DNA of 64,000 bases, from NCBI GenBank assembly GCA_002840735.1, contig PHBY01000006.1, forward strand, positions 62,001 to 126,000, in the 5' to 3' direction. This document shows positions 1 to 64,000 of the stretch, one piece after another; positions within the stretch are counted from its first letter, which is position 1; each line of letters begins with the position of its first letter. The notes below the pieces were generated by a model. That model was not told where the DNA came from and ran no database searches. It was given only the letters and a program-made list of their open reading frames with translations. The position numbers and the translations under genes were made by a program. This DNA comes from Chloroflexi bacterium HGW-Chloroflexi-2. Its GTDB lineage: Bacteria > Chloroflexota > Anaerolineae > Anaerolineales > Anaerolineaceae.

Positions 1-71
1 TACACAACAAAAAGGCAAAAATTTGTCTTATCCGCTTCTTCGTAACATATTAAAATAAACCAAAAAAAACC

Positions 72-1103
72 ATGTCTGATGAATTTCTGTTTCATTCCAA
101 TTCTAAAATATTGAGACATCCTGAAAATCCGATTCTCACAAGACACGATGTGCCATATCCTGCCACATTGGTATTTAATGCTGGTGTCACTTTTTATTCA
201 GGTGAATACGTATGTGTATTTCGTAATGATTTTGGTGAATGGGGTAATCCTGAGTTAGTTGGTACGAACCTGGGGTTAGCTACCAGTAGCGACGGTATTC
301 ATTGGAAAGTGAATTCAAAACCAATCTGGACTGTAGAAGATGTTATCAAAGACACTGCAACATTTTTTTCTGATTTTTCAAATGAGAGTGAAATTCTTCG
401 CGCTTATGATCCAAGACTTACGGTCATTGAAGACCAATGTTATATGTGTTTTGCTTTGGATACCCGTCATGGGTTGAGGGGTGGTATAGCAAGAACTACA
501 GATTTTCACCATTTTGAAGTGCTCAATTTATCCACACCTGACAACAGAAATATGGTTCTTTTTCCAGAAATGATCAACGGAAAATATTTTCGCCTCGAAC
601 GTCCGATGCCAGTATATAGCCGTCAGATGCAAACCCATTTTGATATCTGGAGCTCAGATTCGTCTGATTTGAAGTATTGGGGGAACCATCAAGGCGTTTT
701 ATGGCTTGAGCAGGTACCTTTTGCCAATGATAAAATCGGCCCATCTGCTCCACCCGTTAAAACCAGATATGGTTGGTTGACATTGTTTCATGCTGTAGAC
801 CGTGATCCTAATAGAGGTAAAAATGGTTGGGAGGAAATCTGGCAAAAACGTTATTCAGTTGGTGTCATGTTGCTGGATTTGGAAGATCCGGCAAAGGTAA
901 TCGGTATGAGCAAAGAACCCTTGATGGTTCCTGAATATTCATATGAGAAAAATGGATTTCGGAATGATGTGTTGTTCCCGGGAGGTATGATACTTGAAAA
1001 AAGTGGAGAAGTTAAAATATATTATGGTGCAGCTGATACTGTTGAATGTTTAGCTACAGCAGATGTAAATGATTTATTGAACCTGTGTGTTAACCGGCCG
1101 TAA
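72..1103 (+). CDS. GH130 family glycoside phosphorylase (beta-mannoside phosphorylase-like)
   Basis: Predicted to phosphorolyse a beta-mannosidic linkage, releasing mannose 1-phosphate, in the cytoplasm (no signal peptide). The whole 343 residues fit a five-bladed GH130 propeller: an HPENPIL segment near the N-terminus, a YDPRLT motif with Asp113 in the position of the GH130 general acid, and a late GGM/YYGAAD segment, all typical of the family. Length is normal. The start ATG has no clear ribosome binding site and lies only 72 bases from the window edge, so an operon partner may lie outside. Exact substrate (mannobiose, mannosyl-glucose or mannosyl-GlcNAc) cannot be told from sequence alone. 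Confidence 0.88.
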   Translation: MSDEFLFHSNSKILRHPENPILTRHDVPYPATLVFNAGVTFYSGEYVCVFRNDFGEWGNPELVGTNLGLATSSDGIHWKVNSKPIWTVEDVIKDTATFFSDFSNESEILRAYDPRLTVIEDQCYMCFALDTRHGLRGGIARTTDFHHFEVLNLSTPDNRNMVLFPEMINGKYFRLERPMPVYSRQMQTHFDIWSSDSSDLKYWGNHQGVLWLEQVPFANDKIGPSAPPVKTRYGWLTLFHAVDRDPNRGKNGWEEIWQKRYSVGVMLLDLEDPAKVIGMSKEPLMVPEYSYEKNGFRNDVLFPGGMILEKSGEVKIYYGAADTVECLATADVNDLLNLCVNRP

Positions 1104-1530
1104 TGAATAAGAGAAAATCTTATATTTTTTGATTTTTTTTGCTGTTGTCTTTGTACTTTTAGTGTTGGCATCTATTTCCTGCCTCCTGTGCAATCCCGGC
1201 TTTCCTGGCGATTGGCCTCTTTCCCGGCTTGGGGGTATTTTTCATTTCTGAGAGGAGATTGGCTTTGGTGACTTTACATTATTAGCTAATCAATTTAGTA
1301 GTTATGGGTTCAGGTGATTTTCAACCGTTGGAGTTTTAGGCCGTAACAATCATATTCAAGAAGGAACAAATCATGGATAAAAATAATAATGGTTTTGAAT
1401 AAAGAGAAAAATCTTAAAAATCTGATATATTGACAAAATCTCATATTATTAAATGAGGAGAAATTCATCCAAAAAGGAAAAATATTCAAAAGCAAGCCAG
1501 GAATAATTAAATATAAAGGATTTGGTCGAA
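1104..1530. other. Gene-poor stretch with a possible decayed membrane-protein fragment
   Basis: No intact gene is visible. At about 1139-1230 two overlapping forward frames read, one after the other, like a hydrophobic helix (AVVFVLLVLAS) and then IYFLPPVQSRLSWRL, which resembles the start of extracytoplasmic proteins common in Chloroflexota; a frame change and early stops separate them. The rest is AT-rich without recognisable signals. I treat it as a likely gene remnant, with low certainty. Confidence 0.3.
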
Positions 1531-1767
1531 ATGAATGCAATCCAAGCTTACAAACATTATTACATTGATAGAGACCATGAACAGGTGGATTTATTTCGTC
1601 TTCTCAAAAATGAATATGGCATAGAAAAGATAATCTATCCTGGAAGTTATATTCATATTTCCCCGTCTTTCATTTTTCCAGATGTAGTCTACATCGACTC
1701 TGATAAAAATGCAAAAATGTATTTTCAAAGCAACGATTTAATTCATTTAGTCAATACAAAAAAGTAA
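1531..1767 (+). CDS. Small hypothetical protein, probably truncated by an in-frame stop
   Basis: 78 residues from ATG 1531, chosen over the TTG at 1522 because AAAGGA (1515-1520) sits 10 nt before the ATG and only 1 nt before the TTG. The protein has a dense conserved-looking core (YIDRDHEQVDLFRLL, YPGSYIHISPSFIFP, VVYIDSD). From memory this resembles the first third of a longer protein family. Directly after the TAA the same frame continues YPEDPKIVFFG, which looks like the family's next segment, before the sequence runs into a terminator hairpin. This suggests a nonsense mutation plus loss of the 3' part. No function can be assigned. Confidence 0.5.
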   Translation: MNAIQAYKHYYIDRDHEQVDLFRLLKNEYGIEKIIYPGSYIHISPSFIFPDVVYIDSDKNAKMYFQSNDLIHLVNTKK

Positions 1768-1815
1768 TACCCTGAAGACCCAAAAATTGTTTTTTTCGGA
1801 CTGATTTTCCTTAAT

Positions 1816-1854
1816 GACAAAGAGGGAGATCTAATTCTTCCTCTTTGTCTTTTT
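1816..1854 (+). terminator. Rho-independent terminator
   Basis: A 10-bp perfect stem (gacaaagagg 1816-1825 with cctctttgtc 1840-1849) is followed by a T-rich tail. It ends the truncated small gene. Confidence 0.8.
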
Positions 1855-1994
1855 GTCAATTTTATCTGTCAACTTTAACTTTCCGTTTTCATTTGATTAA
1901 TGATAAAATCTTAAGGACAGGCTGATGAACCTCTCAGCCTGTCTCTTTAAGAAAATCAGATGATCACGTCGCGTAACTTAAGGAGTATCAAACT

Positions 1995-3068
1995 ATGACT
2001 GCCTATACCTATCCGTTTAAATTTTCTGAAGATGACAGATCATTCATCGAAGGCTCCCTGATCCTGGAAAGGCCGCTTCCCTACAAGACAAAAAAACCTG
2101 AAGGAAGCGGCTTTTATCGTCCCGGCAAAATATTTCTGGGGGACGTAACCAATCTTGAATTGGTTTTTTACCATACTCCATCCACCGCACGTTTTATCTA
2201 TATTGAGAGGAAAAAACCCGAACCCCGTTTAATGGAGTTCATCGGAATTACTCCCGAAGAACTGGCGGGCATTGAAACCTTAAGTTTACCCGGGCAGGTC
2301 TGGATGGGTGCTGGTCGTGCAAATTTAATGTGGAAAGCGATGCAGGACATTTTCAATGCGCCACCATTAAAAGAAACGATTACCAGTCACCGGCAGGAGA
2401 ATTTGGCGATATTTCCCATCGCTCGTGAAGGCTTGAAATATCAGGTTCCGGAAGCGATTTATGAAACCTATGGCTATTACACCGATGAGGTCATCCTGGA
2501 TGCGCATCATGTGTTTGATAGTTCGGTTCCTGTTTACAATCGAAAAGTGGAAATGACTTTGTTTAAAGACAAAGATCTGAATCAACCACAACATGATGAT
2601 GTAAAAATCGCATTTATTGCTGATAGTATAGCCAGTGGTCTGGTGATGAAAGAAGTGATTGTTCGCATTAAGGAACGCTTCCGCAATCTCGAACGGGTTG
2701 AGGTATTGGCACCCTTAGCCACCATCCGTGGATTGAGTCGTATTGCGGATTCGGAATGCCGCAATGGCGTTAAAGTGCGGGTTCATATTTTTGAAACGAT
2801 CCTGAATGCGCTCCCTCCGGATTATTATTATTCAGCCCATTTCAATGTACCTGAATTGCACATTCGGCCAGATCTGGAAGCGATTTATCGTGAATGGTGG
2901 GGTCTGGATGATAAAGGAAATCAGATCGCGGACACAACCTGCGCAGGTTACGGCTGGAGTGAAGCCTTCTACTCTCCCCGCAAGCAGATTGAGATGATTA
3001 ACGAACAACTCACCAGCCGGCATAATTTGACCATTGCTGAGATGGTGCGTAGAAATATGCATAAATAA
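1995..3068 (+). CDS. Protein of unknown function with a possible phosphoribosyltransferase-like segment
   Basis: 357 residues, preceded by AAGGAG about 9 nt before the ATG. I do not recognise the family. The middle has a hydrophobic strand and loop (VKIAFIADSIASG) followed 35 residues later by VEVLAPLATIRGLSRIA, which resembles the strand-loop-helix order of PRTase-fold proteins, but the classic PRPP acidic signature is not present. The first 150 residues contain LGDVTNLELVFYHTP and LPGQVWMGAGRANLMW, likely conserved. No signal peptide or membrane helix is seen, so it is probably cytoplasmic. It is monocistronic, in front of a convergent gene. Confidence 0.6.
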   Translation: MTAYTYPFKFSEDDRSFIEGSLILERPLPYKTKKPEGSGFYRPGKIFLGDVTNLELVFYHTPSTARFIYIERKKPEPRLMEFIGITPEELAGIETLSLPGQVWMGAGRANLMWKAMQDIFNAPPLKETITSHRQENLAIFPIAREGLKYQVPEAIYETYGYYTDEVILDAHHVFDSSVPVYNRKVEMTLFKDKDLNQPQHDDVKIAFIADSIASGLVMKEVIVRIKERFRNLERVEVLAPLATIRGLSRIADSECRNGVKVRVHIFETILNALPPDYYYSAHFNVPELHIRPDLEAIYREWWGLDDKGNQIADTTCAGYGWSEAFYSPRKQIEMINEQLTSRHNLTIAEMVRRNMHK

Positions 3069-3084
3069 CTCGCCTATGGCGCTA

Positions 3085-3561
3085 TTAGATTTGATCCAAT
3101 AATTTCTTGATCATCTTCTCTATGCGATTCTGACGAGTTTCGATTATTTTCGCATCCAGAATCCAGTTAATGTATTCCTTTTGATGGGTATATGAAAGTT
3201 TCTGATATTTTTCAAACGCGATTGGATTCTTTTCCAGGTGCCTCTGGACATCATCTGGAATAGCCATTTCCCGAGTTTTTTCATCCAGTTCTACTCTGAC
3301 GCAAACAGTTTCCGGGGCTTGCTTTTTAATTGCTTCCCGTATTTTTTTCACAATGATGATGATGTGTTTCTCAGTCCCATAGCGTAACATTGTCCCATGA
3401 TAAGGTTGCCCATCGAAATGTACTTTAACCGGGATTCTTCCTTTGGTACCAAAAAGTTCCTCGGTATCAAATGGAAATTCAATATATGCTCCCCCACCAC
3501 CCGGATCAATGATGGGCGCAGAGAATTCAACAATACCTGGATTTATCAATTCTTTTTTCAT
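3085..3561 (-). CDS. DUF1905/YdeI-type (OmdA) family protein
   Basis: 158 residues. The first ~95 residues fit the small beta-barrel DUF1905 domain (AYIEFPFDTEELFG, GRIPVKVHFDGQPYHGTMLRYG), and the C-terminal part (IPDDVQRHLEKNPIAFEKYQKLSYTHQKEYI) is the helical YdeI/OmdA domain with its Ser-His-Lys-Glu-Tyr segment. Members are small cytoplasmic proteins of poorly known role; the bacteriocin-protection name comes from a distant relative and should not be taken as function here. It converges on the preceding gene with only 16 bp between stops. Confidence 0.82.
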   Translation of the reverse strand: MKKELINPGIVEFSAPIIDPGGGGAYIEFPFDTEELFGTKGRIPVKVHFDGQPYHGTMLRYGTEKHIIIIVKKIREAIKKQAPETVCVRVELDEKTREMAIPDDVQRHLEKNPIAFEKYQKLSYTHQKEYINWILDAKIIETRQNRIEKMIKKLLDQI

Positions 3562-3684
3562 CTCGTAACCTTAGTTTATCTTTGACACCATGTTGCAATT
3601 TATTCTATCATTTAATACAATAGGAAAACAATTAACCTGGTTGATAACGCAATAAACTTCAATCTACGAAATCTGGGAGTTTTT

Positions 3685-4803
3685 TTGAAATTATTGGTAC
3701 GCAATTTTTACTTGATACTAATATACTCACTTATTTTTTTCTTTAGTTCAGCTTGCAGCCTGATTGACGAAAACAATCCAAATAATTCAGGACAACCAGT
3801 CGTATCTACAAAAACTGCAACAGTTGCCCCATCTTTTACCCCAACCATCACCTCGACACCTACTCATACTTCGACAAGTACCATCCCACCTACACCCACG
3901 CCAACCCTGCACCCTATGACAATCCTGGCGATGCGCCAGACCCCCTACCCCGGCAGTGAGATTGTGATTGAAAACACCCTGACAGCTGCCTACAACTACA
4001 ATCGCTATTATGCTTATTATTTTTCCGAAGGAAATAAAATTTATGGTCTCCTTACCGTCCCAACCGGGGAACCCCCGGAGGGAGGTTGGCCATCCATTGT
4101 TTTTAATCATGGCTATATACCACCAACCCAATATCGCACCACCGAACGATACATCGCTTATGTGGATTGGTTAGCACGAAGTGGTTATATTGTCTTTCGC
4201 ATTGATTACCGCGGACATGATCAATCAGAAGGATCTGCCCTGGGTGCATACGGTGACCCCGGGTACACGGTTGATGTATTGAATGCTGTCGCTTCTTTAC
4301 AGCAATTTCCTTTGGCTAATCCGGAAAAAATTGGCATGTGGGGGCATTCCATGGGGGGATATCTCACATTAAGATCGATGGTAATTTCAGAGGATATCAA
4401 GGCAGGCGTGATCTGGGCGGGTGTTGTGGCATCCTATCCGGATATGATGACCAGATGGCGTCGCAATACCCCTGGACCAGCGCCAACACCTCCCACATTT
4501 GCTCGCCGCTGGCAACAGGAATGGAATGAGGAACATGGTACAACGGAAGAGAACCCTGATTTCTGGTCATCCATTTCTTCGAATAGTTTTGTGAGCGAGA
4601 TCTCAGGCCCTATTCAATTACATCACGGTACCGCCGATGAAAGTGTTCCCCTCGTCTTTTCAGAATTATTATGGAGTGAGATCCTGGCAGTTAATGGGGA
4701 GGTTGAGTTTTACACCTATGAAGGTGATGATCATAATTTATCGGGATATTTCAGTTTAGCGATGACCAGAACGACTGAATTTTTCGACCGATACCTTAAA
4801 TAA
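3685..4803 (+). CDS. Secreted lipoprotein alpha/beta-hydrolase (esterase/peptidase type)
   Basis: Starts at TTG 3685 behind GGGAG. Residues 1-23 form a lipoprotein signal with lipobox SSAC and lipidated Cys24, followed by a ~50-residue Thr/Pro-rich linker, as expected for an outward-facing anchored enzyme. The catalytic domain (about 90-372) is a dienelactone hydrolase/prolyl-oligopeptidase-like alpha/beta-hydrolase: FNHG oxyanion segment, nucleophile Ser222 in GHSMGG, HGTADESVPL carrying the likely Asp, and DDHNL carrying the likely His. Substrate is unknown; a carboxylesterase or peptidase role is equally possible. Confidence 0.85.
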   Translation: MKLLVRNFYLILIYSLIFFFSSACSLIDENNPNNSGQPVVSTKTATVAPSFTPTITSTPTHTSTSTIPPTPTPTLHPMTILAMRQTPYPGSEIVIENTLTAAYNYNRYYAYYFSEGNKIYGLLTVPTGEPPEGGWPSIVFNHGYIPPTQYRTTERYIAYVDWLARSGYIVFRIDYRGHDQSEGSALGAYGDPGYTVDVLNAVASLQQFPLANPEKIGMWGHSMGGYLTLRSMVISEDIKAGVIWAGVVASYPDMMTRWRRNTPGPAPTPPTFARRWQQEWNEEHGTTEENPDFWSSISSNSFVSEISGPIQLHHGTADESVPLVFSELLWSEILAVNGEVEFYTYEGDDHNLSGYFSLAMTRTTEFFDRYLK

Positions 4804-4825
4804 TATATTCATCAAGACTCTTTCC

Positions 4826-4914
4826 TTAACTTAAGTTAATATATTTTCCAAATAGGTTGATATAATATTATTGTATTTATAAATTAGATATATAATATGA
4901 AATATATCTAATTT
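4826..4914. promoter_or_regulatory. Two palindromes upstream of nirS
   Basis: The intergenic region carries a perfect 14-bp palindrome TTAACTTAAGTTAA (4826-4839) and, 40 bp on, a 13-bp inverted repeat (AAATTAGATATAT, 4881-4893, with its complement at 4902-4914, 8-nt loop). A lone TTGAT half-site (4857-4861) resembles FNR/DNR-type sites but its partner half is not conserved. They lie 70-160 bp upstream of the nirS ATG and may be operators; the regulator is unknown. Confidence 0.45.
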
Positions 4915-4985
4915 AATCACTTTTAAGTACTATTATCCGTAACTATTTTTCCATAATCCAATCAATTTAATAGGAGGAATTGCCC

Positions 4986-7064
4986 ATGAAAATCTATTTA
5001 AAAATTTTTATTGTACTGTTTGCCATTCTGCTTTTAGCAGCATGCTCCAGCACCACTCCCCAACCAACCCAGGAGCCAGTAACCCCTCAGGTTGAAGTAC
5101 CAGAACAGGAAGAAGTCGAAGACGGAGAAGGTGGTGATGATTTGACACTGGCAGCGGAGGGTTTCACCAAAGGTGGTTGTGGTGCCTGTCATGTTATCCC
5201 GGGTATTAAGAACGCTGCTGGGACAATTGGACCGGATCTTTCAGAGATTGGACAAACCGCCCGTCAACAATTAACCAGTACAGACTACAAAGGAAAAGCA
5301 GAAAATATTGTTGAATATTTGCAGGAAGCACTATTTGATCCGAATGCCCATCTCTCATCAAATTGTTCCGGAGGAACGTGCGCAGCTGGCTTAATGCCAT
5401 CCTATGCGGACAGTAATCTCAGTGAAGCTGAAATTGACGCAATGATCAATTTCATGGTCAGGCTGCCAGGATTAGAATTAACAGCACCCATCGTAACAGA
5501 AGAACCCTCAGAAGTAGTGGAAACAGGACTGGCTGATGAGGAAATGGACTGGGCAAAACAAGTCTACTTTGAACGCTGCGCTGGCTGTCACGGTACCTTA
5601 CGTAAAGGAGCCACCGGACCTGCCCTTACACCTGACCTCATGCAACCCAAAGGAACACTGGCTCTGGCAGCTATCATCTTCAACGGTACTCCTCGAGGTA
5701 TGCCTGATTGGGGAAATCAGGGTTTCATGACCAAAGAAGAAACCGAGATCATGGCAGAGTATCTGCAAATTGAACCACCACAACCCCCCGAAATGTCTCT
5801 GGATCAAATGCTGGCATCCTGGAAATTACTGGTACCGCCTGAAGATCGTCCTACCGAACCACAAACCTCGCGCAATTGGGAAAATTACATGGCAGTCACC
5901 TTGCGGGATGCCGGGCAGATCGCTGTTATCGATGCGGATACCTATGAAGTAGTTGCCAATGTCGATACAGGATATGCTGTCCATATCACAAGAAACTCAG
6001 CTACAGGGCGTTATCTTTACACCATTGGTCGGGATGGCAAATTAGCTTTGGTTGACCTTTGGTCGGAAATTCCCACCAAAGTTGCTGAAGCGCAGCTTTG
6101 TTACGATGCCCGTTCTGTAGAAACCAGTAAATACTCTGGCGAATTAGGGGATTTCACAGATAAATTGGCGATTGTCGGTTGTTACTGGCCGCCTCACTTT
6201 GTAATTCTTGATGGTGAAACCCTGGAACCATTCAAAATTGTCAGTACCCGTAGTTATACCTGGGATACAGAAGAATACCACCCTGAACCACGCGTGGCCG
6301 CGATCGTTGCTTCCCACTTCAAACCAGAATGGATTGTTAATATTAAAGAAACTGGTCAGGTCTGGATGGTTAATTATTCTGACCCGGTTAACCCAACCAT
6401 AAAAATGATCGAAGCAGAGCGATTCCTGCATGATGGAGGTTGGGATTCCACCAAACGATACTTCATGGTCGCTGCCAACAACATGAATACAATTGTTGTT
6501 GTTGACGCATTGGAAGGGAAACTGGAAGCTTTGGTCGAAGTTGCGGGAATTCCACATCCAGGTAGAGGTGCCAATTGGATTGACCCTGAATTTGGACCGG
6601 TCTGGAGTGCGTCCCACCTGGGAGAAGGTGTCATCACCTCCATTGGCACTGATCCTGTAAACTATCCCGAAAATGCCTGGAAGGTTGTGAGAACAACAAA
6701 ATTGCCAGGTTCTGGTAGTTTATTTATCAAGACACATCCTAACAGCCCCTGGATTTGGGTGGATATGACCTTGAACCCTGATCCGGCAACTTCCAGAACC
6801 ATCTGTGTGGTTGCAAAAGAAAGTCCGGAAGAAGTCTACAAATGCTGGGAAGCTGCAACCTATGGACGCGCAGTCCATTTTGAATACAACATGCAAGGGA
6901 CTGAAGTCTGGGTCAGTATTTGGGGGAACGCTGATATCCCCGGTGAAGTCGGTGAAATCGTTGTCTATAACGATAAAACATTGGAAGAAGTAGCCAGAAT
7001 TCCAAACCTGGTCACGCCCACAGGCAAATTCAACGTCTACAACACCATCTACGATATTTATTAG
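4986..7064 (+). CDS. nirS: Cytochrome cd1 nitrite reductase, lipoprotein form with two cytochrome c domains
   Basis: Reduces nitrite to nitric oxide in denitrification, outside the cytoplasmic membrane. ATG 4986 is preferred to TTG 4980 because AGGAGG (4972-4977) is 8 nt before it. Residues 1-19 are a signal with lipobox LAAC and Cys20. Two c-type haem sites follow: CGACH at 65-69 (with a likely Met ligand in LMPSYAD) and CAGCH at 198-202. From about residue 300 the eight-bladed d1-haem propeller is unmistakable: YWPPHFVILDGETLEP, YHPEPRVAAI, FLHDGG, PHPGRGANW, SLFIKTHPNSPW and the C-terminal TPTGKFNVYNT. Classical NirS is a soluble periplasmic protein with one c-haem; here the enzyme is membrane-tethered and has an extra N-terminal cytochrome. 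No haem d1 biosynthesis genes are adjacent. Confidence 0.93.
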   Translation: MKIYLKIFIVLFAILLLAACSSTTPQPTQEPVTPQVEVPEQEEVEDGEGGDDLTLAAEGFTKGGCGACHVIPGIKNAAGTIGPDLSEIGQTARQQLTSTDYKGKAENIVEYLQEALFDPNAHLSSNCSGGTCAAGLMPSYADSNLSEAEIDAMINFMVRLPGLELTAPIVTEEPSEVVETGLADEEMDWAKQVYFERCAGCHGTLRKGATGPALTPDLMQPKGTLALAAIIFNGTPRGMPDWGNQGFMTKEETEIMAEYLQIEPPQPPEMSLDQMLASWKLLVPPEDRPTEPQTSRNWENYMAVTLRDAGQIAVIDADTYEVVANVDTGYAVHITRNSATGRYLYTIGRDGKLALVDLWSEIPTKVAEAQLCYDARSVETSKYSGELGDFTDKLAIVGCYWPPHFVILDGETLEPFKIVSTRSYTWDTEEYHPEPRVAAIVASHFKPEWIVNIKETGQVWMVNYSDPVNPTIKMIEAERFLHDGGWDSTKRYFMVAANNMNTIVVVDALEGKLEALVEVAGIPHPGRGANWIDPEFGPVWSASHLGEGVITSIGTDPVNYPENAWKVVRTTKLPGSGSLFIKTHPNSPWIWVDMTLNPDPATSRTICVVAKESPEEVYKCWEAATYGRAVHFEYNMQGTEVWVSIWGNADIPGEVGEIVVYNDKTLEEVARIPNLVTPTGKFNVYNTIYDIY

Positions 7065-7080
7065 ACGAAAATAACCTCTT

Positions 7081-7110
7081 AAAAGACCAGGATTTCCCTG
7101 GTCTTTTTTG
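7081..7110 (+). terminator. Rho-independent terminator after nirS
   Basis: Stem aaaagaccagg / cctggtcttttt with a 5-nt loop and a T-run, 17 bp after the stop. Confidence 0.85.
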
Positions 7111-7144
7111 TTTCCAAATACAGAAAGGTCATTTATTTTGGTTC

Positions 7145-7242
7145 ACCTGAGTTTCTCACTTTTTTCAAAAAAGACCTAATTTACGCCTGGAAAACCAAAT
7201 TTCAGGACACTAAAGCGGGGCACTAATTTGAGAAATTCAGGT
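7145..7242. repeat. Long inverted repeat, single copy
   Basis: Arms acctgagtttctca (7145-7158) and tgagaaattcaggt (7229-7242) are complementary at 13 of 14 positions and are separated by 70 bp. It lies between the nirS terminator and a minus-strand terminator. No second copy was seen in the window. Confidence 0.4.
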
Positions 7243-7250
7243 CAATTAAC

Positions 7251-7281
7251 AAAAAAGCAGGGAGTTTCATCAACTCCCTGC
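7251..7281 (-). terminator. Rho-independent terminator for the cyclase operon
   Basis: On the minus strand a stem gcagggagtt / aactccctgc with a 4-nt loop is followed by six T, 20 bp beyond the stop of the 7302-8027 gene. Confidence 0.85.
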
Positions 7282-7301
7282 CAACCGGTAAATTATTAAA
7301 T

Positions 7302-8027
7302 CTAGACTAATACTTCTTCTGGAACAACAAATTTTTCATTCGCTTTGCGAACTTCGTCGGTCACATTGAAGTCGAGATCAGCGCCAACCATCTGGCGGAC
7401 ATAATCTTTTACGGTTGAATCCCAGTATTTCTTGGTGACATAGAAGACTTTGGCGCCACCGAGTTCATGCTGGACATCCGGCCATGGGTAGCTGGGTTGT
7501 GCCATACCAAGACCCCAGCGCAACCAACCATTGTATGATTCATAGGTTGCCCACCATTCTTTGTTCTTGATGATTTCAAAGCCATAGAATGCTTTGGCAT
7601 AGTACATGGCTGCACCAATACGACCACCACGAATGAGAGCCATGGTGTGCAAGCTGATATTAATGTCTTCATTCATCAAACGACCATTGGCAAAACCTGC
7701 CCAGACACCATCTACCAGACCCACCAGGGTGTAGACATCCTTGAGTCGTTTTCGTTTCCAGCCCAAAATTTCTGAGTAAACGCGTGAACCAACGATATCA
7801 TAGAAGTCGTGTTCAACTTTCATCAATTTTTCCATGTAACCTAACATTTCAGGAACTTCTTCGAGTTTGGCTTCACGAATATAGAGGGTGCGGCCATCTT
7901 TTAATTTGAGCATACATTCCGGAAATGGTGGAATATCCAGTTTCGGTCCTTGTAATATGGCTTCGATTTCTCGAGCATCAATGCTTAAAATTTCTTGAGA
8001 TGCTTTGGTTGGTAATTCGTATTTCAC
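7302..8027 (-). CDS. GNAT-like protein paired with a cyclase-family hydrolase
   Basis: 241 residues from GTG 8027, with AAGGAG 7 nt upstream. The centre resembles a GNAT acetyltransferase fold: a first strand-helix unit (YIREAKLEEVPEMLGYMEKLM), a strand pair around YTLVGLVDGVWAGFANGRL, then RGGRIGAAMYYAKAFYGFE, similar to the pyrophosphate-binding loop of motif A. It is unusually rich in Trp and Tyr in the C-terminal half. It follows the cyclase gene by 36 bp and shares its terminator, so the two are probably one operon acting on one substrate. Family membership is moderate confidence; the substrate is unknown. Confidence 0.55.
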   Translation of the reverse strand: MKYELPTKASQEILSIDAREIEAILQGPKLDIPPFPECMLKLKDGRTLYIREAKLEEVPEMLGYMEKLMKVEHDFYDIVGSRVYSEILGWKRKRLKDVYTLVGLVDGVWAGFANGRLMNEDINISLHTMALIRGGRIGAAMYYAKAFYGFEIIKNKEWWATYESYNGWLRWGLGMAQPSYPWPDVQHELGGAKVFYVTKKYWDSTVKDYVRQMVGADLDFNVTDEVRKANEKFVVPEEVLV

Positions 8028-8063
8028 AGTAATTCTCCTTTATACAATAATTTTGTAATTAAA

Positions 8064-8945
8064 TTAGCTCAGATTTTCTGCGCTAATTTTATTTAAACTT
8101 TCTACATGAGCCTGGTTAGTGGCATCACCATGTTTTGTCTTTGTCATGGTTGCTTTCTTTGCCATCAACTCTTCATATTCATCATCCTCAACCATGGCGA
8201 CACAACGACCAATCGAAGATTCACCATCCACAAAACGCCAGGGGAAGAATCCAACCTGTACACGGCGATTGAGAAGAAGGTCGAGATCACCACCCAGACA
8301 TTCAGCATGAATGATGTGATCCGGGAACATTTTGATGTGCATTTGTTGGTATTTATCATCATCAAAGAACTCTTCCAGCTCCACGCCTAATTTCTTTTTG
8401 AAGACCCGTTTTGCCTGTGCGGTCTGGCGAGGCATCCAATTGCGGATGATCGTGTTCATGGGATGATCCGCGCTACCGCAGTCCACACCAATCCAGCGTA
8501 ATTTCTTGGATTTTGCCCAGTCAACAAATTCAGCACCTGGACCAGGATGCATTACCATGTATCGGATTTCATCTGCTGTGGGTTGATCCCAGCCAAAGTG
8601 GTGATAACCGGTGTGAATGATCAAAATGTCGCCTTCTTTAACTTCGACACGTTCTTCAATCATTTTGCTGGTGTAAACATCATAATCAGCAACCACGTCA
8701 CTCAGATCAACAATGGCTGCTTCATGGATAAGGAAATCCATATCAAGAGAAGCAATATCCTTTCCTGGTGTGTAGAAATGAATTTCTCCATCTAAATGGG
8801 TACCGAGGTGATTTGAATGTGTCAAAAGTTGACCATTGGCTCCATTTGGGGCTAAGCGTTTATTATATTTAACCTGCAATGGTTCATAGGTTGGCCATGG
8901 AGGTGTGCCAATCCCTAACGGTATAGTGAGATCAATAAATTTCAT
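8064..8945 (-). CDS. Cyclase family metal-dependent hydrolase
   Basis: 293 residues of the PF04199 fold that includes kynurenine formamidase and isatin hydrolase. The family's metal-binding motif is visible as HLGTHLDGEIHF (H-x-G-T-H-x-D), and the expected later elements IDLTIPLG at the N-terminus, GDILIIHTGYHHFGW and DHIIHAE are present. It probably opens a cyclic amide or hydrolyses a formamide in the cytoplasm. The C-terminal ~30 residues form a charged tail beyond the usual domain. First gene of a two-gene operon with its own leader (operator 9105-9115 and hairpin 9001-9031). Confidence 0.85.
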   Translation of the reverse strand: MKFIDLTIPLGIGTPPWPTYEPLQVKYNKRLAPNGANGQLLTHSNHLGTHLDGEIHFYTPGKDIASLDMDFLIHEAAIVDLSDVVADYDVYTSKMIEERVEVKEGDILIIHTGYHHFGWDQPTADEIRYMVMHPGPGAEFVDWAKSKKLRWIGVDCGSADHPMNTIIRNWMPRQTAQAKRVFKKKLGVELEEFFDDDKYQQMHIKMFPDHIIHAECLGGDLDLLLNRRVQVGFFPWRFVDGESSIGRCVAMVEDDEYEELMAKKATMTKTKHGDATNQAHVESLNKISAENLS

Positions 8946-9000
8946 TTTCTTTCTCCTTTTTAATAATTTTTTCTACTTTGTAACAATGCAACTTTTCACA

Positions 9001-9031
9001 AAAAAAACGATACGATAAAAAAACCGTATCG
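9001..9031 (-). terminator. Terminator-like hairpin in the leader of the cyclase operon
   Basis: On the minus strand CGATACG and CGTATCG (9025-9031 and 9008-9014) form a 7-bp stem followed directly by seven T. It sits 56 bp before the cyclase start, after a strong AGGAGGTG element (9063-9070, minus strand), so it could attenuate transcription into the operon or end a short upstream transcript. Confidence 0.55.
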
Positions 9032-9104
9032 AAATAGACCATCTTTACTATTGATAGTAGGTGCACCTCCTGAATTTTTCCACAATAATCATTAACCATT
9101 AAAG

Positions 9105-9115
9105 TTGTCAGACAA
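9105..9115. promoter_or_regulatory. Possible GntR/FadR-family operator
   Basis: ttgtcagacaa is a perfect odd palindrome and fits the TNGTNNNACNA consensus of FadR-subfamily GntR regulators. It lies 160 bp upstream of the cyclase gene. No GntR gene is in the window. Confidence 0.45.
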
Positions 9116-9213
9116 TAGAGTTCGTATTTTTATTATCCAACTTTTTAGCTGAAAGTCAAGCTAAAAATTCAATTTTAGATCGTGATTTTAATCCCTATTA
9201 ATCTTCCATAATG

Positions 9214-9739
9214 TTATAGTTGTTGCAAAATATCATGCCAATGGTTTATTACAGAATTTTTGTCAATATCATATTTATTGGCTTGTAATAAGGTATTCCA
9301 AATCCTGGATGTCATTATCTCAGTTTCGATGTATTTATTCTTTATTAAAAAAATTACATCTTCAATATCAGTATCAAAACCCCGCTCCACTTTACTAAAG
9401 GCAATTATGTATGGATTAAGTATGAGAACATCAATTTCTCCAAATTTACCGAAAGGTAAACATTCATCCATATCATCTACAGTCACAGGCAAAAATTTTT
9501 CGATCGGTACCGCTTCAATATCCAAATGGAGTTTTTGTGCTACTTCTTCTAAAAAAACGATCAAATGTCCCCTTTTTCAGATCATCACCAACATAATCTA
9601 CATCTAAAGTTGGTCAACTACTCCCCAGTAAATTTAACGCACAACCCCCCAATAATATCAATCGATCTTTATCGGGATATTGACTACCAAGCATATCAAA
9701 AAAAATTCTTAACTTCGCACTACTTACTTTTTCTATCAT
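9214..9739 (-). pseudogene. Broken nucleotidyltransferase (DUF6036-like)
   Basis: Reading from ATG 9739, which overlaps the stop of the upstream gene as ATGA, the protein runs MIEKVSSAKLRIFFDMLG then LILLGGCALNLLGSS, meets an in-frame TGA at about 9615, and continues in the same frame as PTLDVDYVGDDLKKG, the metal-binding Asp-x-Asp part of a nucleotidyltransferase. About 40 nt later one extra base (around 9564-9568) shifts the frame; the rest (LIVFLEEVAQKLHLDIEAVP to DILQQL) is in the next frame. One nonsense (CGA to TGA would explain it) and one +1 frameshift therefore inactivate the gene. The intact family member would be ~175 residues. Confidence 0.75.
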
Positions 9740-10257
9740 TCCAATTTGCGTTCCCAATGGATTAATAATCGCTTCATCGCATGTTCGTATGTCCCATACC
9801 AATTAATTAATCTTCCAGAAATTAATTGTTGATTCTGACTTAATCTTCTGAGATTCTCATCCGGATCAATTCCAAGCTCAAAATCCAGTTGATTTTCGAA
9901 CATTATTGGAAGAGTGGATTCATATGTTGATAATGAAATTAATCTATCTTTATATTTCTGTTGTAAAAACATGGCTGCGCAATAATAAAATTGTAAAGTA
10001 ATTTTTGCCGTTGGTGCTAAGTTTTGATACACCACAGGAACTTTGGATGCAAGATTTGGTTGTTGAATAAATAAAGGTATTAATGCCAACCTAAACCGTG
10101 ATTCTTTTGAACTGGCGAGTAAGGCAATTAAGGTTTCAGGATTTAAAATTTCTTTATCAAGCTCGTTTTCATTATTTAAAAGAAATTCAATTCCTAATTG
10201 ATTTAAATTATTAACTATTATTGAGTTGTTCATTGTTTCAGGAATATTTTGTTCCAT
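9736..10257 (-). CDS. Conserved hypothetical partner of a nucleotidyltransferase
   Basis: 173 residues from ATG 10257 (a TTG at 10263 is also in frame). Mostly alpha-helical, with ESRFRLALIPLFIQQP, ITLQFYYCAAMFLQQKY and a C-terminal INWYGTYEHAMKRLLIHWE segment. No enzyme motif is seen. Its stop overlaps the ATG of the nucleotidyltransferase pseudogene, so the two were translationally coupled; this arrangement recalls antitoxin/nucleotidyltransferase pairs, but that role is inferred. A TATAAT box (10264-10269, minus strand) ends 6 nt before the ATG, suggesting leaderless mRNA. Confidence 0.6.
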   Translation of the reverse strand: MEQNIPETMNNSIIVNNLNQLGIEFLLNNENELDKEILNPETLIALLASSKESRFRLALIPLFIQQPNLASKVPVVYQNLAPTAKITLQFYYCAAMFLQQKYKDRLISLSTYESTLPIMFENQLDFELGIDPDENLRRLSQNQQLISGRLINWYGTYEHAMKRLLIHWERKLE

Positions 10258-10332
10258 AAACAAATTATATCATTTGTAATTACAGAGAATATTTTACAGA
10301 TTTATGGTTTAATCAAGAGGGAAAATCGCTCA

Positions 10333-11238
10333 ATGATAGAGGATAACATCACAATTATTAAAACCACGTTCGGTAAATTCGCTTATGATTGGCTGCTTCA
10401 ATCCAACCAGGTTGTTGTTTGGGGAAACACTTCTAGCGGTTTATTCTTACGTGTTCATGGAAATAGAATTATTTTCCTGACAAATAATAATCATTTTGGA
10501 CCAGTAAATGTTAATATCCAAAACCAAATTCCTATCCAATGGAAAAACGAGGATGAAGTCCAAATCATTCATGTAGACCGGGAATTTATTCTTACGAATA
10601 ATAAACAGCAAATAAAATTAAATATAGAAAATATTTGGAATACCCCTCAAAAACCTACTGGATTCATCTCTGATATTGAACAAAAGAAAAGATTGACACA
10701 GGCAGCCAATCAATTATCACTGTTGAAAAACGAAAAGGGTTATGCCCCCCTCCTGCTACCGTTTGTCACTGATACGCTCTCTTTGGAAACAGACAATACA
10801 TGGCTCTTTTCATCCTGGAACACAATCAAACTTCTAAAAATATCGATGATCCAAAAAGATACCGAATCCATTTTAGCGCTAGCCAATCTTCTGGTTGGAT
10901 CAGGTCGCGGACTGACCCCTTCCGGTGATGATCTATTAACTGGATTGACTTTTATGCGTAGACGCTGGTTTCCTGAAGTCAATTGGATAACAGAAGTCGA
11001 GAATCAACTGTTGGCAACATTTAAGGAAAAAACGACATCAGTCAGCAGTACTTTGTTTGAATGTGCCCTGCAAGGAGAAGCAGATGCCCGTATTCAGGAA
11101 ATGGCTGATGTATTGATGAGCACGGATATCCCATTCCAACAGCAAGCCATGGAGCTATCGCGCTGGGGAAGTTCATCGGGGGCAGATGTGTTCCTCGGGA
11201 TGTTGGTGGCAATTGAGGGTTTTCAAAACCATATTTGA
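10333..11238 (+). CDS. DUF2877 family protein (AllH/YlbF-like)
   Basis: 302 residues from ATG 10333 with AGAGGG 11 nt upstream; an earlier in-frame start at 10249 lacks a ribosome site and overlaps the divergent gene. The family hallmarks GRGLTPSGDDLLTG (about residue 192) and WGSSSGADVFLGML near the C-terminus are both present. In E. coli the family member AllH/YlbF is part of the oxamate carbamoyltransferase complex of allantoin use with FdrA-like partners. Here no such partners are nearby, so the reaction is uncertain. Confidence 0.78.
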   Translation: MIEDNITIIKTTFGKFAYDWLLQSNQVVVWGNTSSGLFLRVHGNRIIFLTNNNHFGPVNVNIQNQIPIQWKNEDEVQIIHVDREFILTNNKQQIKLNIENIWNTPQKPTGFISDIEQKKRLTQAANQLSLLKNEKGYAPLLLPFVTDTLSLETDNTWLFSSWNTIKLLKISMIQKDTESILALANLLVGSGRGLTPSGDDLLTGLTFMRRRWFPEVNWITEVENQLLATFKEKTTSVSSTLFECALQGEADARIQEMADVLMSTDIPFQQQAMELSRWGSSSGADVFLGMLVAIEGFQNHI

Positions 11239-11247
11239 GGATTAAGC

Positions 11248-11796
11248 ATGTCACTACCCATACAAAACCAAATCAAATGTCCCACCTGTTCTCAATCAGA
11301 TCGAATAATTTTGGTTGAAGACCTATATTTTGGATTGATTGAAAAAGACCAGAAAGTTGTTGCAAGATTTAGTATTCAACCTGATCAAATAAAACCTTTA
11401 CTGCGAGATATCAAACCTCCTACATTGGAAAAATTACCCATCTGGCTGATTATTCCTCCAGATATATTTATTGGCATTATTATTGGTATCATCCTGCTAC
11501 TGGTAGTTATTTCTGGAATGCAACAAGGATTCGATCAAAAGTACGCATTTTCAATGGTTTTGCTTTTGGTTTACTTGATATTTCGCCGTTATCTTAATGC
11601 GCAATACATAGCCAAAAAAAACGAAAGGGAAAAAGAAATCAACCAGGCTCAAAAAGCAGCCGATCGATGGTCTTCTTTATTCATCTGTCTTCATGATATG
11701 ACTGTTTTCAGTGGTCATAGCAACAACTTTTTTGCTATTACGGAATTTCAAAATAGAATCCATAAAGGGTTCCCTTTAGATTCCACATCCGATTAA
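11248..11796 (+). CDS. Hypothetical membrane protein with N-terminal CPxC
   Basis: 182 residues, starting 9 bp after the DUF2877 gene and probably co-transcribed with it. The N-terminus has a single CPTC pair, half of a zinc ribbon. Two membrane helices follow (about 70-92 and 98-113: FIGIIIGIILLLVVI, YAFSMVLLLVYLIF), then a basic helical cytoplasmic stretch (KKNEREKEINQAQKAADRW). I do not recognise a family; function unknown. Confidence 0.6.
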   Translation: MSLPIQNQIKCPTCSQSDRIILVEDLYFGLIEKDQKVVARFSIQPDQIKPLLRDIKPPTLEKLPIWLIIPPDIFIGIIIGIILLLVVISGMQQGFDQKYAFSMVLLLVYLIFRRYLNAQYIAKKNEREKEINQAQKAADRWSSLFICLHDMTVFSGHSNNFFAITEFQNRIHKGFPLDSTSD

Positions 11797-11804
11797 GCCT
11801 GATC

Positions 11805-11835
11805 AAAAAAGAAGGCTCAGTTTTCCTGAACCTTC
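11805..11835 (-). terminator. Terminator between convergent genes
   Basis: gaaggctcag and ctgaaccttc pair over nine positions with one mismatch; on the minus strand the stem is followed by six T, so it serves the MFS gene. Confidence 0.65.
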
Positions 11836-11857
11836 ATAATTGGTAATAAAGAGAAAA

Positions 11858-13195
11858 TTATTCCTGAAGTTCTTTTGCTCGTTCGCGCATTTGTTCTCGT
11901 AATATTTTTGAATCGCGAGGATAAGCCCAATAAAATAAAGTAAATAGGACTGCGCAGATGATCCACGGAAACGGAATTGTCCAGATCATTGCCTCGGTGA
12001 ATCCAATACGGTCTGCCAATACACCGGCAATATAGGCAGCGAAAGCAGCAAAACCACTTTCGATAAAAGTTACCATTGCAAAAGCTGTTCCTCGTAATTC
12101 AGGCGGGACTGCCCCTTGCATCATCGGCTCTTTGGCTCCTTTACCAGGCCAGCTGATGAGCAAGGCAGTTACCGCGCACAAAGCAACCAGTTGACCAAAA
12201 GACCAGTTGTCGGTTTGGGTGAACAAAATATAGGTCAGTGGAATACCTGAAACAATCGATATTTGACCAATCGCGGTACGACCATATTTGGGACTCTTAC
12301 CCTCTGCCCAATCTCCTAGAAACCCTCCAATGATGTTTGATAAAGCAGTGCCAACCACAATACCTGCAAACGCTACGGATGCTAACGACTCGGTTAATCC
12401 ACGCACATTCACAAACCAGGTAATGAGATACAATCCCATGACTACCCAGGGCATCGTACCTGCCAATCCCTGGGCTATCGCTACCCAGATGGTAGGGATT
12501 TTCAAGACTTTCGGAATATCACTGAATTTGACCTTGTATTTGGCTGCATCCTCAGCAGTTATTTTGCCCATTAGCTCTGGCTCAGATGCGCCACGTACCG
12601 GTTCATCCACCATAAACCAGATGACCAAACCAGAAACCACACTGAACAAACCTAACGAAATAAAACCCCAGCGCCATAAAGTGGGAGAAGCAAGAAGCCC
12701 TAAACCAAGGGTTCCCACAACAATTCCCATAACCCCGATTGCTTCTAATATGCCTAATGCTCGTCCTCGCTGTTTAGGAGGAAACGTATCAGACATAATT
12801 GAAAATGTTGCCGGCATCAAACAGCCCAATCCGATTCCGGAAATTGCACGAATGATTAATAATTGTCCAAAATTCTGTGTCAGACCGCAAACCGCTGTCC
12901 ATATACCCCATAATCCAGTTCCAATCAGAATTACTTTTTTCCTGGAATATCGATCAGCAGCATAACCCCAGAATGGAGCGCTGACTGCCTGTAAAATACT
13001 TCTGATGGTTCCAATCAATCCCAGATTGGTGTAGCTTAACCCCCATAATGCCTGTAATGTGGGAAATAAAACGGATATTGTCTGACCTTCACCCTGATCA
13101 ATAAAATAACCAAAGGATAAGGCAAACAATGTTCGCCAACGCCGTTGTTTTTTCGCAGGCTTTTCTACTGGTATTGCAAAACTCTCTGTTGCCAT
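11858..13195 (-). CDS. MFS transporter
   Basis: 445 residues from ATG 13195 (GAGGAG 6 nt upstream; the TTG two codons earlier overlaps poorly with it). Twelve hydrophobic segments are apparent. The cytoplasmic loop 2-3 signature GYAADRYSRKKVI (motif A) and the 6-7 loop DTFPPKQRGRALG are intact. The sequence resembles organic-anion or spinster-like members, but the substrate cannot be assigned. It is monocistronic, with its 3' end converging on the DUF2877 pair. Confidence 0.85.
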   Translation of the reverse strand: MATESFAIPVEKPAKKQRRWRTLFALSFGYFIDQGEGQTISVLFPTLQALWGLSYTNLGLIGTIRSILQAVSAPFWGYAADRYSRKKVILIGTGLWGIWTAVCGLTQNFGQLLIIRAISGIGLGCLMPATFSIMSDTFPPKQRGRALGILEAIGVMGIVVGTLGLGLLASPTLWRWGFISLGLFSVVSGLVIWFMVDEPVRGASEPELMGKITAEDAAKYKVKFSDIPKVLKIPTIWVAIAQGLAGTMPWVVMGLYLITWFVNVRGLTESLASVAFAGIVVGTALSNIIGGFLGDWAEGKSPKYGRTAIGQISIVSGIPLTYILFTQTDNWSFGQLVALCAVTALLISWPGKGAKEPMMQGAVPPELRGTAFAMVTFIESGFAAFAAYIAGVLADRIGFTEAMIWTIPFPWIICAVLFTLFYWAYPRDSKILREQMRERAKELQE

Positions 13196-13372
13196 AAACA
13201 ACTCCTCATTTATAAATGTTGAAAAAACATCTTAAATTGTATTTTTTTTAGGGATACTGAATTCTAGAAAAATGGATCGTGATTGTCAAGCATTTTTATC
13301 TTTGTTTTCCTGAGGACTTTAATGAGTTGATAGAAAGATGAAAAAAAGTCTCTTTCTGTGTACAATAAAAAC

Positions 13373-15436
13373 ATGATATTGGGCAGATTTCCATACCCAA
13401 CATATCGCAGGATGCGTCATATTCTTATTGTTTGGATCGTTGAAACAATAACTTTATACCTATTAGGTCGTTGGTTGCCAGGGCTGGTTATTTCCAGTGA
13501 AGTTGATGCATTTTTGGCTGTTACTTTGATCGGTCTCTTAAATGCAATCCTGAGACCCCTCATTCTGCAATTGACAATAACGCTCACCGTTCTAACATTG
13601 GGACTGTTTTCATTTTTCCTGAATATTGTTGTTATTATATTGGTAGCTTACATCATGCCCGGATTCAATTTTTTGGATTATTCAAGTGTAATTTATGTTG
13701 TTCTAGGCATTACATTTATGAATTTGTTAGCATCCAACCTATTGGCATTAGATGAAAATGATTCATATTATCGTTCGGTCATCCCCAAACTAAAACCCAA
13801 AGATCTCCCTCCAGAAAGTGCACAACCAGCAGGTCTTATCATCATTGAAATTGATGGGCTGTCTTATAACGTTCTTCGCGAAGCAATAGACCTTGGTTAC
13901 ATGCCGACCCTGCGCAATTTTATTGCTAGGAATTATCAGATCCATGCCTGGAATTGTGGGCTACCATCACAGACATCTGCCAGCCAGATGGGTATTTTAT
14001 ACGGTGAAAACACAAACATCCCCGCTTTCCGGTGGTATGAAAAGAATCGCGAAAAACTGGTGGTCTCCAATCATCTCAGTGATACAGCGATGATTGAAGA
14101 ACGATTTCAGCATAGAGATGGATTATTAGCTGTTAACAGTTCCAGTCTGGGGAATATGTTTTCGGGAAATGCAGTTCGGTCTGTTCTGACCATGAGTAAA
14201 TTATCTCAATTTAGAAAACTCCCAAAAAAAAGCGGAAATTTTTATAATTTTTTCCTAAATCCCTACAACTACATTCACACAATTCTTCTGATGATCCTGG
14301 AATTAATCCGTGAACTTTATCAATCCACGGCACAAATTTTGTCCGGACGAAGTCCTCGTATTCGCAGAACACTGCTCTTCGCATTGGAACGTACTATTTC
14401 AGCCGTTCTCATTCGTGAGTTGACTACCCACCTATTGATCGAGGATATGTTCCGAGGATGTCAAACGATCTACGCAACTTATTTTGGTTATGATGTAGTA
14501 GCCCATCACACAGGTGTGGACAGTCCTGGTGCACTGACAACATTGCGAGATATTGACAAACAAATACAACGTATCAATGATGCAATTGAACATGCCCCGC
14601 GCATGTATGAAATTGTCATCATCTCCGATCACGGTTTGTCCGAAGGAGCACCATTTCAACAGTTATTTGGAATTACCCTCGAACAACTCATCCAAAAAAT
14701 TCTTGAGGACCAATATTCAATCGTTGATACTGGCACATCTGAGGAAACAAAAGGATATGTAAATTCGTTATTACAAATGGCGCTGGCTCCTCATAAAAAA
14801 TTGAACGAAACAGCCCGACACATTTATGAACAATATAAAAAAGATAAAGGAAATTATTTTTATTTTGACCTACCTCAAAAGGATACCCAGGTAAAACAAT
14901 CAGATATGGTTCTATGTACTTCCGGCAGCCTGGCAATGTTGTACTTTACGCACATTAAACAAAGACTTCTCCTAGAGGAAATTAAGGAACTTTATCCAAA
15001 TTTGATTGAAGCATTGATATGCCATCCTGGAATCGGATTTCTGGCAATTGACTCATACATCAATGGACCGGTTGTTATCAATGCAGAAGGAATTTACTAC
15101 CTCAATTCTAAAGATTTTGAAGGTCAGAATCCGCTGGCTATTTACGATGAAACCGCAGCCTGGCAATTAGAAAAATTATTTTCGTACTCAAATGTTGGCG
15201 ATATCGTTATCCAGAGCCGATATAACCCTGAAACGGGGCAAATACCAGCATTTGAGAACCTGCTTGCCCATCATGGAGGTATTGGTGGTGACCAAACTTT
15301 GGCATTCGTGATGCATTCAGAAAAATTACATTTTGACAGACCCATAAACGATGCGACCCAGATGCATCATCAATTACAAAAATGGCAAAATATTCTTTTC
15401 AGTTCTCTACCTCATCAGGATTTAGAAAGTAAGTAA
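13373..15436 (+). CDS. Fusion: holin-IV-like membrane domain plus alkaline-phosphatase-superfamily phosphodiesterase
   Basis: About 687 residues from ATG 13373 (GTG 13358 also in frame). Residues 1-120 hold four membrane helices of the mycobacterial-type phage holin superfamily IV (VDAFLAVTLIGLLNAILRPLILQL). From about 150 a type I phosphodiesterase/nucleotide pyrophosphatase domain follows: IIEIDGLSYNVLREAI (first metal Asp), GLPSQTSASQMGILYG (nucleophile Thr/Ser region), YFGYDVVAHHTG and IISDHGLSEG (metal His/Asp). The domain has an insert of about 130 residues. The catalytic part may face the outside. Substrate unknown; phosphonate, nucleotide or lipid headgroup hydrolysis are possible. 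Confidence 0.75.
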   Translation: MILGRFPYPTYRRMRHILIVWIVETITLYLLGRWLPGLVISSEVDAFLAVTLIGLLNAILRPLILQLTITLTVLTLGLFSFFLNIVVIILVAYIMPGFNFLDYSSVIYVVLGITFMNLLASNLLALDENDSYYRSVIPKLKPKDLPPESAQPAGLIIIEIDGLSYNVLREAIDLGYMPTLRNFIARNYQIHAWNCGLPSQTSASQMGILYGENTNIPAFRWYEKNREKLVVSNHLSDTAMIEERFQHRDGLLAVNSSSLGNMFSGNAVRSVLTMSKLSQFRKLPKKSGNFYNFFLNPYNYIHTILLMILELIRELYQSTAQILSGRSPRIRRTLLFALERTISAVLIRELTTHLLIEDMFRGCQTIYATYFGYDVVAHHTGVDSPGALTTLRDIDKQIQRINDAIEHAPRMYEIVIISDHGLSEGAPFQQLFGITLEQLIQKILEDQYSIVDTGTSEETKGYVNSLLQMALAPHKKLNETARHIYEQYKKDKGNYFYFDLPQKDTQVKQSDMVLCTSGSLAMLYFTHIKQRLLLEEIKELYPNLIEALICHPGIGFLAIDSYINGPVVINAEGIYYLNSKDFEGQNPLAIYDETAAWQLEKLFSYSNVGDIVIQSRYNPETGQIPAFENLLAHHGGIGGDQTLAFVMHSEKLHFDRPINDATQMHHQLQKWQNILFSSLPHQDLESK

Positions 15437-15618
15437 TATCATACCTCATAAAATTTGACAATTATCTACTTAATTAAGAATACATGACCTTGTAGTACTC
15501 CTTCTTTATAAGTGAAAAAAATAAGCTTTCTCAGAATTGTGACAAACCGATACGATATTTCCTACAGTATAATTAAGCGACTTAATTAATCTGAAAGAAT
15601 GATGGTTCCTTTTTGTAC

Positions 15619-16533
15619 ATGAAACAACCAACTTTTTTTATCGCTGGTGCCCCCAGATGCGGAACAACTGCGCTTTACCATTACCTGAATCAGCATCCAC
15701 AAATCTTCATGTCCGAAGTAAAGGAATTGAATTATTTTGCGCATGATTTTCCGCATGTACAAAAAATTTCTTTCAAATCAAAAGAAGATTATCTGAATGT
15801 TTTTTCAAAAGCCAATTCTACCCACCTGGCAATTGGTGAAGCAAGCCCATTTTATCTTTACTCCAAAGTTGCCTTTTCAAATATGCACTCATTTGATCCA
15901 AATGCAAGAATTATTCTCAGTCTACGGAATCCAATTGATTTTGTACAATCTTTCCATCAATTGAATCTAAGCTTACTAAGAGAAGATCAAAAGGATTTAA
16001 GGAAAGCCTGGGCATTACAAAAACAACGATTATCTGGAAATAAAATCCCAAAAAGCTGCCGCCAACCAGAGTTAATCCAGTATGGTGAATTGGGATTGTT
16101 TGGTAAGTATGTAGAAAAACTTCTGGAAATATTCCCGCGTAATCAAGTTTTGATCATAATTTTTGAAGATTTCCGTAAGGATCCTCAAACAATCTACGAA
16201 GAAATTCTGAAGTTTATCGATGTGACATCCGATGGACGGAAGGAGTTCCCCCCGGTCAATGTCAGTTTCGAAAACCGTTCAAAACTCATGGCAACAGTAT
16301 TTCATCCCCCTCAATTTGTTTATAAACCTTTCATGAAATTCATTTCTTTGTTTGGCCTGGATTTTATGAAAAGTTTTTCTGTGTTTTATAATCGTATCGA
16401 GAAATTGAATGTAACTCAAGCAAAAAAAATATCATTAGATCCTGAATTTCGCCAGGAACTTCAGGATTTTTATCAGCAGGATATTGAGAAACTGGCTGAT
16501 ATTGTGGATCGTGACCTGTCTGAGTGGCGATAA
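15619..16533 (+). CDS. Sulfotransferase family protein
   Basis: 304 residues from ATG 15619. The PAPS-binding loop is clear at the N-terminus (FIAGAPRCGTTALYHYL, 5'-phosphosulfate loop), as is the 3'-phosphate strand-helix ARIILSLRNPIDFVQSF, and a helix with FEDFRKDPQTIYEEILKFI matching the conserved C-terminal part. It should transfer sulfate from PAPS to a hydroxyl or amine of a glycan or small molecule. No signal peptide, so it acts in the cytoplasm. No PAPS synthesis genes are nearby. A possible -10 TATAAT lies about 50 bp upstream. Confidence 0.85.
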   Translation: MKQPTFFIAGAPRCGTTALYHYLNQHPQIFMSEVKELNYFAHDFPHVQKISFKSKEDYLNVFSKANSTHLAIGEASPFYLYSKVAFSNMHSFDPNARIILSLRNPIDFVQSFHQLNLSLLREDQKDLRKAWALQKQRLSGNKIPKSCRQPELIQYGELGLFGKYVEKLLEIFPRNQVLIIIFEDFRKDPQTIYEEILKFIDVTSDGRKEFPPVNVSFENRSKLMATVFHPPQFVYKPFMKFISLFGLDFMKSFSVFYNRIEKLNVTQAKKISLDPEFRQELQDFYQQDIEKLADIVDRDLSEWR

Positions 16534-16578
16534 TTATTCTTTTTCCGAATATCATAACTAATCTAATACAGAGGTATC

Positions 16579-17010
16579 ATGCAAACTATCAAAATTGCCA
16601 AAATAGATCCAAGCGCCTTTCTTCCCACCCGAAAACATCCTGTTGATGCTGGTTTGGACATATACGCCAATTGCAATATCGTTATTGAACCTCATTCGAC
16701 ATCAATTGTCAGCACCGGCATTACGCTGGAAATAACCAATGGATTTGTGGGTTTACTCAAACCTAAAGGACGCAACAATCATCTGCTGGGTGCAGGTGTG
16801 GTCGATGCAGGTTATCAGGGGGAAATTTTAGTGAAAGTGGCAAACATCAGTGATCATCCATTGAAAATCAAACCTGGTGATGCTGTCGGGCAGTTGTTGA
16901 TACTCCCCATATACACGCCAGAAGTGCTTGAAGTAAATCCTGATCAAGTTCATCAAGAAAACTCTTCACGTGGAAATTCAGGCGGTATTGTCGATCAACA
17001 TATAACCTGA
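16579..17010 (+). CDS. dut: dUTP diphosphatase family protein
   Basis: 143 residues, the size of a trimeric dUTPase. Motif 1 (AGLDIYA), motif 2/3 region (KPKGRNNHLLGAGVVDAGYQGEI), motif 4 (GDAVGQLLILP) and motif 5 (SSRGNSGGI) are in order. Motif 2 has KGRNN in place of the usual RSG, so the relation to dCTP deaminase-type relatives should be kept open, but the motif 3 Asp (VVDAGY) is intact. It hydrolyses dUTP to dUMP and keeps uracil out of DNA. AGAGG precedes the ATG. Confidence 0.85.
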   Translation: MQTIKIAKIDPSAFLPTRKHPVDAGLDIYANCNIVIEPHSTSIVSTGITLEITNGFVGLLKPKGRNNHLLGAGVVDAGYQGEILVKVANISDHPLKIKPGDAVGQLLILPIYTPEVLEVNPDQVHQENSSRGNSGGIVDQHIT

Positions 17011-17177
17011 AATTATCAAAAAGATTGTGACATTTCCAACCACAATCCAAAATTATCTATACAATTAATTCATAAGAGAATTCTGTTTGATTATACAAAG
17101 ATTGTACAGAGTCTAAATTAGGGGATTTTACATGGTTATAATTTCTGTTAAACTACAATTATTTACCAGAAAGGCTA

Positions 17178-17681
17178 ATGATGGGTAATGTAAAAATTGT
17201 CACTGACAGCACATGTGATCTCCCTAATTCTCTTGTTGAAGGATTAGATATTCTGGTTATCCCCTGCTATGTCAATATGAATGGAAAGAGCTACCTGGAT
17301 GGGATTGAATTGAGCCGGGAAAATTTTTTTAAGGCATTACCTACCGCCAATCCATTACCAACCACATCAGCCCCAGGTATGGATGCTTTCATAAAAGCTT
17401 ATCAAAAATTGGCAGACGAAGGGGCAGACGGAATAATATCTATCCACATTTCTGAAACCTTAAGTAATATCAACAATGTGGCAAAAATTGCCGCCGAAGC
17501 TTTTGATGCCGTTCCAGTTCGAGTCATCGACTCCGGTCAACTCAGTATGGGATTAGGTGTACTGGCTTTGGTAGGGGCGAAACTGGCTAAAGAAGGTGCC
17601 AGTCTGGATGAGGTGGAAGCAGAGATACTCAGGAAAAAACCACTTACCAATGCCTTCATTCCCTGGTTTCCGAAAAAATAA
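17178..17681 (+). CDS. DegV family protein, truncated to the N-terminal domain
   Basis: DegV proteins bind fatty acids between two domains (about 280 residues) and act as FakB subunits of fatty acid kinase. Here only 167 residues remain. The N-terminal domain is good: KIVTDSTCDLP, IPCYVNMNGKSYLDG, TSAPGMDAF and ISIHISETLSN. The sequence then ends in RKKPLTNAFIPWFPKK instead of the expected lipid-contacting second domain, and neither of the other two frames continues the family. It looks like a 3' deletion rather than a frameshift. The next gene starts 20 bp later on the same strand. Function is doubtful. Confidence 0.75.
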   Translation: MMGNVKIVTDSTCDLPNSLVEGLDILVIPCYVNMNGKSYLDGIELSRENFFKALPTANPLPTTSAPGMDAFIKAYQKLADEGADGIISIHISETLSNINNVAKIAAEAFDAVPVRVIDSGQLSMGLGVLALVGAKLAKEGASLDEVEAEILRKKPLTNAFIPWFPKK

Positions 17682-17701
17682 ATTTTCAACAAAAGAGGTA
17701 T

Positions 17702-18478
17702 ATGATGAAAATAATTCGCATTCTTAATCTTGTTTCTTTACTGGCAACGATCATTGTCAATGCACTGGCAAATATTCTGCCGATCAATAATCTCCAAACC
17801 GGAGCAGTGAGTGATTCGTTCGGCGCATTGTTCACACCCGCTGGATATGTCTTTGCCATTTGGGGTGTTATTTATTTGACCTTGGCGGTTTTTGCAGTCT
17901 ATCAGGTTTTACCCTCTCAAAAAGACAATGCCCGACTTGACCGTGTAGGTATCTGGTTCATTCTGGCAAATCTGTTTAATGGCAGCTGGATTTTCGCCTG
18001 GCATTATTTATTATTCCCATTGTCGATGCTGCTCATGCTCGGCTTATTGGTCTCATTGGTAGTTATTTACCTGCGATTGGGTATTGGAACAGGCAAAACC
18101 TCTCTTAATGAACGCTGGTTGGTTGATATGCCTTTCAGTATTTATCTCGGTTGGATTTCCGTCGCCACAATCGCAAATGCTTCTGTCATCTTGCTGAACT
18201 TAAATTGGGATGGTTTTGGTCTCAGTGAAACAATCTGGACGGTTATTATGCTTGTTGTTGGTGTCATCTTAGGTCTATTAATGACCCTTAAACGCTCTGA
18301 AGTTTTTTACACTTTGGTTCTCATCTGGGCATTCATCGGTATAACTCAAAATGGAAGTGGTGATAATGTTGTCTCCACCACTGCCTGGGCAGGTTCCGCC
18401 ATTCTGGCAATATTCCTGGTAATCGCTCGTGGTGTTCTGCGAAGAAAACAGCTAATCGCCCGGTATAAACGATCCTGA
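17702..18478 (+). CDS. Tryptophan-rich sensory (TspO-related) membrane protein
   Basis: 258 residues with about seven hydrophobic helices (for example LNLVSLLATIIVNALANIL, YVFAIWGVIYLTLAVFAVY, LWAFIGITQNG-type C-terminal helix). The GYVFAIWGVIYL helix with conserved Trp and the length match the long, Trp-rich relatives of TspO/MBR rather than the 160-residue TspO itself. Two adjacent ATG codons exist; the second (17705) has better spacing to GAGG. Ligand and role unknown; porphyrin or oxidative-stress sensing is known for TspO only. Confidence 0.7.
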   Translation: MMKIIRILNLVSLLATIIVNALANILPINNLQTGAVSDSFGALFTPAGYVFAIWGVIYLTLAVFAVYQVLPSQKDNARLDRVGIWFILANLFNGSWIFAWHYLLFPLSMLLMLGLLVSLVVIYLRLGIGTGKTSLNERWLVDMPFSIYLGWISVATIANASVILLNLNWDGFGLSETIWTVIMLVVGVILGLLMTLKRSEVFYTLVLIWAFIGITQNGSGDNVVSTTAWAGSAILAIFLVIARGVLRRKQLIARYKRS

Positions 18479-18501
18479 GATTTGTTTAATCCAACCAATA
18501 T

Positions 18502-18538
18502 AAAACACCTATTTTCTCAGGAAAAATAGGTGTTTTTT
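18502..18538 (+). terminator. Rho-independent terminator
   Basis: A 14-bp perfect stem (aaaacacctatttt 18502-18515 and its complement 18523-18536) with a T-run ends the Trp-rich membrane protein gene. Confidence 0.9.
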
Positions 18539-18620
18539 AATAAATCTCTAATGGAATTATTACAAAAATAGTAGTACATTAATTGAGTAAATATCCTGAT
18601 TTCAAAACATGGGAGGCACA

Positions 18621-19541
18621 ATGATTGAAATTCGTGATTTATCCAAATCGTACGGTGAAATTCAGGCACTTCAATCTACAAACATTGATATCCAAAAAGG
18701 CGAGATTGTAGGCTTACTCGGACCGAATGGAGCGGGCAAAACGACGCTTATGAAAATGATCACCGGTGTTTTGGAACCAGATCATGGAACTGTTTCCATT
18801 AATGGTTTGGATATCGTAAAGGATCGTGCAACGGTTCAGGCAAAAATTGGTTATCTACCTGAAAATGCACCGTTATACCCAGACTTAACCGTCCAGGATT
18901 ATTTACGGATGATGGCAGACTTGCGTCTGATTGACCCTGAACTACAAATTCCAGCCATCATCGATGCAGTTCATGCTGTCAATCTGGACGATGTTATTAC
19001 CCGACCTATCGGACAACTCAGTAAAGGGATGCGTCAAAGGGTCGGACTGGCTCAGGCAATTTTACATAAACCAGAAATTCTCATCCTCGATGAACCGACT
19101 GTAGGATTGGATCCAACACAGATCATTGAAATTAGACAATTAATTAAAAATCTTGCTCAACAAAGCACAGTACTATTCTCCACACATATCCTGTCAGAAG
19201 TGGAAGCGCTCTGTGATCGGGTTATTATGATTATGAATGGCAGGATCAAGGCTGATTCACGCTTATCTGATCTTTCGAACACTGATAACGCTATCCTGGT
19301 ACTGGATGAAGATCGTCCTGATACGGAAAAACTATTAAAGCAGTTAAATGGAGTGGTCGGGGTAACTCGTGAAACGGGCCAAAACAAATATCCACTTTAC
19401 TACATCCAGGGTCAACCAGATTCGGACATCACACCAAAAATATTCCAGCTATCAGTGGAAAATAATTGGCCATTACGTGAACTGCGTAAGGATGTTCACA
19501 CCCTTGAATCAATTTTCAATGAACTCGCCATCGCAGAGTGA
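18621..19541 (+). CDS. ABC transporter ATP-binding protein, GldA-like
   Basis: ATG 18621 is chosen because GGGAGG (18611-18616) lies 4 nt before it; the ATG at 18609 overlaps that site. About 306 residues. Walker A GPNGAGKTT (34-42), signature LSKGMRQRVGL, Walker B ILILDEPTVGLDP and H-loop STHIL are all present, followed by a ~90-residue C-terminal domain seen in ABC-2 type exporters of the NatA/GldA group. It should drive the permease encoded next. In gliding Bacteroidetes GldA-GldFG supports motility; in other phyla the exporter's cargo is unknown. Confidence 0.88.
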   Translation: MIEIRDLSKSYGEIQALQSTNIDIQKGEIVGLLGPNGAGKTTLMKMITGVLEPDHGTVSINGLDIVKDRATVQAKIGYLPENAPLYPDLTVQDYLRMMADLRLIDPELQIPAIIDAVHAVNLDDVITRPIGQLSKGMRQRVGLAQAILHKPEILILDEPTVGLDPTQIIEIRQLIKNLAQQSTVLFSTHILSEVEALCDRVIMIMNGRIKADSRLSDLSNTDNAILVLDEDRPDTEKLLKQLNGVVGVTRETGQNKYPLYYIQGQPDSDITPKIFQLSVENNWPLRELRKDVHTLESIFNELAIAE

Positions 19542-19549
19542 GGTGCACG

Positions 19550-22432
19550 ATGAAACAAATTCTGGCAATCACACGCAAAGAACTGAATGGTTACTTTAAT
19601 TCCTTATTGGCTGTAATATTCTTAGGAACATATTTAGCTGCCATTGCGATCATATTCTTCACAGTTGAAGGTTTTTTTGCAAGGGGAATCGCGGATATTC
19701 GTCCTTTATTTTCCTGGATCCCAGTTCTGATGATTTTCTTAATTGCGGCTCTGACCATGCGTCAATGGAGTGAAGAACAGCGGTCAGGCACGCTGGAAAT
19801 CTTGCTTTCATTACCAACCAGCCATGTGCAACTTGTACTGGGTAAATTCCTGGCTGTTATGAGTATGATTGGAATTGCATTATTATTAACCTTGCCATTC
19901 CCGATTATGGTATCGCTTTTGGGAAATTTAGATTGGGGTCCGGTCATAGGGGGGTATCTGGCATCCATCTTAATTGCAGCTGCCTACGCATCTATCGGTT
20001 TGTTCATTTCTTCAAGAACTGATAACCAAATTGTGTCTCTAATCTTGACCGTCATTACGGGAGGAGCTTTTTATCTGATTGGAAGTTCGTTTTTTACAAG
20101 TTTTTTCCCAACCTCGTTGGTTGAGATTTTTCGAGCCATAGGCACGGGTAGCCGCTTTGAGAGTATTCAAAGGGGTGTTATTGATATTCGTGATCTGGTA
20201 TATTACGGTTCCCTCAGTACATTTTTTATTGTGTTAAACGTTCTCTCCATTGATCGTTTACGTTGGTCACAACAAGCCACAGCATACCGTTTTACTACAT
20301 TGCGGACCACCGCATTAATTTGCCTGAATTTAATTGCAATTAATGTCTGGATCTATCCATTGTATGGTTTGCGTTTGGATTTGACATCTCAAAAAGAATT
20401 CACCATTTCTCAAACAACCAGAGACTTGACTTCCACATTACCCGAACAACTCCTCATTCGTGCTTACCTGAGTGAAAAGACCCACCCCTTACTTTCTCCA
20501 CTCATTCCCCAATTAAGCGACATGCTCAAAGAATATGAAATCGCTTCCCGCGGAATGATTACTGCTGAGGTCGTAGACCCAATTGATAACCCGGAAATTG
20601 AAACGGAAGCAAATCAGGCTTATGGAATTCAACCAACACCATTCCAAATAGCTGGAAGAAATGAATCCTCCATTGTGAATGCATATTTTGACATTCTGGT
20701 ACGCTATGGTGATCAAGCCATCGTGATTGGATTAGAAGATTTAATAGAAGTGCAACAAACAGCAACCGGAGTGAATGTCAGCCTGAAAAATCTTGAGTAT
20801 AATCTGACTTCTGCGGTAAAAAAGACAGTTTATGGTTTTCAGAGCATCGATTCAATCCTGGCTGAAATTGAGGACCCCGTAAAGTTAACCTTACTCTTAT
20901 CTCAAAATCTGTTACCTGAAAATGAAAATGAAATTGTTGTCCTGATCAACCAGATCGCCTTACAAATTCAGGATGGGTCGAAGGGCAAATTTATTTTCGA
21001 AATAGTAGACCCGGACGTTGAGGGGGCTTCGATATCCCGACAACAATTGATTGAAGAAGTGGGAATTGAACCTTATCCGGTCGCCTTGTTCTCCCAGGAT
21101 TCCTATTTCTTCCACCTCTTACTCCAAAATGGTGACCAAGCCCAGATCATTTATCCGCCCACAGAAGCAAATGAGGCCGATATTCGCCTGGCAATTGAAT
21201 CAGCTTTGAAAAGAACTTCGAGTGGTTTCCTGAAAGTGATCGGCATCTGGACACCACCCACCACTACCCAGGATATTTATGGCCAGACCCAACAAGCGAT
21301 ATCCAGTTATCGATTTGCTCTGGAACAGTTAAACAGCGATTACGAACTCCAATACGTTGATCTCAGTACTGGAAGAATTCCAGATAATTTCGATGCCGTC
21401 GTTATCATAGCACCACAAAATTTAGGCGAAATAGAGAAATATGCCATTGATCAATTCCTCATGCGTGGTGGTGCTGTCATACTGGCAATCAGCCCCTACA
21501 AATTGGATGCTGATTATTTCAGTGGTTTTCTGACTTTAACCCCTATTGAAACTGGTTTGCTTGAAATGCTCAATTCCTATGGTATCTTTGTTCAGAATCA
21601 ATTGGTAATGGACACTCAAAATGCCGCTTTCCCTGTGGCAGTCAATCGAAATGTAGGCCAGGTACAGGTACAGGAAATACAGGCTGTTGACTATCCATAT
21701 TTTGTAGATGTCCGACCAGATATGATGGCTGCTGAAAACCTGATCGTCTCCGGATTACCCGCCATCAGTATGAACTGGCCTTCTCCAGTTCAAGTACAAA
21801 AAGATGTTGCTGACCAACGCGAGACAACCGTCTTGCTCAGTTCCAGTAATAATGCCTGGACATCTACCAGTACAAATATCCAACCTGATTTTGAGCTATA
21901 TCCAGAGCTTGGATTTGAAGTTGGTGAAACGCGTTCATCTTATCCATTGGCAATATCCACGCAGGGATCATTTGAATCTTTCTTCAAAGATAAACCTGTT
22001 CCTGTAGTTACCAATCCCGATGGAACAGAAAATACCAATCCTGGATTCACTACCATCAATCAATCTTCAACCAATAGCCGGCTGGTTGTGTTTGGTAGTG
22101 CAGGCTTCATTGATGATTTTCCCCTGCAATTATCCTCCAGATTGTCGCAGGATTATGTCGTTAATAATTTACGTCTATTACAGAATGCGGTTGACTGGTC
22201 TGTTGAAGATACAGATTTGTTAGCTATTCGTTCACGTGGATCCGCTACCCGGGTATTAATCCCTCTGGACATTAAACAACAGACATTCTGGGAAATCAGT
22301 ATTTATGTCATTGAGGCAATCTTGTTATTCGGATTATATACATTCTGGCAAATCCGAAAACGTAAGAATAAGTCTTTAAGCATATTGACGATGCAATCAA
22401 AAACATCCAGAGAAGGAGCGTCCAATGAATAA
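19550..22432 (+). CDS. ABC-2 permease fused to a GldG-type extracytoplasmic domain
   Basis: 960 residues from ATG 19550 (gagg 6 nt upstream, 8 bp after the ATPase stop). Residues 1-240 form the six-helix ABC-2 permease (KELNGYFNSLLAVIFLGTYLA, MRQWSEEQRSGTLEILLSLP). A further helix (about 265-285) starts the GldG-like part, a large outer domain with LTSQKEFTISQTT and repeated IEEVGIEPYPV- and GGAVILAISPY-type segments, ending in a last helix (ISIYVIEAILLFGLYTFW) and a basic tail. GldF and GldG are separate proteins in Bacteroidetes, so this is a fusion. It works with the ATPase before it and the DUF4340 protein after it. Confidence 0.85.
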   Translation: MKQILAITRKELNGYFNSLLAVIFLGTYLAAIAIIFFTVEGFFARGIADIRPLFSWIPVLMIFLIAALTMRQWSEEQRSGTLEILLSLPTSHVQLVLGKFLAVMSMIGIALLLTLPFPIMVSLLGNLDWGPVIGGYLASILIAAAYASIGLFISSRTDNQIVSLILTVITGGAFYLIGSSFFTSFFPTSLVEIFRAIGTGSRFESIQRGVIDIRDLVYYGSLSTFFIVLNVLSIDRLRWSQQATAYRFTTLRTTALICLNLIAINVWIYPLYGLRLDLTSQKEFTISQTTRDLTSTLPEQLLIRAYLSEKTHPLLSPLIPQLSDMLKEYEIASRGMITAEVVDPIDNPEIETEANQAYGIQPTPFQIAGRNESSIVNAYFDILVRYGDQAIVIGLEDLIEVQQTATGVNVSLKNLEYNLTSAVKKTVYGFQSIDSILAEIEDPVKLTLLLSQNLLPENENEIVVLINQIALQIQDGSKGKFIFEIVDPDVEGASISRQQLIEEVGIEPYPVALFSQDSYFFHLLLQNGDQAQIIYPPTEANEADIRLAIESALKRTSSGFLKVIGIWTPPTTTQDIYGQTQQAISSYRFALEQLNSDYELQYVDLSTGRIPDNFDAVVIIAPQNLGEIEKYAIDQFLMRGGAVILAISPYKLDADYFSGFLTLTPIETGLLEMLNSYGIFVQNQLVMDTQNAAFPVAVNRNVGQVQVQEIQAVDYPYFVDVRPDMMAAENLIVSGLPAISMNWPSPVQVQKDVADQRETTVLLSSSNNAWTSTSTNIQPDFELYPELGFEVGETRSSYPLAISTQGSFESFFKDKPVPVVTNPDGTENTNPGFTTINQSSTNSRLVVFGSAGFIDDFPLQLSSRLSQDYVVNNLRLLQNAVDWSVEDTDLLAIRSRGSATRVLIPLDIKQQTFWEISIYVIEAILLFGLYTFWQIRKRKNKSLSILTMQSKTSREGASNE

Positions 22433-23390
22433 ATTACAAAAATATCTTATAGCAATTCTTGGATTGCAATTCATTCTGATTTTGGTTGTCTTTCTTCTTC
22501 AACGACCAGTTGCAGCAAGTAATAATTTGATCTTTCCAGATTTAAAAGTGGAATCAGTAACAGCCATCAATATCAGCGACTCAGTAGGCAACCTCGTCTC
22601 TTTTGAAAAACAAGGAGCGCAATGGGTATTACCTTTACGGGATGACTTTCCTGTGAACGCGGAAACGATTCAACAATTGTTGGAAAAACTCGCCACCATC
22701 CGGGATAACCGACTCGTAACCAGATCTGAAGCCAGCCATGATCGCTTGAGTATTTCAAATGAAAATTTTGAAAGAAAAGTTGAGATAACCATCAATGGAA
22801 ACAAAGAGATCATCTATTTCGGTTCTTCGCCGGCGACCAGTAATATTCATTTCAGATTGAATACAAAGCCAGAAGTATATCTGACCAATGCTCTTACATC
22901 TGCTCAGATATCAACATCCATCTCCAGTTGGGTTAATACCGTGATTTATCAAATCAGCGGTAGCGGAGTGAATAAAATTGAAATCTCTAATAATTCAGGT
23001 GATTTCATATTCACACCTGACGCCGAATCAGTATGGTCCGGTCAACCATTGGAAGAAGGCTACCAATTTGATCAAAGTAAATGGAGTAGTTTGTTAAGTG
23101 GTTTTACGACCCTGCGGTTTGTTGAACCGGTTTCAAAATCGGAAAAGGCTGAATATGGATTTGATACGCCCCAGGCTGTCATGGAGATTGAATATTCGAC
23201 AGAAACTGATGAAACAAAGTCTGGCAAATTAGTCATCGGTAACCAGGATGAGAATGGAAATTATTACGTAAAATGGACTGAATCTGAGTACATTTCTGTG
23301 ATTTCAAGCTACAACGCAGAAAGATTTGTAAATCTCACGGTGGATGATTTTTCCAGTCCAATTGCTACTGAAGAATCAGATAACGGGTAA
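22425..23390 (+). CDS. DUF4340 domain protein of the GldA/G-type operon
   Basis: 321 residues, overlapping the permease gene by 8 bp. One N-terminal signal-anchor helix (YLIAILGLQFILILVVFLL) is followed by an outward beta-rich region with repeated strand-turn units (SFEKQGAQWVLP, FPVNAETIQQLLEKLATIRDNRLV, FGFDTPQAVMEI-like), typical of DUF4340. The family is regularly the third gene of GldA/GldG operons; its function is unknown, perhaps coupling the exporter to the cell surface. Confidence 0.82.
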   Translation: MNKLQKYLIAILGLQFILILVVFLLQRPVAASNNLIFPDLKVESVTAINISDSVGNLVSFEKQGAQWVLPLRDDFPVNAETIQQLLEKLATIRDNRLVTRSEASHDRLSISNENFERKVEITINGNKEIIYFGSSPATSNIHFRLNTKPEVYLTNALTSAQISTSISSWVNTVIYQISGSGVNKIEISNNSGDFIFTPDAESVWSGQPLEEGYQFDQSKWSSLLSGFTTLRFVEPVSKSEKAEYGFDTPQAVMEIEYSTETDETKSGKLVIGNQDENGNYYVKWTESEYISVISSYNAERFVNLTVDDFSSPIATEESDNG

Positions 23391-23397
23391 ATCCTGG

Positions 23398-24360
23398 TCA
23401 ATATTCCTGGGTGGGAATGGAAACTGATTGCAAAAGCATACCCATTCTCACCCGAATGGTTGCAACAAGTTGGTTTTTATTTTGTTCTTCTGCTAACAAA
23501 GCCGCTTTTTCAAAAGCATCATAGGCTTGAGAGTTCTCCCCTCGCATTTCATAAACCAAGCCTCGATAAAGATATGCCTCAGCCGATTTTGCATTAATAG
23601 CTAATAAATTGTCTGTATCCTCTAAGACATCATCATACAATCCAAATTGCATAAAAACACTGGCTCTTTCATAATAAAAGTACTCTGGATTCTCCACAAA
23701 TTGTTGTGCAGTTTCATATGAAGATTGTTCTACCGCTTCATTGCCTAAAACTTTTGCAAGAACTCCTTTCTTTATCCACAGTGGATAATAATCAGGGGCA
23801 ATCGCTAACGCGCCTTCCATTTCTGACATGGCACTTATATAATCCCCAGAATAAATAAAATCATCTATTCTGGTTTCATAGTCAATTCTTGCTCTCACTT
23901 CAGGTGGCGGAGCAAGATATCGATCATAAATAAGAACCAGAAGAGCAAAAACGACGAGCAGTACCAGACCAATCATGCCGCTTCTTTGTAAATCTCTTTT
24001 CTTTTTTTCTTCTAAATAATGATCGAGATACCACCACCAATGATCAGGGTTTTTTCCTTTAATTTTTCTTTTTTCTTTAAGTTCATCTTTCCCCCCGATT
24101 GTTTTGAGCAATACCTTCGCCGATGAATAAATGCGTTTTGTTACATAACTTAATTGAGTTTCAGTTTTTTCTTTCTCATCATTGTGTAAAAATTTCTTTT
24201 GCTCCTGGATTTCGTCCATGATATCAAAAATTCTTTCAGCGATTGGACTTTGACTACCATCCAATTTACCAAGGATTGTTTCAATTTCATCAAGATTTGA
24301 ACTGATTGACTTGTGTTGAACATTTTTATGAAAGTATTTTTCTTTTCCAGTAGGTGACAT
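23398..24360 (-). CDS. Membrane-anchored TPR protein
   Basis: 320 residues. The first ~125 residues are charged and helical (cytoplasmic), then one membrane helix (MIGLVLLVVFALLVLIY, about 130-147), then four to five TPR-like helix pairs, such as SAEAYLYRGLVYEMRGENSQAYDAFEKAALL. Such proteins are scaffolds for protein complexes. It converges on the ABC operon with 7 bp between stops and has AAGGA before its ATG. Partner unknown. Confidence 0.7.
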   Translation of the reverse strand: MSPTGKEKYFHKNVQHKSISSNLDEIETILGKLDGSQSPIAERIFDIMDEIQEQKKFLHNDEKEKTETQLSYVTKRIYSSAKVLLKTIGGKDELKEKRKIKGKNPDHWWWYLDHYLEEKKKRDLQRSGMIGLVLLVVFALLVLIYDRYLAPPPEVRARIDYETRIDDFIYSGDYISAMSEMEGALAIAPDYYPLWIKKGVLAKVLGNEAVEQSSYETAQQFVENPEYFYYERASVFMQFGLYDDVLEDTDNLLAINAKSAEAYLYRGLVYEMRGENSQAYDAFEKAALLAEEQNKNQLVATIRVRMGMLLQSVSIPTQEY

Positions 24361-24543
24361 TTTCTATTCCTTAATCTTCCCAATTGTATTACAGACTTGA
24401 AGAAGTGATAATTGTTTTTCAGATTAACACCACAATTTATTAATTATCAGGAATTGTTCAATTAAATTTAGACAGAAACTTGACTAACTCTTTACGAATT
24501 GTCATAATTTTTTAAGCACAATGCTCATCAGAAAGGATTTAAT

Positions 24544-24981
24544 ATGGCTACTGTAAACGATATGCTCAAAAATAAAGGTAATAAATTATGGGTCACACAT
24601 CCTGATGCTACAATCCGAGAAGCGTTGGAAATGATGACAGCATATAATGTAGGCGGGCTACCAGTGGTCAAAAACGACAAAGTGGTTGGTTTCTTTTCTG
24701 AACGTGATTTCGCCCGGCATGCCATCAATGATGATTGTTTTGATATGAGTAAAACAGTTGAAGCATTAATGGTTCATCCGGTTTACTTTGTCGACCCTGA
24801 ACAAAAAGTTGAAGAGTGCATGGCTGTCATGACCACTAAGAAGTTGCGACATCTACCCGTAATGGAAAATGGTAAAATGATTGGGATTGTTTCCATTGGA
24901 GATGTGGTCAAACATCTCCTGGAAGAAAAACAGGAAACAATCGATTTGCTAGAACATTTTCTCTGGGTTAATATGATTTAA
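24544..24981 (+). CDS. Two-CBS-domain protein
   Basis: 145 residues consisting of a Bateman module: CBS1 (VTHPDATIREALEMMTAYNVGGLPVV, with GFFSERDFAR) and CBS2 (VHPVYFVDPEQKVEECMAVMTTKKLRHLPVM, with GIVSIGDVVKHLL). Stand-alone modules of this type bind adenosyl nucleotides and regulate other proteins. AAAGGA is 6 nt before the ATG; a terminator follows directly, so the gene is monocistronic. Confidence 0.88.
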   Translation: MATVNDMLKNKGNKLWVTHPDATIREALEMMTAYNVGGLPVVKNDKVVGFFSERDFARHAINDDCFDMSKTVEALMVHPVYFVDPEQKVEECMAVMTTKKLRHLPVMENGKMIGIVSIGDVVKHLLEEKQETIDLLEHFLWVNMI

Positions 24982-25008
24982 TCCCCTCGTTTGCTAAAGT
25001 TCTAAAGC

Positions 25009-25035
25009 GCAGGTGATTATGCCTGCGTTTTTTTA
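25009..25035 (+). terminator. Rho-independent terminator
   Basis: cgcagg / cctgcg stem with a 7-nt loop and a run of T after the CBS gene. Confidence 0.8.
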
Positions 25036-25054
25036 TATATTTTCGTGAGGTAAT

Positions 25055-26272
25055 ATGAATATAAAAAAAGAGCATTCCATCATCATCCCTTTGATTTTGG
25101 TCATTGTTTTTACCGTTTTAGTTTATATCATGATCTCACCAGGTATCAAACTGCATTCACAGGATTCAACCGTAACATACAATACTGGCTATGAATCGAA
25201 CACCGTGAGCGCCAAAGTGATTAATCTAATAGAAGAGGGGCAAACCGATCTTGGAGGAACACTTCAGAATTATCAGGTATTTGATGTGGAATTGGTAGAA
25301 GGAGATTTTAAAGGCTCCGTTTTGACTGTCGATTATGGTCTACGGCAGATTTTGGGTAGTGATGAAAAAATTAAAGAAGGTGACTACATCCTTGTCACAG
25401 TGGGACAACGTCCGGATACCGGCGAGCTAAGGGCATTTTTTACGGATTTTGTCAGATCCAGACCTATCCTGTACTTATTTTTATTATTCGTTTTATTCAG
25501 TGTTCTTATCAGTGGTTGGAAGGGAGTCCGTAGTTTGTTTGGGATTGCTTTCAGCTTGCTCATCATTGTTCTGTATATTTTGCCACAAATATTGAGTGGA
25601 AAGGATCCAGTCTGGGTCAGCATTTCAGGAGCTTTCGTTTTTCTGGCTGTATCTCAGTTTCTGGTGTATGGCTGGAATCTCAAAACCCATTCAGCAGTTA
25701 TTGGAATCTTCATTTCTCTGGTGTTGACTGGTCTGTTATCCAGCTTTTTTGTTGATTTTACCCGGTTGACTGGTTATGGAGATGAGAACGCGCTCTTTCT
25801 CTCACAAATGTCGACACAAACAATCAACATAAAAGGCTTGTTATTAGCCGGAATGTTAATCGGTGCTCTGGGTGTGCTGGATGATCTGGTCATAAGCCAG
25901 GCATCAGCTGTCTTCGAATTATTTGCAGCCAATTCATCCCTGAATTTTGGATTTCTGTTCAAACGTGCCATGAATATTGGCAAGGATCACGCAGCAGCAA
26001 CCGTGAACACGCTGGTGCTTGCATATGCTGGTGCTTCATTACCAATGTTATTGTTATTTTCAATCAGTAATCAGGATCCAGCCATGTTAATCAATATCAG
26101 TTTTATCGCAGAAGAAATTGTGAGAACATTGGTTGGATCGATTGGATTATTCATATCTATTCCGATTACGACTGCAATCGCTGCATTATTGGCCACCCGT
26201 CACCAAAAATATCCATGGATCCAGAAATATTTCGGCCCTGATAATCAATGGGAACAGTCACATCACCATTAA
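25055..26272 (+). CDS. YibE/F family membrane protein
   Basis: 405 residues. An N-terminal anchor helix is followed by an outward domain (about 35-125, AKVINLIEEGQTDLGG, GDYILVTVGQRPDTGEL) and then seven to eight membrane helices (RPILYLFLLFVLFSVLISGWKG onwards) with the family's polar helices GMLIGALGVLDDLVISQASAV and YAGASLPMLLLFS. YibE/F proteins are widespread in Gram-positive bacteria and Chloroflexota; their transport or regulatory role is not known. gtgagg precedes the ATG. Confidence 0.85.
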   Translation: MNIKKEHSIIIPLILVIVFTVLVYIMISPGIKLHSQDSTVTYNTGYESNTVSAKVINLIEEGQTDLGGTLQNYQVFDVELVEGDFKGSVLTVDYGLRQILGSDEKIKEGDYILVTVGQRPDTGELRAFFTDFVRSRPILYLFLLFVLFSVLISGWKGVRSLFGIAFSLLIIVLYILPQILSGKDPVWVSISGAFVFLAVSQFLVYGWNLKTHSAVIGIFISLVLTGLLSSFFVDFTRLTGYGDENALFLSQMSTQTINIKGLLLAGMLIGALGVLDDLVISQASAVFELFAANSSLNFGFLFKRAMNIGKDHAAATVNTLVLAYAGASLPMLLLFSISNQDPAMLINISFIAEEIVRTLVGSIGLFISIPITTAIAALLATRHQKYPWIQKYFGPDNQWEQSHHH

Positions 26273-26338
26273 GTAGATGTATAATTTTTTGTAATCCAAA
26301 AAAATTGAAAATTCACACATAAATGAAAAGAGGAACAC

Positions 26339-28144
26339 ATGAGTAATGATCAACCAACCCGCTGGGATCTTTCCAATATATTTCCTGGTCTCGAATCAGA
26401 AGAATTTAAGCAGGCATTTTCAGACACATCAAACGTAATTAACGAATTAGTGTCCTGCTTTCAAACGAAATTAGCTCCCCTTTCGCCTGAAACTGATCCA
26501 CGAGTGCTGAATGAGGCCTTATCAGAGTATGTAAATACCCTGAATGACACAATAACACATGTGGGAAAAGTGGCCAATTACATCTACAGTTTCATCAGTA
26601 CCGATTCATACAACAAATTGGCTACCCGCCTGATGTCGGAGTTTGAACAATTAGGCGTGCGTCTCGAACACCAGGATGTGATCTTTAAAAATTGGTTATC
26701 AAAAATCAGCACCAAGGTTGATGAGATCATTTCGTTAGGTGGAACGGTCGCGGAACATGAATTTGCTTTGAAAGAGATCATCCACTTCAGTCAATATCTG
26801 ATGAGTCAGGCAGAAGAGGAGCTTGCTTCTGAGCTTAATTTAAGCGGCGCTTCTGGTTGGGAAAAATTACAGGGTGTCATCACATCTCAATTATCCGTTG
26901 AAATGGAAATTGATGGTGAATTAAAGAAATTACCCGCTCCTGCTCTGATTAATTTACGTTCTCATCCTGTAGAAGAAATGCGGAAAAAAGGGTATGAAAA
27001 AGAAATGCAAGCCTGGAAATCAGTCGAAGAACCATTGGCTGCAGCGCTGAATGGTATTAAAGGCACAGTGATCACCCTGAACAAGAAAAGAGGACGCAAA
27101 GACGCAGTTGAAAGTGCCCTCGACATGGCCAGAATTGATCGTGAAACCCTCGAAGCGATGCTCTCTGCCATGCAGGACTCTTTCCCCATGTTCAGGCGCT
27201 ATTTCCAGGCAAAGGCAAAACGCTTCGGACAGGAAAAATTGCCCTGGTGGAATCTTTTTGCGCCTGTCGGTCAATCGGATACCAAATTTAGCTTCCTGGA
27301 AGCAAGAGATTTTATTCTGGATCATTTTACAAAATTCTCTCCAGATCTTGCTGATTTTGCAGCGCGCGCATTTGATAATAACTGGATCGATGCAGAACAA
27401 CGTGAAGGGAAAATGGGGGGAGCATTCTGCATGGATATTCCAGGAACCGGAGAATCTCGCATACTCAGTAATTTTGATGGATCGCTGGATCAGGTTTCAA
27501 CGCTGGCTCATGAAATTGGTCACGGATTCCACAATGATTGCATGGAAAAAGCAAATCGCACCCAATTGCAACAACGCACACCCATGACCATGGCGGAGAC
27601 TGCATCGATTATGTGTGAAACGATCATCTCAAATGCCTCCCTCAAACAGGCGAAAAGCAAAGAAGAAGAATTGGCCATCCTTGAAGGCATGTTGAATGGT
27701 GATTCACAGGTAATTGTTGATATCTACTCCCGCTATCTCTTTGAGAAGGAAGTCTTTGAACGCTGCGTTAAATCAGATCTATCCGCAGAGGAATTTTGTG
27801 ACATCATGGTACGGGCACAGAAAGCCACATATGGTGATGGTCTGGATGAAAATTATCTGCATAAATACATGTGGACATGGAAACCGCATTACTATTCAGC
27901 CCAACTATCCTTCTATAATTTCCCTTACGCATTCGGCTTAATGTTTGGTACCGGGTTATATGCCATTTATCAGGAAAGGGGAGATTCCTTCATTCCTGAA
28001 TACAAAGACCTGCTTTCCAGTACTGGACTGGGTTCAGCTGCAGAATTAGCCAATCGGTTCGGTATCAATATTCGTGATAAGGCATTCTGGGAAGGATCCC
28101 TGAAGGTTGTTGAGCAGCGTGTCAACCGATATGTAGAAATCTAA
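26339..28144 (+). CDS. pepF: M3 family oligoendopeptidase F
   Basis: 601 residues, the usual PepF length. The zinc site is intact: H391-E-I-G-H395 with the third ligand Glu420 in MAETASIMCE, 25 residues downstream as in M3 peptidases. The helical N-terminal half (about 1-200) carries the oligopeptidase cap. It degrades 7-17 residue peptides in the cytoplasm. GAGG precedes the ATG; a terminator follows, so it is monocistronic. Confidence 0.92.
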   Translation: MSNDQPTRWDLSNIFPGLESEEFKQAFSDTSNVINELVSCFQTKLAPLSPETDPRVLNEALSEYVNTLNDTITHVGKVANYIYSFISTDSYNKLATRLMSEFEQLGVRLEHQDVIFKNWLSKISTKVDEIISLGGTVAEHEFALKEIIHFSQYLMSQAEEELASELNLSGASGWEKLQGVITSQLSVEMEIDGELKKLPAPALINLRSHPVEEMRKKGYEKEMQAWKSVEEPLAAALNGIKGTVITLNKKRGRKDAVESALDMARIDRETLEAMLSAMQDSFPMFRRYFQAKAKRFGQEKLPWWNLFAPVGQSDTKFSFLEARDFILDHFTKFSPDLADFAARAFDNNWIDAEQREGKMGGAFCMDIPGTGESRILSNFDGSLDQVSTLAHEIGHGFHNDCMEKANRTQLQQRTPMTMAETASIMCETIISNASLKQAKSKEEELAILEGMLNGDSQVIVDIYSRYLFEKEVFERCVKSDLSAEEFCDIMVRAQKATYGDGLDENYLHKYMWTWKPHYYSAQLSFYNFPYAFGLMFGTGLYAIYQERGDSFIPEYKDLLSSTGLGSAAELANRFGINIRDKAFWEGSLKVVEQRVNRYVEI

Positions 28145-28167
28145 TCCGTTTTTTTAACAAACAAAGC

Positions 28168-28203
28168 AAACAGGTCTTCTGAAAAACCAAAGACCTGTTT
28201 TCC
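28168..28203 (+). terminator. Terminator after pepF
   Basis: aaacaggtctt and aagacctgttt form an 11-bp stem with an 11-nt loop and a short T tract. Confidence 0.75.
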
Positions 28204-28408
28204 TATTAAATGGCAAGGATTGTCAATTAGACCCAATTTGAACTCTCAATAAACTTTCAATCAAGCCTTAATATGATCATTCACTTTACATTTTCATTAA
28301 TTGAGTAATGATTATAAAAATTCTCTGTATTGTATAATTAAGAAAGTTTTAATTTATGGACATAATTTTTTTCCATTATCAGTATGAAATCACACGGGAA
28401 ACATATTT

Positions 28409-30571
28409 ATGATTGCCTTACTTTCCGTTGTACCCATAATCGTCACAGGCATCGCTGGAGCTTTGGGTGTATTCATTTTATTGATTTCATCAACAAGGAA
28501 AATAGATAAAGTTCAGATTTCCTTTGGATGCGCTGCCATTGCAGTTATGCTATATGGGATTTCCACCACTGAGCTATACAATTCATCCACGCTAATTGAA
28601 GCAAATGTATCTCAAAGGATGCAGATTGCTTCTATTGTTTTATTTATCTTATCTTTTTTCTATTTTGTCATTCACTATCTCAATGTAGCTTTCTGGAAGA
28701 AATATTTTTGGGTTTGGATTATCCTGGCAATTCTTGCCATAATCCCCCAAATATTTATTTATCATCCACTTATTTGGAATATTAATAAAAGTAATTTTCA
28801 CCTGATAAATTTCTTTGGCAATATGCAGATTATTAATGAAAGTGTGCCAGGGATCATAACCCAAATCACCTTTGGATTAGGTGTGATTTCATTCTTAATT
28901 ATCACAGTTCTGGTTATCCAGGAATTTCATGGGCAAAAAAATAAATTCAAACACCCATTATTTCTTTCTACATTGATTATTTTTATAGCAATTATCAATG
29001 ACACATTGGTGGGAATTGGAATCATAAAATCAATCTATACACTGGAAGTTGGCTTCTTAATCGTCATAGCATTGGTGGCTTTCCTTCTTTCCAGGAATAT
29101 TCTGGATGCAATTGCCACAAAAGAAGCCTTGGAAACTGTTAATTTAGCATTACAGGTTCATAAAGAAGAGCTGGAGAAAACAATATCCGAAAGAACGCAT
29201 GCTTATCAAGCTCAGGCAGAATATTTTCGCGCATTGGTGGATAATAACCCGATTGCTACCGTAACCCTGGACAATAACCAACGAATCTTATCAGTCAACC
29301 CAGCATTTGAAGAGCTTTTCGGGTATTCTCAGGAAGAAGCATTATCCCAGGACCTGGATACATTAATTGCTTCTGAAGACCAAATTATTGAAGCAAAAAA
29401 CCTGACAGAGAAAGTATTAAATAACCTTAGAATTTCCGATAAAGGTATTCGTAAACAAAAAGACGGTAGACAGGTTCAGGTGGAAATTTTTGGTGTACCG
29501 GTTATTGTTAATAATCAAAAGGTGGGTGTACTGGGACTATACCGGAATATTTCAGACCAAATCAAAGCTGAGAAAATATTACAAGAAAGTGAGATGCGCT
29601 ATCGGAGCCTGTTTGAGGATTCTCCGATCTCATTATGGGAAGAAGATTTTAGTGCTATAAAATTTGAAATTGATCGCTTTAAATCCATGGGAGTGAAGAA
29701 TTTTCACGAATTTTTTTCAACCAATCAGGACATTGTGCTTCGATTAATGGAAAAGATCAAAGTGATCAATGTCAACCAGGCTACCATCAGATTATTTAAA
29801 GCCTCATCTAAAGAAGATTTATTTAACCATATTCACAGTATTATCCTGCCAGAATCAGTTCCAACCAACGGTGAGATTTATGCGTCTCTGGCTGAAGGTG
29901 AATATCAATGCATAGGGGAAATCCATCATAAAGATTTCCTAGGCAATCATATTTTCACCGTTTTACGATTATCCATCGCGCCAGGATATGAAGAAACCTG
30001 GGGAAAGGTCTTCGTCTCAATCATTGATATAACCGAACGTAAAAATAATGAATCTTATCTTGAATACCTTTCGACTCATGATCAATTGACAGGGGTCGCC
30101 AACCGATCTCTGCTCTATGATCGATTAAATCATGCGCTTGCCCATGCAAAACGTGATCAGACAATGGTTGCTGTTTTCTTTCTGGATTTAGATGGGTACA
30201 AAACAATTAATGACCTGTTTGGTCACCTGGTTGGAGATCAATTATTAATTCAGATCGCAAATCGTCTTTCAGCCAATATGCGTGAAGCAGATACTGTTGC
30301 GCGTTTCGGTGGAGACGAGTTCATTCTTGTACTGGAGAATATTAACAGTATAGAAGCTGTAAAACCAATTACAGAAAAAATTCTTAAATCAATTGCCGAA
30401 CCGTACCGAAACAATGGCAACCTCTGTCAGGTAACAACCAGCATTGGTATCAGTATCTATCCGATGGATGGAACAACCACTGAAGAACTAATCAACAAAG
30501 CTGATACAGCCATGTATCGTGCCAAACAATTGGGAAAAAACCAATACAAATTCTTCAGCCTTCGATCATGA
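28409..30571 (+). CDS. 7TM-PAS-PAS-GGDEF diguanylate cyclase
   Basis: 720 residues. Seven N-terminal membrane helices (about 1-230) resemble the histidine-kinase 7TM sensor region. A short coiled coil leads into PAS1 (about 270-390, FRALVDNNPIATVTLDNNQRILSVN), a second more divergent PAS (about 395-545, YRSLFEDSPISLWEEDF) and a GGDEF domain. The active site GGDEF is at 634-638 and the inhibitory I-site RxxD (READ) is at 625-628, so the enzyme should make c-di-GMP and be feedback-inhibited. No EAL domain. Probably cotranscribed with the GTPase downstream only if no terminator lies between; none was seen. Confidence 0.9.
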   Translation: MIALLSVVPIIVTGIAGALGVFILLISSTRKIDKVQISFGCAAIAVMLYGISTTELYNSSTLIEANVSQRMQIASIVLFILSFFYFVIHYLNVAFWKKYFWVWIILAILAIIPQIFIYHPLIWNINKSNFHLINFFGNMQIINESVPGIITQITFGLGVISFLIITVLVIQEFHGQKNKFKHPLFLSTLIIFIAIINDTLVGIGIIKSIYTLEVGFLIVIALVAFLLSRNILDAIATKEALETVNLALQVHKEELEKTISERTHAYQAQAEYFRALVDNNPIATVTLDNNQRILSVNPAFEELFGYSQEEALSQDLDTLIASEDQIIEAKNLTEKVLNNLRISDKGIRKQKDGRQVQVEIFGVPVIVNNQKVGVLGLYRNISDQIKAEKILQESEMRYRSLFEDSPISLWEEDFSAIKFEIDRFKSMGVKNFHEFFSTNQDIVLRLMEKIKVINVNQATIRLFKASSKEDLFNHIHSIILPESVPTNGEIYASLAEGEYQCIGEIHHKDFLGNHIFTVLRLSIAPGYEETWGKVFVSIIDITERKNNESYLEYLSTHDQLTGVANRSLLYDRLNHALAHAKRDQTMVAVFFLDLDGYKTINDLFGHLVGDQLLIQIANRLSANMREADTVARFGGDEFILVLENINSIEAVKPITEKILKSIAEPYRNNGNLCQVTTSIGISIYPMDGTTTEELINKADTAMYRAKQLGKNQYKFFSLRS

Positions 30572-30638
30572 AATTTAAAAAAAACTGGTATTTTTCATCG
30601 TCAAAGAGTATGATCTATATGGTAATGGAGAATAATTA

Positions 30639-32369
30639 ATGAGAATACTCAAACAAAACCAAGAAGATTTATTGACTCTGGAGAGAAATCTCCTGAATGA
30701 TCTACAGATGGCTTTGCTAAGTTTTGGAGCATCCAAAGCGGATTTAGAAACCCTTGGTCAATCGATTCGACAAATCGACGATTTGTTCCTGCTCGTTATC
30801 GTTGGTGAATTTAATGCAGGAAAAAGCTCATTCATCAATGCCTTGCTTGGGGACAATTTACTGAAAGAAGGGGTTACTCCAACTACAACTCAAATCAATA
30901 TTATTCGCTATCATGTAGAACTCCAGGAAATGATTTCGGAAAAAAATATTCTGGAGATCGGAGCTCCTATTCCTCTGCTAAAAGAGATCAGTATTGTGGA
31001 TACACCCGGCACCAATGCAATTATGCGTAAACACGAAGAAATCACCAGTCAATTTATCCCTCGTTCTGATCTGGTTTTATTTGTAACATCTGCAGATCGT
31101 CCCCTCTCCGAAAGCGAGAGAGCTTTCTTACAACAAATCCGTGATTGGGGAAAGAAATTGGTGCTGGTACTCAACAAAGTTGATCTGCTACAAAATGACG
31201 ATGAAGTTCGTCAGGTAGAAAAATTCATCACAGAAAATATACACTCCTTGCTGGGTATCCAACCAGAAATCTTCTCTGTCAGTTCGAGACTGGCTTTGCA
31301 GGCAAAAAAAGGTAATCCGCATCTCTGGCACGCCAGCCATTTTGAAGAATTAGAAAAACACATCCAATCTTCCCTGGATGAAACCGAAAGAATTCGCTTG
31401 AAATTCCTCAATCCAATTGGCGTAGGATTAAATCTCAATCAACGTTATGCAAATGTAATTCAATCCCGGTTAGACCTGCTTAATGAGGATTGGGAAGTGA
31501 TTAGTAGTGTGGAAAGACAATTGAAACTTTATAAAGAAGATATGCGTCAGGATTTTGATTTTCGCATGGCAGACATCGAAAATATACTCTATTCCATGGA
31601 AAAACGTGGGCAAATTTTCTTTGAAGAATATTTAAGAATTGCACGGATTCCGGATCTATTGAAGAAAGAAAAAATTCAAAATGCGTTCAAGCAGGAAGTG
31701 ATTGATGAAGTTCCTCAACATATTGAGGAAAAAATTCAGGAACTCATTGATTGGATGGTTGAAAGAGATTTCCGGCAATGGCAGGCTGTTTTGGAGCACC
31801 TGGATAAACGCAAAAATGCTCATCAAGGCAAGATCATAGGTGATAATCTGAACACAAGCTTCCAATATAATCGGGAACATTTGATCGAAAGTGTGGCCAA
31901 TCGGGCAAAACGAGTGGTCGATGGTTACGATCACCACATAGAAGCAGCTAACATTGCCGAAGGTGCCCAAAATGCAGTTGCAGCTGCTGCAGCAATTGAG
32001 GTTGGAGCGGTTGGATTGGGTACTCTGATAGCCGTTCTGGCATCATCCCTCGCTGCTGATGTAACCGGCATTCTGGTAGCCAGTGGTGTTGCCGTACTGG
32101 GATTATTTGTCATTCCAGCCAAAAGAAGAAAAGCCAATTTGGAACTGACAAAAAAAATTAAAATGCTTCGTGAACAATTGGTTTCAACGCTGAATACCCA
32201 ATTTAATCATGAAATAGATCGCAGTCTTGAAAGAATTAATGCTGCCATCGCTCCTTATACCCGTTTCGTGCGTTCCGAAAAAGATTCTTTAGATCAGGTA
32301 AACGAAGAACTCAATCAACTCCAAATTCATTTAATGAACCTGGAGAAACAAGTCAAACAAATGCAATGA
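30639..32369 (+). CDS. Bacterial dynamin-like GTPase
   Basis: 576 residues. The GTPase motifs are in order: P-loop GEFNAGKSSFINALLG, a conserved switch Thr in GVTPTTTQIN, DTPGTNAI (G3) and LNKVDLL (G4). A long helical stalk follows, with a hydrophobic hairpin (about 455-500, AAAAIEVGAVGLGTLIAVLASS) that can insert into membrane, then a C-terminal coiled coil. This layout matches bacterial dynamin-like proteins, which remodel or repair membranes. It is single, not paired as in DynA/B-type operons. Confidence 0.88.
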   Translation: MRILKQNQEDLLTLERNLLNDLQMALLSFGASKADLETLGQSIRQIDDLFLLVIVGEFNAGKSSFINALLGDNLLKEGVTPTTTQINIIRYHVELQEMISEKNILEIGAPIPLLKEISIVDTPGTNAIMRKHEEITSQFIPRSDLVLFVTSADRPLSESERAFLQQIRDWGKKLVLVLNKVDLLQNDDEVRQVEKFITENIHSLLGIQPEIFSVSSRLALQAKKGNPHLWHASHFEELEKHIQSSLDETERIRLKFLNPIGVGLNLNQRYANVIQSRLDLLNEDWEVISSVERQLKLYKEDMRQDFDFRMADIENILYSMEKRGQIFFEEYLRIARIPDLLKKEKIQNAFKQEVIDEVPQHIEEKIQELIDWMVERDFRQWQAVLEHLDKRKNAHQGKIIGDNLNTSFQYNREHLIESVANRAKRVVDGYDHHIEAANIAEGAQNAVAAAAAIEVGAVGLGTLIAVLASSLAADVTGILVASGVAVLGLFVIPAKRRKANLELTKKIKMLREQLVSTLNTQFNHEIDRSLERINAAIAPYTRFVRSEKDSLDQVNEELNQLQIHLMNLEKQVKQMQ

Positions 32370-32476
32370 TATATCAATAACAATATTGAATGGAATTTCC
32401 AGGGCAATTGATTTACAATGTAAATGCCTTTGAATTGACCTGATTTTTAATAAAAATAAATTATAAGGAGACACCT

Positions 32477-33424
32477 ATGATTGTAACGACCAAGAAACTA
32501 TTCGATTTAGCATATGGAAAATATGCAATTGGTGCCTACAATATCAACAATGTAGAACAGACCATGGGTCTTTTCCGTGGTTGTGTTGAATCGGAAGCGC
32601 CTTTTATTATTCAAATCAGTAAAGGGGCGCGTTCATACACAGATAAATTCGTTCTCGAGTCGATCATTCGCGCGGCGGATGTAATCTTCCCGGACGCTAT
32701 CTTTGCTGTACATCTTGACCATGGTGATGAACAAACCTGTTATGACTGCATTGAGAGTGGTTTTTATAGCTCGGTAATGATCGATGCCAGCCATGAATCC
32801 TTTGATGAGAACATTGCCATCACCAAACGTGTGGTGGATGCTGCTCACGCCAAGGGTATTGTGGTGGAAGCGGAATTAGGGCAATTAGGTGGTGTGGAAG
32901 AACACGTTGCCGTCGATGAAGCTGATGCAAAATTAACCGATCCAGACCAGGCGAAAGAATTTGTTGAACGCACAGGTGTGGACTCTTTAGCTTGCGCAAT
33001 TGGAACAAGCCATGGAGCATTCAAATTCTCCGGAACACAGGCCTTACGTTTTGATGTGTTATCCGAGATTCAAAAACGGTTACCCGGCTTTCCCCTGGTT
33101 ATGCATGGTTCCAGTTCGGTGCCGCAGGAAGAAGTTGAACGCATCAACAAAGCAGGGGGCAAGCTAATGGGTGCTAAAGGCGTTGATGATCGACAATTCA
33201 AACGCGCAGCAGAACTGGGTGTTACCAAAATCAATATTGATACGGATGGCCGTCTGGTTTGGACTCGTGTTCATCGCGAATATTTCCTGGAACACCCGGA
33301 AAATTTTGATCTTCGTCCTCCAGGAAAAGTTTTCATGGCAGAATATGCAAAATTTATTGCGGATAAGAATCAAAAATTAGGAAGTGCCGGGCAAATTCCC
33401 GAAATCAAGAAATTCTTGAAATAG
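32477..33424 (+). CDS. fba: Class II fructose-bisphosphate aldolase
   Basis: 315 residues with AAGGAG 8 nt before the ATG. Zinc and catalytic residues are visible: HLDHGD with Asp81 and His82, SHGAFKF with His179, and MHGSSS with His210. It cleaves fructose 1,6-bisphosphate into two triose phosphates in glycolysis; tagatose-bisphosphate or ketose-bisphosphate specificity cannot be excluded. Codon use looks stronger than in neighbours (highly expressed type). A strong terminator follows, so the gene is monocistronic. Confidence 0.88.
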   Translation: MIVTTKKLFDLAYGKYAIGAYNINNVEQTMGLFRGCVESEAPFIIQISKGARSYTDKFVLESIIRAADVIFPDAIFAVHLDHGDEQTCYDCIESGFYSSVMIDASHESFDENIAITKRVVDAAHAKGIVVEAELGQLGGVEEHVAVDEADAKLTDPDQAKEFVERTGVDSLACAIGTSHGAFKFSGTQALRFDVLSEIQKRLPGFPLVMHGSSSVPQEEVERINKAGGKLMGAKGVDDRQFKRAAELGVTKINIDTDGRLVWTRVHREYFLEHPENFDLRPPGKVFMAEYAKFIADKNQKLGSAGQIPEIKKFLK

Positions 33425-33445
33425 AACTAGCACGAATAATGGCAA

Positions 33446-33483
33446 ACACATCCAGCCATCTTACACTGGATGTGTTTTTTTTT
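33446..33483 (+). terminator. Terminator after the aldolase gene
   Basis: acacatccag and ctggatgtgt form a 10-bp stem followed by nine T. Confidence 0.92.
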
Positions 33484-33506
33484 AATACAAGTAGTAAATT
33501 CAATTA

Positions 33507-33521
33507 TGATAAAATGCCAGT
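33507..33521 (+). promoter_or_regulatory. Extended -10 promoter giving a leaderless start
   Basis: TGATAAAAT (33507-33515) is an extended -10 element; its TAAAAT ends 6 nt before ATG 33522, so transcription should start at or next to the start codon. No Shine-Dalgarno is present. Confidence 0.5.
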
Positions 33522-34046
33522 ATGAATGAACAACGAAATCGTCGCATTGTGACAAGTTATCCCATTGAAATACTTATCAAACCAACCAATCAGATGGATT
33601 CAGACTGGGTTAAATTAGGTAATGGACCTGGATTTTTTGATATTCCAGCCGACATGGTAGCAGAAATCAGTATAAAAAATTTGAAAGATGAAACGATCAA
33701 AGTCTTGATAGAAGAAATACAGGATGTGGATGGTCTATTTTCATTCAACCTCTCCGAAAACCGCAATGTTGGTAATAAAGGAATGCGTTTTATTCCTTTA
33801 TTGACACAAATTTCTCACCTCAACTTGAGTGCCTGTGGATTGAACGATTATGGTATTGATCCCATCATCAAAATGCGCAATATTCGCTACCTGGATTTAA
33901 GTTATTGCACGCGTCTGACAGATTTGAGCATCAAAAAACTCGGCGAGATGCGACGATTAGAGGAAATCTACCTGCGAGGAATTCCTAAAATCTCGCATGC
34001 TGCATTAAGAAAGATTGAACGCCGAGATTTGATTATTCGTCGTTAG
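33522..34046 (+). CDS. Leucine-rich-repeat (RNI-like) protein
   Basis: 174 residues. The C-terminal half has three to four degenerate ribonuclease-inhibitor-type repeats ([50 protein letters not shown]). The N-terminal part is not recognised. No signal peptide, so a cytoplasmic protein-interaction role is likely. It overlaps the convergent copA gene by 4 bp and is preceded by a leaderless-type promoter. Confidence 0.7.
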
Positions 34047-36472
34047 TGGACAGTCAGTTTTTTCCGGCGCAAACGTAAGCTATTGCTGACAACAAACACA
34101 CTGCTGAATGCCATCGCTCCAGCTGCCAACATTGGATTTAAATATCCCATGGCTGCCGCAGGAATCAGCAGAATATTATAAATAAAAGCCCAGAATAAAT
34201 TCTGTTTTATCGTTGATAGCGTCAAACGTGATAAACGAATCGCTTTGGGAACACCGGATAGATCCCCACCCATTAAAACCACAGGAGCCGAAGCCATGGC
34301 AACATCTGTACCGGTGCCAATTGCCATACCTACATCTGCCTGCGCCAGGGCTGGAGCATCATTAATGCCATCACCTACCATGGCTACGACGGCACCATCT
34401 ACTTGCAGTTGTTTTACTTTTTCAATCTTATCTGCTGGCAATACTTCTGCTATCACCTGATCCATATTTACCTGTTCCGCAACTGCATTGGCAGTTTGTT
34501 GATTGTCTCCAGTGATCATGACCGTTTTTAAATTCATCGCCTTCAATGCATCAATGGCTTCTTTAGAACCTGTTTTCAGCATATCAGCTACAGCAATACA
34601 TCCATGAACCGAACCATCGATCGCAACCAGCATAACAGTCTTGGCTTCATCCTGTAGTTTCTGAATTTTTGCATGAAGTTCATCAATTTTCCAATTCAGT
34701 TCATTGGCCATGCGTAGATTCCCAACGGCAATCTGTTTTCCATCCACCTCTGCGACAACACCTGAACCAACGTGAGCCTGAAAACCTAATGGATCACTAA
34801 GGTTTAGACCTCTCTGGTTCGCTTCCGTGAGTATGGCTTCACCCAATGGATGTTCACTTCCTTTTTCAACGGATGCTGCCAGTCTTAATAATTCTTCTTC
34901 ACCATCAGGAAAATTAATCACCATAATATCAGTTACAGCTGGTTGACCACGAGTGATCGTACCTGTTTTGTCCAACACAACCACATTTAAGTTGCCCGCT
35001 CGTTCCAGAGCTTCACTCGATTTGAACAGGATTCCCTGCTCTGCGCCTAAACCAGTTCCAACCATAACAGCTGTTGGAGTCGCCAATCCCATTGCACAGG
35101 GACAGGCAATGACCAGCACTGCAATCATCTTGATTAATGCCCGTGTAAATTGTGAAATTTCTGCATCTACCACTGGAGGAACAGCAATAAACCAGACAAG
35201 GAAAGTAACGACAGCTATGCCAATCACGGCCGGAACAAATACAGACGAAATCTTATCAACCAGTTTCTGGATGGGAGCTTTGCTACCCTGAGCTTCTTCA
35301 ACTAATTTTATTATTTGTGCCAGAGCTGTTTCTTTACCTACTTTGGTTGCTTCAAACCGAATGAGCCCAACTTTATTTAATGTTGCACCAATAACGATAT
35401 CTCCAGGTTTCTTATCTACTGGCATCGATTCACCTGTCAACATGGATTCATCAATGGTGCTCCTGCCTTCAATCACCACACCATCCACCGGAACTTTTTC
35501 ACCTGGACGTACCAATACATAATCTCCAATCGTTACTTCATCGGTTGGAATTTCGATTTCTTTTCCATCCCTAATGACATGCGCAGTTGTTGCCCTTAGA
35601 TTTATCAATTTTTTGATTGCTTCAGAAGTTCGACCCTTAGCCTTAGCTTCCAGATACTTTCCCAGTTTGATCAGTGTTATGATAACGGCCGCGGTTTCAA
35701 AATATACATGACCTGGCAAAAGACCTAGGACAATTGGTATGGAGTACAGGTAGGCAGCTGAGGACCCCATGGCAACCAGTACATCCATGTTTGCGGAGCC
35801 GTTACGCAGAGATTTGTATGCCCCAATGTAGTATTGTCTACCGACATAAAACTGGACCGGCGTTGCCAGGGCAAACATCACCCATTTTGGCCAGTTACTA
35901 TGCATATCTATTTTGATCAGGCCCAGGTCCAATCCCATAGAAAAGATGAAGAGTGGGATTGTAAAGATCAGACCTATGATCAGCATCTTTTTTTGATAAT
36001 TAATTTCAGCTTCCCTGGCTTGTGCCTCTGCATCGACAGCAGAATCTCCGGTTTCAACTGCCTGAAAACCAGCCTGTTTGACAATTTTTCGTAAATCCTG
36101 CTGGCTGATGATGGTTGGAATATAAGTAACCTTTGCCCTTTCAGCTGAATAAATTACACTGCTATTTAGTACACCTTCCTGAGCGGATAAGGCTTTTTCG
36201 AGACGTCTGGCGTCATTGTCATCGCTCATACCCTGGACGAATAGATCTGCCTCACCCGTTGCAACCCCATAACCTGCACGTTCTACACGCTGTAAAATTA
36301 TGGGGAGTTTCACCAGAGTGGGATCGTAATCAACCGTTGCTCGCTCTGAGGAGAGATTCACGATCGCTGAATTAATCCCCTTTTCTTTCTTAATATTTCG
36401 CTCTACAGAAGCGACACAATTTGCGCAAGTCATTCCTGTGATGGGTAATACGACGTGCTTTGACTCAGCCAT
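34043..36472 (-). CDS. copA: Copper-exporting P1B-type ATPase
   Basis: 809 residues. HMA1 has the metal site GMTCANC (Cys16, Cys19); HMA2 is present but its site reads GMSDDND (83-87), with both Cys replaced by Asp. Eight membrane helices, the transmembrane CPC metal site (457-459), the phosphorylated Asp501 in DKTGT, an SEHP motif and the [10 protein letters not shown] hinge are intact. It pumps Cu(I) out of the cell. Last gene of the csoR-copZ-copA operon, 56 bp after copZ. Confidence 0.93.
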
Positions 36473-36528
36473 TGAGTATTCCTTTCATGATGATCTACAA
36501 ACTCTGGTGAAACCCTTGTCCGATATTA

Positions 36529-36735
36529 TTAGTCACCAGCGGGATAATTGATTTCTTGCAACAAGGCTTTAATTTTTACAGTATCCGCGGGTTGTTCAAA
36601 TGAAACAGTTACCTGTTTCGTTTGAGCAGAAGCAACTACTTTTTTAACGCCATCTAAATCGACTAATTCGGTTTGTATGGTATGGACACAATGTCCACAA
36701 GAAATATTGGGTACGTTTAATGTGATTTCAGTCAT
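36529..36735 (-). CDS. copZ: Copper chaperone, HMA domain protein
   Basis: 68 residues, one heavy-metal-associated domain with the metal site ISCGHCVHTI (C-x-x-C). It hands Cu(I) to CopA or to CsoR. Between csoR (14 bp gap) and copA in one operon. Normal length for CopZ. Confidence 0.9.
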   Translation of the reverse strand: MTEITLNVPNISCGHCVHTIQTELVDLDGVKKVVASAQTKQVTVSFEQPADTVKIKALLQEINYPAGD

Positions 36736-36749
36736 TTGATCTCCTTTTT

Positions 36750-37022
36750 TTATACTTTGGTTGCTGTTTCAAAAACCTCGGTAATTTCCAACAGCACCCG
36801 TTCTCTCTCATTTGGATCATCGCCTTTAACGGCAGTAACCAGGCACGAATGTAAGTGACCTTCGAGAATCTTGGTGCTGATTTTATTTAACGAGGATTGG
36901 ACTGCCTGAATTTGACGAATGATATCAATACAATACGCATCCTCCTCGACCATGCGCTGAACACCCCGCAGGTGCCCTTCAGCGATTTTGAGTCTTTGAA
37001 TTACTTCTTTATGATCGTGCAT
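36750..37022 (-). CDS. csoR: CsoR-family copper-sensing repressor
   Basis: 90 residues, all helical, of the DUF156 family. The Cu(I) ligands match the CsoR pattern: Cys31, His56 and Cys60 (spacing 25 and 4). Without copper it binds a G/C-tract palindrome and represses its own operon; Cu(I) releases it. The expected operator lies immediately upstream (37033-37058), which supports autoregulation of csoR-copZ-copA. AAGGAG precedes the ATG. Confidence 0.92.
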   Translation of the reverse strand: MHDHKEVIQRLKIAEGHLRGVQRMVEEDAYCIDIIRQIQAVQSSLNKISTKILEGHLHSCLVTAVKGDDPNERERVLLEITEVFETATKV

Positions 37023-37032
37023 CTTTTCTCCT

Positions 37033-37092
37033 TACCCCCTCCCCATGGGGGGGGCATAGAACTATATTATCTAATTCGACCTGAATTGTCAA
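37033..37092 (-). promoter_or_regulatory. csoR promoter and CsoR operator
   Basis: On the minus strand TTGACA (37092-37087) is followed after 17 bp by TAATAT. Just downstream, 37033-37058 is a G/C-tract palindrome (taccccctccccatggggggggcata, read as two half-sites around CATG) matching 10 of 13 positions per half, the shape of known CsoR operators. It would overlap the transcription start. Confidence 0.82.
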
Positions 37093-37190
37093 GTATTTAC
37101 ACGTTTTATAGAAGAAATTCTTTTTTTATTTATTGCCCTTTGAATCCGGTTATAATCATTGTCAATACCTATTTTGGAGTAACTCAAACG

Positions 37191-38231
37191 ATGGATAAAA
37201 ATAATCCACATTCAAATTTTTCTGAAGAAGATACCCAACCAATCCGAAAGCAAAAAGATCGTTCGTTGGATGTGACCCAACCTATGGAAACATTTGCAAA
37301 TACACAACCGATTTTCCATGATGATAAAAATGCCAATTATCAACCCATTCAAATTTCCAATTCACGTTTGCCGTTACAACGTCAACCTGACATTCAACCA
37401 AAGAGGAAGCGAAAAGGTTGTGGTTGTTGTGTATGGGGGTTAATTATTCCAGCACTGGCCATCATCATTGGCTTTTTAATATTTCCATATCGTACCAATG
37501 TACTGATCCTGGGAGTCGACCGCTCACCAGATGGTACATTTGTTGGTAGAACTGACACAATTATGCTTTTGAGTGTGATTCCCCTTAAACCGGATGTCAA
37601 TTTATTATCCATCCCCCGAGACTTGTGGGTAAATATTCCGAATTATGGTGAGAATCGCATCAATACCGCTCACTTCTTTGCTGAAGCAAATCTGACTGGT
37701 TCAGGACCAGACGCCGCAATGCAAACTGTTCGTGATAATTTTGGGATAACAGTTAATTATTACGTCCGCTTCAATTTTGAAGGCTTCAAAGATATCGTTA
37801 ATGCCATGGGTGGTATCAATATTGAAATTCAAGAGCCCATGTCAGGTTATGAACCTGGAATCTATACTTTGGATGGAGACCAGGCACTGGCATTTGTAAG
37901 GGATCGCCAGGGTAGCGATGATTTCTTTAGAATGCAGCGTGGGCAAATGATGCTAAAAGCTGCCGTTAAACAAATGCTCAATCCACTCACCTGGCCAAGG
38001 ATCCCATTGATCATCTCGACCGGTTTACAAGCAATAGACACGAATGTCCCTATCTTCGAAATCCCACGTATTGGCCTTGCATTGGTGCGAGCCGTCATCT
38101 CAGATACAATTAATAGTCAAACCATAACACGTGAAATGGTATATCCTACCATTACTTCCGATGGGGCTAACATTCTCATTCCCAATTGGCAGATGATTAA
38201 TCCATTGTTATTGGAGATGTTTGGAGAATAA
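37191..38231 (+). CDS. LytR-CpsA-Psr (LCP) family protein
   Basis: 346 residues from ATG 37191 (GGAG 11 nt upstream); earlier in-frame starts run through the csoR gene and are rejected. A ~75-residue cytoplasmic tail rich in TQP motifs precedes one membrane helix (WGLIIPALAIIIGFLIF). The outer LCP domain has the family residues: LGVDR, GRTDTIMLLSVIP, LLSIPRDLWV, RINTAHFF and FVRDRQGSDDFFRMQRGQ. LCP enzymes attach glycopolymers to cell-wall peptidoglycan. The repeated T(D)Q/TQP motifs in the tail could be regulatory phosphorylation sites; this is inference. Confidence 0.9.
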   Translation: MDKNNPHSNFSEEDTQPIRKQKDRSLDVTQPMETFANTQPIFHDDKNANYQPIQISNSRLPLQRQPDIQPKRKRKGCGCCVWGLIIPALAIIIGFLIFPYRTNVLILGVDRSPDGTFVGRTDTIMLLSVIPLKPDVNLLSIPRDLWVNIPNYGENRINTAHFFAEANLTGSGPDAAMQTVRDNFGITVNYYVRFNFEGFKDIVNAMGGINIEIQEPMSGYEPGIYTLDGDQALAFVRDRQGSDDFFRMQRGQMMLKAAVKQMLNPLTWPRIPLIISTGLQAIDTNVPIFEIPRIGLALVRAVISDTINSQTITREMVYPTITSDGANILIPNWQMINPLLLEMFGE

Positions 38232-38241
38232 AACGCTAAAA

Positions 38242-39003
38242 TCAACCTACACCGTTTTGTGTATGGCGTAAACGCTCCCAGGTTTCATCATCCTCTAATG
38301 TGATCACCCGGAAAGCTTCGGCGTATTGCATTCCTTTATCTTTCGCTCGTTCGGATGCCCATTGTTTCACACGCTCACCAGGGTCCCAATGGGGAAATTG
38401 GCTCTTATGCGCCCGTAAAGCCGACAACTTAATCTCAATGGTATCGTCAATACTGAGAAAAAGCTCAGATTGTTGTTGCCCATAAATGAAAACTTTACGC
38501 ACTTTATGAGCTCGAAGACCTTCACTTTCCAATTCCTGAAAAAGATTAGGTTGCCCGGCTGCCGGGAAGACAGCATCCAGCGTGGCTGTTGCCGCTGCTC
38601 TATGGTCAGGGTGATTGATGTAATATTCACTGGCAAAAACGACCGTAGGATCACCTGTTATTACCACCTCCGGTTTAAACCGCCGGATTTCACGAACAAT
38701 TTTCTTCCTCAATTCCAGGGTAGCTTGTAATAATCCATCCGGTTCCCGCAGAAAAATGATTTCTGTTGCTCCTGCAATTTTTGCAGCACGACGGGCTTCT
38801 TCTTCCCGAATTTCTGCTGCTTTTTCACGGGTCATACCGGGGGTAGCGATACCTACATCCCCGCTGGTGCACAATACATAACTCACACGAGCGCCCGCAA
38901 TTGCCCACCTTGCTAACGTTCCTGCACAGGAAAACTCAATATCATCCGGATGAGCAACAATAGCCATAGCACTTTCTGGAACATAAATAGAATAATCTGT
39001 CAT
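38242..39003 (-). CDS. PIG-L family (LmbE-type) deacetylase
   Basis: 253 residues. The zinc site AHPDDIEF near the N-terminus (His, Asp, Asp) and NHPDHRAAA further on match the PIG-L/BshB/MshB family, which removes acetyl from N-acetylglucosaminyl substrates. Cytoplasmic. A role in bacillithiol-type thiol or glycan synthesis is possible, but no partner genes are nearby. Convergent with the LCP gene (10 bp apart). Confidence 0.87.
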   Translation of the reverse strand: MTDYSIYVPESAMAIVAHPDDIEFSCAGTLARWAIAGARVSYVLCTSGDVGIATPGMTREKAAEIREEEARRAAKIAGATEIIFLREPDGLLQATLELRKKIVREIRRFKPEVVITGDPTVVFASEYYINHPDHRAAATATLDAVFPAAGQPNLFQELESEGLRAHKVRKVFIYGQQQSELFLSIDDTIEIKLSALRAHKSQFPHWDPGERVKQWASERAKDKGMQYAEAFRVITLEDDETWERLRHTQNGVG

Positions 39004-39102
39004 TCAAAAACCTCAATTTGATCTCTCTTAACAAGACCTATTTTATGACGAATTCCTTCTTAATTCAATCATTCTGTCCTGATTTACCTGGAAAGAAAGG
39101 GT

Positions 39103-41205
39103 CTATTTTGGTTTATCTATTTTTTGATACAGTGGCAGCTGGTTTTCTTTCCAGATCACCGCGCGATTACGCCCTAAATCTTTGGCCTTTAATAAAGCCT
39201 GATCAGCCTGATCAATCACCCATTCCAGCCGGGAGTCGCAATCCCCTTCCATGCTGGAAATACCCAAACTGACTGATACAGAGACTTCTCCACGATCCGT
39301 CATAATGGGTCTATCCAACACCAATAACCGAATTCGGTTGGCAATATTCTGCGCATGATGGATGCTTGTTTCGGGGAGCAAAATGACGAACTCCTCCCCT
39401 CCATATCTACCAATAATATCTGACGTTCTTAATACAGAACGGCTTCGGTTGGCAATTTGTTGAAGAACCTGATCCCCAATGATGTGGCCATAAACATCAT
39501 TCACCTTTTTGAACAAGTCGATGTCCAGCATGATCACTGAAATGGAATGGTTATAGCGGCAGGCACGACTGAATTCTATCTGTCCAAGATTAAATAACTG
39601 TCTTCTGTTGTATAACCCGGTCAATGAATCTATCATTGCCATTTTTTCAAAGTTTTCATACATCCTGGCGCGTTCCACTGCAGCACTGAATTGGTCGCCT
39701 AATGTTTGTAATAATGATATTTCATCACCAGAAAAAATAACTTCGGGTGCCATTACCAGATGCAGAAAACCTAAGCGACGTTCACCTAATTTCAATGGGA
39801 TACTGATTAAGCCAGGGTACGAAATCGAAACCTCGAACAATACCCGGCAGGGCATGAAAGTCACCGGCTCCTGATATTCTCCATTTAACAAACGTTCAAA
39901 AGACTTACAAACCGGGCAAATCGGATACGCATCAAATGCTTCCTTAACTGCTTCTGGAAGCTTATAAGAGCCCGCAAAACTCGGTCGGCCAAATTCATCT
40001 GCCAGGATCACATATCCAAATCGGGCTCCAATTAATGAAACGATCGCTTCCAATCCCATCGACATCACATCCTTTAACTCAACCGATTGATTGAGTTGTT
40101 CTGCCACCTTCCGTAAAACATCCAACTCCATAGCTCGGATCTCTGCCATTTCACGAACAGATTGTTCTGCCAATTTACTGGATTTATATTCAGTAATATC
40201 ACGGATTAAAATGAGTTCATTTGGATTCTGGTTGTGAGTTAATAAGGGAGAGAAATTAATTTCGTAATATATCTCCTGCCCATTTTCTGATTGGATAACC
40301 AAATGATTTTGTTTAAATAGAATCACATTCAACCAGGGTGAATTCACGGGGAGAATGGAGTGCAATACCTCACCGAAAATTGCATTTCCATTTAGGTTAA
40401 GTAGCATTTTAGCTGTTCGATTGATATGTAATAATCGATAGCTTTTATTGATCACAATGATTCCGTCTTCTAAATTTTCCAGCAGAGAATGATAAATTAA
40501 TGGTGAAAGGTCAAAAAGTTGATAATGATATATCGAAAATCCGATTAAAATGCCACTGATACCAAAACAAATTGATGCAATTTTTAAGATCTCAGGTTGA
40601 AATAATGGAATCAAGCACAACAGACTGAGAACTAATGAAATCCCTGCTGATAATTTAAACATCTTTGCCTGGGATTTTTCAATGTTTATGGATAATTTAC
40701 TGTGATTATTAATTTGGTAAAAAATAAAACCATAAATCAAAACCGAATAGATCCAAAAAATAACAAACCAATTACCGAACTCAAAATCAACAACATTTAA
40801 ATTATTAACGGCTAATATTTCAATATTCTTCCAGATCATCCAATTAAATTTGGTAATTAATCCAAATAGGATTGTCACCAGTGGCAAAATAAAAATCATG
40901 GACTGCCGCCAGGAATTCTTCCAGCGTTTATGGGCAGTAAATTGCAGGATGAACAGTAAAAATGTTGCTGGAATAAAGCTTAATAAAAATAACTCAATCC
41001 TGAGAGCAATGGGAATCAAATTTTCAGGCAAGTATGCAATCAAGTTTTGAACAAATAACCAACCACTGGTAAAACCAAGCCAAATAGCAAATGGAACTGC
41101 TCCAACAGAAACGCGATTTCTAATGGCATAAACAGCAAAACTGATTAAGAAGGTTATTGTGATTAGTGAAATGATCAGGTAAAGAAATGATAAGAATTGG
41201 TTCAT
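39103..41205 (-). CDS. 7TM-PAS-GAF-GGDEF diguanylate cyclase
   Basis: About 700 residues from ATG 41205 (an upstream TTG at 41226 is also in frame). Seven N-terminal helices, a PAS domain (about 225-330, NLEDGIIVINKSYRLLHIN), a GAF domain (about 365-530) and a C-terminal GGEEF cyclase domain (602-606) with I-site RTSD. The GAF domain has an unusual CPVC pair and a further Cys (MPCRVL), which could bind metal or sense redox. Predicted to make c-di-GMP. The sensor layout is close to the 28409-30571 protein. Confidence 0.87.
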   Translation of the reverse strand: MNQFLSFLYLIISLITITFLISFAVYAIRNRVSVGAVPFAIWLGFTSGWLFVQNLIAYLPENLIPIALRIELFLLSFIPATFLLFILQFTAHKRWKNSWRQSMIFILPLVTILFGLITKFNWMIWKNIEILAVNNLNVVDFEFGNWFVIFWIYSVLIYGFIFYQINNHSKLSINIEKSQAKMFKLSAGISLVLSLLCLIPLFQPEILKIASICFGISGILIGFSIYHYQLFDLSPLIYHSLLENLEDGIIVINKSYRLLHINRTAKMLLNLNGNAIFGEVLHSILPVNSPWLNVILFKQNHLVIQSENGQEIYYEINFSPLLTHNQNPNELILIRDITEYKSSKLAEQSVREMAEIRAMELDVLRKVAEQLNQSVELKDVMSMGLEAIVSLIGARFGYVILADEFGRPSFAGSYKLPEAVKEAFDAYPICPVCKSFERLLNGEYQEPVTFMPCRVLFEVSISYPGLISIPLKLGERRLGFLHLVMAPEVIFSGDEISLLQTLGDQFSAAVERARMYENFEKMAMIDSLTGLYNRRQLFNLGQIEFSRACRYNHSISVIMLDIDLFKKVNDVYGHIIGDQVLQQIANRSRSVLRTSDIIGRYGGEEFVILLPETSIHHAQNIANRIRLLVLDRPIMTDRGEVSVSVSLGISSMEGDCDSRLEWVIDQADQALLKAKDLGRNRAVIWKENQLPLYQKIDKPK

Positions 41206-41287
41206 GCCCCCCCAGGGTATGAGCAAAAATAATAATTTATTTATTCTATCATTTTTTTATAAAAACAATATCAACCTAACAGATTTA

Positions 41288-41596
41288 TTATTGATTGTTA
41301 TTTGTTTTATGGGGTCGTCGATTTTTTATTGATGTTTGCAAGGGCTTTGGCTTCTTGCGGGCATTTTCCACCACCCGGGCATCTGTAGAAGAAGCTAATA
41401 ATGATCGAAGTTGATTGACAGCTTTCTCATCGTATTCAATTCGGTTGCAAACATCACATACCCAACTTGGAAAATCAGGTACTGTAATTAAATCATTCTT
41501 GTGCCAGGCATAATAAGTTACCAACTTGAGATGATAATTACCTACCTGACAGGAAGGGCAAAACACTTTACTTTTTTGAATGGACCTGCGCATCAT
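41288..41596 (-). CDS. YgiT-type zinc finger protein
   Basis: 102 residues. Two CxxC pairs (FCPSC and VCDVC) spaced 33 residues form the MqsA/YgiT-type N-terminal zinc domain, followed by a basic C-terminal tail; no helix-turn-helix is visible. Such proteins are often antitoxin-like or orphan. It starts 7 bp after lepB and is probably in the same operon. Confidence 0.8.
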   Translation of the reverse strand: MMRRSIQKSKVFCPSCQVGNYHLKLVTYYAWHKNDLITVPDFPSWVCDVCNRIEYDEKAVNQLRSLLASSTDARVVENARKKPKPLQTSIKNRRPHKTNNNQ

Positions 41597-41603
41597 TATC
41601 TCT

Positions 41604-42194
41604 TTAGTGGGCTGCGTTTACAACTAATGGGTGAGTTAATATCTTTATTTGATCAATCGGCCAATAAACGATCAATGCCTTTCCAACCACATTTTCTTTT
41701 GGTACGAAGCCCCAACTATGGGAGTCAGATGATTGATTGCGATTATCTCCCAGCACAAAAAACGAATCCAAAGGAACTTCCCAATTTCCTCGATAGGATG
41801 GTGGTGCTGAAATGTACGGTTCCTCCAACGATTGACCATTAATATATACCAATCCACCTTCAATTCTTATTTCATCACCCGGCAATCCGATCAAACGTTT
41901 TATATAATCTTCTTCCGGGTTTCCAGGGTAATGAAAAACTATTACATCTCCATGACGTGGGTTACCTATTGTATAGGCTAATTTATTAACCAGTAATAAT
42001 TCTCCCGGCTGCAAGGTAGGTTTCATGCTGATATTTTCCACCCTTACACGCGGGAAAAAACTATCGATAATAAAATAAAAAATCAACGCCAAAAAGAGCG
42101 TCTGAAAAATTTCCAAAAAAAAGCTGCGCCATTTAGACTTTTTTTCTGTTGTTTCAACCTGATCAATGGGTTGTTCCGGATATGTGTTATTCAA
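41604..42194 (-). CDS. lepB: Signal peptidase I
   Basis: 196 residues. A cytoplasmic tail, one membrane helix (LFLALIFYFIIDSFF), then the catalytic dyad: Ser56 in ISMKPTL and Lys99 in YIKRLIGLPGD, with the GDNRNQSSDSHSWG box E. It cleaves signal peptides of exported proteins at the outer face of the membrane. The single-helix form is typical of Gram-positive-type peptidases. Confidence 0.93.
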   Translation of the reverse strand: MNNTYPEQPIDQVETTEKKSKWRSFFLEIFQTLFLALIFYFIIDSFFPRVRVENISMKPTLQPGELLLVNKLAYTIGNPRHGDVIVFHYPGNPEEDYIKRLIGLPGDEIRIEGGLVYINGQSLEEPYISAPPSYRGNWEVPLDSFFVLGDNRNQSSDSHSWGFVPKENVVGKALIVYWPIDQIKILTHPLVVNAAH

Positions 42195-42279
42195 AATCTA
42201 CTCCCAATTTCTTGTCTTGATTATAAATCCCATACATCATACAATCAAGGGAAGGATTTTACAGAATCTAAATACAAAC

Positions 42280-43197
42280 TTATTCCTCAATTTTCAATTT
42301 TGTGCCACAGGATCGACAAAATACATCCCCAGAATCCGCCCTATGACCACAGCGGTGACAGAATATCGAATCCCCTTCCTGATGCGTTGGCATTCTTTTA
42401 TTACTAACATGTCGTTGGCGCGATTTTGGTAAGATTTCTTTTTGCTTGTTCATATACCAGAGCACGCCAATTACTAACATCACCAGACCAACTCCTGCAA
42501 TAATAAAAGGTACGATTTGAGCAAAAGATGTTTTTCCCTGAATCTTGTCTTCTGTTAATGGTGTCACTGGTTGCACAGGCACTGTCATGCTCGAACTAAG
42601 TGTATTATCTGTTTTTGAATATTCCAAATTTAAGGTAATTTTTGTGTTGGCTTTAATTTCACCCACTTCGTTGGTAAAGTAGGTCAAACCATCAGTGCCT
42701 ACTCGCGGCTGTCCCATACTTTCTTTGAAGGTCATATTGGTGGCTGTTATTGGCTGCTGAACCTCAAGTGAAAGGTTATTAACAGCATATTCTCCGACCC
42801 ATTTGAATTCATAGCTACGAAGAGGATTTTCCAAATCCAGTGATGGATCATAATATTCAATCCAAATTTCAGCAAAGGGCGATGTAAAAGATAACTTGTT
42901 CCATTCTCCAGAAGTCGTCATATCATAATCCAGCAGGTACAATTGCCCATCCAGTTCTCGAACGGCAACCGAATGAGGAGTTCCAGCTGATACAGGTATA
43001 TTAAAATTGATACGCGCTGGGAACTTCACATCACCGGATAAAAATATATTGTTAATGACTAATACTGATGGCTGATCATATTCAGGCCAGATTTTAACCT
43101 GCATTTCTTCAATGGTGATCTCTGATTGCGCCTGAACTGGTAAAGAAAACGCGATAAGCAGAACAAAAATAAAGATGCCCAACAGGAAACGCTGCAT
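42280..43197 (-). CDS. Exported protein with C-terminal cytoplasmic zinc ribbon
   Basis: 305 residues. Cleavable-type signal (LLGIFIFVLLIAFSLPVQAQ), a beta-rich outer domain (about 25-210), one membrane helix (VPFIIAGVGLVMLVIGVLWYM) and a small C-terminal zinc ribbon FCHRCGHRADSGDVFCRSCG that would be on the inside. Unknown function. Upstream lies a divergent region with a fold-back element copy. Confidence 0.7.
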   Translation of the reverse strand: MQRFLLGIFIFVLLIAFSLPVQAQSEITIEEMQVKIWPEYDQPSVLVINNIFLSGDVKFPARINFNIPVSAGTPHSVAVRELDGQLYLLDYDMTTSGEWNKLSFTSPFAEIWIEYYDPSLDLENPLRSYEFKWVGEYAVNNLSLEVQQPITATNMTFKESMGQPRVGTDGLTYFTNEVGEIKANTKITLNLEYSKTDNTLSSSMTVPVQPVTPLTEDKIQGKTSFAQIVPFIIAGVGLVMLVIGVLWYMNKQKEILPKSRQRHVSNKRMPTHQEGDSIFCHRCGHRADSGDVFCRSCGTKLKIEE

Positions 43198-43375
43198 GCT
43201 CCCTCCAAATTTATTACAAAGATTGAAAATTTACCACTGATTTTCTTGACGATAATTATAACCCTGCATTATTAGATAAATTACAATTAATTCCACAATT
43301 AATTCCAAATAAGACAAATTAGCCCGGTAGTGATCTTGCACTGACATTCTTACCTGGAATTCAAAAATTGATGAC

Positions 43376-43480
43376 CGAATTAGTCTGATCTCTATAAATC
43401 GGGGCAATTGGGTGTTTTTGGCGTGCGGCCGCACGCCAAAAACACCCAAGCCACTAATTATCGAAAGGATACGAATTAGT
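43376..43480 (+). repeat. Fold-back element (MITE) copy A
   Basis: An 87-bp body between 9-bp direct repeats cgaattagt (43376-43384, 43472-43480). The centre is a perfect 38-bp palindrome: arm gggtgtttttggcgtgcgg and its complement with no loop. Ends carry imperfect inverted repeats. Lies in the divergent spacer between the zinc-ribbon protein and the sortase; the sortase -10 candidate TATAAT (43482-43487) lies just beyond the right repeat. Confidence 0.85.
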
Positions 43481-43503
43481 GTATAATCACAAAAAAGGAT
43501 CCT

Positions 43504-44412
43504 ATGGCTGGAAAAAGAAAAAAATCTGTTGACGACATGTCCATTCAGGAATTGCGCCAGGTTATTATCGAAAAGCAAAGAGCTGAAAGATCACGTCAAC
43601 CTTCCCAATACAGAAGATCAAACCGCATGGTCAATTTAGAACCAGCAGCAACGCCAGGTTTATTATCTGAGGATTTGTCGCCATCAGATGACGATCTGGA
43701 TGCTTTTCTACCGGATCGAAAACCAAAACGTACTTTTTTTGATCGGATGTTGGTCGGTATTGAAGTAATCGCTGTAGTTGGTTTGATTTTTATTTTCTTT
43801 AATATTTTTGGGCTTTTACGGAATCTGAATCAGGAAGCGATCGCTGCAATGACCTTGCCAACCCTGACTCCCACAGCTATCATTCAAGCGGTTGTGTTGC
43901 CATCCGGACACACCCCGCCAACCGATCCCGGTGGTGTGCGTTTCAACGAGTCTGAAATACCGGAGCATCTTCGTGCTCATGTCCAGGCTATGGCCAGCCT
44001 TCCGTTGCCAACTGCAAGCCCGGAACAGGCGATTCGCATCCGCATCCCTGCTATATCGGTGGATGCACCGATCGTTATGGGTGATGGTGAAGAACAACTC
44101 AAAAAAGGTGTCGGCCAATACATTCATTCGTCCAATCCTGGTCAAAATGGGAACCTGGTTCTTTCTGCCCACAATGATGTGTTTGGTGAAATATTTCGTG
44201 ACCTGGATCAATTGCAACCTGGCGATGAAGTGATTGTTTACACCAATCAGCGTGCGTACACCTATGTTGTACAACAACAGCAGGTTGTAGGACCTCTTCA
44301 AGTAGAAGTTATGGCTCCCACAACTGAACCGGTTGTAACACTGATTTCCTGCTATCCATACATGGTTGATACCCATCGAATCGTGATATCCGCAACTCAG
44401 CTCGACCAATAA
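43504..44412 (+). CDS. Sortase (class D/E-like)
   Basis: 302 residues. A cytoplasmic N-tail (about 80 residues), one membrane helix (LVGIEVIAVVGLIFIFFNIF), a Thr/Pro-rich stalk and a sortase domain (about 175-302). Catalytic His223 (SAHND), Cys283 (TLISCYP) and Arg292 (THRIV) are in place. It should attach surface proteins through a sorting signal; no LPxTG-type substrate was seen in the window. AAGGA precedes the ATG. Confidence 0.88.
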   Translation: MAGKRKKSVDDMSIQELRQVIIEKQRAERSRQPSQYRRSNRMVNLEPAATPGLLSEDLSPSDDDLDAFLPDRKPKRTFFDRMLVGIEVIAVVGLIFIFFNIFGLLRNLNQEAIAAMTLPTLTPTAIIQAVVLPSGHTPPTDPGGVRFNESEIPEHLRAHVQAMASLPLPTASPEQAIRIRIPAISVDAPIVMGDGEEQLKKGVGQYIHSSNPGQNGNLVLSAHNDVFGEIFRDLDQLQPGDEVIVYTNQRAYTYVVQQQQVVGPLQVEVMAPTTEPVVTLISCYPYMVDTHRIVISATQLDQ

Positions 44413-44488
44413 ATTCAAAAACGTGGTATAAATAATATTGCCTATTCTGATACAGGATATGGAAGAATTTGGTTGAGGAGAGTCTCCC

Positions 44489-44695
44489 ATGGCAAAAAAA
44501 CAATACCGAAAAGCAAAAACAGTTAGCACCACCGATAAAACAACAGCTACCGTTTTAAATAGCCCGAAAAATCGTTTATCAAGTACAGATTTTAATCCGG
44601 ATTATTCATACGTTGTAAAAGATTTGAAAAGAATTGGTATATTGGCTGGTAGTTTCATCGGGGTTTTGATCGTCTTAACCTTTTTCTTGCGATAA
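44489..44695 (+). CDS. Small single-helix membrane protein downstream of sortase
   Basis: 68 residues: a basic N-terminus (KKQYRKAKT) and one C-terminal membrane helix (IGILAGSFIGVLIVLTFFL). Starts 76 bp after the sortase gene with gaggaga before ATG, and ends at a strong terminator. Its position suggests a partner of the sortase; no known family. Confidence 0.65.
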   Translation: MAKKQYRKAKTVSTTDKTTATVLNSPKNRLSSTDFNPDYSYVVKDLKRIGILAGSFIGVLIVLTFFLR

Positions 44696-44717
44696 TTTAA
44701 ACAACCAATCAATGATC

Positions 44718-44748
44718 AAAGGCATCTTCTCAAAATGATGCCTTTTTT
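44718..44748 (+). terminator. Terminator after the sortase operon
   Basis: aaaggcatc / gatgccttt stem with a 10-nt loop and a T-run. Confidence 0.85.
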
Positions 44749-44758
44749 TATTTAATAT

Positions 44759-44864
44759 CAATTTTAGTATCATCTCAATAAATCGGGGCAAGCGGGTGTT
44801 TTTGGCGTGCGTCCGCACGCCAAAAACACCCTGACCGCTAATTATTGAAAGGACACCAATTTTA
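44759..44864 (+). repeat. Fold-back element (MITE) copy B
   Basis: A 90-bp body between 8-bp direct repeats caatttta (44759-44766, 44857-44864). Central hairpin arms gggtgtttttggcgtgcg (18 bp) with a 2-nt loop tc. The outer AGCGG/CCGCT pair extends the stem, past a small bulge. Lies directly after a terminator. Confidence 0.88.
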
Positions 44865-44886
44865 TTTACATTTTATTTAATATCAC

Positions 44887-44927
44887 TTGCCAATAATATA
44901 AAGTGTGATATACTGGACTTTAGTCCA
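44887..44927 (+). promoter_or_regulatory. Promoter and palindromic operator of the IclR-PPOX/ABC operon
   Basis: TTGCCA (44887-44892), 16-bp spacer, TATACT (44909-44914). The 14-bp inverted repeat TGGACTTTAGTCCA (44914-44927) starts in the -10 box and covers the expected transcription start, so a bound protein would block transcription. IclR-type regulators commonly use such sites; autoregulation is inferred. Confidence 0.65.
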
Positions 44928-44944
44928 ATATATTGTACTTTGTT

Positions 44945-46072
44945 ATGATAAAAGAAACTTTATCCTCCACGATTGAAAGAACATTAGCTTTGCTTGAAAT
45001 TTTTATGCAAAATCCTGAGGGTTTAAATCCTCAGGAAATTCTAGAGCAAACCAAAATTTCACGTAGCACACTCTTTACTTTATTAAAAGAATTGAAAGAT
45101 ATCGGATATCTCGATCAATCTGAAACACGTGGGCGTTACATTGCCGGTCCACGTCTGTTATCCTGGTCGGGAATGAATTCACCCTCTTACCAGACATTAA
45201 TCAATGTTTTTCAACAGGAATTACACAGCAAAACATTTTCTGAGACACTCGCATTGGCGGTTCACGGTCCAAATGGTATCTTATTATTGGATCAAAGAGA
45301 GGCGGATCAGATCATCAGAGCTGTCTATTCTGTGGGTGAGCCACTTTCCGATGACACCGCAGCTTATAGCATTTTAATTCCACCTTATCAACCCCAGGTT
45401 GTTCAAGACGGCTATCGTTTACGGGAAAATAATGATTATTTTGAAATAGCTGTCCCAATTTGTGCAGACGGTATCAAGCCAATCGCCGGACTATTGCTCA
45501 CAGTACCAAAATATCGCTGGATAACTCAACAACTTCTGGATGAATGGATGCCGGAATTAAGAGCAATGGCTGCCCGCATTTCATATCGTCTGGGCGCTCT
45601 TCAATACAGTCCTTATCACCACGATCAACAATCTTCATTTCAGCCCACTACATTGATGAATGATTCTCAGATAACGCAATTCCTGATCGGTCCCTGGACT
45701 GCCCGATTGGCTTGTATTCGACCTGATGGTCATCCGCATGTCATACCTGTCTGGCAGGAATGGGATGGCAAAAAATTCAACGTTCTCGCCTGGCATGGTA
45801 GTCAGTGGGTGGATTATATTCGCAAAAATCCGCAGGTTTCTCTTACAGTTGACGAACCCTGGGCTCCATATAGACGTGTTGTGATGCGCGGCTCTGCCAA
45901 AGAAGTGTTAAATGTTGATATTGATACCCGAACAACTCTACTTAGCAAATTATCCAAACGTTATCTGGGACAGGATACCCCACAGCGGTTTATTAACCAG
46001 GTAGAAACTGTTTTTACAATCTTCCCTGAAACCCTGAGAGGATGGGTGGGACTGGCGGCAGAAAAGAATTAA
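44945..46072 (+). CDS. IclR-type regulator fused to a PPOX (FMN/F420-binding) domain
   Basis: About 375 residues from ATG 44945. Residues 1-70 are an IclR winged helix (ALLEIFMQNPEGLNPQEI, SRSTLFTLLKELKDIGYLDQ). Residues ~75-215 fit the IclR effector domain, shortened and weakly conserved (LALAVHGPNGILLLDQ, VPICADGIKPIAGLLLTVP). Residues ~235-375 are a pyridoxamine-5'-phosphate-oxidase-like split barrel (ARLACIRPDGHPHVIPVW, VSLTVDEPWAPYRRVVMRG). The regulator may sense a flavin, F420 or vitamin-B6-like ligand. It is followed after 3 bp by an ABC importer operon, which it probably controls. Confidence 0.78.
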   Translation: MIKETLSSTIERTLALLEIFMQNPEGLNPQEILEQTKISRSTLFTLLKELKDIGYLDQSETRGRYIAGPRLLSWSGMNSPSYQTLINVFQQELHSKTFSETLALAVHGPNGILLLDQREADQIIRAVYSVGEPLSDDTAAYSILIPPYQPQVVQDGYRLRENNDYFEIAVPICADGIKPIAGLLLTVPKYRWITQQLLDEWMPELRAMAARISYRLGALQYSPYHHDQQSSFQPTTLMNDSQITQFLIGPWTARLACIRPDGHPHVIPVWQEWDGKKFNVLAWHGSQWVDYIRKNPQVSLTVDEPWAPYRRVVMRGSAKEVLNVDIDTRTTLLSKLSKRYLGQDTPQRFINQVETVFTIFPETLRGWVGLAAEKN

Positions 46073-46075
46073 GCA

Positions 46076-46846
46076 ATGCAGATTTCCATTCAATCACTCT
46101 CTCATCAATATTTCAACGGGAAAACCACACATGCCCTGGAAGATATTAATCTGGATATATCTCAAAAACAATTTGTTGCCCTGATTGGTCCCAGCGGGTG
46201 TGGTAAATCGACTTTGATTCGGTTAATAGCGAACCTGATTGTCCCTTCTCAAGGTGAAATAAGGATTAGTAATTTTCACCCAAAACAGGCTATCGAGAAT
46301 GGTCAGATCGCCTGGATGGCACAAAGCCCGGCTTTGTTACCCTGGTTAACAGTAGAAGGCAATCTTCGATTGGCAGAACGTTTTCAAAAAGGGAAAAGTA
46401 AACAACAATTGAGTGTCGAACAGGTACTCAAACGAGTGGGACTTGAAGGTGCAGCTGACCAGCACCCTTATACCCTCTCCGGTGGTATGCAACAAAGATT
46501 GGCGTTGGCGCGTTTATTACTTCAGGATGCTCCCATCTGGTTGATGGATGAACCATTCGCTGCATTGGACGAATTAACTCGTGAACGACTCACTGAAGAA
46601 TTATTTTCACTCTGGAAAGATTTTTCACCCACTGTATTATGGATCACCCACAATATCCACGAAGCCATTAAATTATCTGACCGAATTTTAGTTTTTTCTG
46701 ACCAACCAGGTCGTATTGTGGCCGATATGCCCAATGCAATTCCTCACCCCCGCCTTGAGAATAATCCTGATTTCCAGGAACTTTTATTCAAATTGCGTTC
46801 AATACTTCATCAGGATTCAAATGGAAATATCACTTATGCAGCATAA
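46076..46846 (+). CDS. ABC importer ATPase (thiamine-precursor/taurine type)
   Basis: 256 residues. Walker A IGPSGCGKSTLIRLI, Q-loop AWMAQSPALLPWL, signature YTLSGGMQQRLALARLLL, Walker B WLMDEPFAALDE and H-loop WITHNIHEAI. This is the SsuB/TauB/ThiZ subfamily. It energises the permease and binding protein that follow. 3 bp separate it from the regulator gene. Confidence 0.88.
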   Translation: MQISIQSLSHQYFNGKTTHALEDINLDISQKQFVALIGPSGCGKSTLIRLIANLIVPSQGEIRISNFHPKQAIENGQIAWMAQSPALLPWLTVEGNLRLAERFQKGKSKQQLSVEQVLKRVGLEGAADQHPYTLSGGMQQRLALARLLLQDAPIWLMDEPFAALDELTRERLTEELFSLWKDFSPTVLWITHNIHEAIKLSDRILVFSDQPGRIVADMPNAIPHPRLENNPDFQELLFKLRSILHQDSNGNITYAA

Positions 46847-47612
46847 CCATAAGCAATCCAGGAAAACCATTATTATCACGTTAAGCATTGTGTTCATTTT
46901 TTTTCTCGGCTGGGAATTAGCCGTCTTTTTAAACGGTACGCCTGTTTATTTGTTACCAGCACCATCCCGTGTGATTCAGACTCTTTTATCGCACCCGGAT
47001 ACATTCGCCCAGGCAACTTTCTTAACCCTGGGAGAAGCGCTGACAGGTCTGTTGATAGGCGTTATCGCAGGAATTCTTTTAGCGTCGGTTCTGACCCTCC
47101 TTCCTGGAATTGAAGATGGCGTGATGACCCTGGCAATTTTGATCAAATCCACACCCATGGTTGCCATTGCACCGCTATTAACGTTATGGTTGGGTTTTGG
47201 GGTTCTTCCCAAAATTATCATTACTGCCTTAATGAGCTTTTTCCCGGTATTAATCAATGTTCTCAGTGGCATGCAACGGGTGGACCCCTCTCTCCACGAT
47301 TTATTTAGATCCTGGAATGCAAACCGATGGGAAATCTTCCGATATTTGCGGGCACCTTCTGCCATCCCGTATTTGTTTACAGCATTAAAAATCACAGGTC
47401 CGCTTTCGTTAATTGGCGCTGTTGTGGCTGAATGGACGGGGGCTTCAGGCGGATTAGGACGCACCATGTGGCTGGCATATACCAATTTAAATTTACCCTT
47501 TTTATTTGCAGCTATTTTTATTCTCGCCGCTGCGGGAATGATCATCTATCGCATCATTACCTGGTCTGAAGCAAAAGCTGTTTTCTGGCAACCAGCTCAA
47601 ACCAATTCTTAA
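46821..47612 (+). CDS. ABC importer permease (SsuC/ThiX-like)
   Basis: 264 residues from ATG 46821 (agga 6 nt upstream), overlapping the ATPase gene by 26 bp; the longer frame from 46716 is within the ATPase gene. Six membrane helices and the cytoplasmic EAA-type loop (FRSWNANRWEIFRYLRAPSAIPYLFTAL) are seen. Second component of the importer. Confidence 0.87.
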   Translation: MEISLMQHNHKQSRKTIIITLSIVFIFFLGWELAVFLNGTPVYLLPAPSRVIQTLLSHPDTFAQATFLTLGEALTGLLIGVIAGILLASVLTLLPGIEDGVMTLAILIKSTPMVAIAPLLTLWLGFGVLPKIIITALMSFFPVLINVLSGMQRVDPSLHDLFRSWNANRWEIFRYLRAPSAIPYLFTALKITGPLSLIGAVVAEWTGASGGLGRTMWLAYTNLNLPFLFAAIFILAAAGMIIYRIITWSEAKAVFWQPAQTNS

Positions 47613-47626
47613 TTTCAGGAGAGTTT

Positions 47627-48634
47627 ATGTTACAGCGCTCATCATCATTTCTCATCATCTTTATCATTATCTTTCTGGCTGGTTGTACTCCGATTTTACC
47701 CACAGCCAACCCCACAACTACCCCAACGATCGATAGCATGACATTCATGGCAGGCTACAAACCTCAGGCAAATTTACCATTTGTCGGTGTATATGTCGCC
47801 CAGGCAAAAGGATTTTTTGCAGCCCGAAATTTGAATGTCTCCATTGAACATTCACCCGGTTCAGGGCAGCATCTGCAATTGGTATCACAGGGGAAAGTCC
47901 AGGTCACGACCCAGGATGCTGCTGTTCTTCTCAAACGTCGATCCGAACCGGGATTACCTCTGGTATCCATTGGGTTGATCGGGCAAACCGGGCAACAGGC
48001 CTTTGCCGCACTCAAGAGCAGCGGATTCACATCTCCCCGGGATTGGGAAGATCATATCGTTGGGTTTAAGGGGACACCCCCACCGGATGTATTTGCCTTA
48101 ATCAAAGCAGCAGGTGCAGACCTTAACAAAATCGAATTAGTGAATGTTGGATTCGATCCACGCATTCTGACGGAAGGCAATGTGGATGTATATCCCGTCT
48201 ACAAATCCAACGAGCCTTATATGATGCAGCAATGGGGATACGAAATTGACCTTTGGGACGCCGCTGATTATGGCATCCCTTCCATCGGATTAACCTATGT
48301 CACCAGCGAGGAAACATTAGCCACTCAATCCGACATGCTCAGTCGTTTCCTGGATGCTGCAATTGAGGGAATTTTATACGCAGAAAAGAATCCTGATGAA
48401 GCCGTTGAAATCGTTCTCAAATATGCTGGTCCAGAAACAGATCGGGACCATATGCGCTTTATGTTGGACTCTGAATTAAAAGATCTGCGCAGTCCAATCA
48501 CCGCTGAAAATGAAATTGGATGGCATGATCTGCAACAATGGCAAGCATTGGTTGATTTGTTGGTCGAGTATGAAACCATGCAACCCATTGACGTCAGTAA
48601 AGCATTCACCAATGATTTATTGATGGAAAAATAA
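47627..48634 (+). CDS. ABC importer substrate-binding lipoprotein, NMT1/THI5-like
   Basis: 335 residues with a lipoprotein signal (FIIIFLAGC). The mature part is an NMT1/THI5-like binding protein: FVGVYVAQAKGFFAARNLNVSIEHSPGSG, then GTPPPDVFALIKAAG and VDVYPVYKSNEPYMMQQWG. Homologues bind formylaminopyrimidine or hydroxymethylpyrimidine (thiamine precursors), but also sulfonates and nitriles, so thiamine-precursor uptake is a leading hypothesis only. AGGAGAG precedes the ATG. Confidence 0.8.
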   Translation: MLQRSSSFLIIFIIIFLAGCTPILPTANPTTTPTIDSMTFMAGYKPQANLPFVGVYVAQAKGFFAARNLNVSIEHSPGSGQHLQLVSQGKVQVTTQDAAVLLKRRSEPGLPLVSIGLIGQTGQQAFAALKSSGFTSPRDWEDHIVGFKGTPPPDVFALIKAAGADLNKIELVNVGFDPRILTEGNVDVYPVYKSNEPYMMQQWGYEIDLWDAADYGIPSIGLTYVTSEETLATQSDMLSRFLDAAIEGILYAEKNPDEAVEIVLKYAGPETDRDHMRFMLDSELKDLRSPITAENEIGWHDLQQWQALVDLLVEYETMQPIDVSKAFTNDLLMEK

Positions 48635-48655
48635 TTCGTAAGCAATCATCTTTTT

Positions 48656-48690
48656 TAGGAGGACAAATCCCCATGTCCTCCTATTTTTTT
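48656..48690 (+). terminator. Terminator after the ABC importer operon
   Basis: taggaggaca / tgtcctccta stem (10 bp) followed by a T-run. Confidence 0.9.
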
Positions 48691-48777
48691 AAACCTCACT
48701 CAAAGAACTGATCACTCGAGAAGATCACATCTTATGGTATGCTAAAATACATTCATTCCATTGAACAGAGAGAAACT

Positions 48778-49500
48778 ATGACTGAATTACTTTACCAAAA
48801 AGATAGTTATTTACAGGAATTTCATGCCGTCGTGTCAGCCATCGATCCAGAATCTCATGCTATCAGTCTGGATCAAACCGCCTTTTATCCGGGTGGTGGA
48901 GGTCAACCCAACGACACGGGTTGGATCACCCTGGATGGTCATTCGATGGATGTAATTCGGGTGAAAAAAATTGGTGATCAGGTCTGGCATACCCTTACTC
49001 CAGAAGGAAACCTCCCACAACCGGGAACAATACTGAATGCTAAAATTAATTGGCAACGCCGCTATCAACTGATGCGTACCCACTCTGCCATGCATGTGCT
49101 CTGTGGTGTTGTTTTTCGCGATTATGGCGCTCTTGTGACCGGTGGAAATATGGATCCATTGGAAGGTAGAATGGATTTCGAATTCGAGAACCTCGGCAAA
49201 GACCTGGTTCATGTTATCGAAGAGGCGGTTAACACAGAAATTCAGAAAGATCATCCCATTCGTGTACAGATTCTTCCCCGCGAGGAAGCTTTCCAGATTC
49301 CTGATTTGATTCGCACAAAAATTAATTTATTGCCGGAAGGAATTAACAAAATCCGCACGATAGAGATTGTGGGTCTTGACCTCCAGGCAGATGGCGGTAC
49401 CCATGTTCGTTCAACCTCAGAAATTGGTAAAGCTCATATTGTTGATTACAAGTCCAAAGGGAAGATCAACAAACGTATTTACTTAAAGCTGGACGAGTAG
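48778..49500 (+). CDS. Alanyl-tRNA editing protein (AlaX-M type)
   Basis: 240 residues from ATG 48778, with gagag before it. It is a free-standing editing domain that hydrolyses Ser (or Gly) mischarged on tRNA-Ala. An N-terminal beta domain (TAFYPGGGGQPNDTG) precedes the editing core with HxxxH (His102, His106) and DGGTH (205-209); the usual Cys of the second zinc pair is Asp here (QADGGTH), a variant I believe also occurs in AlaX-M proteins. It is followed after 11 bp by the ProRS-like gene, probably in one operon. Confidence 0.87.
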   Translation: MTELLYQKDSYLQEFHAVVSAIDPESHAISLDQTAFYPGGGGQPNDTGWITLDGHSMDVIRVKKIGDQVWHTLTPEGNLPQPGTILNAKINWQRRYQLMRTHSAMHVLCGVVFRDYGALVTGGNMDPLEGRMDFEFENLGKDLVHVIEEAVNTEIQKDHPIRVQILPREEAFQIPDLIRTKINLLPEGINKIRTIEIVGLDLQADGGTHVRSTSEIGKAHIVDYKSKGKINKRIYLKLDE

Positions 49501-49511
49501 AACGATCTACC

Positions 49512-51269
49512 ATGCGCATGTCACAACTGTTCAATCAAACGCTGCGTGAGTTTCCCGCTGATGCAACCACTCCTGGAAATCAATTTTTACAACGTGCCGG
49601 ATATGTTCGCGAGGTTGCTAGTAATGTTTACGTTCTGAACCCTTTGGGGAACCGCAGCCTTCAAAAAATCAAAAACATGATTCGGCAGGAACTCAATTCG
49701 CTCAATGGACAGGAAGTGAATATTCCATCATTATTTTCTGAAGAAATATTGGCAAAAAGATCAGTCCATTCCTTTGTGGATGTTGATATGCTGGATGTAT
49801 CTGATTCTTTATCTCATCAAATGTATTTATCCAGTACAGCGCATCATTATCTGGCAGATCTACTCCAGCAATCCATTCGTTCTCATCGGCAATTACCCAG
49901 ACTTCTGTATCAGATTCAACCCAGAACACTGAATGGAAGGCAAAACCGGACTGGTTTATTGTCAGCCAGATCCGTGACCAGATTGGAAACATTTTTTCTG
50001 GATAAAGACCAGACCAGCGCAACCCAACATTATCAGCGACTGATTCAGACATTCGAAAATATATTGAAATGCTGCACATTGCCCGTTTCAACGGTTAAAT
50101 TTGATTACAAACAACCCAAACCACAATCCGGATCTGAATTCTTTTTCTTGCACCCCCAGGGAGATACGACATTACTTTATTGTGAATCATGTGGATATCT
50201 TGTAAACAAAGCATCTGCCAGCGTTGAAAAACAACCTAATAAATCTGAACCATTAGCATCCCTGGAAAAAATCCATACTCCAAACACAAAAACCATTGAG
50301 GATCTGGCGAAATTCCTGGATATTCCTGCTTCCCGAACCGCCAAAGCTGTTTTTATGACTGCCACCATGATAGAGAATTGTGAAAAAACTGAAAAAGTGA
50401 TTATGGCCATTGTCCGTGGAGACATGGACCTGAATGAAAGCAAACTTGCCCGAGTGATAAATGCATTGGCTATTCGTCCATCCACAAATTCAGAAATTCA
50501 ATCTATCGGCGCAGTCCCCGGATTTGCTTCCCCCGTGGGGCTAAAAGTTGCTCTGATCGTTGTGGATGATTTGATTCCAAATTCCCCCAATCTGGTTGCG
50601 GGAGCGAATGAAACCGATTTCCATTTCAAGCATGCCAATTACGGTCGTGATTTTCAGGCAAATATTCTCGCAGATATCACCGAAGTAGAAACCGATGCTG
50701 CCTGTCCGCACTGTAATCAACTCCTTTCAGTACAATCCGCATTTTTAGTGGGTAAAATCACCTCCCCGGACACCCTATTGGCTTCGGAAACTGGTTGTAA
50801 CTTTCAGGATGAATCCGGAGAACTTAAACCAATCTTCCTTGGTTCAGCATGGCTCGATCTTGAGCGCATTCTGGGAGGAGTGGCGGAAACGAGGAATGAT
50901 GATTATGGACTGATCTGGCCAATTTCCCTCACGCCATACCAGGTTCATCTGGTCGTTTTACCAGCCAAAAATACCGATCAACCGCAGGTGTTCGCTGAAA
51001 ATCTGTATCAGGAATTACAACGAGCACGCATAGAAGTCCTGTTTGATGATCGCAAGGAAAGTCCCGGGGTAAAGTTCAATGATGCCGATTTGTTGGGAAT
51101 CCCATTGAGGATTACCGTAGCCGAAAAGAGCTTATCGCAGGGGCAGGTCGAATTTAAAATTCGAGACGAAAAGGAAAAAACAAACGTCCCTATGGAGGAT
51201 GTACTTCCACAAAGCATGCATACACTCCTTCGATTGGAAAGAGAGATTGCACAATCGCTGGTGAAGTAA
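49512..51269 (+). CDS. Prolyl-tRNA synthetase-like protein with degraded catalytic motifs
   Basis: 585 residues, colinear with bacterial ProRS: class II core, YbaK-like editing insert (about 250-400; TAKAVF, VRGDMDLNESKL and GANETDFHFKHANYGRDF conserved), zinc-like Cys pairs (CESC, CPHC), anticodon-binding domain (about 480-585; VEVLFDDRKESPGVKFNDADLLGIP). Motif 2, normally FRDE followed by RxRFGxMRxREFxMKD, reads QIQPRTLNGRQNRTGLLSAR (134-153), and motif 3, normally GSYGIGVSR, reads GSAWLDLER (444-452); the proline-site segment GHIFxLGTKYS is KITSPDTLLAS. Aminoacylation is therefore doubtful while editing may persist. Could be a regulatory or trans-editing paralogue, or a decaying duplicate. 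Confidence 0.8.
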   Translation: MRMSQLFNQTLREFPADATTPGNQFLQRAGYVREVASNVYVLNPLGNRSLQKIKNMIRQELNSLNGQEVNIPSLFSEEILAKRSVHSFVDVDMLDVSDSLSHQMYLSSTAHHYLADLLQQSIRSHRQLPRLLYQIQPRTLNGRQNRTGLLSARSVTRLETFFLDKDQTSATQHYQRLIQTFENILKCCTLPVSTVKFDYKQPKPQSGSEFFFLHPQGDTTLLYCESCGYLVNKASASVEKQPNKSEPLASLEKIHTPNTKTIEDLAKFLDIPASRTAKAVFMTATMIENCEKTEKVIMAIVRGDMDLNESKLARVINALAIRPSTNSEIQSIGAVPGFASPVGLKVALIVVDDLIPNSPNLVAGANETDFHFKHANYGRDFQANILADITEVETDAACPHCNQLLSVQSAFLVGKITSPDTLLASETGCNFQDESGELKPIFLGSAWLDLERILGGVAETRNDDYGLIWPISLTPYQVHLVVLPAKNTDQPQVFAENLYQELQRARIEVLFDDRKESPGVKFNDADLLGIPLRITVAEKSLSQGQVEFKIRDEKEKTNVPMEDVLPQSMHTLLRLEREIAQSLVK

Positions 51270-51280
51270 ACTGCCAATTA

Positions 51281-51317
51281 AAAAAGTGACCTGGAAACAC
51301 AAACAGGTCATTTTTTT
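51281..51317. terminator. Bidirectional terminator
   Basis: tgacctg / caggtca stem with A-tract on the left and T-tract on the right, between convergent genes. Confidence 0.8.
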
Positions 51318-51350
51318 CTTTATGTGTAAAATTCGTTTATCTAAACTTGT

Positions 51351-53231
51351 TTACGGGGCAAATAACACGTTTTCAATCAAGAATCGTTCAACTCGTTGAT
51401 AGTAATCCAGTAATGTCTCATTTTTGCGGAAACCGTGCCCTTCTCCTTCATATAATTGATATATAAAGGGAACACCCTGCCGGCGAAGTTTTTCAACGAT
51501 AACCTCGGATTGATTTGGCAGCACGACCTTATCCTCAGCCCCCTGAAACACTGCCAGAGCATCACGGATATTGTGCGCATGATAGACCGGAGACCAGGCG
51601 TGATACTTCTCAGCCGCTGCAGGAAGTTGCCCGATCATGGAAGCAGTGTAATGCGCTTCAAACTTATGGGTATCCATATCCAACATGAATAAATTCGAGA
51701 CACCGTAGTTACACACCCCGGCTTTGAAGACACCAGGATGACGAATCAGACTGTTGAGTACCGTATAACCACCGGCGCTGCCACCCAGGATGACCAGTTG
51801 TTTTTCATTCGCCAATCCCTGCTCCACCAATGCCATGGCCCCTCCCACCGCATCCTCAACATCCACATCCCCCCAACGACCATTTAACATTTTTTTGTAA
51901 GAATGACCATAGCCTGTACTGCCGCGATAATTTACATCCAGCCAGCCGTATCCACGCGAGGTAAAGAAAGCGGTGGTAGCACTGAAACCAGCCATTACCT
52001 GTGTCGTCGGCCCTCCATGAATATACACAATCGCTGGTGGTAGTCCTTCTGCCTGGAAAATTGGATTGGAGGGTGGGTAATATAAACCGTGAACTTCCAC
52101 TCCATCTTTTGACAGCCACGAAATCGCTTGAGGTGAGGATAAATATGCAGGTGGAATATTTTCTGCGGAGCTTCTAGCTGCCACACGCCACGAATTACCA
52201 TCCCTAACAATAATCCGCGCAGGAATGCTGGCACAAGCAGCAATCAAAGCTATTTCACCCTTTGATGAAACTGAGATTTGTTCTAACGAAGTGTAAACGC
52301 CTGTATCAATTTTATTGATTTCCTTAGAGAATATATTTAGCAACCAGAGACTATTGGAGCCAAATTGATTCTGTAGTAAGTATATTGATTGGCTATCTGT
52401 GTTCCAGGCATAAGTTCTGACACCTTGAACCCAGGCTGGTTCCATCAAATGCAAATCAGCTGGTTGATACACGACCTGCTTTTCCATCGTGTTCAAATTT
52501 ACCAGTACCAGAGCGTCCCATTCTCCAGCGCTGCTGATATAACTGAGCCATTGTCCATCTGGTGAGAATTCAGGTTGAAAAATGACGGTCTCATCATCGC
52601 CAGCCACTGTCTGGATGATTTTAATGCTGGGTAATTCATCGACATCTAATGAAGCAAGTTTCAACCTGGTTCCATCCCAGGGCATATGGGGGTGATCCCA
52701 TTCCACCCAGGCAATCATTTTTCCGTGTGGATGCCAGACAGGTTGCATGTAAAAATCTGCCCCCTGTACCAGCTTTTGAGGCCATTGAACACCGGATGTG
52801 TCCACGACTCCTAATACGTCATTCGCGCCATCCGAGAAGACATAGATCACGTGTCTGCCATCCGGAGAAATTTTCGGGGCAGCAACTGAACCATAAGCCG
52901 GTGTGATCGCTTTTGCTTTTTCTGGTGTTAATTCACGTCTATATAAACGTCCATCCTTACCAGCAAAGATCACCAGATTGTTTTGCACAGTAAATTCACC
53001 GCCACCATACCCAACCCCACCTCGGCAGCTCATTTCTCCATTTAAATCAACGCCAGCTTCCCCCAGCTGACTGGCTACCAGCATGCCGATGTCCGATCTG
53101 CCTTCCAGCCAGACCAGAAATTCGCCATTGGCATCCCATTGCACTTCATTCAATCGGACACCCTGAGAAACACTCAGAGCAGTGATCGGACTGTCCCAGA
53201 GGCCATATGGTTTTTGTTGTTTATCTGTCAT
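51351..53231 (-). CDS. S9 family prolyl-oligopeptidase-type peptidase
   Basis: 626 residues. N-terminal ~370 residues form a WD/PD40-type propeller (IVFAGKDGRLYRRE, SPDGRHVIYVFSDG, SPDGQWLSYISS). The alpha/beta-hydrolase domain has the triad Ser485 (GGSAGGY), Asp567 (GAEDKVV) and His599 (GEGHGF). It cleaves short peptides, with acylaminoacyl- or dipeptidyl-peptidase specificity possible. No signal peptide, so cytoplasmic. It is 8 bp downstream of the thioredoxin gene, in one operon. Confidence 0.9.
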   Translation of the reverse strand: MTDKQQKPYGLWDSPITALSVSQGVRLNEVQWDANGEFLVWLEGRSDIGMLVASQLGEAGVDLNGEMSCRGGVGYGGGEFTVQNNLVIFAGKDGRLYRRELTPEKAKAITPAYGSVAAPKISPDGRHVIYVFSDGANDVLGVVDTSGVQWPQKLVQGADFYMQPVWHPHGKMIAWVEWDHPHMPWDGTRLKLASLDVDELPSIKIIQTVAGDDETVIFQPEFSPDGQWLSYISSAGEWDALVLVNLNTMEKQVVYQPADLHLMEPAWVQGVRTYAWNTDSQSIYLLQNQFGSNSLWLLNIFSKEINKIDTGVYTSLEQISVSSKGEIALIAACASIPARIIVRDGNSWRVAARSSAENIPPAYLSSPQAISWLSKDGVEVHGLYYPPSNPIFQAEGLPPAIVYIHGGPTTQVMAGFSATTAFFTSRGYGWLDVNYRGSTGYGHSYKKMLNGRWGDVDVEDAVGGAMALVEQGLANEKQLVILGGSAGGYTVLNSLIRHPGVFKAGVCNYGVSNLFMLDMDTHKFEAHYTASMIGQLPAAAEKYHAWSPVYHAHNIRDALAVFQGAEDKVVLPNQSEVIVEKLRRQGVPFIYQLYEGEGHGFRKNETLLDYYQRVERFLIENVLFAP

Positions 53232-53239
53232 TGATTTCC

Positions 53240-53560
53240 TTACCTTTCAATATAATTTCCAAACAGCTCAATGATCTTGCCTAATGGTTTAAAACCGATA
53301 AATCTTTCCACTTCATTTCCATTCTTAACCAAAACTGTCGTGGGAACGCTCATGACAGAATACTGCATGGCAATATCGGGATCCTGGTCTACATTGACGT
53401 GAGTCAGTATAAACTTATCTTTCCATACATCGTTTAGTTTCTCTAATTCTGGTTCCAACCGCTTGCAGGGTGCGCACCACACAGCGCCAAATTCAACGAT
53501 TACAGGTAGATTTGCTTGTAGAACCAGATTCTCATAATTTTCTTGTGAAATTTCTATCAT
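53240..53560 (-). CDS. Thioredoxin
   Basis: 106 residues with the active site WCAPCKRLEPEL (canonical WCGPC with Gly to Ala) and the cis-Pro segment SVPTTVLV. Cytoplasmic disulfide reductant. AAGGAG precedes the ATG. First gene of a two-gene operon with the S9 peptidase. Confidence 0.92.
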   Translation of the reverse strand: MIEISQENYENLVLQANLPVIVEFGAVWCAPCKRLEPELEKLNDVWKDKFILTHVNVDQDPDIAMQYSVMSVPTTVLVKNGNEVERFIGFKPLGKIIELFGNYIER

Positions 53561-53590
53561 TTTGGATCCACTCCTTATTTATTTTCATAA

Positions 53591-53697
53591 AAAAATTAGT
53601 ATCATCTCAATAAATCGGGGCAAGCGGGTGTTTTTGGCGTGCGGACGCACGCCAAAAACACCCTGACCGCTAATTATTGAAAGGACACAAAAATTAG
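53591..53697 (+). repeat. Fold-back element (MITE) copy C
   Basis: About 89-bp body between 9-bp direct repeats aaaaattag (53591-53599, 53689-53697). Arms gggtgtttttggcgtgcg with loop ga, the inverse complement of the loop in copy B. Flank and body otherwise match copy B almost base for base. Lies in the divergent spacer between thioredoxin and the GNAT gene. Confidence 0.88.
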
Positions 53698-53812
53698 AAA
53701 CAAAAAAATGCCTATTTCATTTTTCATCATTGCTTTGTACAATAAAAGTATAGTCCAAGCTCATGCATTTGTCAGCTTCATATTCGAGCATGGTTAGACA
53801 AGAAGGCTTATC

Positions 53813-54304
53813 ATGGATTTATTCACAATTAGAAATGTTCAAAAAGAAGATCGGGAATGGATTAAAAGGTGGCTGATATTTCAATGGGGGGCAGAGATCG
53901 TCGTCTCTCATGATACTGTGTTTCACCCCTCTGATCTACCTGGATTTATAGCTGTGACCTCCAGCTCTGAAGAGCCTCTCGGTTTGGTCACCTACCATTT
54001 TGATGGAGATGATTGTGAAATCGTCACCCTGGATTCTTTGCGCGAGGGTATTGGGATCGGCGCTGCATTAATTGAAGCTGTTAAACAACATGCCCAAAAT
54101 GTGGGTTGTAAAAGGTTATTCCTGGTCACTACCAACGATAATATCTATTCTCTGCGCTTTTATCAAAAAAGGGGGTTTCGGATGACCAAAATAAACATTG
54201 GAGCCACTGACCGCGCCAGAAAGAAAAAACCAGAAATTTCGACGGTTGGTTATTTCGGTATACCCATCCACGATGAAATTGAGCTGGAATATCGCCTGGA
54301 GTAG
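53813..54304 (+). CDS. GNAT family N-acetyltransferase
   Basis: 163 residues. The acetyl-CoA binding motif A is seen as LREGIGIGAALIEAVKQHA, preceded by strand 4 (CEIVTLDS) and followed by LFLVTTNDNIYSLRFYQKRGFRM, the family's motif B. Substrate unknown. AGAAGG precedes the ATG. Confidence 0.88.
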   Translation: MDLFTIRNVQKEDREWIKRWLIFQWGAEIVVSHDTVFHPSDLPGFIAVTSSSEEPLGLVTYHFDGDDCEIVTLDSLREGIGIGAALIEAVKQHAQNVGCKRLFLVTTNDNIYSLRFYQKRGFRMTKINIGATDRARKKKPEISTVGYFGIPIHDEIELEYRLE

Positions 54305-54430
54305 GATTTAATTTCATTTGCAAGAATTATTTGGATATATAATAACTGCCAGCCCTAAAACATAAAAGAAGACCAAAATATTGATGCATTTATCATTTAA
54401 TAAAATCCCACATTTCCTTGTTTCTGCAAC

Positions 54431-55048
54431 ATGTATTTTCTGACACAGGGAATTGTTTTCGGTTTGTATGCAGCTTTCCTGCCTGGACCTATGCAGGCAT
54501 TTTTGCTTTCTCAAATCATCCGTTCTGGATGGAAACGCACACTTCCATTAGCATTGATTCCCCTTGGTTCCGATGGGCCAGTAATGCTATCATTATTCTT
54601 TCTACTTTCCCAACTCCCGCTCTGGTTTACGCATGGTTTGAGAATCATCGGAGGTTTCTATATTTTATACCTTGCCTGGGATGCATATAAAACATCAAAA
54701 AAGACTGAAGATATCTCATTAACGGATGTAGCACCAAGTGGACAGCGGGTGACTTTTCTAAAAGGGATCACCATGAATTTGCTGAATCCGAATGTGTACA
54801 TCTTTTGGGCGACGATCGGGGTTCCAACCATTCTTACTGGTTGGCAAATATCACCCTTACGTGGCTTATCTTTCGCTTTGGGATTTTATGGAACTATGAT
54901 TCCTGCGACAATGGCCTGGATAACACTTTTCGGAACCATTGGATATTTGAAGCCATCGATCAAAATAACAATTGGGCGATTGATCATCATCCTATTACTC
55001 ATCGTGGGTTTCTCCATGATGATAACCGGAATAAAAGCAATAATCTAA
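54431..55048 (+). CDS. LysE/RhtB family amino-acid exporter
   Basis: 205 residues, six hydrophobic helices. The N-terminal signature GIVFGLYAAFLPGPMQAFLLSQIIRSGW and the conserved FLKGITMNLLNPNVYIFW match LysE-type exporters. No ribosome binding site is visible before the ATG. It ends 53 bp before tgt. Confidence 0.85.
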   Translation: MYFLTQGIVFGLYAAFLPGPMQAFLLSQIIRSGWKRTLPLALIPLGSDGPVMLSLFFLLSQLPLWFTHGLRIIGGFYILYLAWDAYKTSKKTEDISLTDVAPSGQRVTFLKGITMNLLNPNVYIFWATIGVPTILTGWQISPLRGLSFALGFYGTMIPATMAWITLFGTIGYLKPSIKITIGRLIIILLLIVGFSMMITGIKAII

Positions 55049-55066
55049 TCAATCTACCAGATTTGC

Positions 55067-55095
55067 TTGCCGACTGATCTCTCTTCAGGCATAAT
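55067..55095 (+). promoter_or_regulatory. tgt-operon promoter giving leaderless mRNA
   Basis: TTGCCG (55067-55072), a 17-bp spacer and CATAAT (55090-55095). Six nt separate the -10 box from ATG 55102, so transcription should begin at the start codon; no Shine-Dalgarno is present. Confidence 0.6.
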
Positions 55096-55101
55096 CTAAG
55101 T

Positions 55102-56214
55102 ATGACCTATCCTTTTGTGCGTTCGCTTTCTTTACCTCATGGGGAGCTTGATTTTCCGGTATTTATACCGGATGCCACCTTTGGTATGGTCAGGTCCGTG
55201 GATAGTGTCGATCTGGAACAGGCAAAAATCCAGGCTGTCGTGATGAATGCTTTTCATCTGATGCAAAAACCTGGCACCAGCACTATTCAATCATTGGGTG
55301 GATTGCACGCCATGAGTGGCTGGAATCGTCCCATCATTACCGATTCAGGCGGTTTTCAGGCGTATTCCTTGATCCGGCAGAATCCAAAATTCGGGAATAT
55401 GACACCGAAAGGAATCAATTTTCAGCCCGAAGGATCCAGTCGTAAATTTCAACTGACCCCTGAAAAGAGCATTCAATTACAATTAGCCTATGGCGCTGAT
55501 GTGGTCATTTGCCTGGATGATTGCACCCATGTGGATGCGTCGGATGCAGAGCAGGAACTCAGTGTGGAGCGCACCATTTCCTGGGCTAAAAGCTGCCGGG
55601 AGACTTTTGACAAACTCGTTTCACAAAAGAAGCTGAATGACAAAAACCATCCCCTTTTATTTGGTGTCATTCAGGGTGGTGGCATCAAGGACTTACGCAA
55701 ACATTGTGCGGATGAATTACTGAAAATTGGTTTTGATGGCTATGGGTACGGTGGCTGGCCTCTGGATGGAGAAGGCAACTTGCTCACGGATATACTTACC
55801 CACACCCGTAATTTGGTTCCGGAGCAATATCCCATGCATGCGCTGGGTATTGGCCATCCGTATAATGTGCTGGTATGTTATCAATTGGGTTATGGAATAT
55901 TTGATTGCGCCATGCCTACCCGGGATGCCCGTCATGGACGCCTGTACCAGTTCGCCAACAACCAGGACGCCCCCAATGCGGGATTATCGGGCAACTGGCT
56001 GAAATATCTTTACATCAACGACCAGGAGCATATCAAACATCCTGGACCGCTCACAGAGGGGTGCGATTGCCTGACCTGTAGCCGTTACTCACGCGGATAT
56101 CTACATCATTTATTTAAAATGAACGACAGCCTGTTCTTGCGTCTGGCAACTATTCATAATTTACGTTTTATGACTCAATTAACCGAACGGATTCAAAAAA
56201 TAACCCATGGATGA
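55102..56214 (+). CDS. tgt: tRNA-guanine transglycosylase family protein with altered substrate loop
   Basis: 370 residues. It exchanges G34 of GUN-anticodon tRNAs for a queuosine precursor. Conserved: general Asp81 in TDSGGFQ, LDDCT, IQGG, nucleophile Asp268 in FDCAMPTR, zinc Cys321/323/326 (CDCLTC) plus the late His in ATIHN. The base-contact loop, GGLAVGE in preQ1-using bacterial enzymes, is GGWPLDGE (217-224): Leu to Trp and one residue longer. This is the loop that separates preQ1-specific from queuine-accepting enzymes, so the substrate may differ. Its stop overlaps the first Arm-type methyltransferase gene by 8 bp; a queuosine-precursor transporter lies 4 kb downstream. Confidence 0.88.
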   Translation: MTYPFVRSLSLPHGELDFPVFIPDATFGMVRSVDSVDLEQAKIQAVVMNAFHLMQKPGTSTIQSLGGLHAMSGWNRPIITDSGGFQAYSLIRQNPKFGNMTPKGINFQPEGSSRKFQLTPEKSIQLQLAYGADVVICLDDCTHVDASDAEQELSVERTISWAKSCRETFDKLVSQKKLNDKNHPLLFGVIQGGGIKDLRKHCADELLKIGFDGYGYGGWPLDGEGNLLTDILTHTRNLVPEQYPMHALGIGHPYNVLVCYQLGYGIFDCAMPTRDARHGRLYQFANNQDAPNAGLSGNWLKYLYINDQEHIKHPGPLTEGCDCLTCSRYSRGYLHHLFKMNDSLFLRLATIHNLRFMTQLTERIQKITHG

Positions 56215-57010
56215 ACAACTAGAAAAAATGGTCAAACAGGTCCAGGATGGCGCGAAATATCGCTCCATTCATCCTGATTTGATTGAAAATATTGCCAGAA
56301 TTGAACTGAAAAAAGGTCGATCCTGGAAAGATTCAATAAAAGCTATACGCAACAAACTTCATCAGGTCGGTTCAGCGTACCAACCCCAGGGTATCGACTA
56401 TGAGCGTTTGTATTCTGAAATGAAAAGTCTTCCCCAGGATATTCATAATCCGGAAGTAAGAAGATTTTTAATCCAGACCATGGGAAATCATGCCTCCACC
56501 CGGGAACGCTTGCAGGTTCTTGATCAATTTTTTCTCGAGACTCTCTCTTCTCTTTCCCCTATCGATTCAATTCTGGATGTTGCCTGTGGGCTCAATCCTT
56601 TAGCATTGGCATGGATGCCAGTCACACCTTCCATTCAATTAACGGTCTGCGATATATACGTGGATCAAGTTGAATTTTTGAATTCTTTTTTTGAACACTT
56701 CAACATCCATGGCAAGGCATACTGCTGCGATCTCACACAACAAATACCACAGGAAAAAGCTCAAATCGGATTGGTGTTAAAGACCATTCCCTGCCTGGAA
56801 CAAATCGACAAAAACATTGGTGCCAAGATCCTCCAGGATTTACCATGTCAAAATTTGTTGGTGAGTTTTCCTGCGCAATCATTGTCCGGGAAAAAGAAAG
56901 GTATGCGCCATTTCTACAGCGAGCATTTCCAGACTTTATTACACAACACCGGTTGGGATGTTTCGACTTTTTCTTTCCCGAATGAACAGGCATTTTTGAT
57001 TAAAAAATGA
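56207..57010 (+). CDS. Arm/FmrO-type 16S rRNA (guanine1405-N7)-methyltransferase homologue, copy 1
   Basis: 267 residues. N-terminal helical rRNA-binding domain (KGRSWKDSIKAIRNKLHQVGSAYQ), the HASTRERLQVLDQFF segment, then a SAM fold: LDVACGLNPLALAWM (Asp124 region), LKTIPCLEQ and VSFPAQSLSGKKKGM. These are the signatures of the aminoglycoside-resistance methyltransferases (ArmA, Rmt, Sgm). It is predicted to methylate N7 of G1405 in the decoding site and so to block kanamycin/gentamicin-type drugs. Not associated with an antibiotic cluster or mobile gene here. Overlaps tgt (8 bp) and copy 2 (ATGA). Confidence 0.87.
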   Translation: MDEQLEKMVKQVQDGAKYRSIHPDLIENIARIELKKGRSWKDSIKAIRNKLHQVGSAYQPQGIDYERLYSEMKSLPQDIHNPEVRRFLIQTMGNHASTRERLQVLDQFFLETLSSLSPIDSILDVACGLNPLALAWMPVTPSIQLTVCDIYVDQVEFLNSFFEHFNIHGKAYCCDLTQQIPQEKAQIGLVLKTIPCLEQIDKNIGAKILQDLPCQNLLVSFPAQSLSGKKKGMRHFYSEHFQTLLHNTGWDVSTFSFPNEQAFLIKK

Positions 57011-57825
57011 GTCGCTTAACACTTTCCGAAGACGAAATCAGCCAATATGCTCAGGAAGTCTTACAATCCCCAAAATATCGGTCAATCGATATTCCTCAGG
57101 ATTTAATCGAGTCGCTCTACATCCAGGAAGCTCCCCATCATAAACACCTTCAGGATTTGCATAAAGCTGTGCGAAAGAAGCTCCACAACATCGTTGCAAC
57201 CTATCTGGGTGACAGCGACTATGATCAGGCAACCATGGATCTGAAAGAAGCCTTCCGGCAGGATGAACAGGCTATCAAAGCTACCTGTACACAAATCCTC
57301 AAAAGCCATATTTCCACGCAGGAACGCATCACTTTCCTGGATGTTTTTTACCAGGAAATTTTTAGCAGGGTCGGAAAACCGCAACTCATCCTTGATCTGG
57401 CCTGTGGATACCATCCATTTGGTCTCCCCTGGATGAATCTTGATCAAAATTGCCAGTATTATGCCTATGATATCATCAAAGCCAGAGTGGAATTCATAAA
57501 CACCTTTTTCAATTTATTAAACAGACCTCCGTTAGCCATTCAACAGGATATTTTGATCCACCCACCTCAAATGGAAGCAGATGTAGCCTTTTTCTTCAAG
57601 GAAGCGCATCGTTTTGATCAACGCCAGCGTGGTTGCAATCGTAATTTCTGGCAGGCTTTAAAGGTCAAACATCTACTGGTCTCACTACCGGCAACCAGCA
57701 TGAGCATGCGCCACGACAAATCAGTCCAACATCGCAGATTGATTTATGACACCCTGAAGGACTTAAATTGGTCGGTTGAGGAATTTCAGGTCGAAAATGA
57801 ATTAATCTTCTGGATAAGAAAATAG
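57007..57825 (+). CDS. Arm/FmrO-type 16S rRNA methyltransferase homologue, copy 2 (divergent)
   Basis: 272 residues, colinear with copy 1 and starting within its stop (ATGA). N-terminal domain: HHKHLQDLHKAVRKKLHNIVATYL; SHISTQERITFLDVFYQEIF; SAM loop LDLACGYHPFGLPWM (Asp130 region) instead of GLNPLAL; FFKEAHRFDQ in place of LKTIPCLEQ; and SLPATSMSMRHDKSV in place of SFPAQSLSGKKKGM. The overall fold is kept but several near-invariant residues differ, so it may have another target, or form a heterodimer with copy 1. Confidence 0.78.
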   Translation: MSRLTLSEDEISQYAQEVLQSPKYRSIDIPQDLIESLYIQEAPHHKHLQDLHKAVRKKLHNIVATYLGDSDYDQATMDLKEAFRQDEQAIKATCTQILKSHISTQERITFLDVFYQEIFSRVGKPQLILDLACGYHPFGLPWMNLDQNCQYYAYDIIKARVEFINTFFNLLNRPPLAIQQDILIHPPQMEADVAFFFKEAHRFDQRQRGCNRNFWQALKVKHLLVSLPATSMSMRHDKSVQHRRLIYDTLKDLNWSVEEFQVENELIFWIRK

Positions 57826-57859
57826 CAGTCATGCTTAAAACGGTTACAATCATTTCATA

Positions 57860-59356
57860 ATGGCAAAAAGAAAACAAAAACGGCAAGAGAACACCCAGAA
57901 ACCTCAGGCTGCCATGCTTGAGCGTTTCCTTCCATTGCTACACCCGGAGGAAATTCAGGCATTGATGGACGAGTTGAACCAACCTTTATACCCATCCTTT
58001 CGGGTAAACCCCCAGAAGGTTGATCAACCTGATATGCCAATAAAGTGGGCAAAACACTACCAATGGCAGTTAAAACCTGTGCCTTTTTGCGAAACAGGAT
58101 TCTGGGTAACTGATGCTCCTTCTCCCCTCAGTAAAACGATTGAGCACAGTTTGGGTCATTATTATATTCAGGATGCTGCCTCCATGTTGCCCGTGGAATT
58201 GTTTGACTTCAGCAAACTTGAAGAACACCCCCTCATTCTGGATATGGCTGCTTCACCGGGTGGTAAAACCACCCATCTGGTCAGCCGAACGAATGATCAG
58301 GCGTTGATCATCGCCAATGATTCCAGCCGTGAACGCCTGACCGCCTTGCGCATCGTCCTACAGAATTGGAGTAGCAGTCATGTAGGAGTTACCAATTACC
58401 CCGGTGAATATTTTGGCTCCTGGTTCCCGGAAACCTTCGATGCCATCTTATTAGATGCTCCCTGTTCCATGCAAGGGCTTCGGGAGAGTGATGCGCATGC
58501 CATCAAACCGATCACACAGAAAGAAATCAACAACCTTGCCAGACGTCAAAGTAAGTTGCTGGAGAGCGCTTTACATGCCTTAAAAATGGGTGGGCAGGTC
58601 GTCTATTCCACCTGCACACTGACCGTGGAAGAAAATGAAATGGTGCTGGATGAGATACTCAATCATTTTCACCAACAAATACAGATTGACCCGATCGAGG
58701 AAGTTCTCAAAAAACCTACCCCCGCTCTAGAAAAATACAATCAATTTGCATTCAATTCCCAGATCGCAAACGCAGCTCGGATCTGGCCATTTCGATTTGG
58801 AACAGCAGGATTTTTCGCAGCCCGAATGACTAAAGTGAATGAGATCGAGAGCAAAGTCAAACAACCACCATCAAGACCTTTGTCATCCGCCAACTGGTTT
58901 CTTTATCCTGAAAAACAACAGGCAAATTTACTGCAACAAATAAACAATTTATTCGGTATCCATCTGGAAAACCTGATTGAGAAATACGATTGGCAAATCT
59001 GGCAATATAAAAACAATCTGCATTGTTTTCCAGGTAAGTTCATTGAAAATTTCCCGGATTTACCGGTTCTATCACTTGGTTTACCTCTGGCAGAGATATC
59101 AGACAATGAATATCTGCTCTCGCATGAATTTGTTACCCGCTTTGGCCGATTGGCTAAAGAAAATATTTGCACACTTGAGGATGATCAACTTTCCTCCTGG
59201 ATGCGCGGAGATGACCTCATAAATCCAGCCAGACAAAATGCTCCCCAGTTGATAATGCGTGATCATGTAGGTAGAATTTTGGGGCGTGGAAAACCTACCG
59301 GTGAAAGAATTCGAAACTTAATGCCCAAACGAGCTTTGATCCACGATCTATATTAA
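57860..59356 (+). CDS. rsmF: RsmF-like rRNA (cytosine-C5)-methyltransferase
   Basis: 498 residues. NOL1/NOP2/Sun core with the SAM loop MAASPGGKTTHLV, Cys202 in DAPCSMQG (motif IV) and catalytic Cys252 in STCTL (motif VI). The long C-terminal extension (about 330-498, ending KPTGERIRNLMPKRALIHDLY) is that of RsmF/YebU, which makes m5C1407 in 16S rRNA. TACAAT (57845-57850) lies 9 nt before the ATG, with no Shine-Dalgarno. Same strand as the tgt-Arm-Arm genes, 34 bp on. Confidence 0.88.
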   Translation: MAKRKQKRQENTQKPQAAMLERFLPLLHPEEIQALMDELNQPLYPSFRVNPQKVDQPDMPIKWAKHYQWQLKPVPFCETGFWVTDAPSPLSKTIEHSLGHYYIQDAASMLPVELFDFSKLEEHPLILDMAASPGGKTTHLVSRTNDQALIIANDSSRERLTALRIVLQNWSSSHVGVTNYPGEYFGSWFPETFDAILLDAPCSMQGLRESDAHAIKPITQKEINNLARRQSKLLESALHALKMGGQVVYSTCTLTVEENEMVLDEILNHFHQQIQIDPIEEVLKKPTPALEKYNQFAFNSQIANAARIWPFRFGTAGFFAARMTKVNEIESKVKQPPSRPLSSANWFLYPEKQQANLLQQINNLFGIHLENLIEKYDWQIWQYKNNLHCFPGKFIENFPDLPVLSLGLPLAEISDNEYLLSHEFVTRFGRLAKENICTLEDDQLSSWMRGDDLINPARQNAPQLIMRDHVGRILGRGKPTGERIRNLMPKRALIHDLY

Positions 59357-59368
59357 AATCTCAATCCC

Positions 59369-60094
59369 CTAAATTTCGCCCATTTGGTGCAGTATTAATG
59401 CGCATGCCACAATGGCAGCCGTCTCCATTCGCAGAATGCGCTTCCCCAGACTGAATGGTATCCAGCCCTTAGATTGTGCAGCCTGTATCTCTGGCTCACT
59501 GAAGCCCCCTTCCGGTCCTATTAACAGAGAAATCTCAGCAGAATTTTGGTTTTCAAATATATCATTCAAGCGCCGATTTTGTTCATTTTCCCAGGCTATT
59601 AATCGGATGGGAGCAGGATCATGAAATGCTGCCTGAATTGCCAGCGGAGCATTTAACACCGGGATCATCCCTCTGCGACTCTGTTCAGCAGCTTCTTTCA
59701 GTATGCGTTCCCAACGCTCTTTTTTCTTCTGAAAATCCGAAGCAGGAATTTGAATCGATCGCTCACTCATAATAGGTGTGATTTTATGAACCCCAATCTC
59801 ACAGCTTTTCTGAAGAATCCACTCAAATTTCTCTCGTTGGGTCATGGCTACCATCAAATGTAACCTGGTTTCTGGTTCTGTCTCAATAATCAGTGCTTGC
59901 ACGATTTTTCCAATGCATTGTTGGGTATCCAGTTTTTCCAGCCTGACTTCATATTGGTGCCCATGATTATCCAAAACCATGACGGTTGATTCCATTTTCA
60001 AACGTAAAACCCTGACAATCTGGTGTGAAACGTCAGAAGGAAATAGGACTCTCGATTCCTGAATGTGTTGTGGGGTAATAAAAAAGTGATTCAT
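59369..60094 (-). CDS. rsmE: 16S rRNA (uracil1498-N3)-methyltransferase
   Basis: 241 residues. PUA-like N-terminal domain (HHQIVRVLRLK-type segment) and a knotted SPOUT domain with LLIGPEGGFSEPEIQAA and LGKRILRMETAAIVA. It methylates N3 of U1498, at the decoding site. Convergent with rsmF (12 bp apart). Confidence 0.92.
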   Translation of the reverse strand: MNHFFITPQHIQESRVLFPSDVSHQIVRVLRLKMESTVMVLDNHGHQYEVRLEKLDTQQCIGKIVQALIIETEPETRLHLMVAMTQREKFEWILQKSCEIGVHKITPIMSERSIQIPASDFQKKKERWERILKEAAEQSRRGMIPVLNAPLAIQAAFHDPAPIRLIAWENEQNRRLNDIFENQNSAEISLLIGPEGGFSEPEIQAAQSKGWIPFSLGKRILRMETAAIVACALILHQMGEI

Positions 60095-60257
60095 ACGGCT
60101 TTAAGTTACAATTATCTCATCCTTGTTATTATATAACCATAGATGACAACTGATCTTTTTCGTCGAAGAGTCTGTTCAATATCATCAAAGAGCAGTAGAA
60201 TTTCCGGCTGTTTGAGCACCATCATACATTGTTAGAAAATGATCAAAAGGAATAATC

Positions 60258-60986
60258 TTGAACCAGGAACCTGAAAAAATTAGAATGTATCGTTATTATG
60301 ATCTGATCATGGTCTTATTTGTGACCGTGTTGATCCTGAGCAATATAGCCTCTTCTGCGAAGATAGTTGATTGGGGCATCAGTTTGTTTGGAATACCCCT
60401 GGCTTTCGATGCTGGCACCATCCTGTTCCCCATCAGTTACATCTTCGGTGATGTATTAACCGAGGTTTATGGTTTCCGTCGCTCACGCCGTGTCATCTGG
60501 GCTGGATTTGCTGCCCTGGCATTCAGTTCACTCATTCTGGCGATTGTAAAAATCCTGCCTGGTGAAGCAGCCTGGCAGGAATATGCTGGTCAAAGCGCAT
60601 ACGATTCAATTCTGGGTGGTATGAGTACCGGTGGCATTGTGATCGCCAGTTTGTTGGCTTACCTGGTAGGTGAATTTAGCAACTCGGTCACTCTGGCAAA
60701 AATTAAAGTAAAAACAGCTGGCCGCTTTTTGTGGATCCGAACCATTGGCTCCACATTAATCGGCCAGGGCTTTGATACATTGATCTTTGTGACCGTTGCA
60801 ACTTTATTAGGTGTATTCCCCTGGGTGATTTGGGGTAGTCTGGTGGTCACCAATTACATCTTCAAAGTCGGCATAGAAGCGTTAATGACCCCTGCAACCT
60901 ACCTGGTGGTATCAAAACTTAAACAGGCTGAGAGCGAAGATTATTACGATCAAGACACCCGTTTTAAGTTCTTTGCGATGAATTAA
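60258..60986 (+). CDS. Queuosine precursor transporter (YhhQ/QPTR family)
   Basis: 242 residues from TTG 60258 (AAAAGG 7 nt upstream). Six to seven membrane helices with the family signature [29 protein letters not shown] and [19 protein letters not shown]. The family takes up preQ0, preQ1 or queuine. No queuosine biosynthesis genes (queC/D/E/F) are in the window, which fits a salvage lifestyle. Its last 23 bp overlap the convergent rsmI. Confidence 0.9.
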
Positions 60987-61683
60987 GACCTTCATCTGGG
61001 CTGTCCGTTTTTCCAGCAATCACGACACAGTATTCCCCCAGAATGGATTCGGTCGTGAACTTTTCAATCAATTCTGTCAGCGAACCACGGTACATCGTTT
61101 CGAACTTTTTGGTCAGGTCATTTGCAACAGCGGCCGGGCGATCCCCGTATACCTCAAGCGCATCCTGTAGAAATGCTTTCAACCGATAGGGACTTTCGTA
61201 AAAAATGAGTGTATGTGGCGATTGAGCATCAATGGCCAACCATCGTTTCCGGGGACCCGCTTTGCGGGGAGGAAATCCCCGAAACGTAAAACTATGCACC
61301 GCTAAACCGGAAAGCACCAACGCTGTGATTAATGCGGTCGGGCCAGGAATGGCTGTTATTTCAATATCCGCTACCAGTGATTCACGCACCAAGGTAAACC
61401 CTGGATCACTGACGGAAGGAGTACCGGCATCCGAAACCAGGGCAATATGATTTCCTGCATTCAGCAGTCCCATCAATTTCGGTAATGTCCTTTTTTCATT
61501 GTCTTCACGAAAGGATATCTGAGGTTTATGAATATCAAAATGCTTCAACAACACCCCAGTCTTACGCGTGTCTTCACTGACTACATAATCCACTGAACGC
61601 AACGTTTCAATAGCTCTGAGAGACATATCACCTAAATTTCCAATCGGGGTCGAAACAATATAAAGCATAGATTCTGGGTCCAT
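60964..61683 (-). CDS. rsmI: 16S rRNA (cytidine1402-2'-O)-methyltransferase
   Basis: 239 residues of the tetrapyrrole-methylase fold. [70 protein letters not shown] and the LTKKFE motif are all family marks. It 2'-O-methylates C1402 at the decoding site. Overlaps the transporter gene tail to tail. Confidence 0.93.
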
Positions 61684-61778
61684 TCATGCGAAGACTTTTT
61701 CCAAGTAACTTAATTATACTGATATTAACTCGTTGGAAATTATATCGACATTCAACGAAAAAACATGTCAATTATCGA

Positions 61779-61884
61779 AATTTTTGTCACTTCTCAACAA
61801 ATCGGGGATGAGCGGGTGTTTTTCGCGTGCAGGCATACGCCAAAAAAAACCTGACCGCTAATTATTGAAAAGACACAATTTTTG
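61779..61884 (+). repeat. Fold-back element (MITE) copy D, degenerate
   Basis: A 90-bp body between 8-bp direct repeats aatttttg (61779-61786, 61877-61884). Same orientation and ends as B and C (cggggatgagcgggtgtttttc, ctgaccgctaattattgaaaagacac) but the central arms have several mismatches, so it is the oldest copy. Confidence 0.8.
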
Positions 61885-61889
61885 AATAT

Positions 61890-61914
61890 AAAAAGAAGCT
61901 AAAATTTAGCTTCT
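61890..61914 (-). terminator. Probable terminator of sixA
   Basis: agaagctaaa and tttagcttct form a 10-bp stem with a 1-nt loop; on the minus strand it is followed by T residues. Confidence 0.5.
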
Positions 61915-61921
61915 CGTGACC

Positions 61922-62413
61922 TTATCGGTAATCTTCTGGAACCCAGACATGGTTAATTTCACCATCTGATTCAGGGGTCAAGTCACTCCATTTATCAACA
62001 AACAGGTATAGTTTGGCAATGGAGCCAGTCGGTAAAGAGGTAATCTTATCCCCCAGTGTCATGACCAACCCTTCCAACCCAGGATTATGGCCAACAACTA
62101 ATAATTTTTCAACTTTGTCTGGAACTGTAGCAATTTTCTGAATGTACGTTTCTGGTTCTGCCATATAAAGGTCATCTACCAATTCAACCTCACCTTTATA
62201 ATTCAGCTTCTCTGCCATCAGTGATGCGGTGTCCTTCGCGCGAACTGCGCTGGAAGAAAGAATCAATTCAGGAATTAATGCTTTTTTCTTGAGAATTTTT
62301 GCCATATTGGTAATATCTTTGCGCCCGCGCTTTTTTAATGGGCGGTCATGATCAGGCAATTCCTGTTCTTTCCAACTTGATTTGGCATGTCGCATGATTA
62401 GCAAAGTTTTCAT
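61922..62413 (-). CDS. sixA: SixA-type phosphohistidine phosphatase
   Basis: 163 residues from ATG 62413, chosen over ATG 62425 because GAGGGA is at the right distance. RHG motif LIMRHAKSSW, Arg in PDHDRPLKKRGRKD, SSAVRAKDTA, LVVGHNPGLEGLV with the second His. It removes phosphate from phosphohistidine, as in signalling phosphotransfer proteins. Confidence 0.88.
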   Translation of the reverse strand: MKTLLIMRHAKSSWKEQELPDHDRPLKKRGRKDITNMAKILKKKALIPELILSSSAVRAKDTASLMAEKLNYKGEVELVDDLYMAEPETYIQKIATVPDKVEKLLVVGHNPGLEGLVMTLGDKITSLPTGSIAKLYLFVDKWSDLTPESDGEINHVWVPEDYR

Positions 62414-62587
62414 AGCTTCCCTCATTTGCTGTTAGAATTGAAAACCATTAGGTCAAAATTAGTATATCACGATTCAAAACACATCATTAATTTTAACAAT
62501 TTGTTAACTATAAATGAATTATATGTATTTCTTCTATCAGATATTAAATATTATTTATAACTTATTCAATATTATTGAAGTTTAATA

Positions 62588-62615
62588 TTGACATATTGAT
62601 TTTTTATGATATGAT
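62588..62615 (+). promoter_or_regulatory. Promoter of the DUF2089-SHOCT pair
   Basis: TTGACA (62588-62593), 16-bp spacer, TATGAT (62610-62615), in a very AT-rich 250-bp stretch. It would give a leader of about 90 nt. Confidence 0.65.
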
Positions 62616-62711
62616 TTTAATAAATAGAAAACTTGAATTAAGAATATTAATTGTACAATATAGCAAACTGAAAATATCTAGAAGAAATGTAAATTTAATG
62701 CAGGAGGTTCG

Positions 62712-63104
62712 ATGAACAAATTACCCACCTTATGTCCCATATGCCGTAATGATCTGGAAGTAACCGGTTTATATTGCCCCCATTGTGATACCAGCATCCA
62801 GGGACATTTTGCACCAACTGCCAACCCATTTAACGTGCTTAATCAAGAACAAATGCATTTTCTAATGACATTCATTCGCTGCGAAGGCAGGTTTAATCGC
62901 ATGGAAGAAGAATTGAATCTTTCATATCCCACATTAAGAAATCGTTTGCAGGATATTTTACGATTATTAGGCTTTGAACCAAAAGCGGATGAACCCGTCA
63001 AATTCACAGCCGAAGAAAGAATGCGCATTTTAGATGCATTAGCCAGTGGTGAAATCAGCCCGGAAGAAGCTCAGGCTCAATTAGCAGGTAAGAAATCCGA
63101 ATAA
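62712..63104 (+). CDS. DUF2089 family protein (zinc ribbon plus helix-turn-helix)
   Basis: 130 residues. Zinc ribbon CPIC...CPHC in residues 8-25, then a sigma-70 region 4-like helix-turn-helix (FNRMEEELNLSYPTLRNRLQDIL) and a short SHOCT-like helix (ERMRILDALASGEISPEEAQAQL). A small DNA-binding regulator. AGGAGG is 5 nt before the ATG. Operon with the SHOCT protein 15 bp downstream. Confidence 0.85.
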   Translation: MNKLPTLCPICRNDLEVTGLYCPHCDTSIQGHFAPTANPFNVLNQEQMHFLMTFIRCEGRFNRMEEELNLSYPTLRNRLQDILRLLGFEPKADEPVKFTAEERMRILDALASGEISPEEAQAQLAGKKSE

Positions 63105-63119
63105 AAAGGAGTGATTGCC

Positions 63120-63530
63120 ATGACAACACAAGAAGAAAGAATCAAAATACTGTCCATGTTACAGGAAGGCGTGATTAATGCAGAACAGGCTGCTAAATTA
63201 TTAGAAGCTTTAGGTTCTATTGGGGTTGAATCCAAATCTATGCCAACCGGTCCCTCGGTACCCAGCTATGATCGAGGAGGAGGTTTCCGACCCGGAAAAT
63301 TTTTTCGTGTTCGCGTAACCGATACGGACACAGGTAAAACCCGCGTCAACGTTCGCTTACCGATTGGATTGGTAGGCGCTGGATTGAAAATGGGTATGAA
63401 ATTTTCCCCTGAAATTGAAGGAATCGACCCGGGTATCATTAATGAATTTCTCGAAAGTGGAGAAATCGGCCAAATTGTGGATGTCTTTGATGAAGAAGAT
63501 GGAGAACACGTAGAAGTGTTCATTGAATAA
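63120..63530 (+). CDS. SHOCT-like domain protein (YvlB/LiaX-N type)
   Basis: 137 residues from ATG 63120, with AAGGAG 8 nt before it (GTG 63111 would overlap that site). The N-terminal helix pair EERIKILSMLQEGVINAEQAAKLLEAL is the SHOCT-like domain seen in YvlB and LiaX. The rest (FRVRVTDTDTGKTRVNVRLPIGLVGAGLKMG) is a beta domain often paired with it. The same SHOCT helix ends the upstream DUF2089 protein, so the two may interact. Such pairs control cell-envelope genes in Firmicutes; role here inferred. Confidence 0.8.
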   Translation: MTTQEERIKILSMLQEGVINAEQAAKLLEALGSIGVESKSMPTGPSVPSYDRGGGFRPGKFFRVRVTDTDTGKTRVNVRLPIGLVGAGLKMGMKFSPEIEGIDPGIINEFLESGEIGQIVDVFDEEDGEHVEVFIE

Positions 63531-63573
63531 TCCAGAACATCCAGGCAATTCATTCCTTACATAAATTTCTATC

Positions 63574-63599
63574 AAAACAGGAAGTTGTTTCCTGTTTTT
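63574..63599. terminator. Bidirectional terminator
   Basis: aaaacaggaa and ttcctgtttt form a 10-bp stem with a 5-nt loop between convergent genes. Confidence 0.85.
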
Positions 63600-64000
63600 A
63601 ATTTGCAACTGAAGGTTTTTTCAAATCTTTGAAATGAATTAAGCGATTGTTTTGAATGTCGATCAGATCTAATCCAATTGAATTAAAACCTTCCCAAAAG
63701 GAAATCTTTTTTACATTTTTCTGAAAAACTCCCCCATTTTTGTAACATTCTTCCAGATAATAATTGGGGACTTTGGGGCTTAAATGATGGATATGATGAA
63801 AACCAATATTGCCACTGAACCACTGCAGCCATTTTGGCAATTCATAATAGGAAGCACCCTTTAAAGCTGATGAAACATAATCCCATTGCGAACTTTCTGC
63901 CCAGTAAACCCCTTCAAACTGATGTTGTAAGAAAAACAACCAGATGCCCAAAGCACCTGCCATCCAGATGACTGGCAATTGAATAATAAGGTATCCTTTC
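63598..64000 (-). CDS. Fatty acid desaturase, C-terminal part (cut by window edge)
   Basis: The frame is open to base 64000, so the N-terminus is beyond the window. Visible ~134 residues carry the second/third histidine boxes of membrane desaturases: HQFEG and NIGFHHIHHLSP (HxxHH), plus a membrane helix MPVIWMAGALGIWLFFLQ. It should insert a double bond into acyl lipids using oxygen, consistent with an aerobic or facultative organism. Confidence 0.85.
   Translation of the reverse strand, partial: KGYLIIQLPVIWMAGALGIWLFFLQHQFEGVYWAESSQWDYVSSALKGASYYELPKWLQWFSGNIGFHHIHHLSPKVPNYYLEECYKNGGVFQKNVKKISFWEGFNSIGLDLIDIQNNRLIHFKDLKKPSVAN

Follow-up and report, generated by a model that had tools for sequence, protein, structure and literature searches.

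A former bacterial prolyl-tRNA synthetase (ProRS) encoded in the window, i.e., the whole 64,000-nucleotide stretch of DNA analysed here, is best read as a two-domain trans-editing factor that would use its editing insert (INS) and its anticodon-binding domain (ABD) on mischarged tRNA-Pro, probably Ala-tRNA-Pro, made by a family I ProRS devoid of INS; we put the probability of this reading at roughly 0.7. The loss of the charging site, with the parts that recognise tRNA and edit being kept, suggests that the protein is probably now confined to proofreading on behalf of a separate, charging enzyme.

The degraded synthetase, its locus and its genome

The open reading frame at 49512-51269 (+) starts with ATG and encodes 585 amino acids that align end to end with family II (bacterial-type) ProRS. 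Full-length similarity to this family was indicated by the profile TIGR00409 (proS_fam_II; 354 bits vs. a cut-off of 306.7, residues 1-565), and the best PDB matches were bacterial ProRS, with 5znj at the top (residues 1-565). The stricter profile NF006625 remained below its cut-off (429.5 vs. 558), as did the class II core PF00587 (28.2 vs. 29.3 bits), while tRNA_edit (PF04073, 71.3 bits) and HGTP_anticodon (PF03129, 72.8 bits) were both far over theirs. The features of the locus are given below, where "dead" denotes relatives that score none of four catalytic signatures.

48739..49500, +: AlaX-M-like alanyl-tRNA editing protein, with a downstream ATG at 48778 (NF040865, PDB matches, motifs)
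49512..51269, +: catalytically degraded family II ProRS, 585 aa (profile and PDB matches, conserved columns)
49512..49601, +: N-terminal strap, residues 1-30, kept even in relatives of ~400 aa
49602..50231, +: former aminoacylation domain, first part, residues 31-240 (42/95 conserved columns kept over residues 1-240)
49836..49844, +: lost TxE loop, residues 109-111 (TAH; comparison with intact congeners)
49911..49985, +: lost motif 2, residues 134-158 (comparison with intact congeners)
50181..50192, +: first CxxC pair, C224/C227, possibly zinc-binding (present in 96% and 92% of the 52 dead relatives, respectively)
50259..50666, +: INS (YbaK-like) editing domain, residues 250-385 (PF04073 at 256-376; 35/38 columns kept)
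50343..50345, +: K278, counterpart of E. coli ProRS K279 and the conserved lysine of INS, found in 52/52 dead relatives
50520..50534, +: GXXXP loop, G337-P341 (G337 in 52/52 dead relatives, P341 in a fraction of 0.94)
50667..50891, +: former aminoacylation domain, second part, residues 386-460, where the proline-site segment and motif 3 are lost (10/25 conserved columns kept)
50703..50714, +: second CxxC pair, C398/C401 (either cysteine present in 96% of the 52 dead relatives)
50841..50867, +: degenerate motif 3, residues 444-452, R452 kept (comparison with intact congeners)
50904..51266, +: ABD, residues 465-585 (PF03129 at 480-565; 21/22 columns kept)

Compared with intact congeners, the TxE loop has changed from T109-x-E111 to T109-A-H111, motif 2 from FRDD (139-142) to TLNG and from RVREF (151-155) to SARSV, the proline-site segment from GNIF (414-417) to GKIT, and motif 3, most of which is lost, from GSYGIGVGR (444-452) to GSAWLDLER. 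The first-pass annotation had listed motif 2, motif 3 and the proline-site segment, and not the TxE loop, as having lost their hallmark residues; the degradation of all three was confirmed, although the wording was slightly overstated, since R153, G444, S445 and R452, the arginine of motif 3, are still there. T109 is present as well. Proline activation depends on the TxE loop and on class II motifs 2 and 3, none of which persists in working form, so the protein was not classed as a working ProRS; it would not be expected to activate proline.

When columns with at least 95% conservation across 92 intact relatives are counted, the protein keeps 42/95 and 10/25 in the two catalytic halves and 35/38 and 21/22 in INS and ABD, respectively, a selective retention that exceeds chance and bears out the earlier statement that the YbaK-like insert and the anticodon-binding domain are retained. 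K278, G337 and P341, within the YbaK-like fold recognised by PF04073, place the insert in the INS superfamily; the role of the lysine is taken from PMC10164551 and PMC3973320, and the GXXXP motif is named in PMC11286415. ProXp-ala, a single freestanding INS nearest to PDB 5vxb, is a different kind of protein from this multidomain one, and 5vxb is absent from its 42 PDB matches at E 0.001. Nor was a ThrRS-type editing domain found by PRK14938, which reached 18.7 bits against a cut-off of 362 and covered only residues 469-564, i.e., the ABD. An AF2 model of the window protein was poor in the catalytic region because its alignment contained no full-length relatives.

The assembly (4.1 Mb, 40 contigs) is 99.9% complete. 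The earlier proposal hinged on a second proS in the genome, and one was found: a 477-aa family I (eukaryote/archaea-type, E/A-type) ProRS without INS (581 bits vs. a cut-off of 437; G000:C7:292271-293680), so that the hypothesis of the degraded gene being the only ProRS, which would have refuted the proposal, was rejected; no second family II copy was detected in this genome. PF04073 matched three places, namely the INS of the window protein, a ProXp-x-like protein (L004) whose nearest PDB entry is 2cx5, called ProXp-x in PMC11295145, and a YbaK-like protein (L005) nearest to E. coli YbaK, with 5vxb absent from the PDB matches of both. Three tRNA-Pro genes (anticodons TGG, CGG and GGG) were found among 44 tRNA matches. 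Elsewhere in the window, a 379-aa open reading frame at 44933-46072 (+) combines an IclR-type HTH (41 bits) with a pyridoxamine 5'-phosphate oxidase-like domain (40 bits) and precedes an ABC-transporter gene set whose permease and binding protein were assigned by eye.

The AlaX-like frame ends at 49500, 11 bp before the degraded ProRS, as the first-pass annotation had noted. It matches AlaX/AlaRS editing domains in the PDB, carries the motifs HSAMH and ADGGTH, and scores 280.4 bits with NF040865 (AlaXM) vs. a curated cut-off of 300 that 0/151 genomes of the order reach. A zinc-site defect (ADGGTH instead of CGGTH) was considered and rejected, since ADGGTH occurs in 10/10 relatives read and is therefore ordinary. 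AlaX lies directly upstream of the ProRS gene in 8/8 genomes of the genus, including the four in which ProRS is intact (in G218 it is cut by the contig end). The pairing is thus older than the loss and cannot be a product of the dead state; AlaX does adjoin the gene, but its position is weak evidence for the dedicated quality-control operon suggested earlier, and directing such an operon against Ala/Ser/Cys mischarging is too broad, because the genome also carries a YbaK-like protein for Cys-tRNA-Pro. AlaX-like frames occurred in 11/155 fetched loci, whose flanks were of unequal length. In a separate arrangement from that of the window genus, four loci of family f5 (L049, L051, L053, L069) place AlaX, in the same orientation, ~1.5-1.9 kb downstream of the dead ProRS gene, with a frame of ~278-297 aa between the two in L049, L051 and L053.

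Decay of the charging site among relatives

Reading 155 family II-like loci, which with the window represent 156 genomes, yielded 146 relatives complete at both ends, the 10/156 rows cut at contig ends being left out. They were scored for four signatures (THEE-like, [FW]R[DE][DE], REF and GSYG-like), with 3-4 counted as intact and 0 as dead: 94 were intact and 52 dead, with none at 1-2. The dead proteins are spread over 6 families and 22 genera, and 52/146 is not a population frequency, since the samples, 151 genomes at order level and 121 at family level, overlap and are nested. The 52/94 count excludes ~13 near-full-length matches, G037 and the fragments G250 and G251; the ~13 look intact by length alone and their genomes have no family I match, so the intact count is low.

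Dead relatives keep on average 27% and 30% of the conserved columns in the catalytic halves, 88% in INS and 96% in ABD, and their frames are open in all cases. Residues present in all 52 are K278, G303, G333, A334, G337, D352, G364-N366 and H371 in INS, and D512, R514, G519, K521, A525-L527, G529, R533, E547 and R551 in ABD; the catalytic E111, R140, E154, F155 and G449 are kept in 0-8%. Cysteines 224, 227, 398 and 401 persist in 92-96%, and in the N-terminal strap T10, R12 and R28 are conserved at 0.96, 0.98 and 1.0. At class level, where 30 of 303 matching genomes were deliberately chosen for weak matches, 26/30 picks scored 0/4 signatures, L299 scored 1, L303 scored 2, and L301 and L302 scored 3 (L305, L322 and L326 are cut or N-filled), while the INS lysine was found in 30/30. 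L301 and L303 retain T-x-E and may for this reason be active. L302 (G358:C5:94464-96140, family f60), a family II ProRS, may be a mirror case in which editing was lost instead of charging: its catalytic signatures are nearly intact, its GXXXP loop is altered (G-S at 337/341), and its genome also encodes a family I ProRS 61% identical to that of the window genome. In G079 (contig C19) a family I gene (53987-55399) adjoins a family II gene (55980-57758; L081) that has lost the TxE loop and kept the other three signatures, perhaps an early stage of decay.

In 15/52 dead proteins, all of family f12, the catalytic domain is almost completely gone, leaving ~400 aa that comprise the N-terminal strap, a CxxC pair, INS, the second CxxC pair and ABD. 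Scanning named genomes for this reduced form returned 91 relatives, of which 80 were kept, with titles naming Anaerolineales, Anaerolineae, Anaerolineaceae, Anaerolinea, Brevefilum, Villigracilaceae and Chloroflexi/Chloroflexota. A single open frame of 385-410 aa was present in 76/80 fetched loci; three of the exceptions (L267, L285, L294) end with the locus and the fourth, L254 (JABFGC010000002.1), has a frame break that splits the protein into two frames in this record. No clear operon was seen around the reduced-form loci. The AF2 model of one such protein, L218 (pLDDT 93, pTM 0.87), superposed on E. faecalis ProRS 2j3l_A over 394 residues (Z 28.4, rmsd 3.9, 32% identity), and its residues 110-247 on freestanding INS proteins, e.g., 2cx5 (Z 15.9).

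Within the genus of the window, dead motifs were found in G000 (the window genome), G209, G200 and G225 and intact ones in G230, G218, G186 and G156, and a family I ProRS was over cut-off in 8/8. The window protein is 62% identical in INS+ABD to the intact L099, and no dead protein from beyond the genus exceeds 50%. Because locus and neighbours are also the same, the most probable course is that a lineage within the genus, already equipped with both ProRS genes, lost its charging site in situ. ProXp-ala was found in 3/4 intact genomes (5vxb being the best match in G230 and G156, with a close homologue recognised by eye in G218), not in the intact G186, and in 0/4 dead genomes, a contrast that fits a division of labour and comes from one clade.

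Parsimony on the 146-row tree counted three changes between intact and dead, but a single clade of the 52 dead proteins was not rejected by the AU test (p 0.57), the constrained tree being 8.3 log units better. In a second tree of 84 rows, built under a mixture model with 30/52 dead proteins (the long rows L053, L071 and L072 omitted, others thinned by genus), the eight rows of the genus were monophyletic (support 98) and a branch, also with support 98, set the remaining dead rows to one side; uniting every dead form in a single clade cost 23.6 log units and was again not rejected (p 0.26). One origin for all dead forms is therefore not rejected by the AU tests. At the search threshold a family I ProRS was found in 47/52 dead vs. 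59/94 intact genomes (Fisher p 3.9e-4, a value that ignores kinship), and an independent-pairs test of this association had no power. Contig-end fragments in G018 and G092 raise the dead count to 49/52, and the dead genomes lacking a match (G133, G147, G222) are 61-82% complete. Since intact family II together with family I is common, family I permits the decay of the family II charging site but does not force it.

Selection was estimated by the Nei-Gojobori method, with many dS values saturated. For the three closest dead proteins dN/dS was 0.16-0.25 in residues 31-215, 0.12-0.17 in INS and 0.095-0.14 in ABD, vs. 0.02-0.06 in the catalytic part of four intact pairs with usable dS; the linker 216-249, which is short and has few sites, evolved faster (0.7-1.3). 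Between the window protein and the dead L098, dN was 0.55 in the catalytic part (31-215), 0.20 in INS and 0.21 in ABD, an order reversed between the intact L099 and L100 (0.087, 0.216 and 0.237). INS and ABD thus diverge similarly in dead and intact pairs, the catalytic part being fast only in dead ones. The dead protein is maintained by purifying selection, and the constraint on the old catalytic fold is relaxed, not absent; together with the four hallmark residues left, this means that some other use of the site is possible.

Proposed function and alternatives

The family I ProRS without INS would charge tRNA-Pro and release some Ala-tRNA-Pro, the dead ProRS would grip the anticodon of this tRNA through its ABD, and the CCA end would enter the INS site, where the wrong amino acid, most likely alanine, would be hydrolysed. 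The sequence thus predicts a protein that binds tRNA-Pro and acts as a deacylase with alanine as main substrate. The first-pass idea of a synthetase that edits in trans and does not charge has gained support from the loss of the charging site with INS and ABD kept, the second ProRS and the same pattern in 52 dead relatives, and it keeps its inferential character. Editing of Ala-tRNA-Pro by E. coli ProRS needs contacts between ABD and anticodon (G35/G36) and not the acceptor stem, and this enzyme deacylates human Ala-tRNA-Pro only 5-fold more slowly (PMC3973320); if the E. coli rule still applies, the retention of INS and ABD with the charging domain dropped is what one would expect. ProXp-ala reads C1:G72 and A73 (PMC10164551), which are present in all three tRNA-Pro genes found in the window genome. 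Some of the editing could fall to the ProXp-x-like and YbaK-like proteins of this genome.

We lean, with less assurance, towards a wider proposal for the Anaerolineae, in which stepwise decay of ProRS, after an editing-less family I enzyme took over charging, would have produced a new class of trans-editing factor, an INS+ABD deacylase that reads the anticodon and not the acceptor stem and replaces ProXp-ala. The window genus would represent the first step and the ~400-aa proteins the last, the useless catalytic domain having shrunk in other lineages to leave the strap, a CxxC knuckle, INS and ABD.

The best surviving alternative, an unlikely one, is a trans-deacylase for another substrate, such as alpha-aminobutyrate, serine or glycine on tRNA-Pro, or for other tRNAs. 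Substrates do vary among INS-superfamily members (PMC11295145, PMC11286415), but the INS columns of the window protein agree with intact ProRS from its own order (35/38 kept) and the kept ABD argues for tRNA-Pro. Slightly less probable is a tRNA-Pro-binding protein with no editing job and with INS as a scaffold, acting in regulation or, in the manner of HisZ, as a partner subunit of the family I enzyme. The strap and CxxC knuckle kept alongside INS and ABD, the selection still acting on the catalytic fold of the window protein and the known editing by a heterodimer partner in cyanobacterial ThrRS T1/T2 (PMC4787780) would suit such a role; a scaffold, however, would need neither the catalytic lysine nor the GXXXP glycine, and the retention of both in 52/52 dead proteins, and of the lysine in 30/30 class-level picks, counts against it.

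It is very improbable that the protein still charges proline, or ligates some other amino acid, by means of a divergent active site: R153, R452 and T109 remain and TIGR00409 (354 bits over 306.7) predicts a full-length family II fold, but the motif 2 arginine R140, E111, E154, F155 and the motif 3 glycines are lost, and the 15 dead relatives of family f12 are almost without a catalytic domain. Least probable of all is a pseudogene in decay, as the loss of several catalytic motifs and a second ProRS that makes the gene dispensable for charging might suggest, since frames are open in 52/52 dead proteins, conservation is region-specific and dN/dS is well under 1 in every large domain.

If the trans-editing reading holds, a synthetase has been dismantled into a proofreader with intermediate stages alive within one bacterial class, which would offer a natural test of what the ProRS editing domain needs for tRNA recognition and would account for clean proline codons in genomes whose ProRS lacks INS and where ProXp-ala was not detected. 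As the window protein exceeds the TIGR00409 cut-off for "proline--tRNA ligase", dead forms also risk being named as working synthetases.

Comparison with known systems

The direct parent is the bacterial family II ProRS with INS, found at the same locus in congeners and 62% identical in INS+ABD in L099; the parent charges, whereas the charging site of the window protein is lost. ProXp-ala, YbaK and ProXp-x have a homologous INS, with the lysine and the GXXXP loop, and edit mischarged tRNA-Pro where ProRS lacks INS, but they are single-domain proteins and ProXp-ala reads the acceptor stem, whereas the window INS is joined to an ABD in a ProRS frame (PMC3973320, PMC10164551, PMC11295145). A 2024 review describes trans-editing domains as generally without RNA-binding domains and, the INS of ProRS apart, the members of the INS superfamily as single-domain (PMC11295145). 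Streptomyces ProRSx is likewise a duplicated bacterial ProRS, but it charges proline on an unusual tRNA, while the window protein has no charging site (PMC9437257). The zinc-free form of Anabaena ThrRS T1 is a full synthetase that serves purely as trans-editor for a second synthetase (PMC4787780); its state is conditional and reversible, whereas the loss in the window ProRS is genetic and permanent.

No description of a dead ProRS or of an INS+ABD trans-editor was found in the open-licence PMC literature searched, and the nearest precedent is the archaeal ThrRS-ed. In Sulfolobus, ThrRS-ed hydrolyses Ser-tRNA-Thr and works beside an editing-less synthetase. It is, as proposed here, a synthetase-derived trans-editor made of an editing domain and an anticodon-binding domain (PMC11295145), so that the principle of turning a synthetase into a trans-editor is already known for ThrRS, and what we did not find described is its ProRS version with intermediates; ThrRS-ed differs in deriving from ThrRS, in being archaeal and in having an editing domain unrelated to INS.
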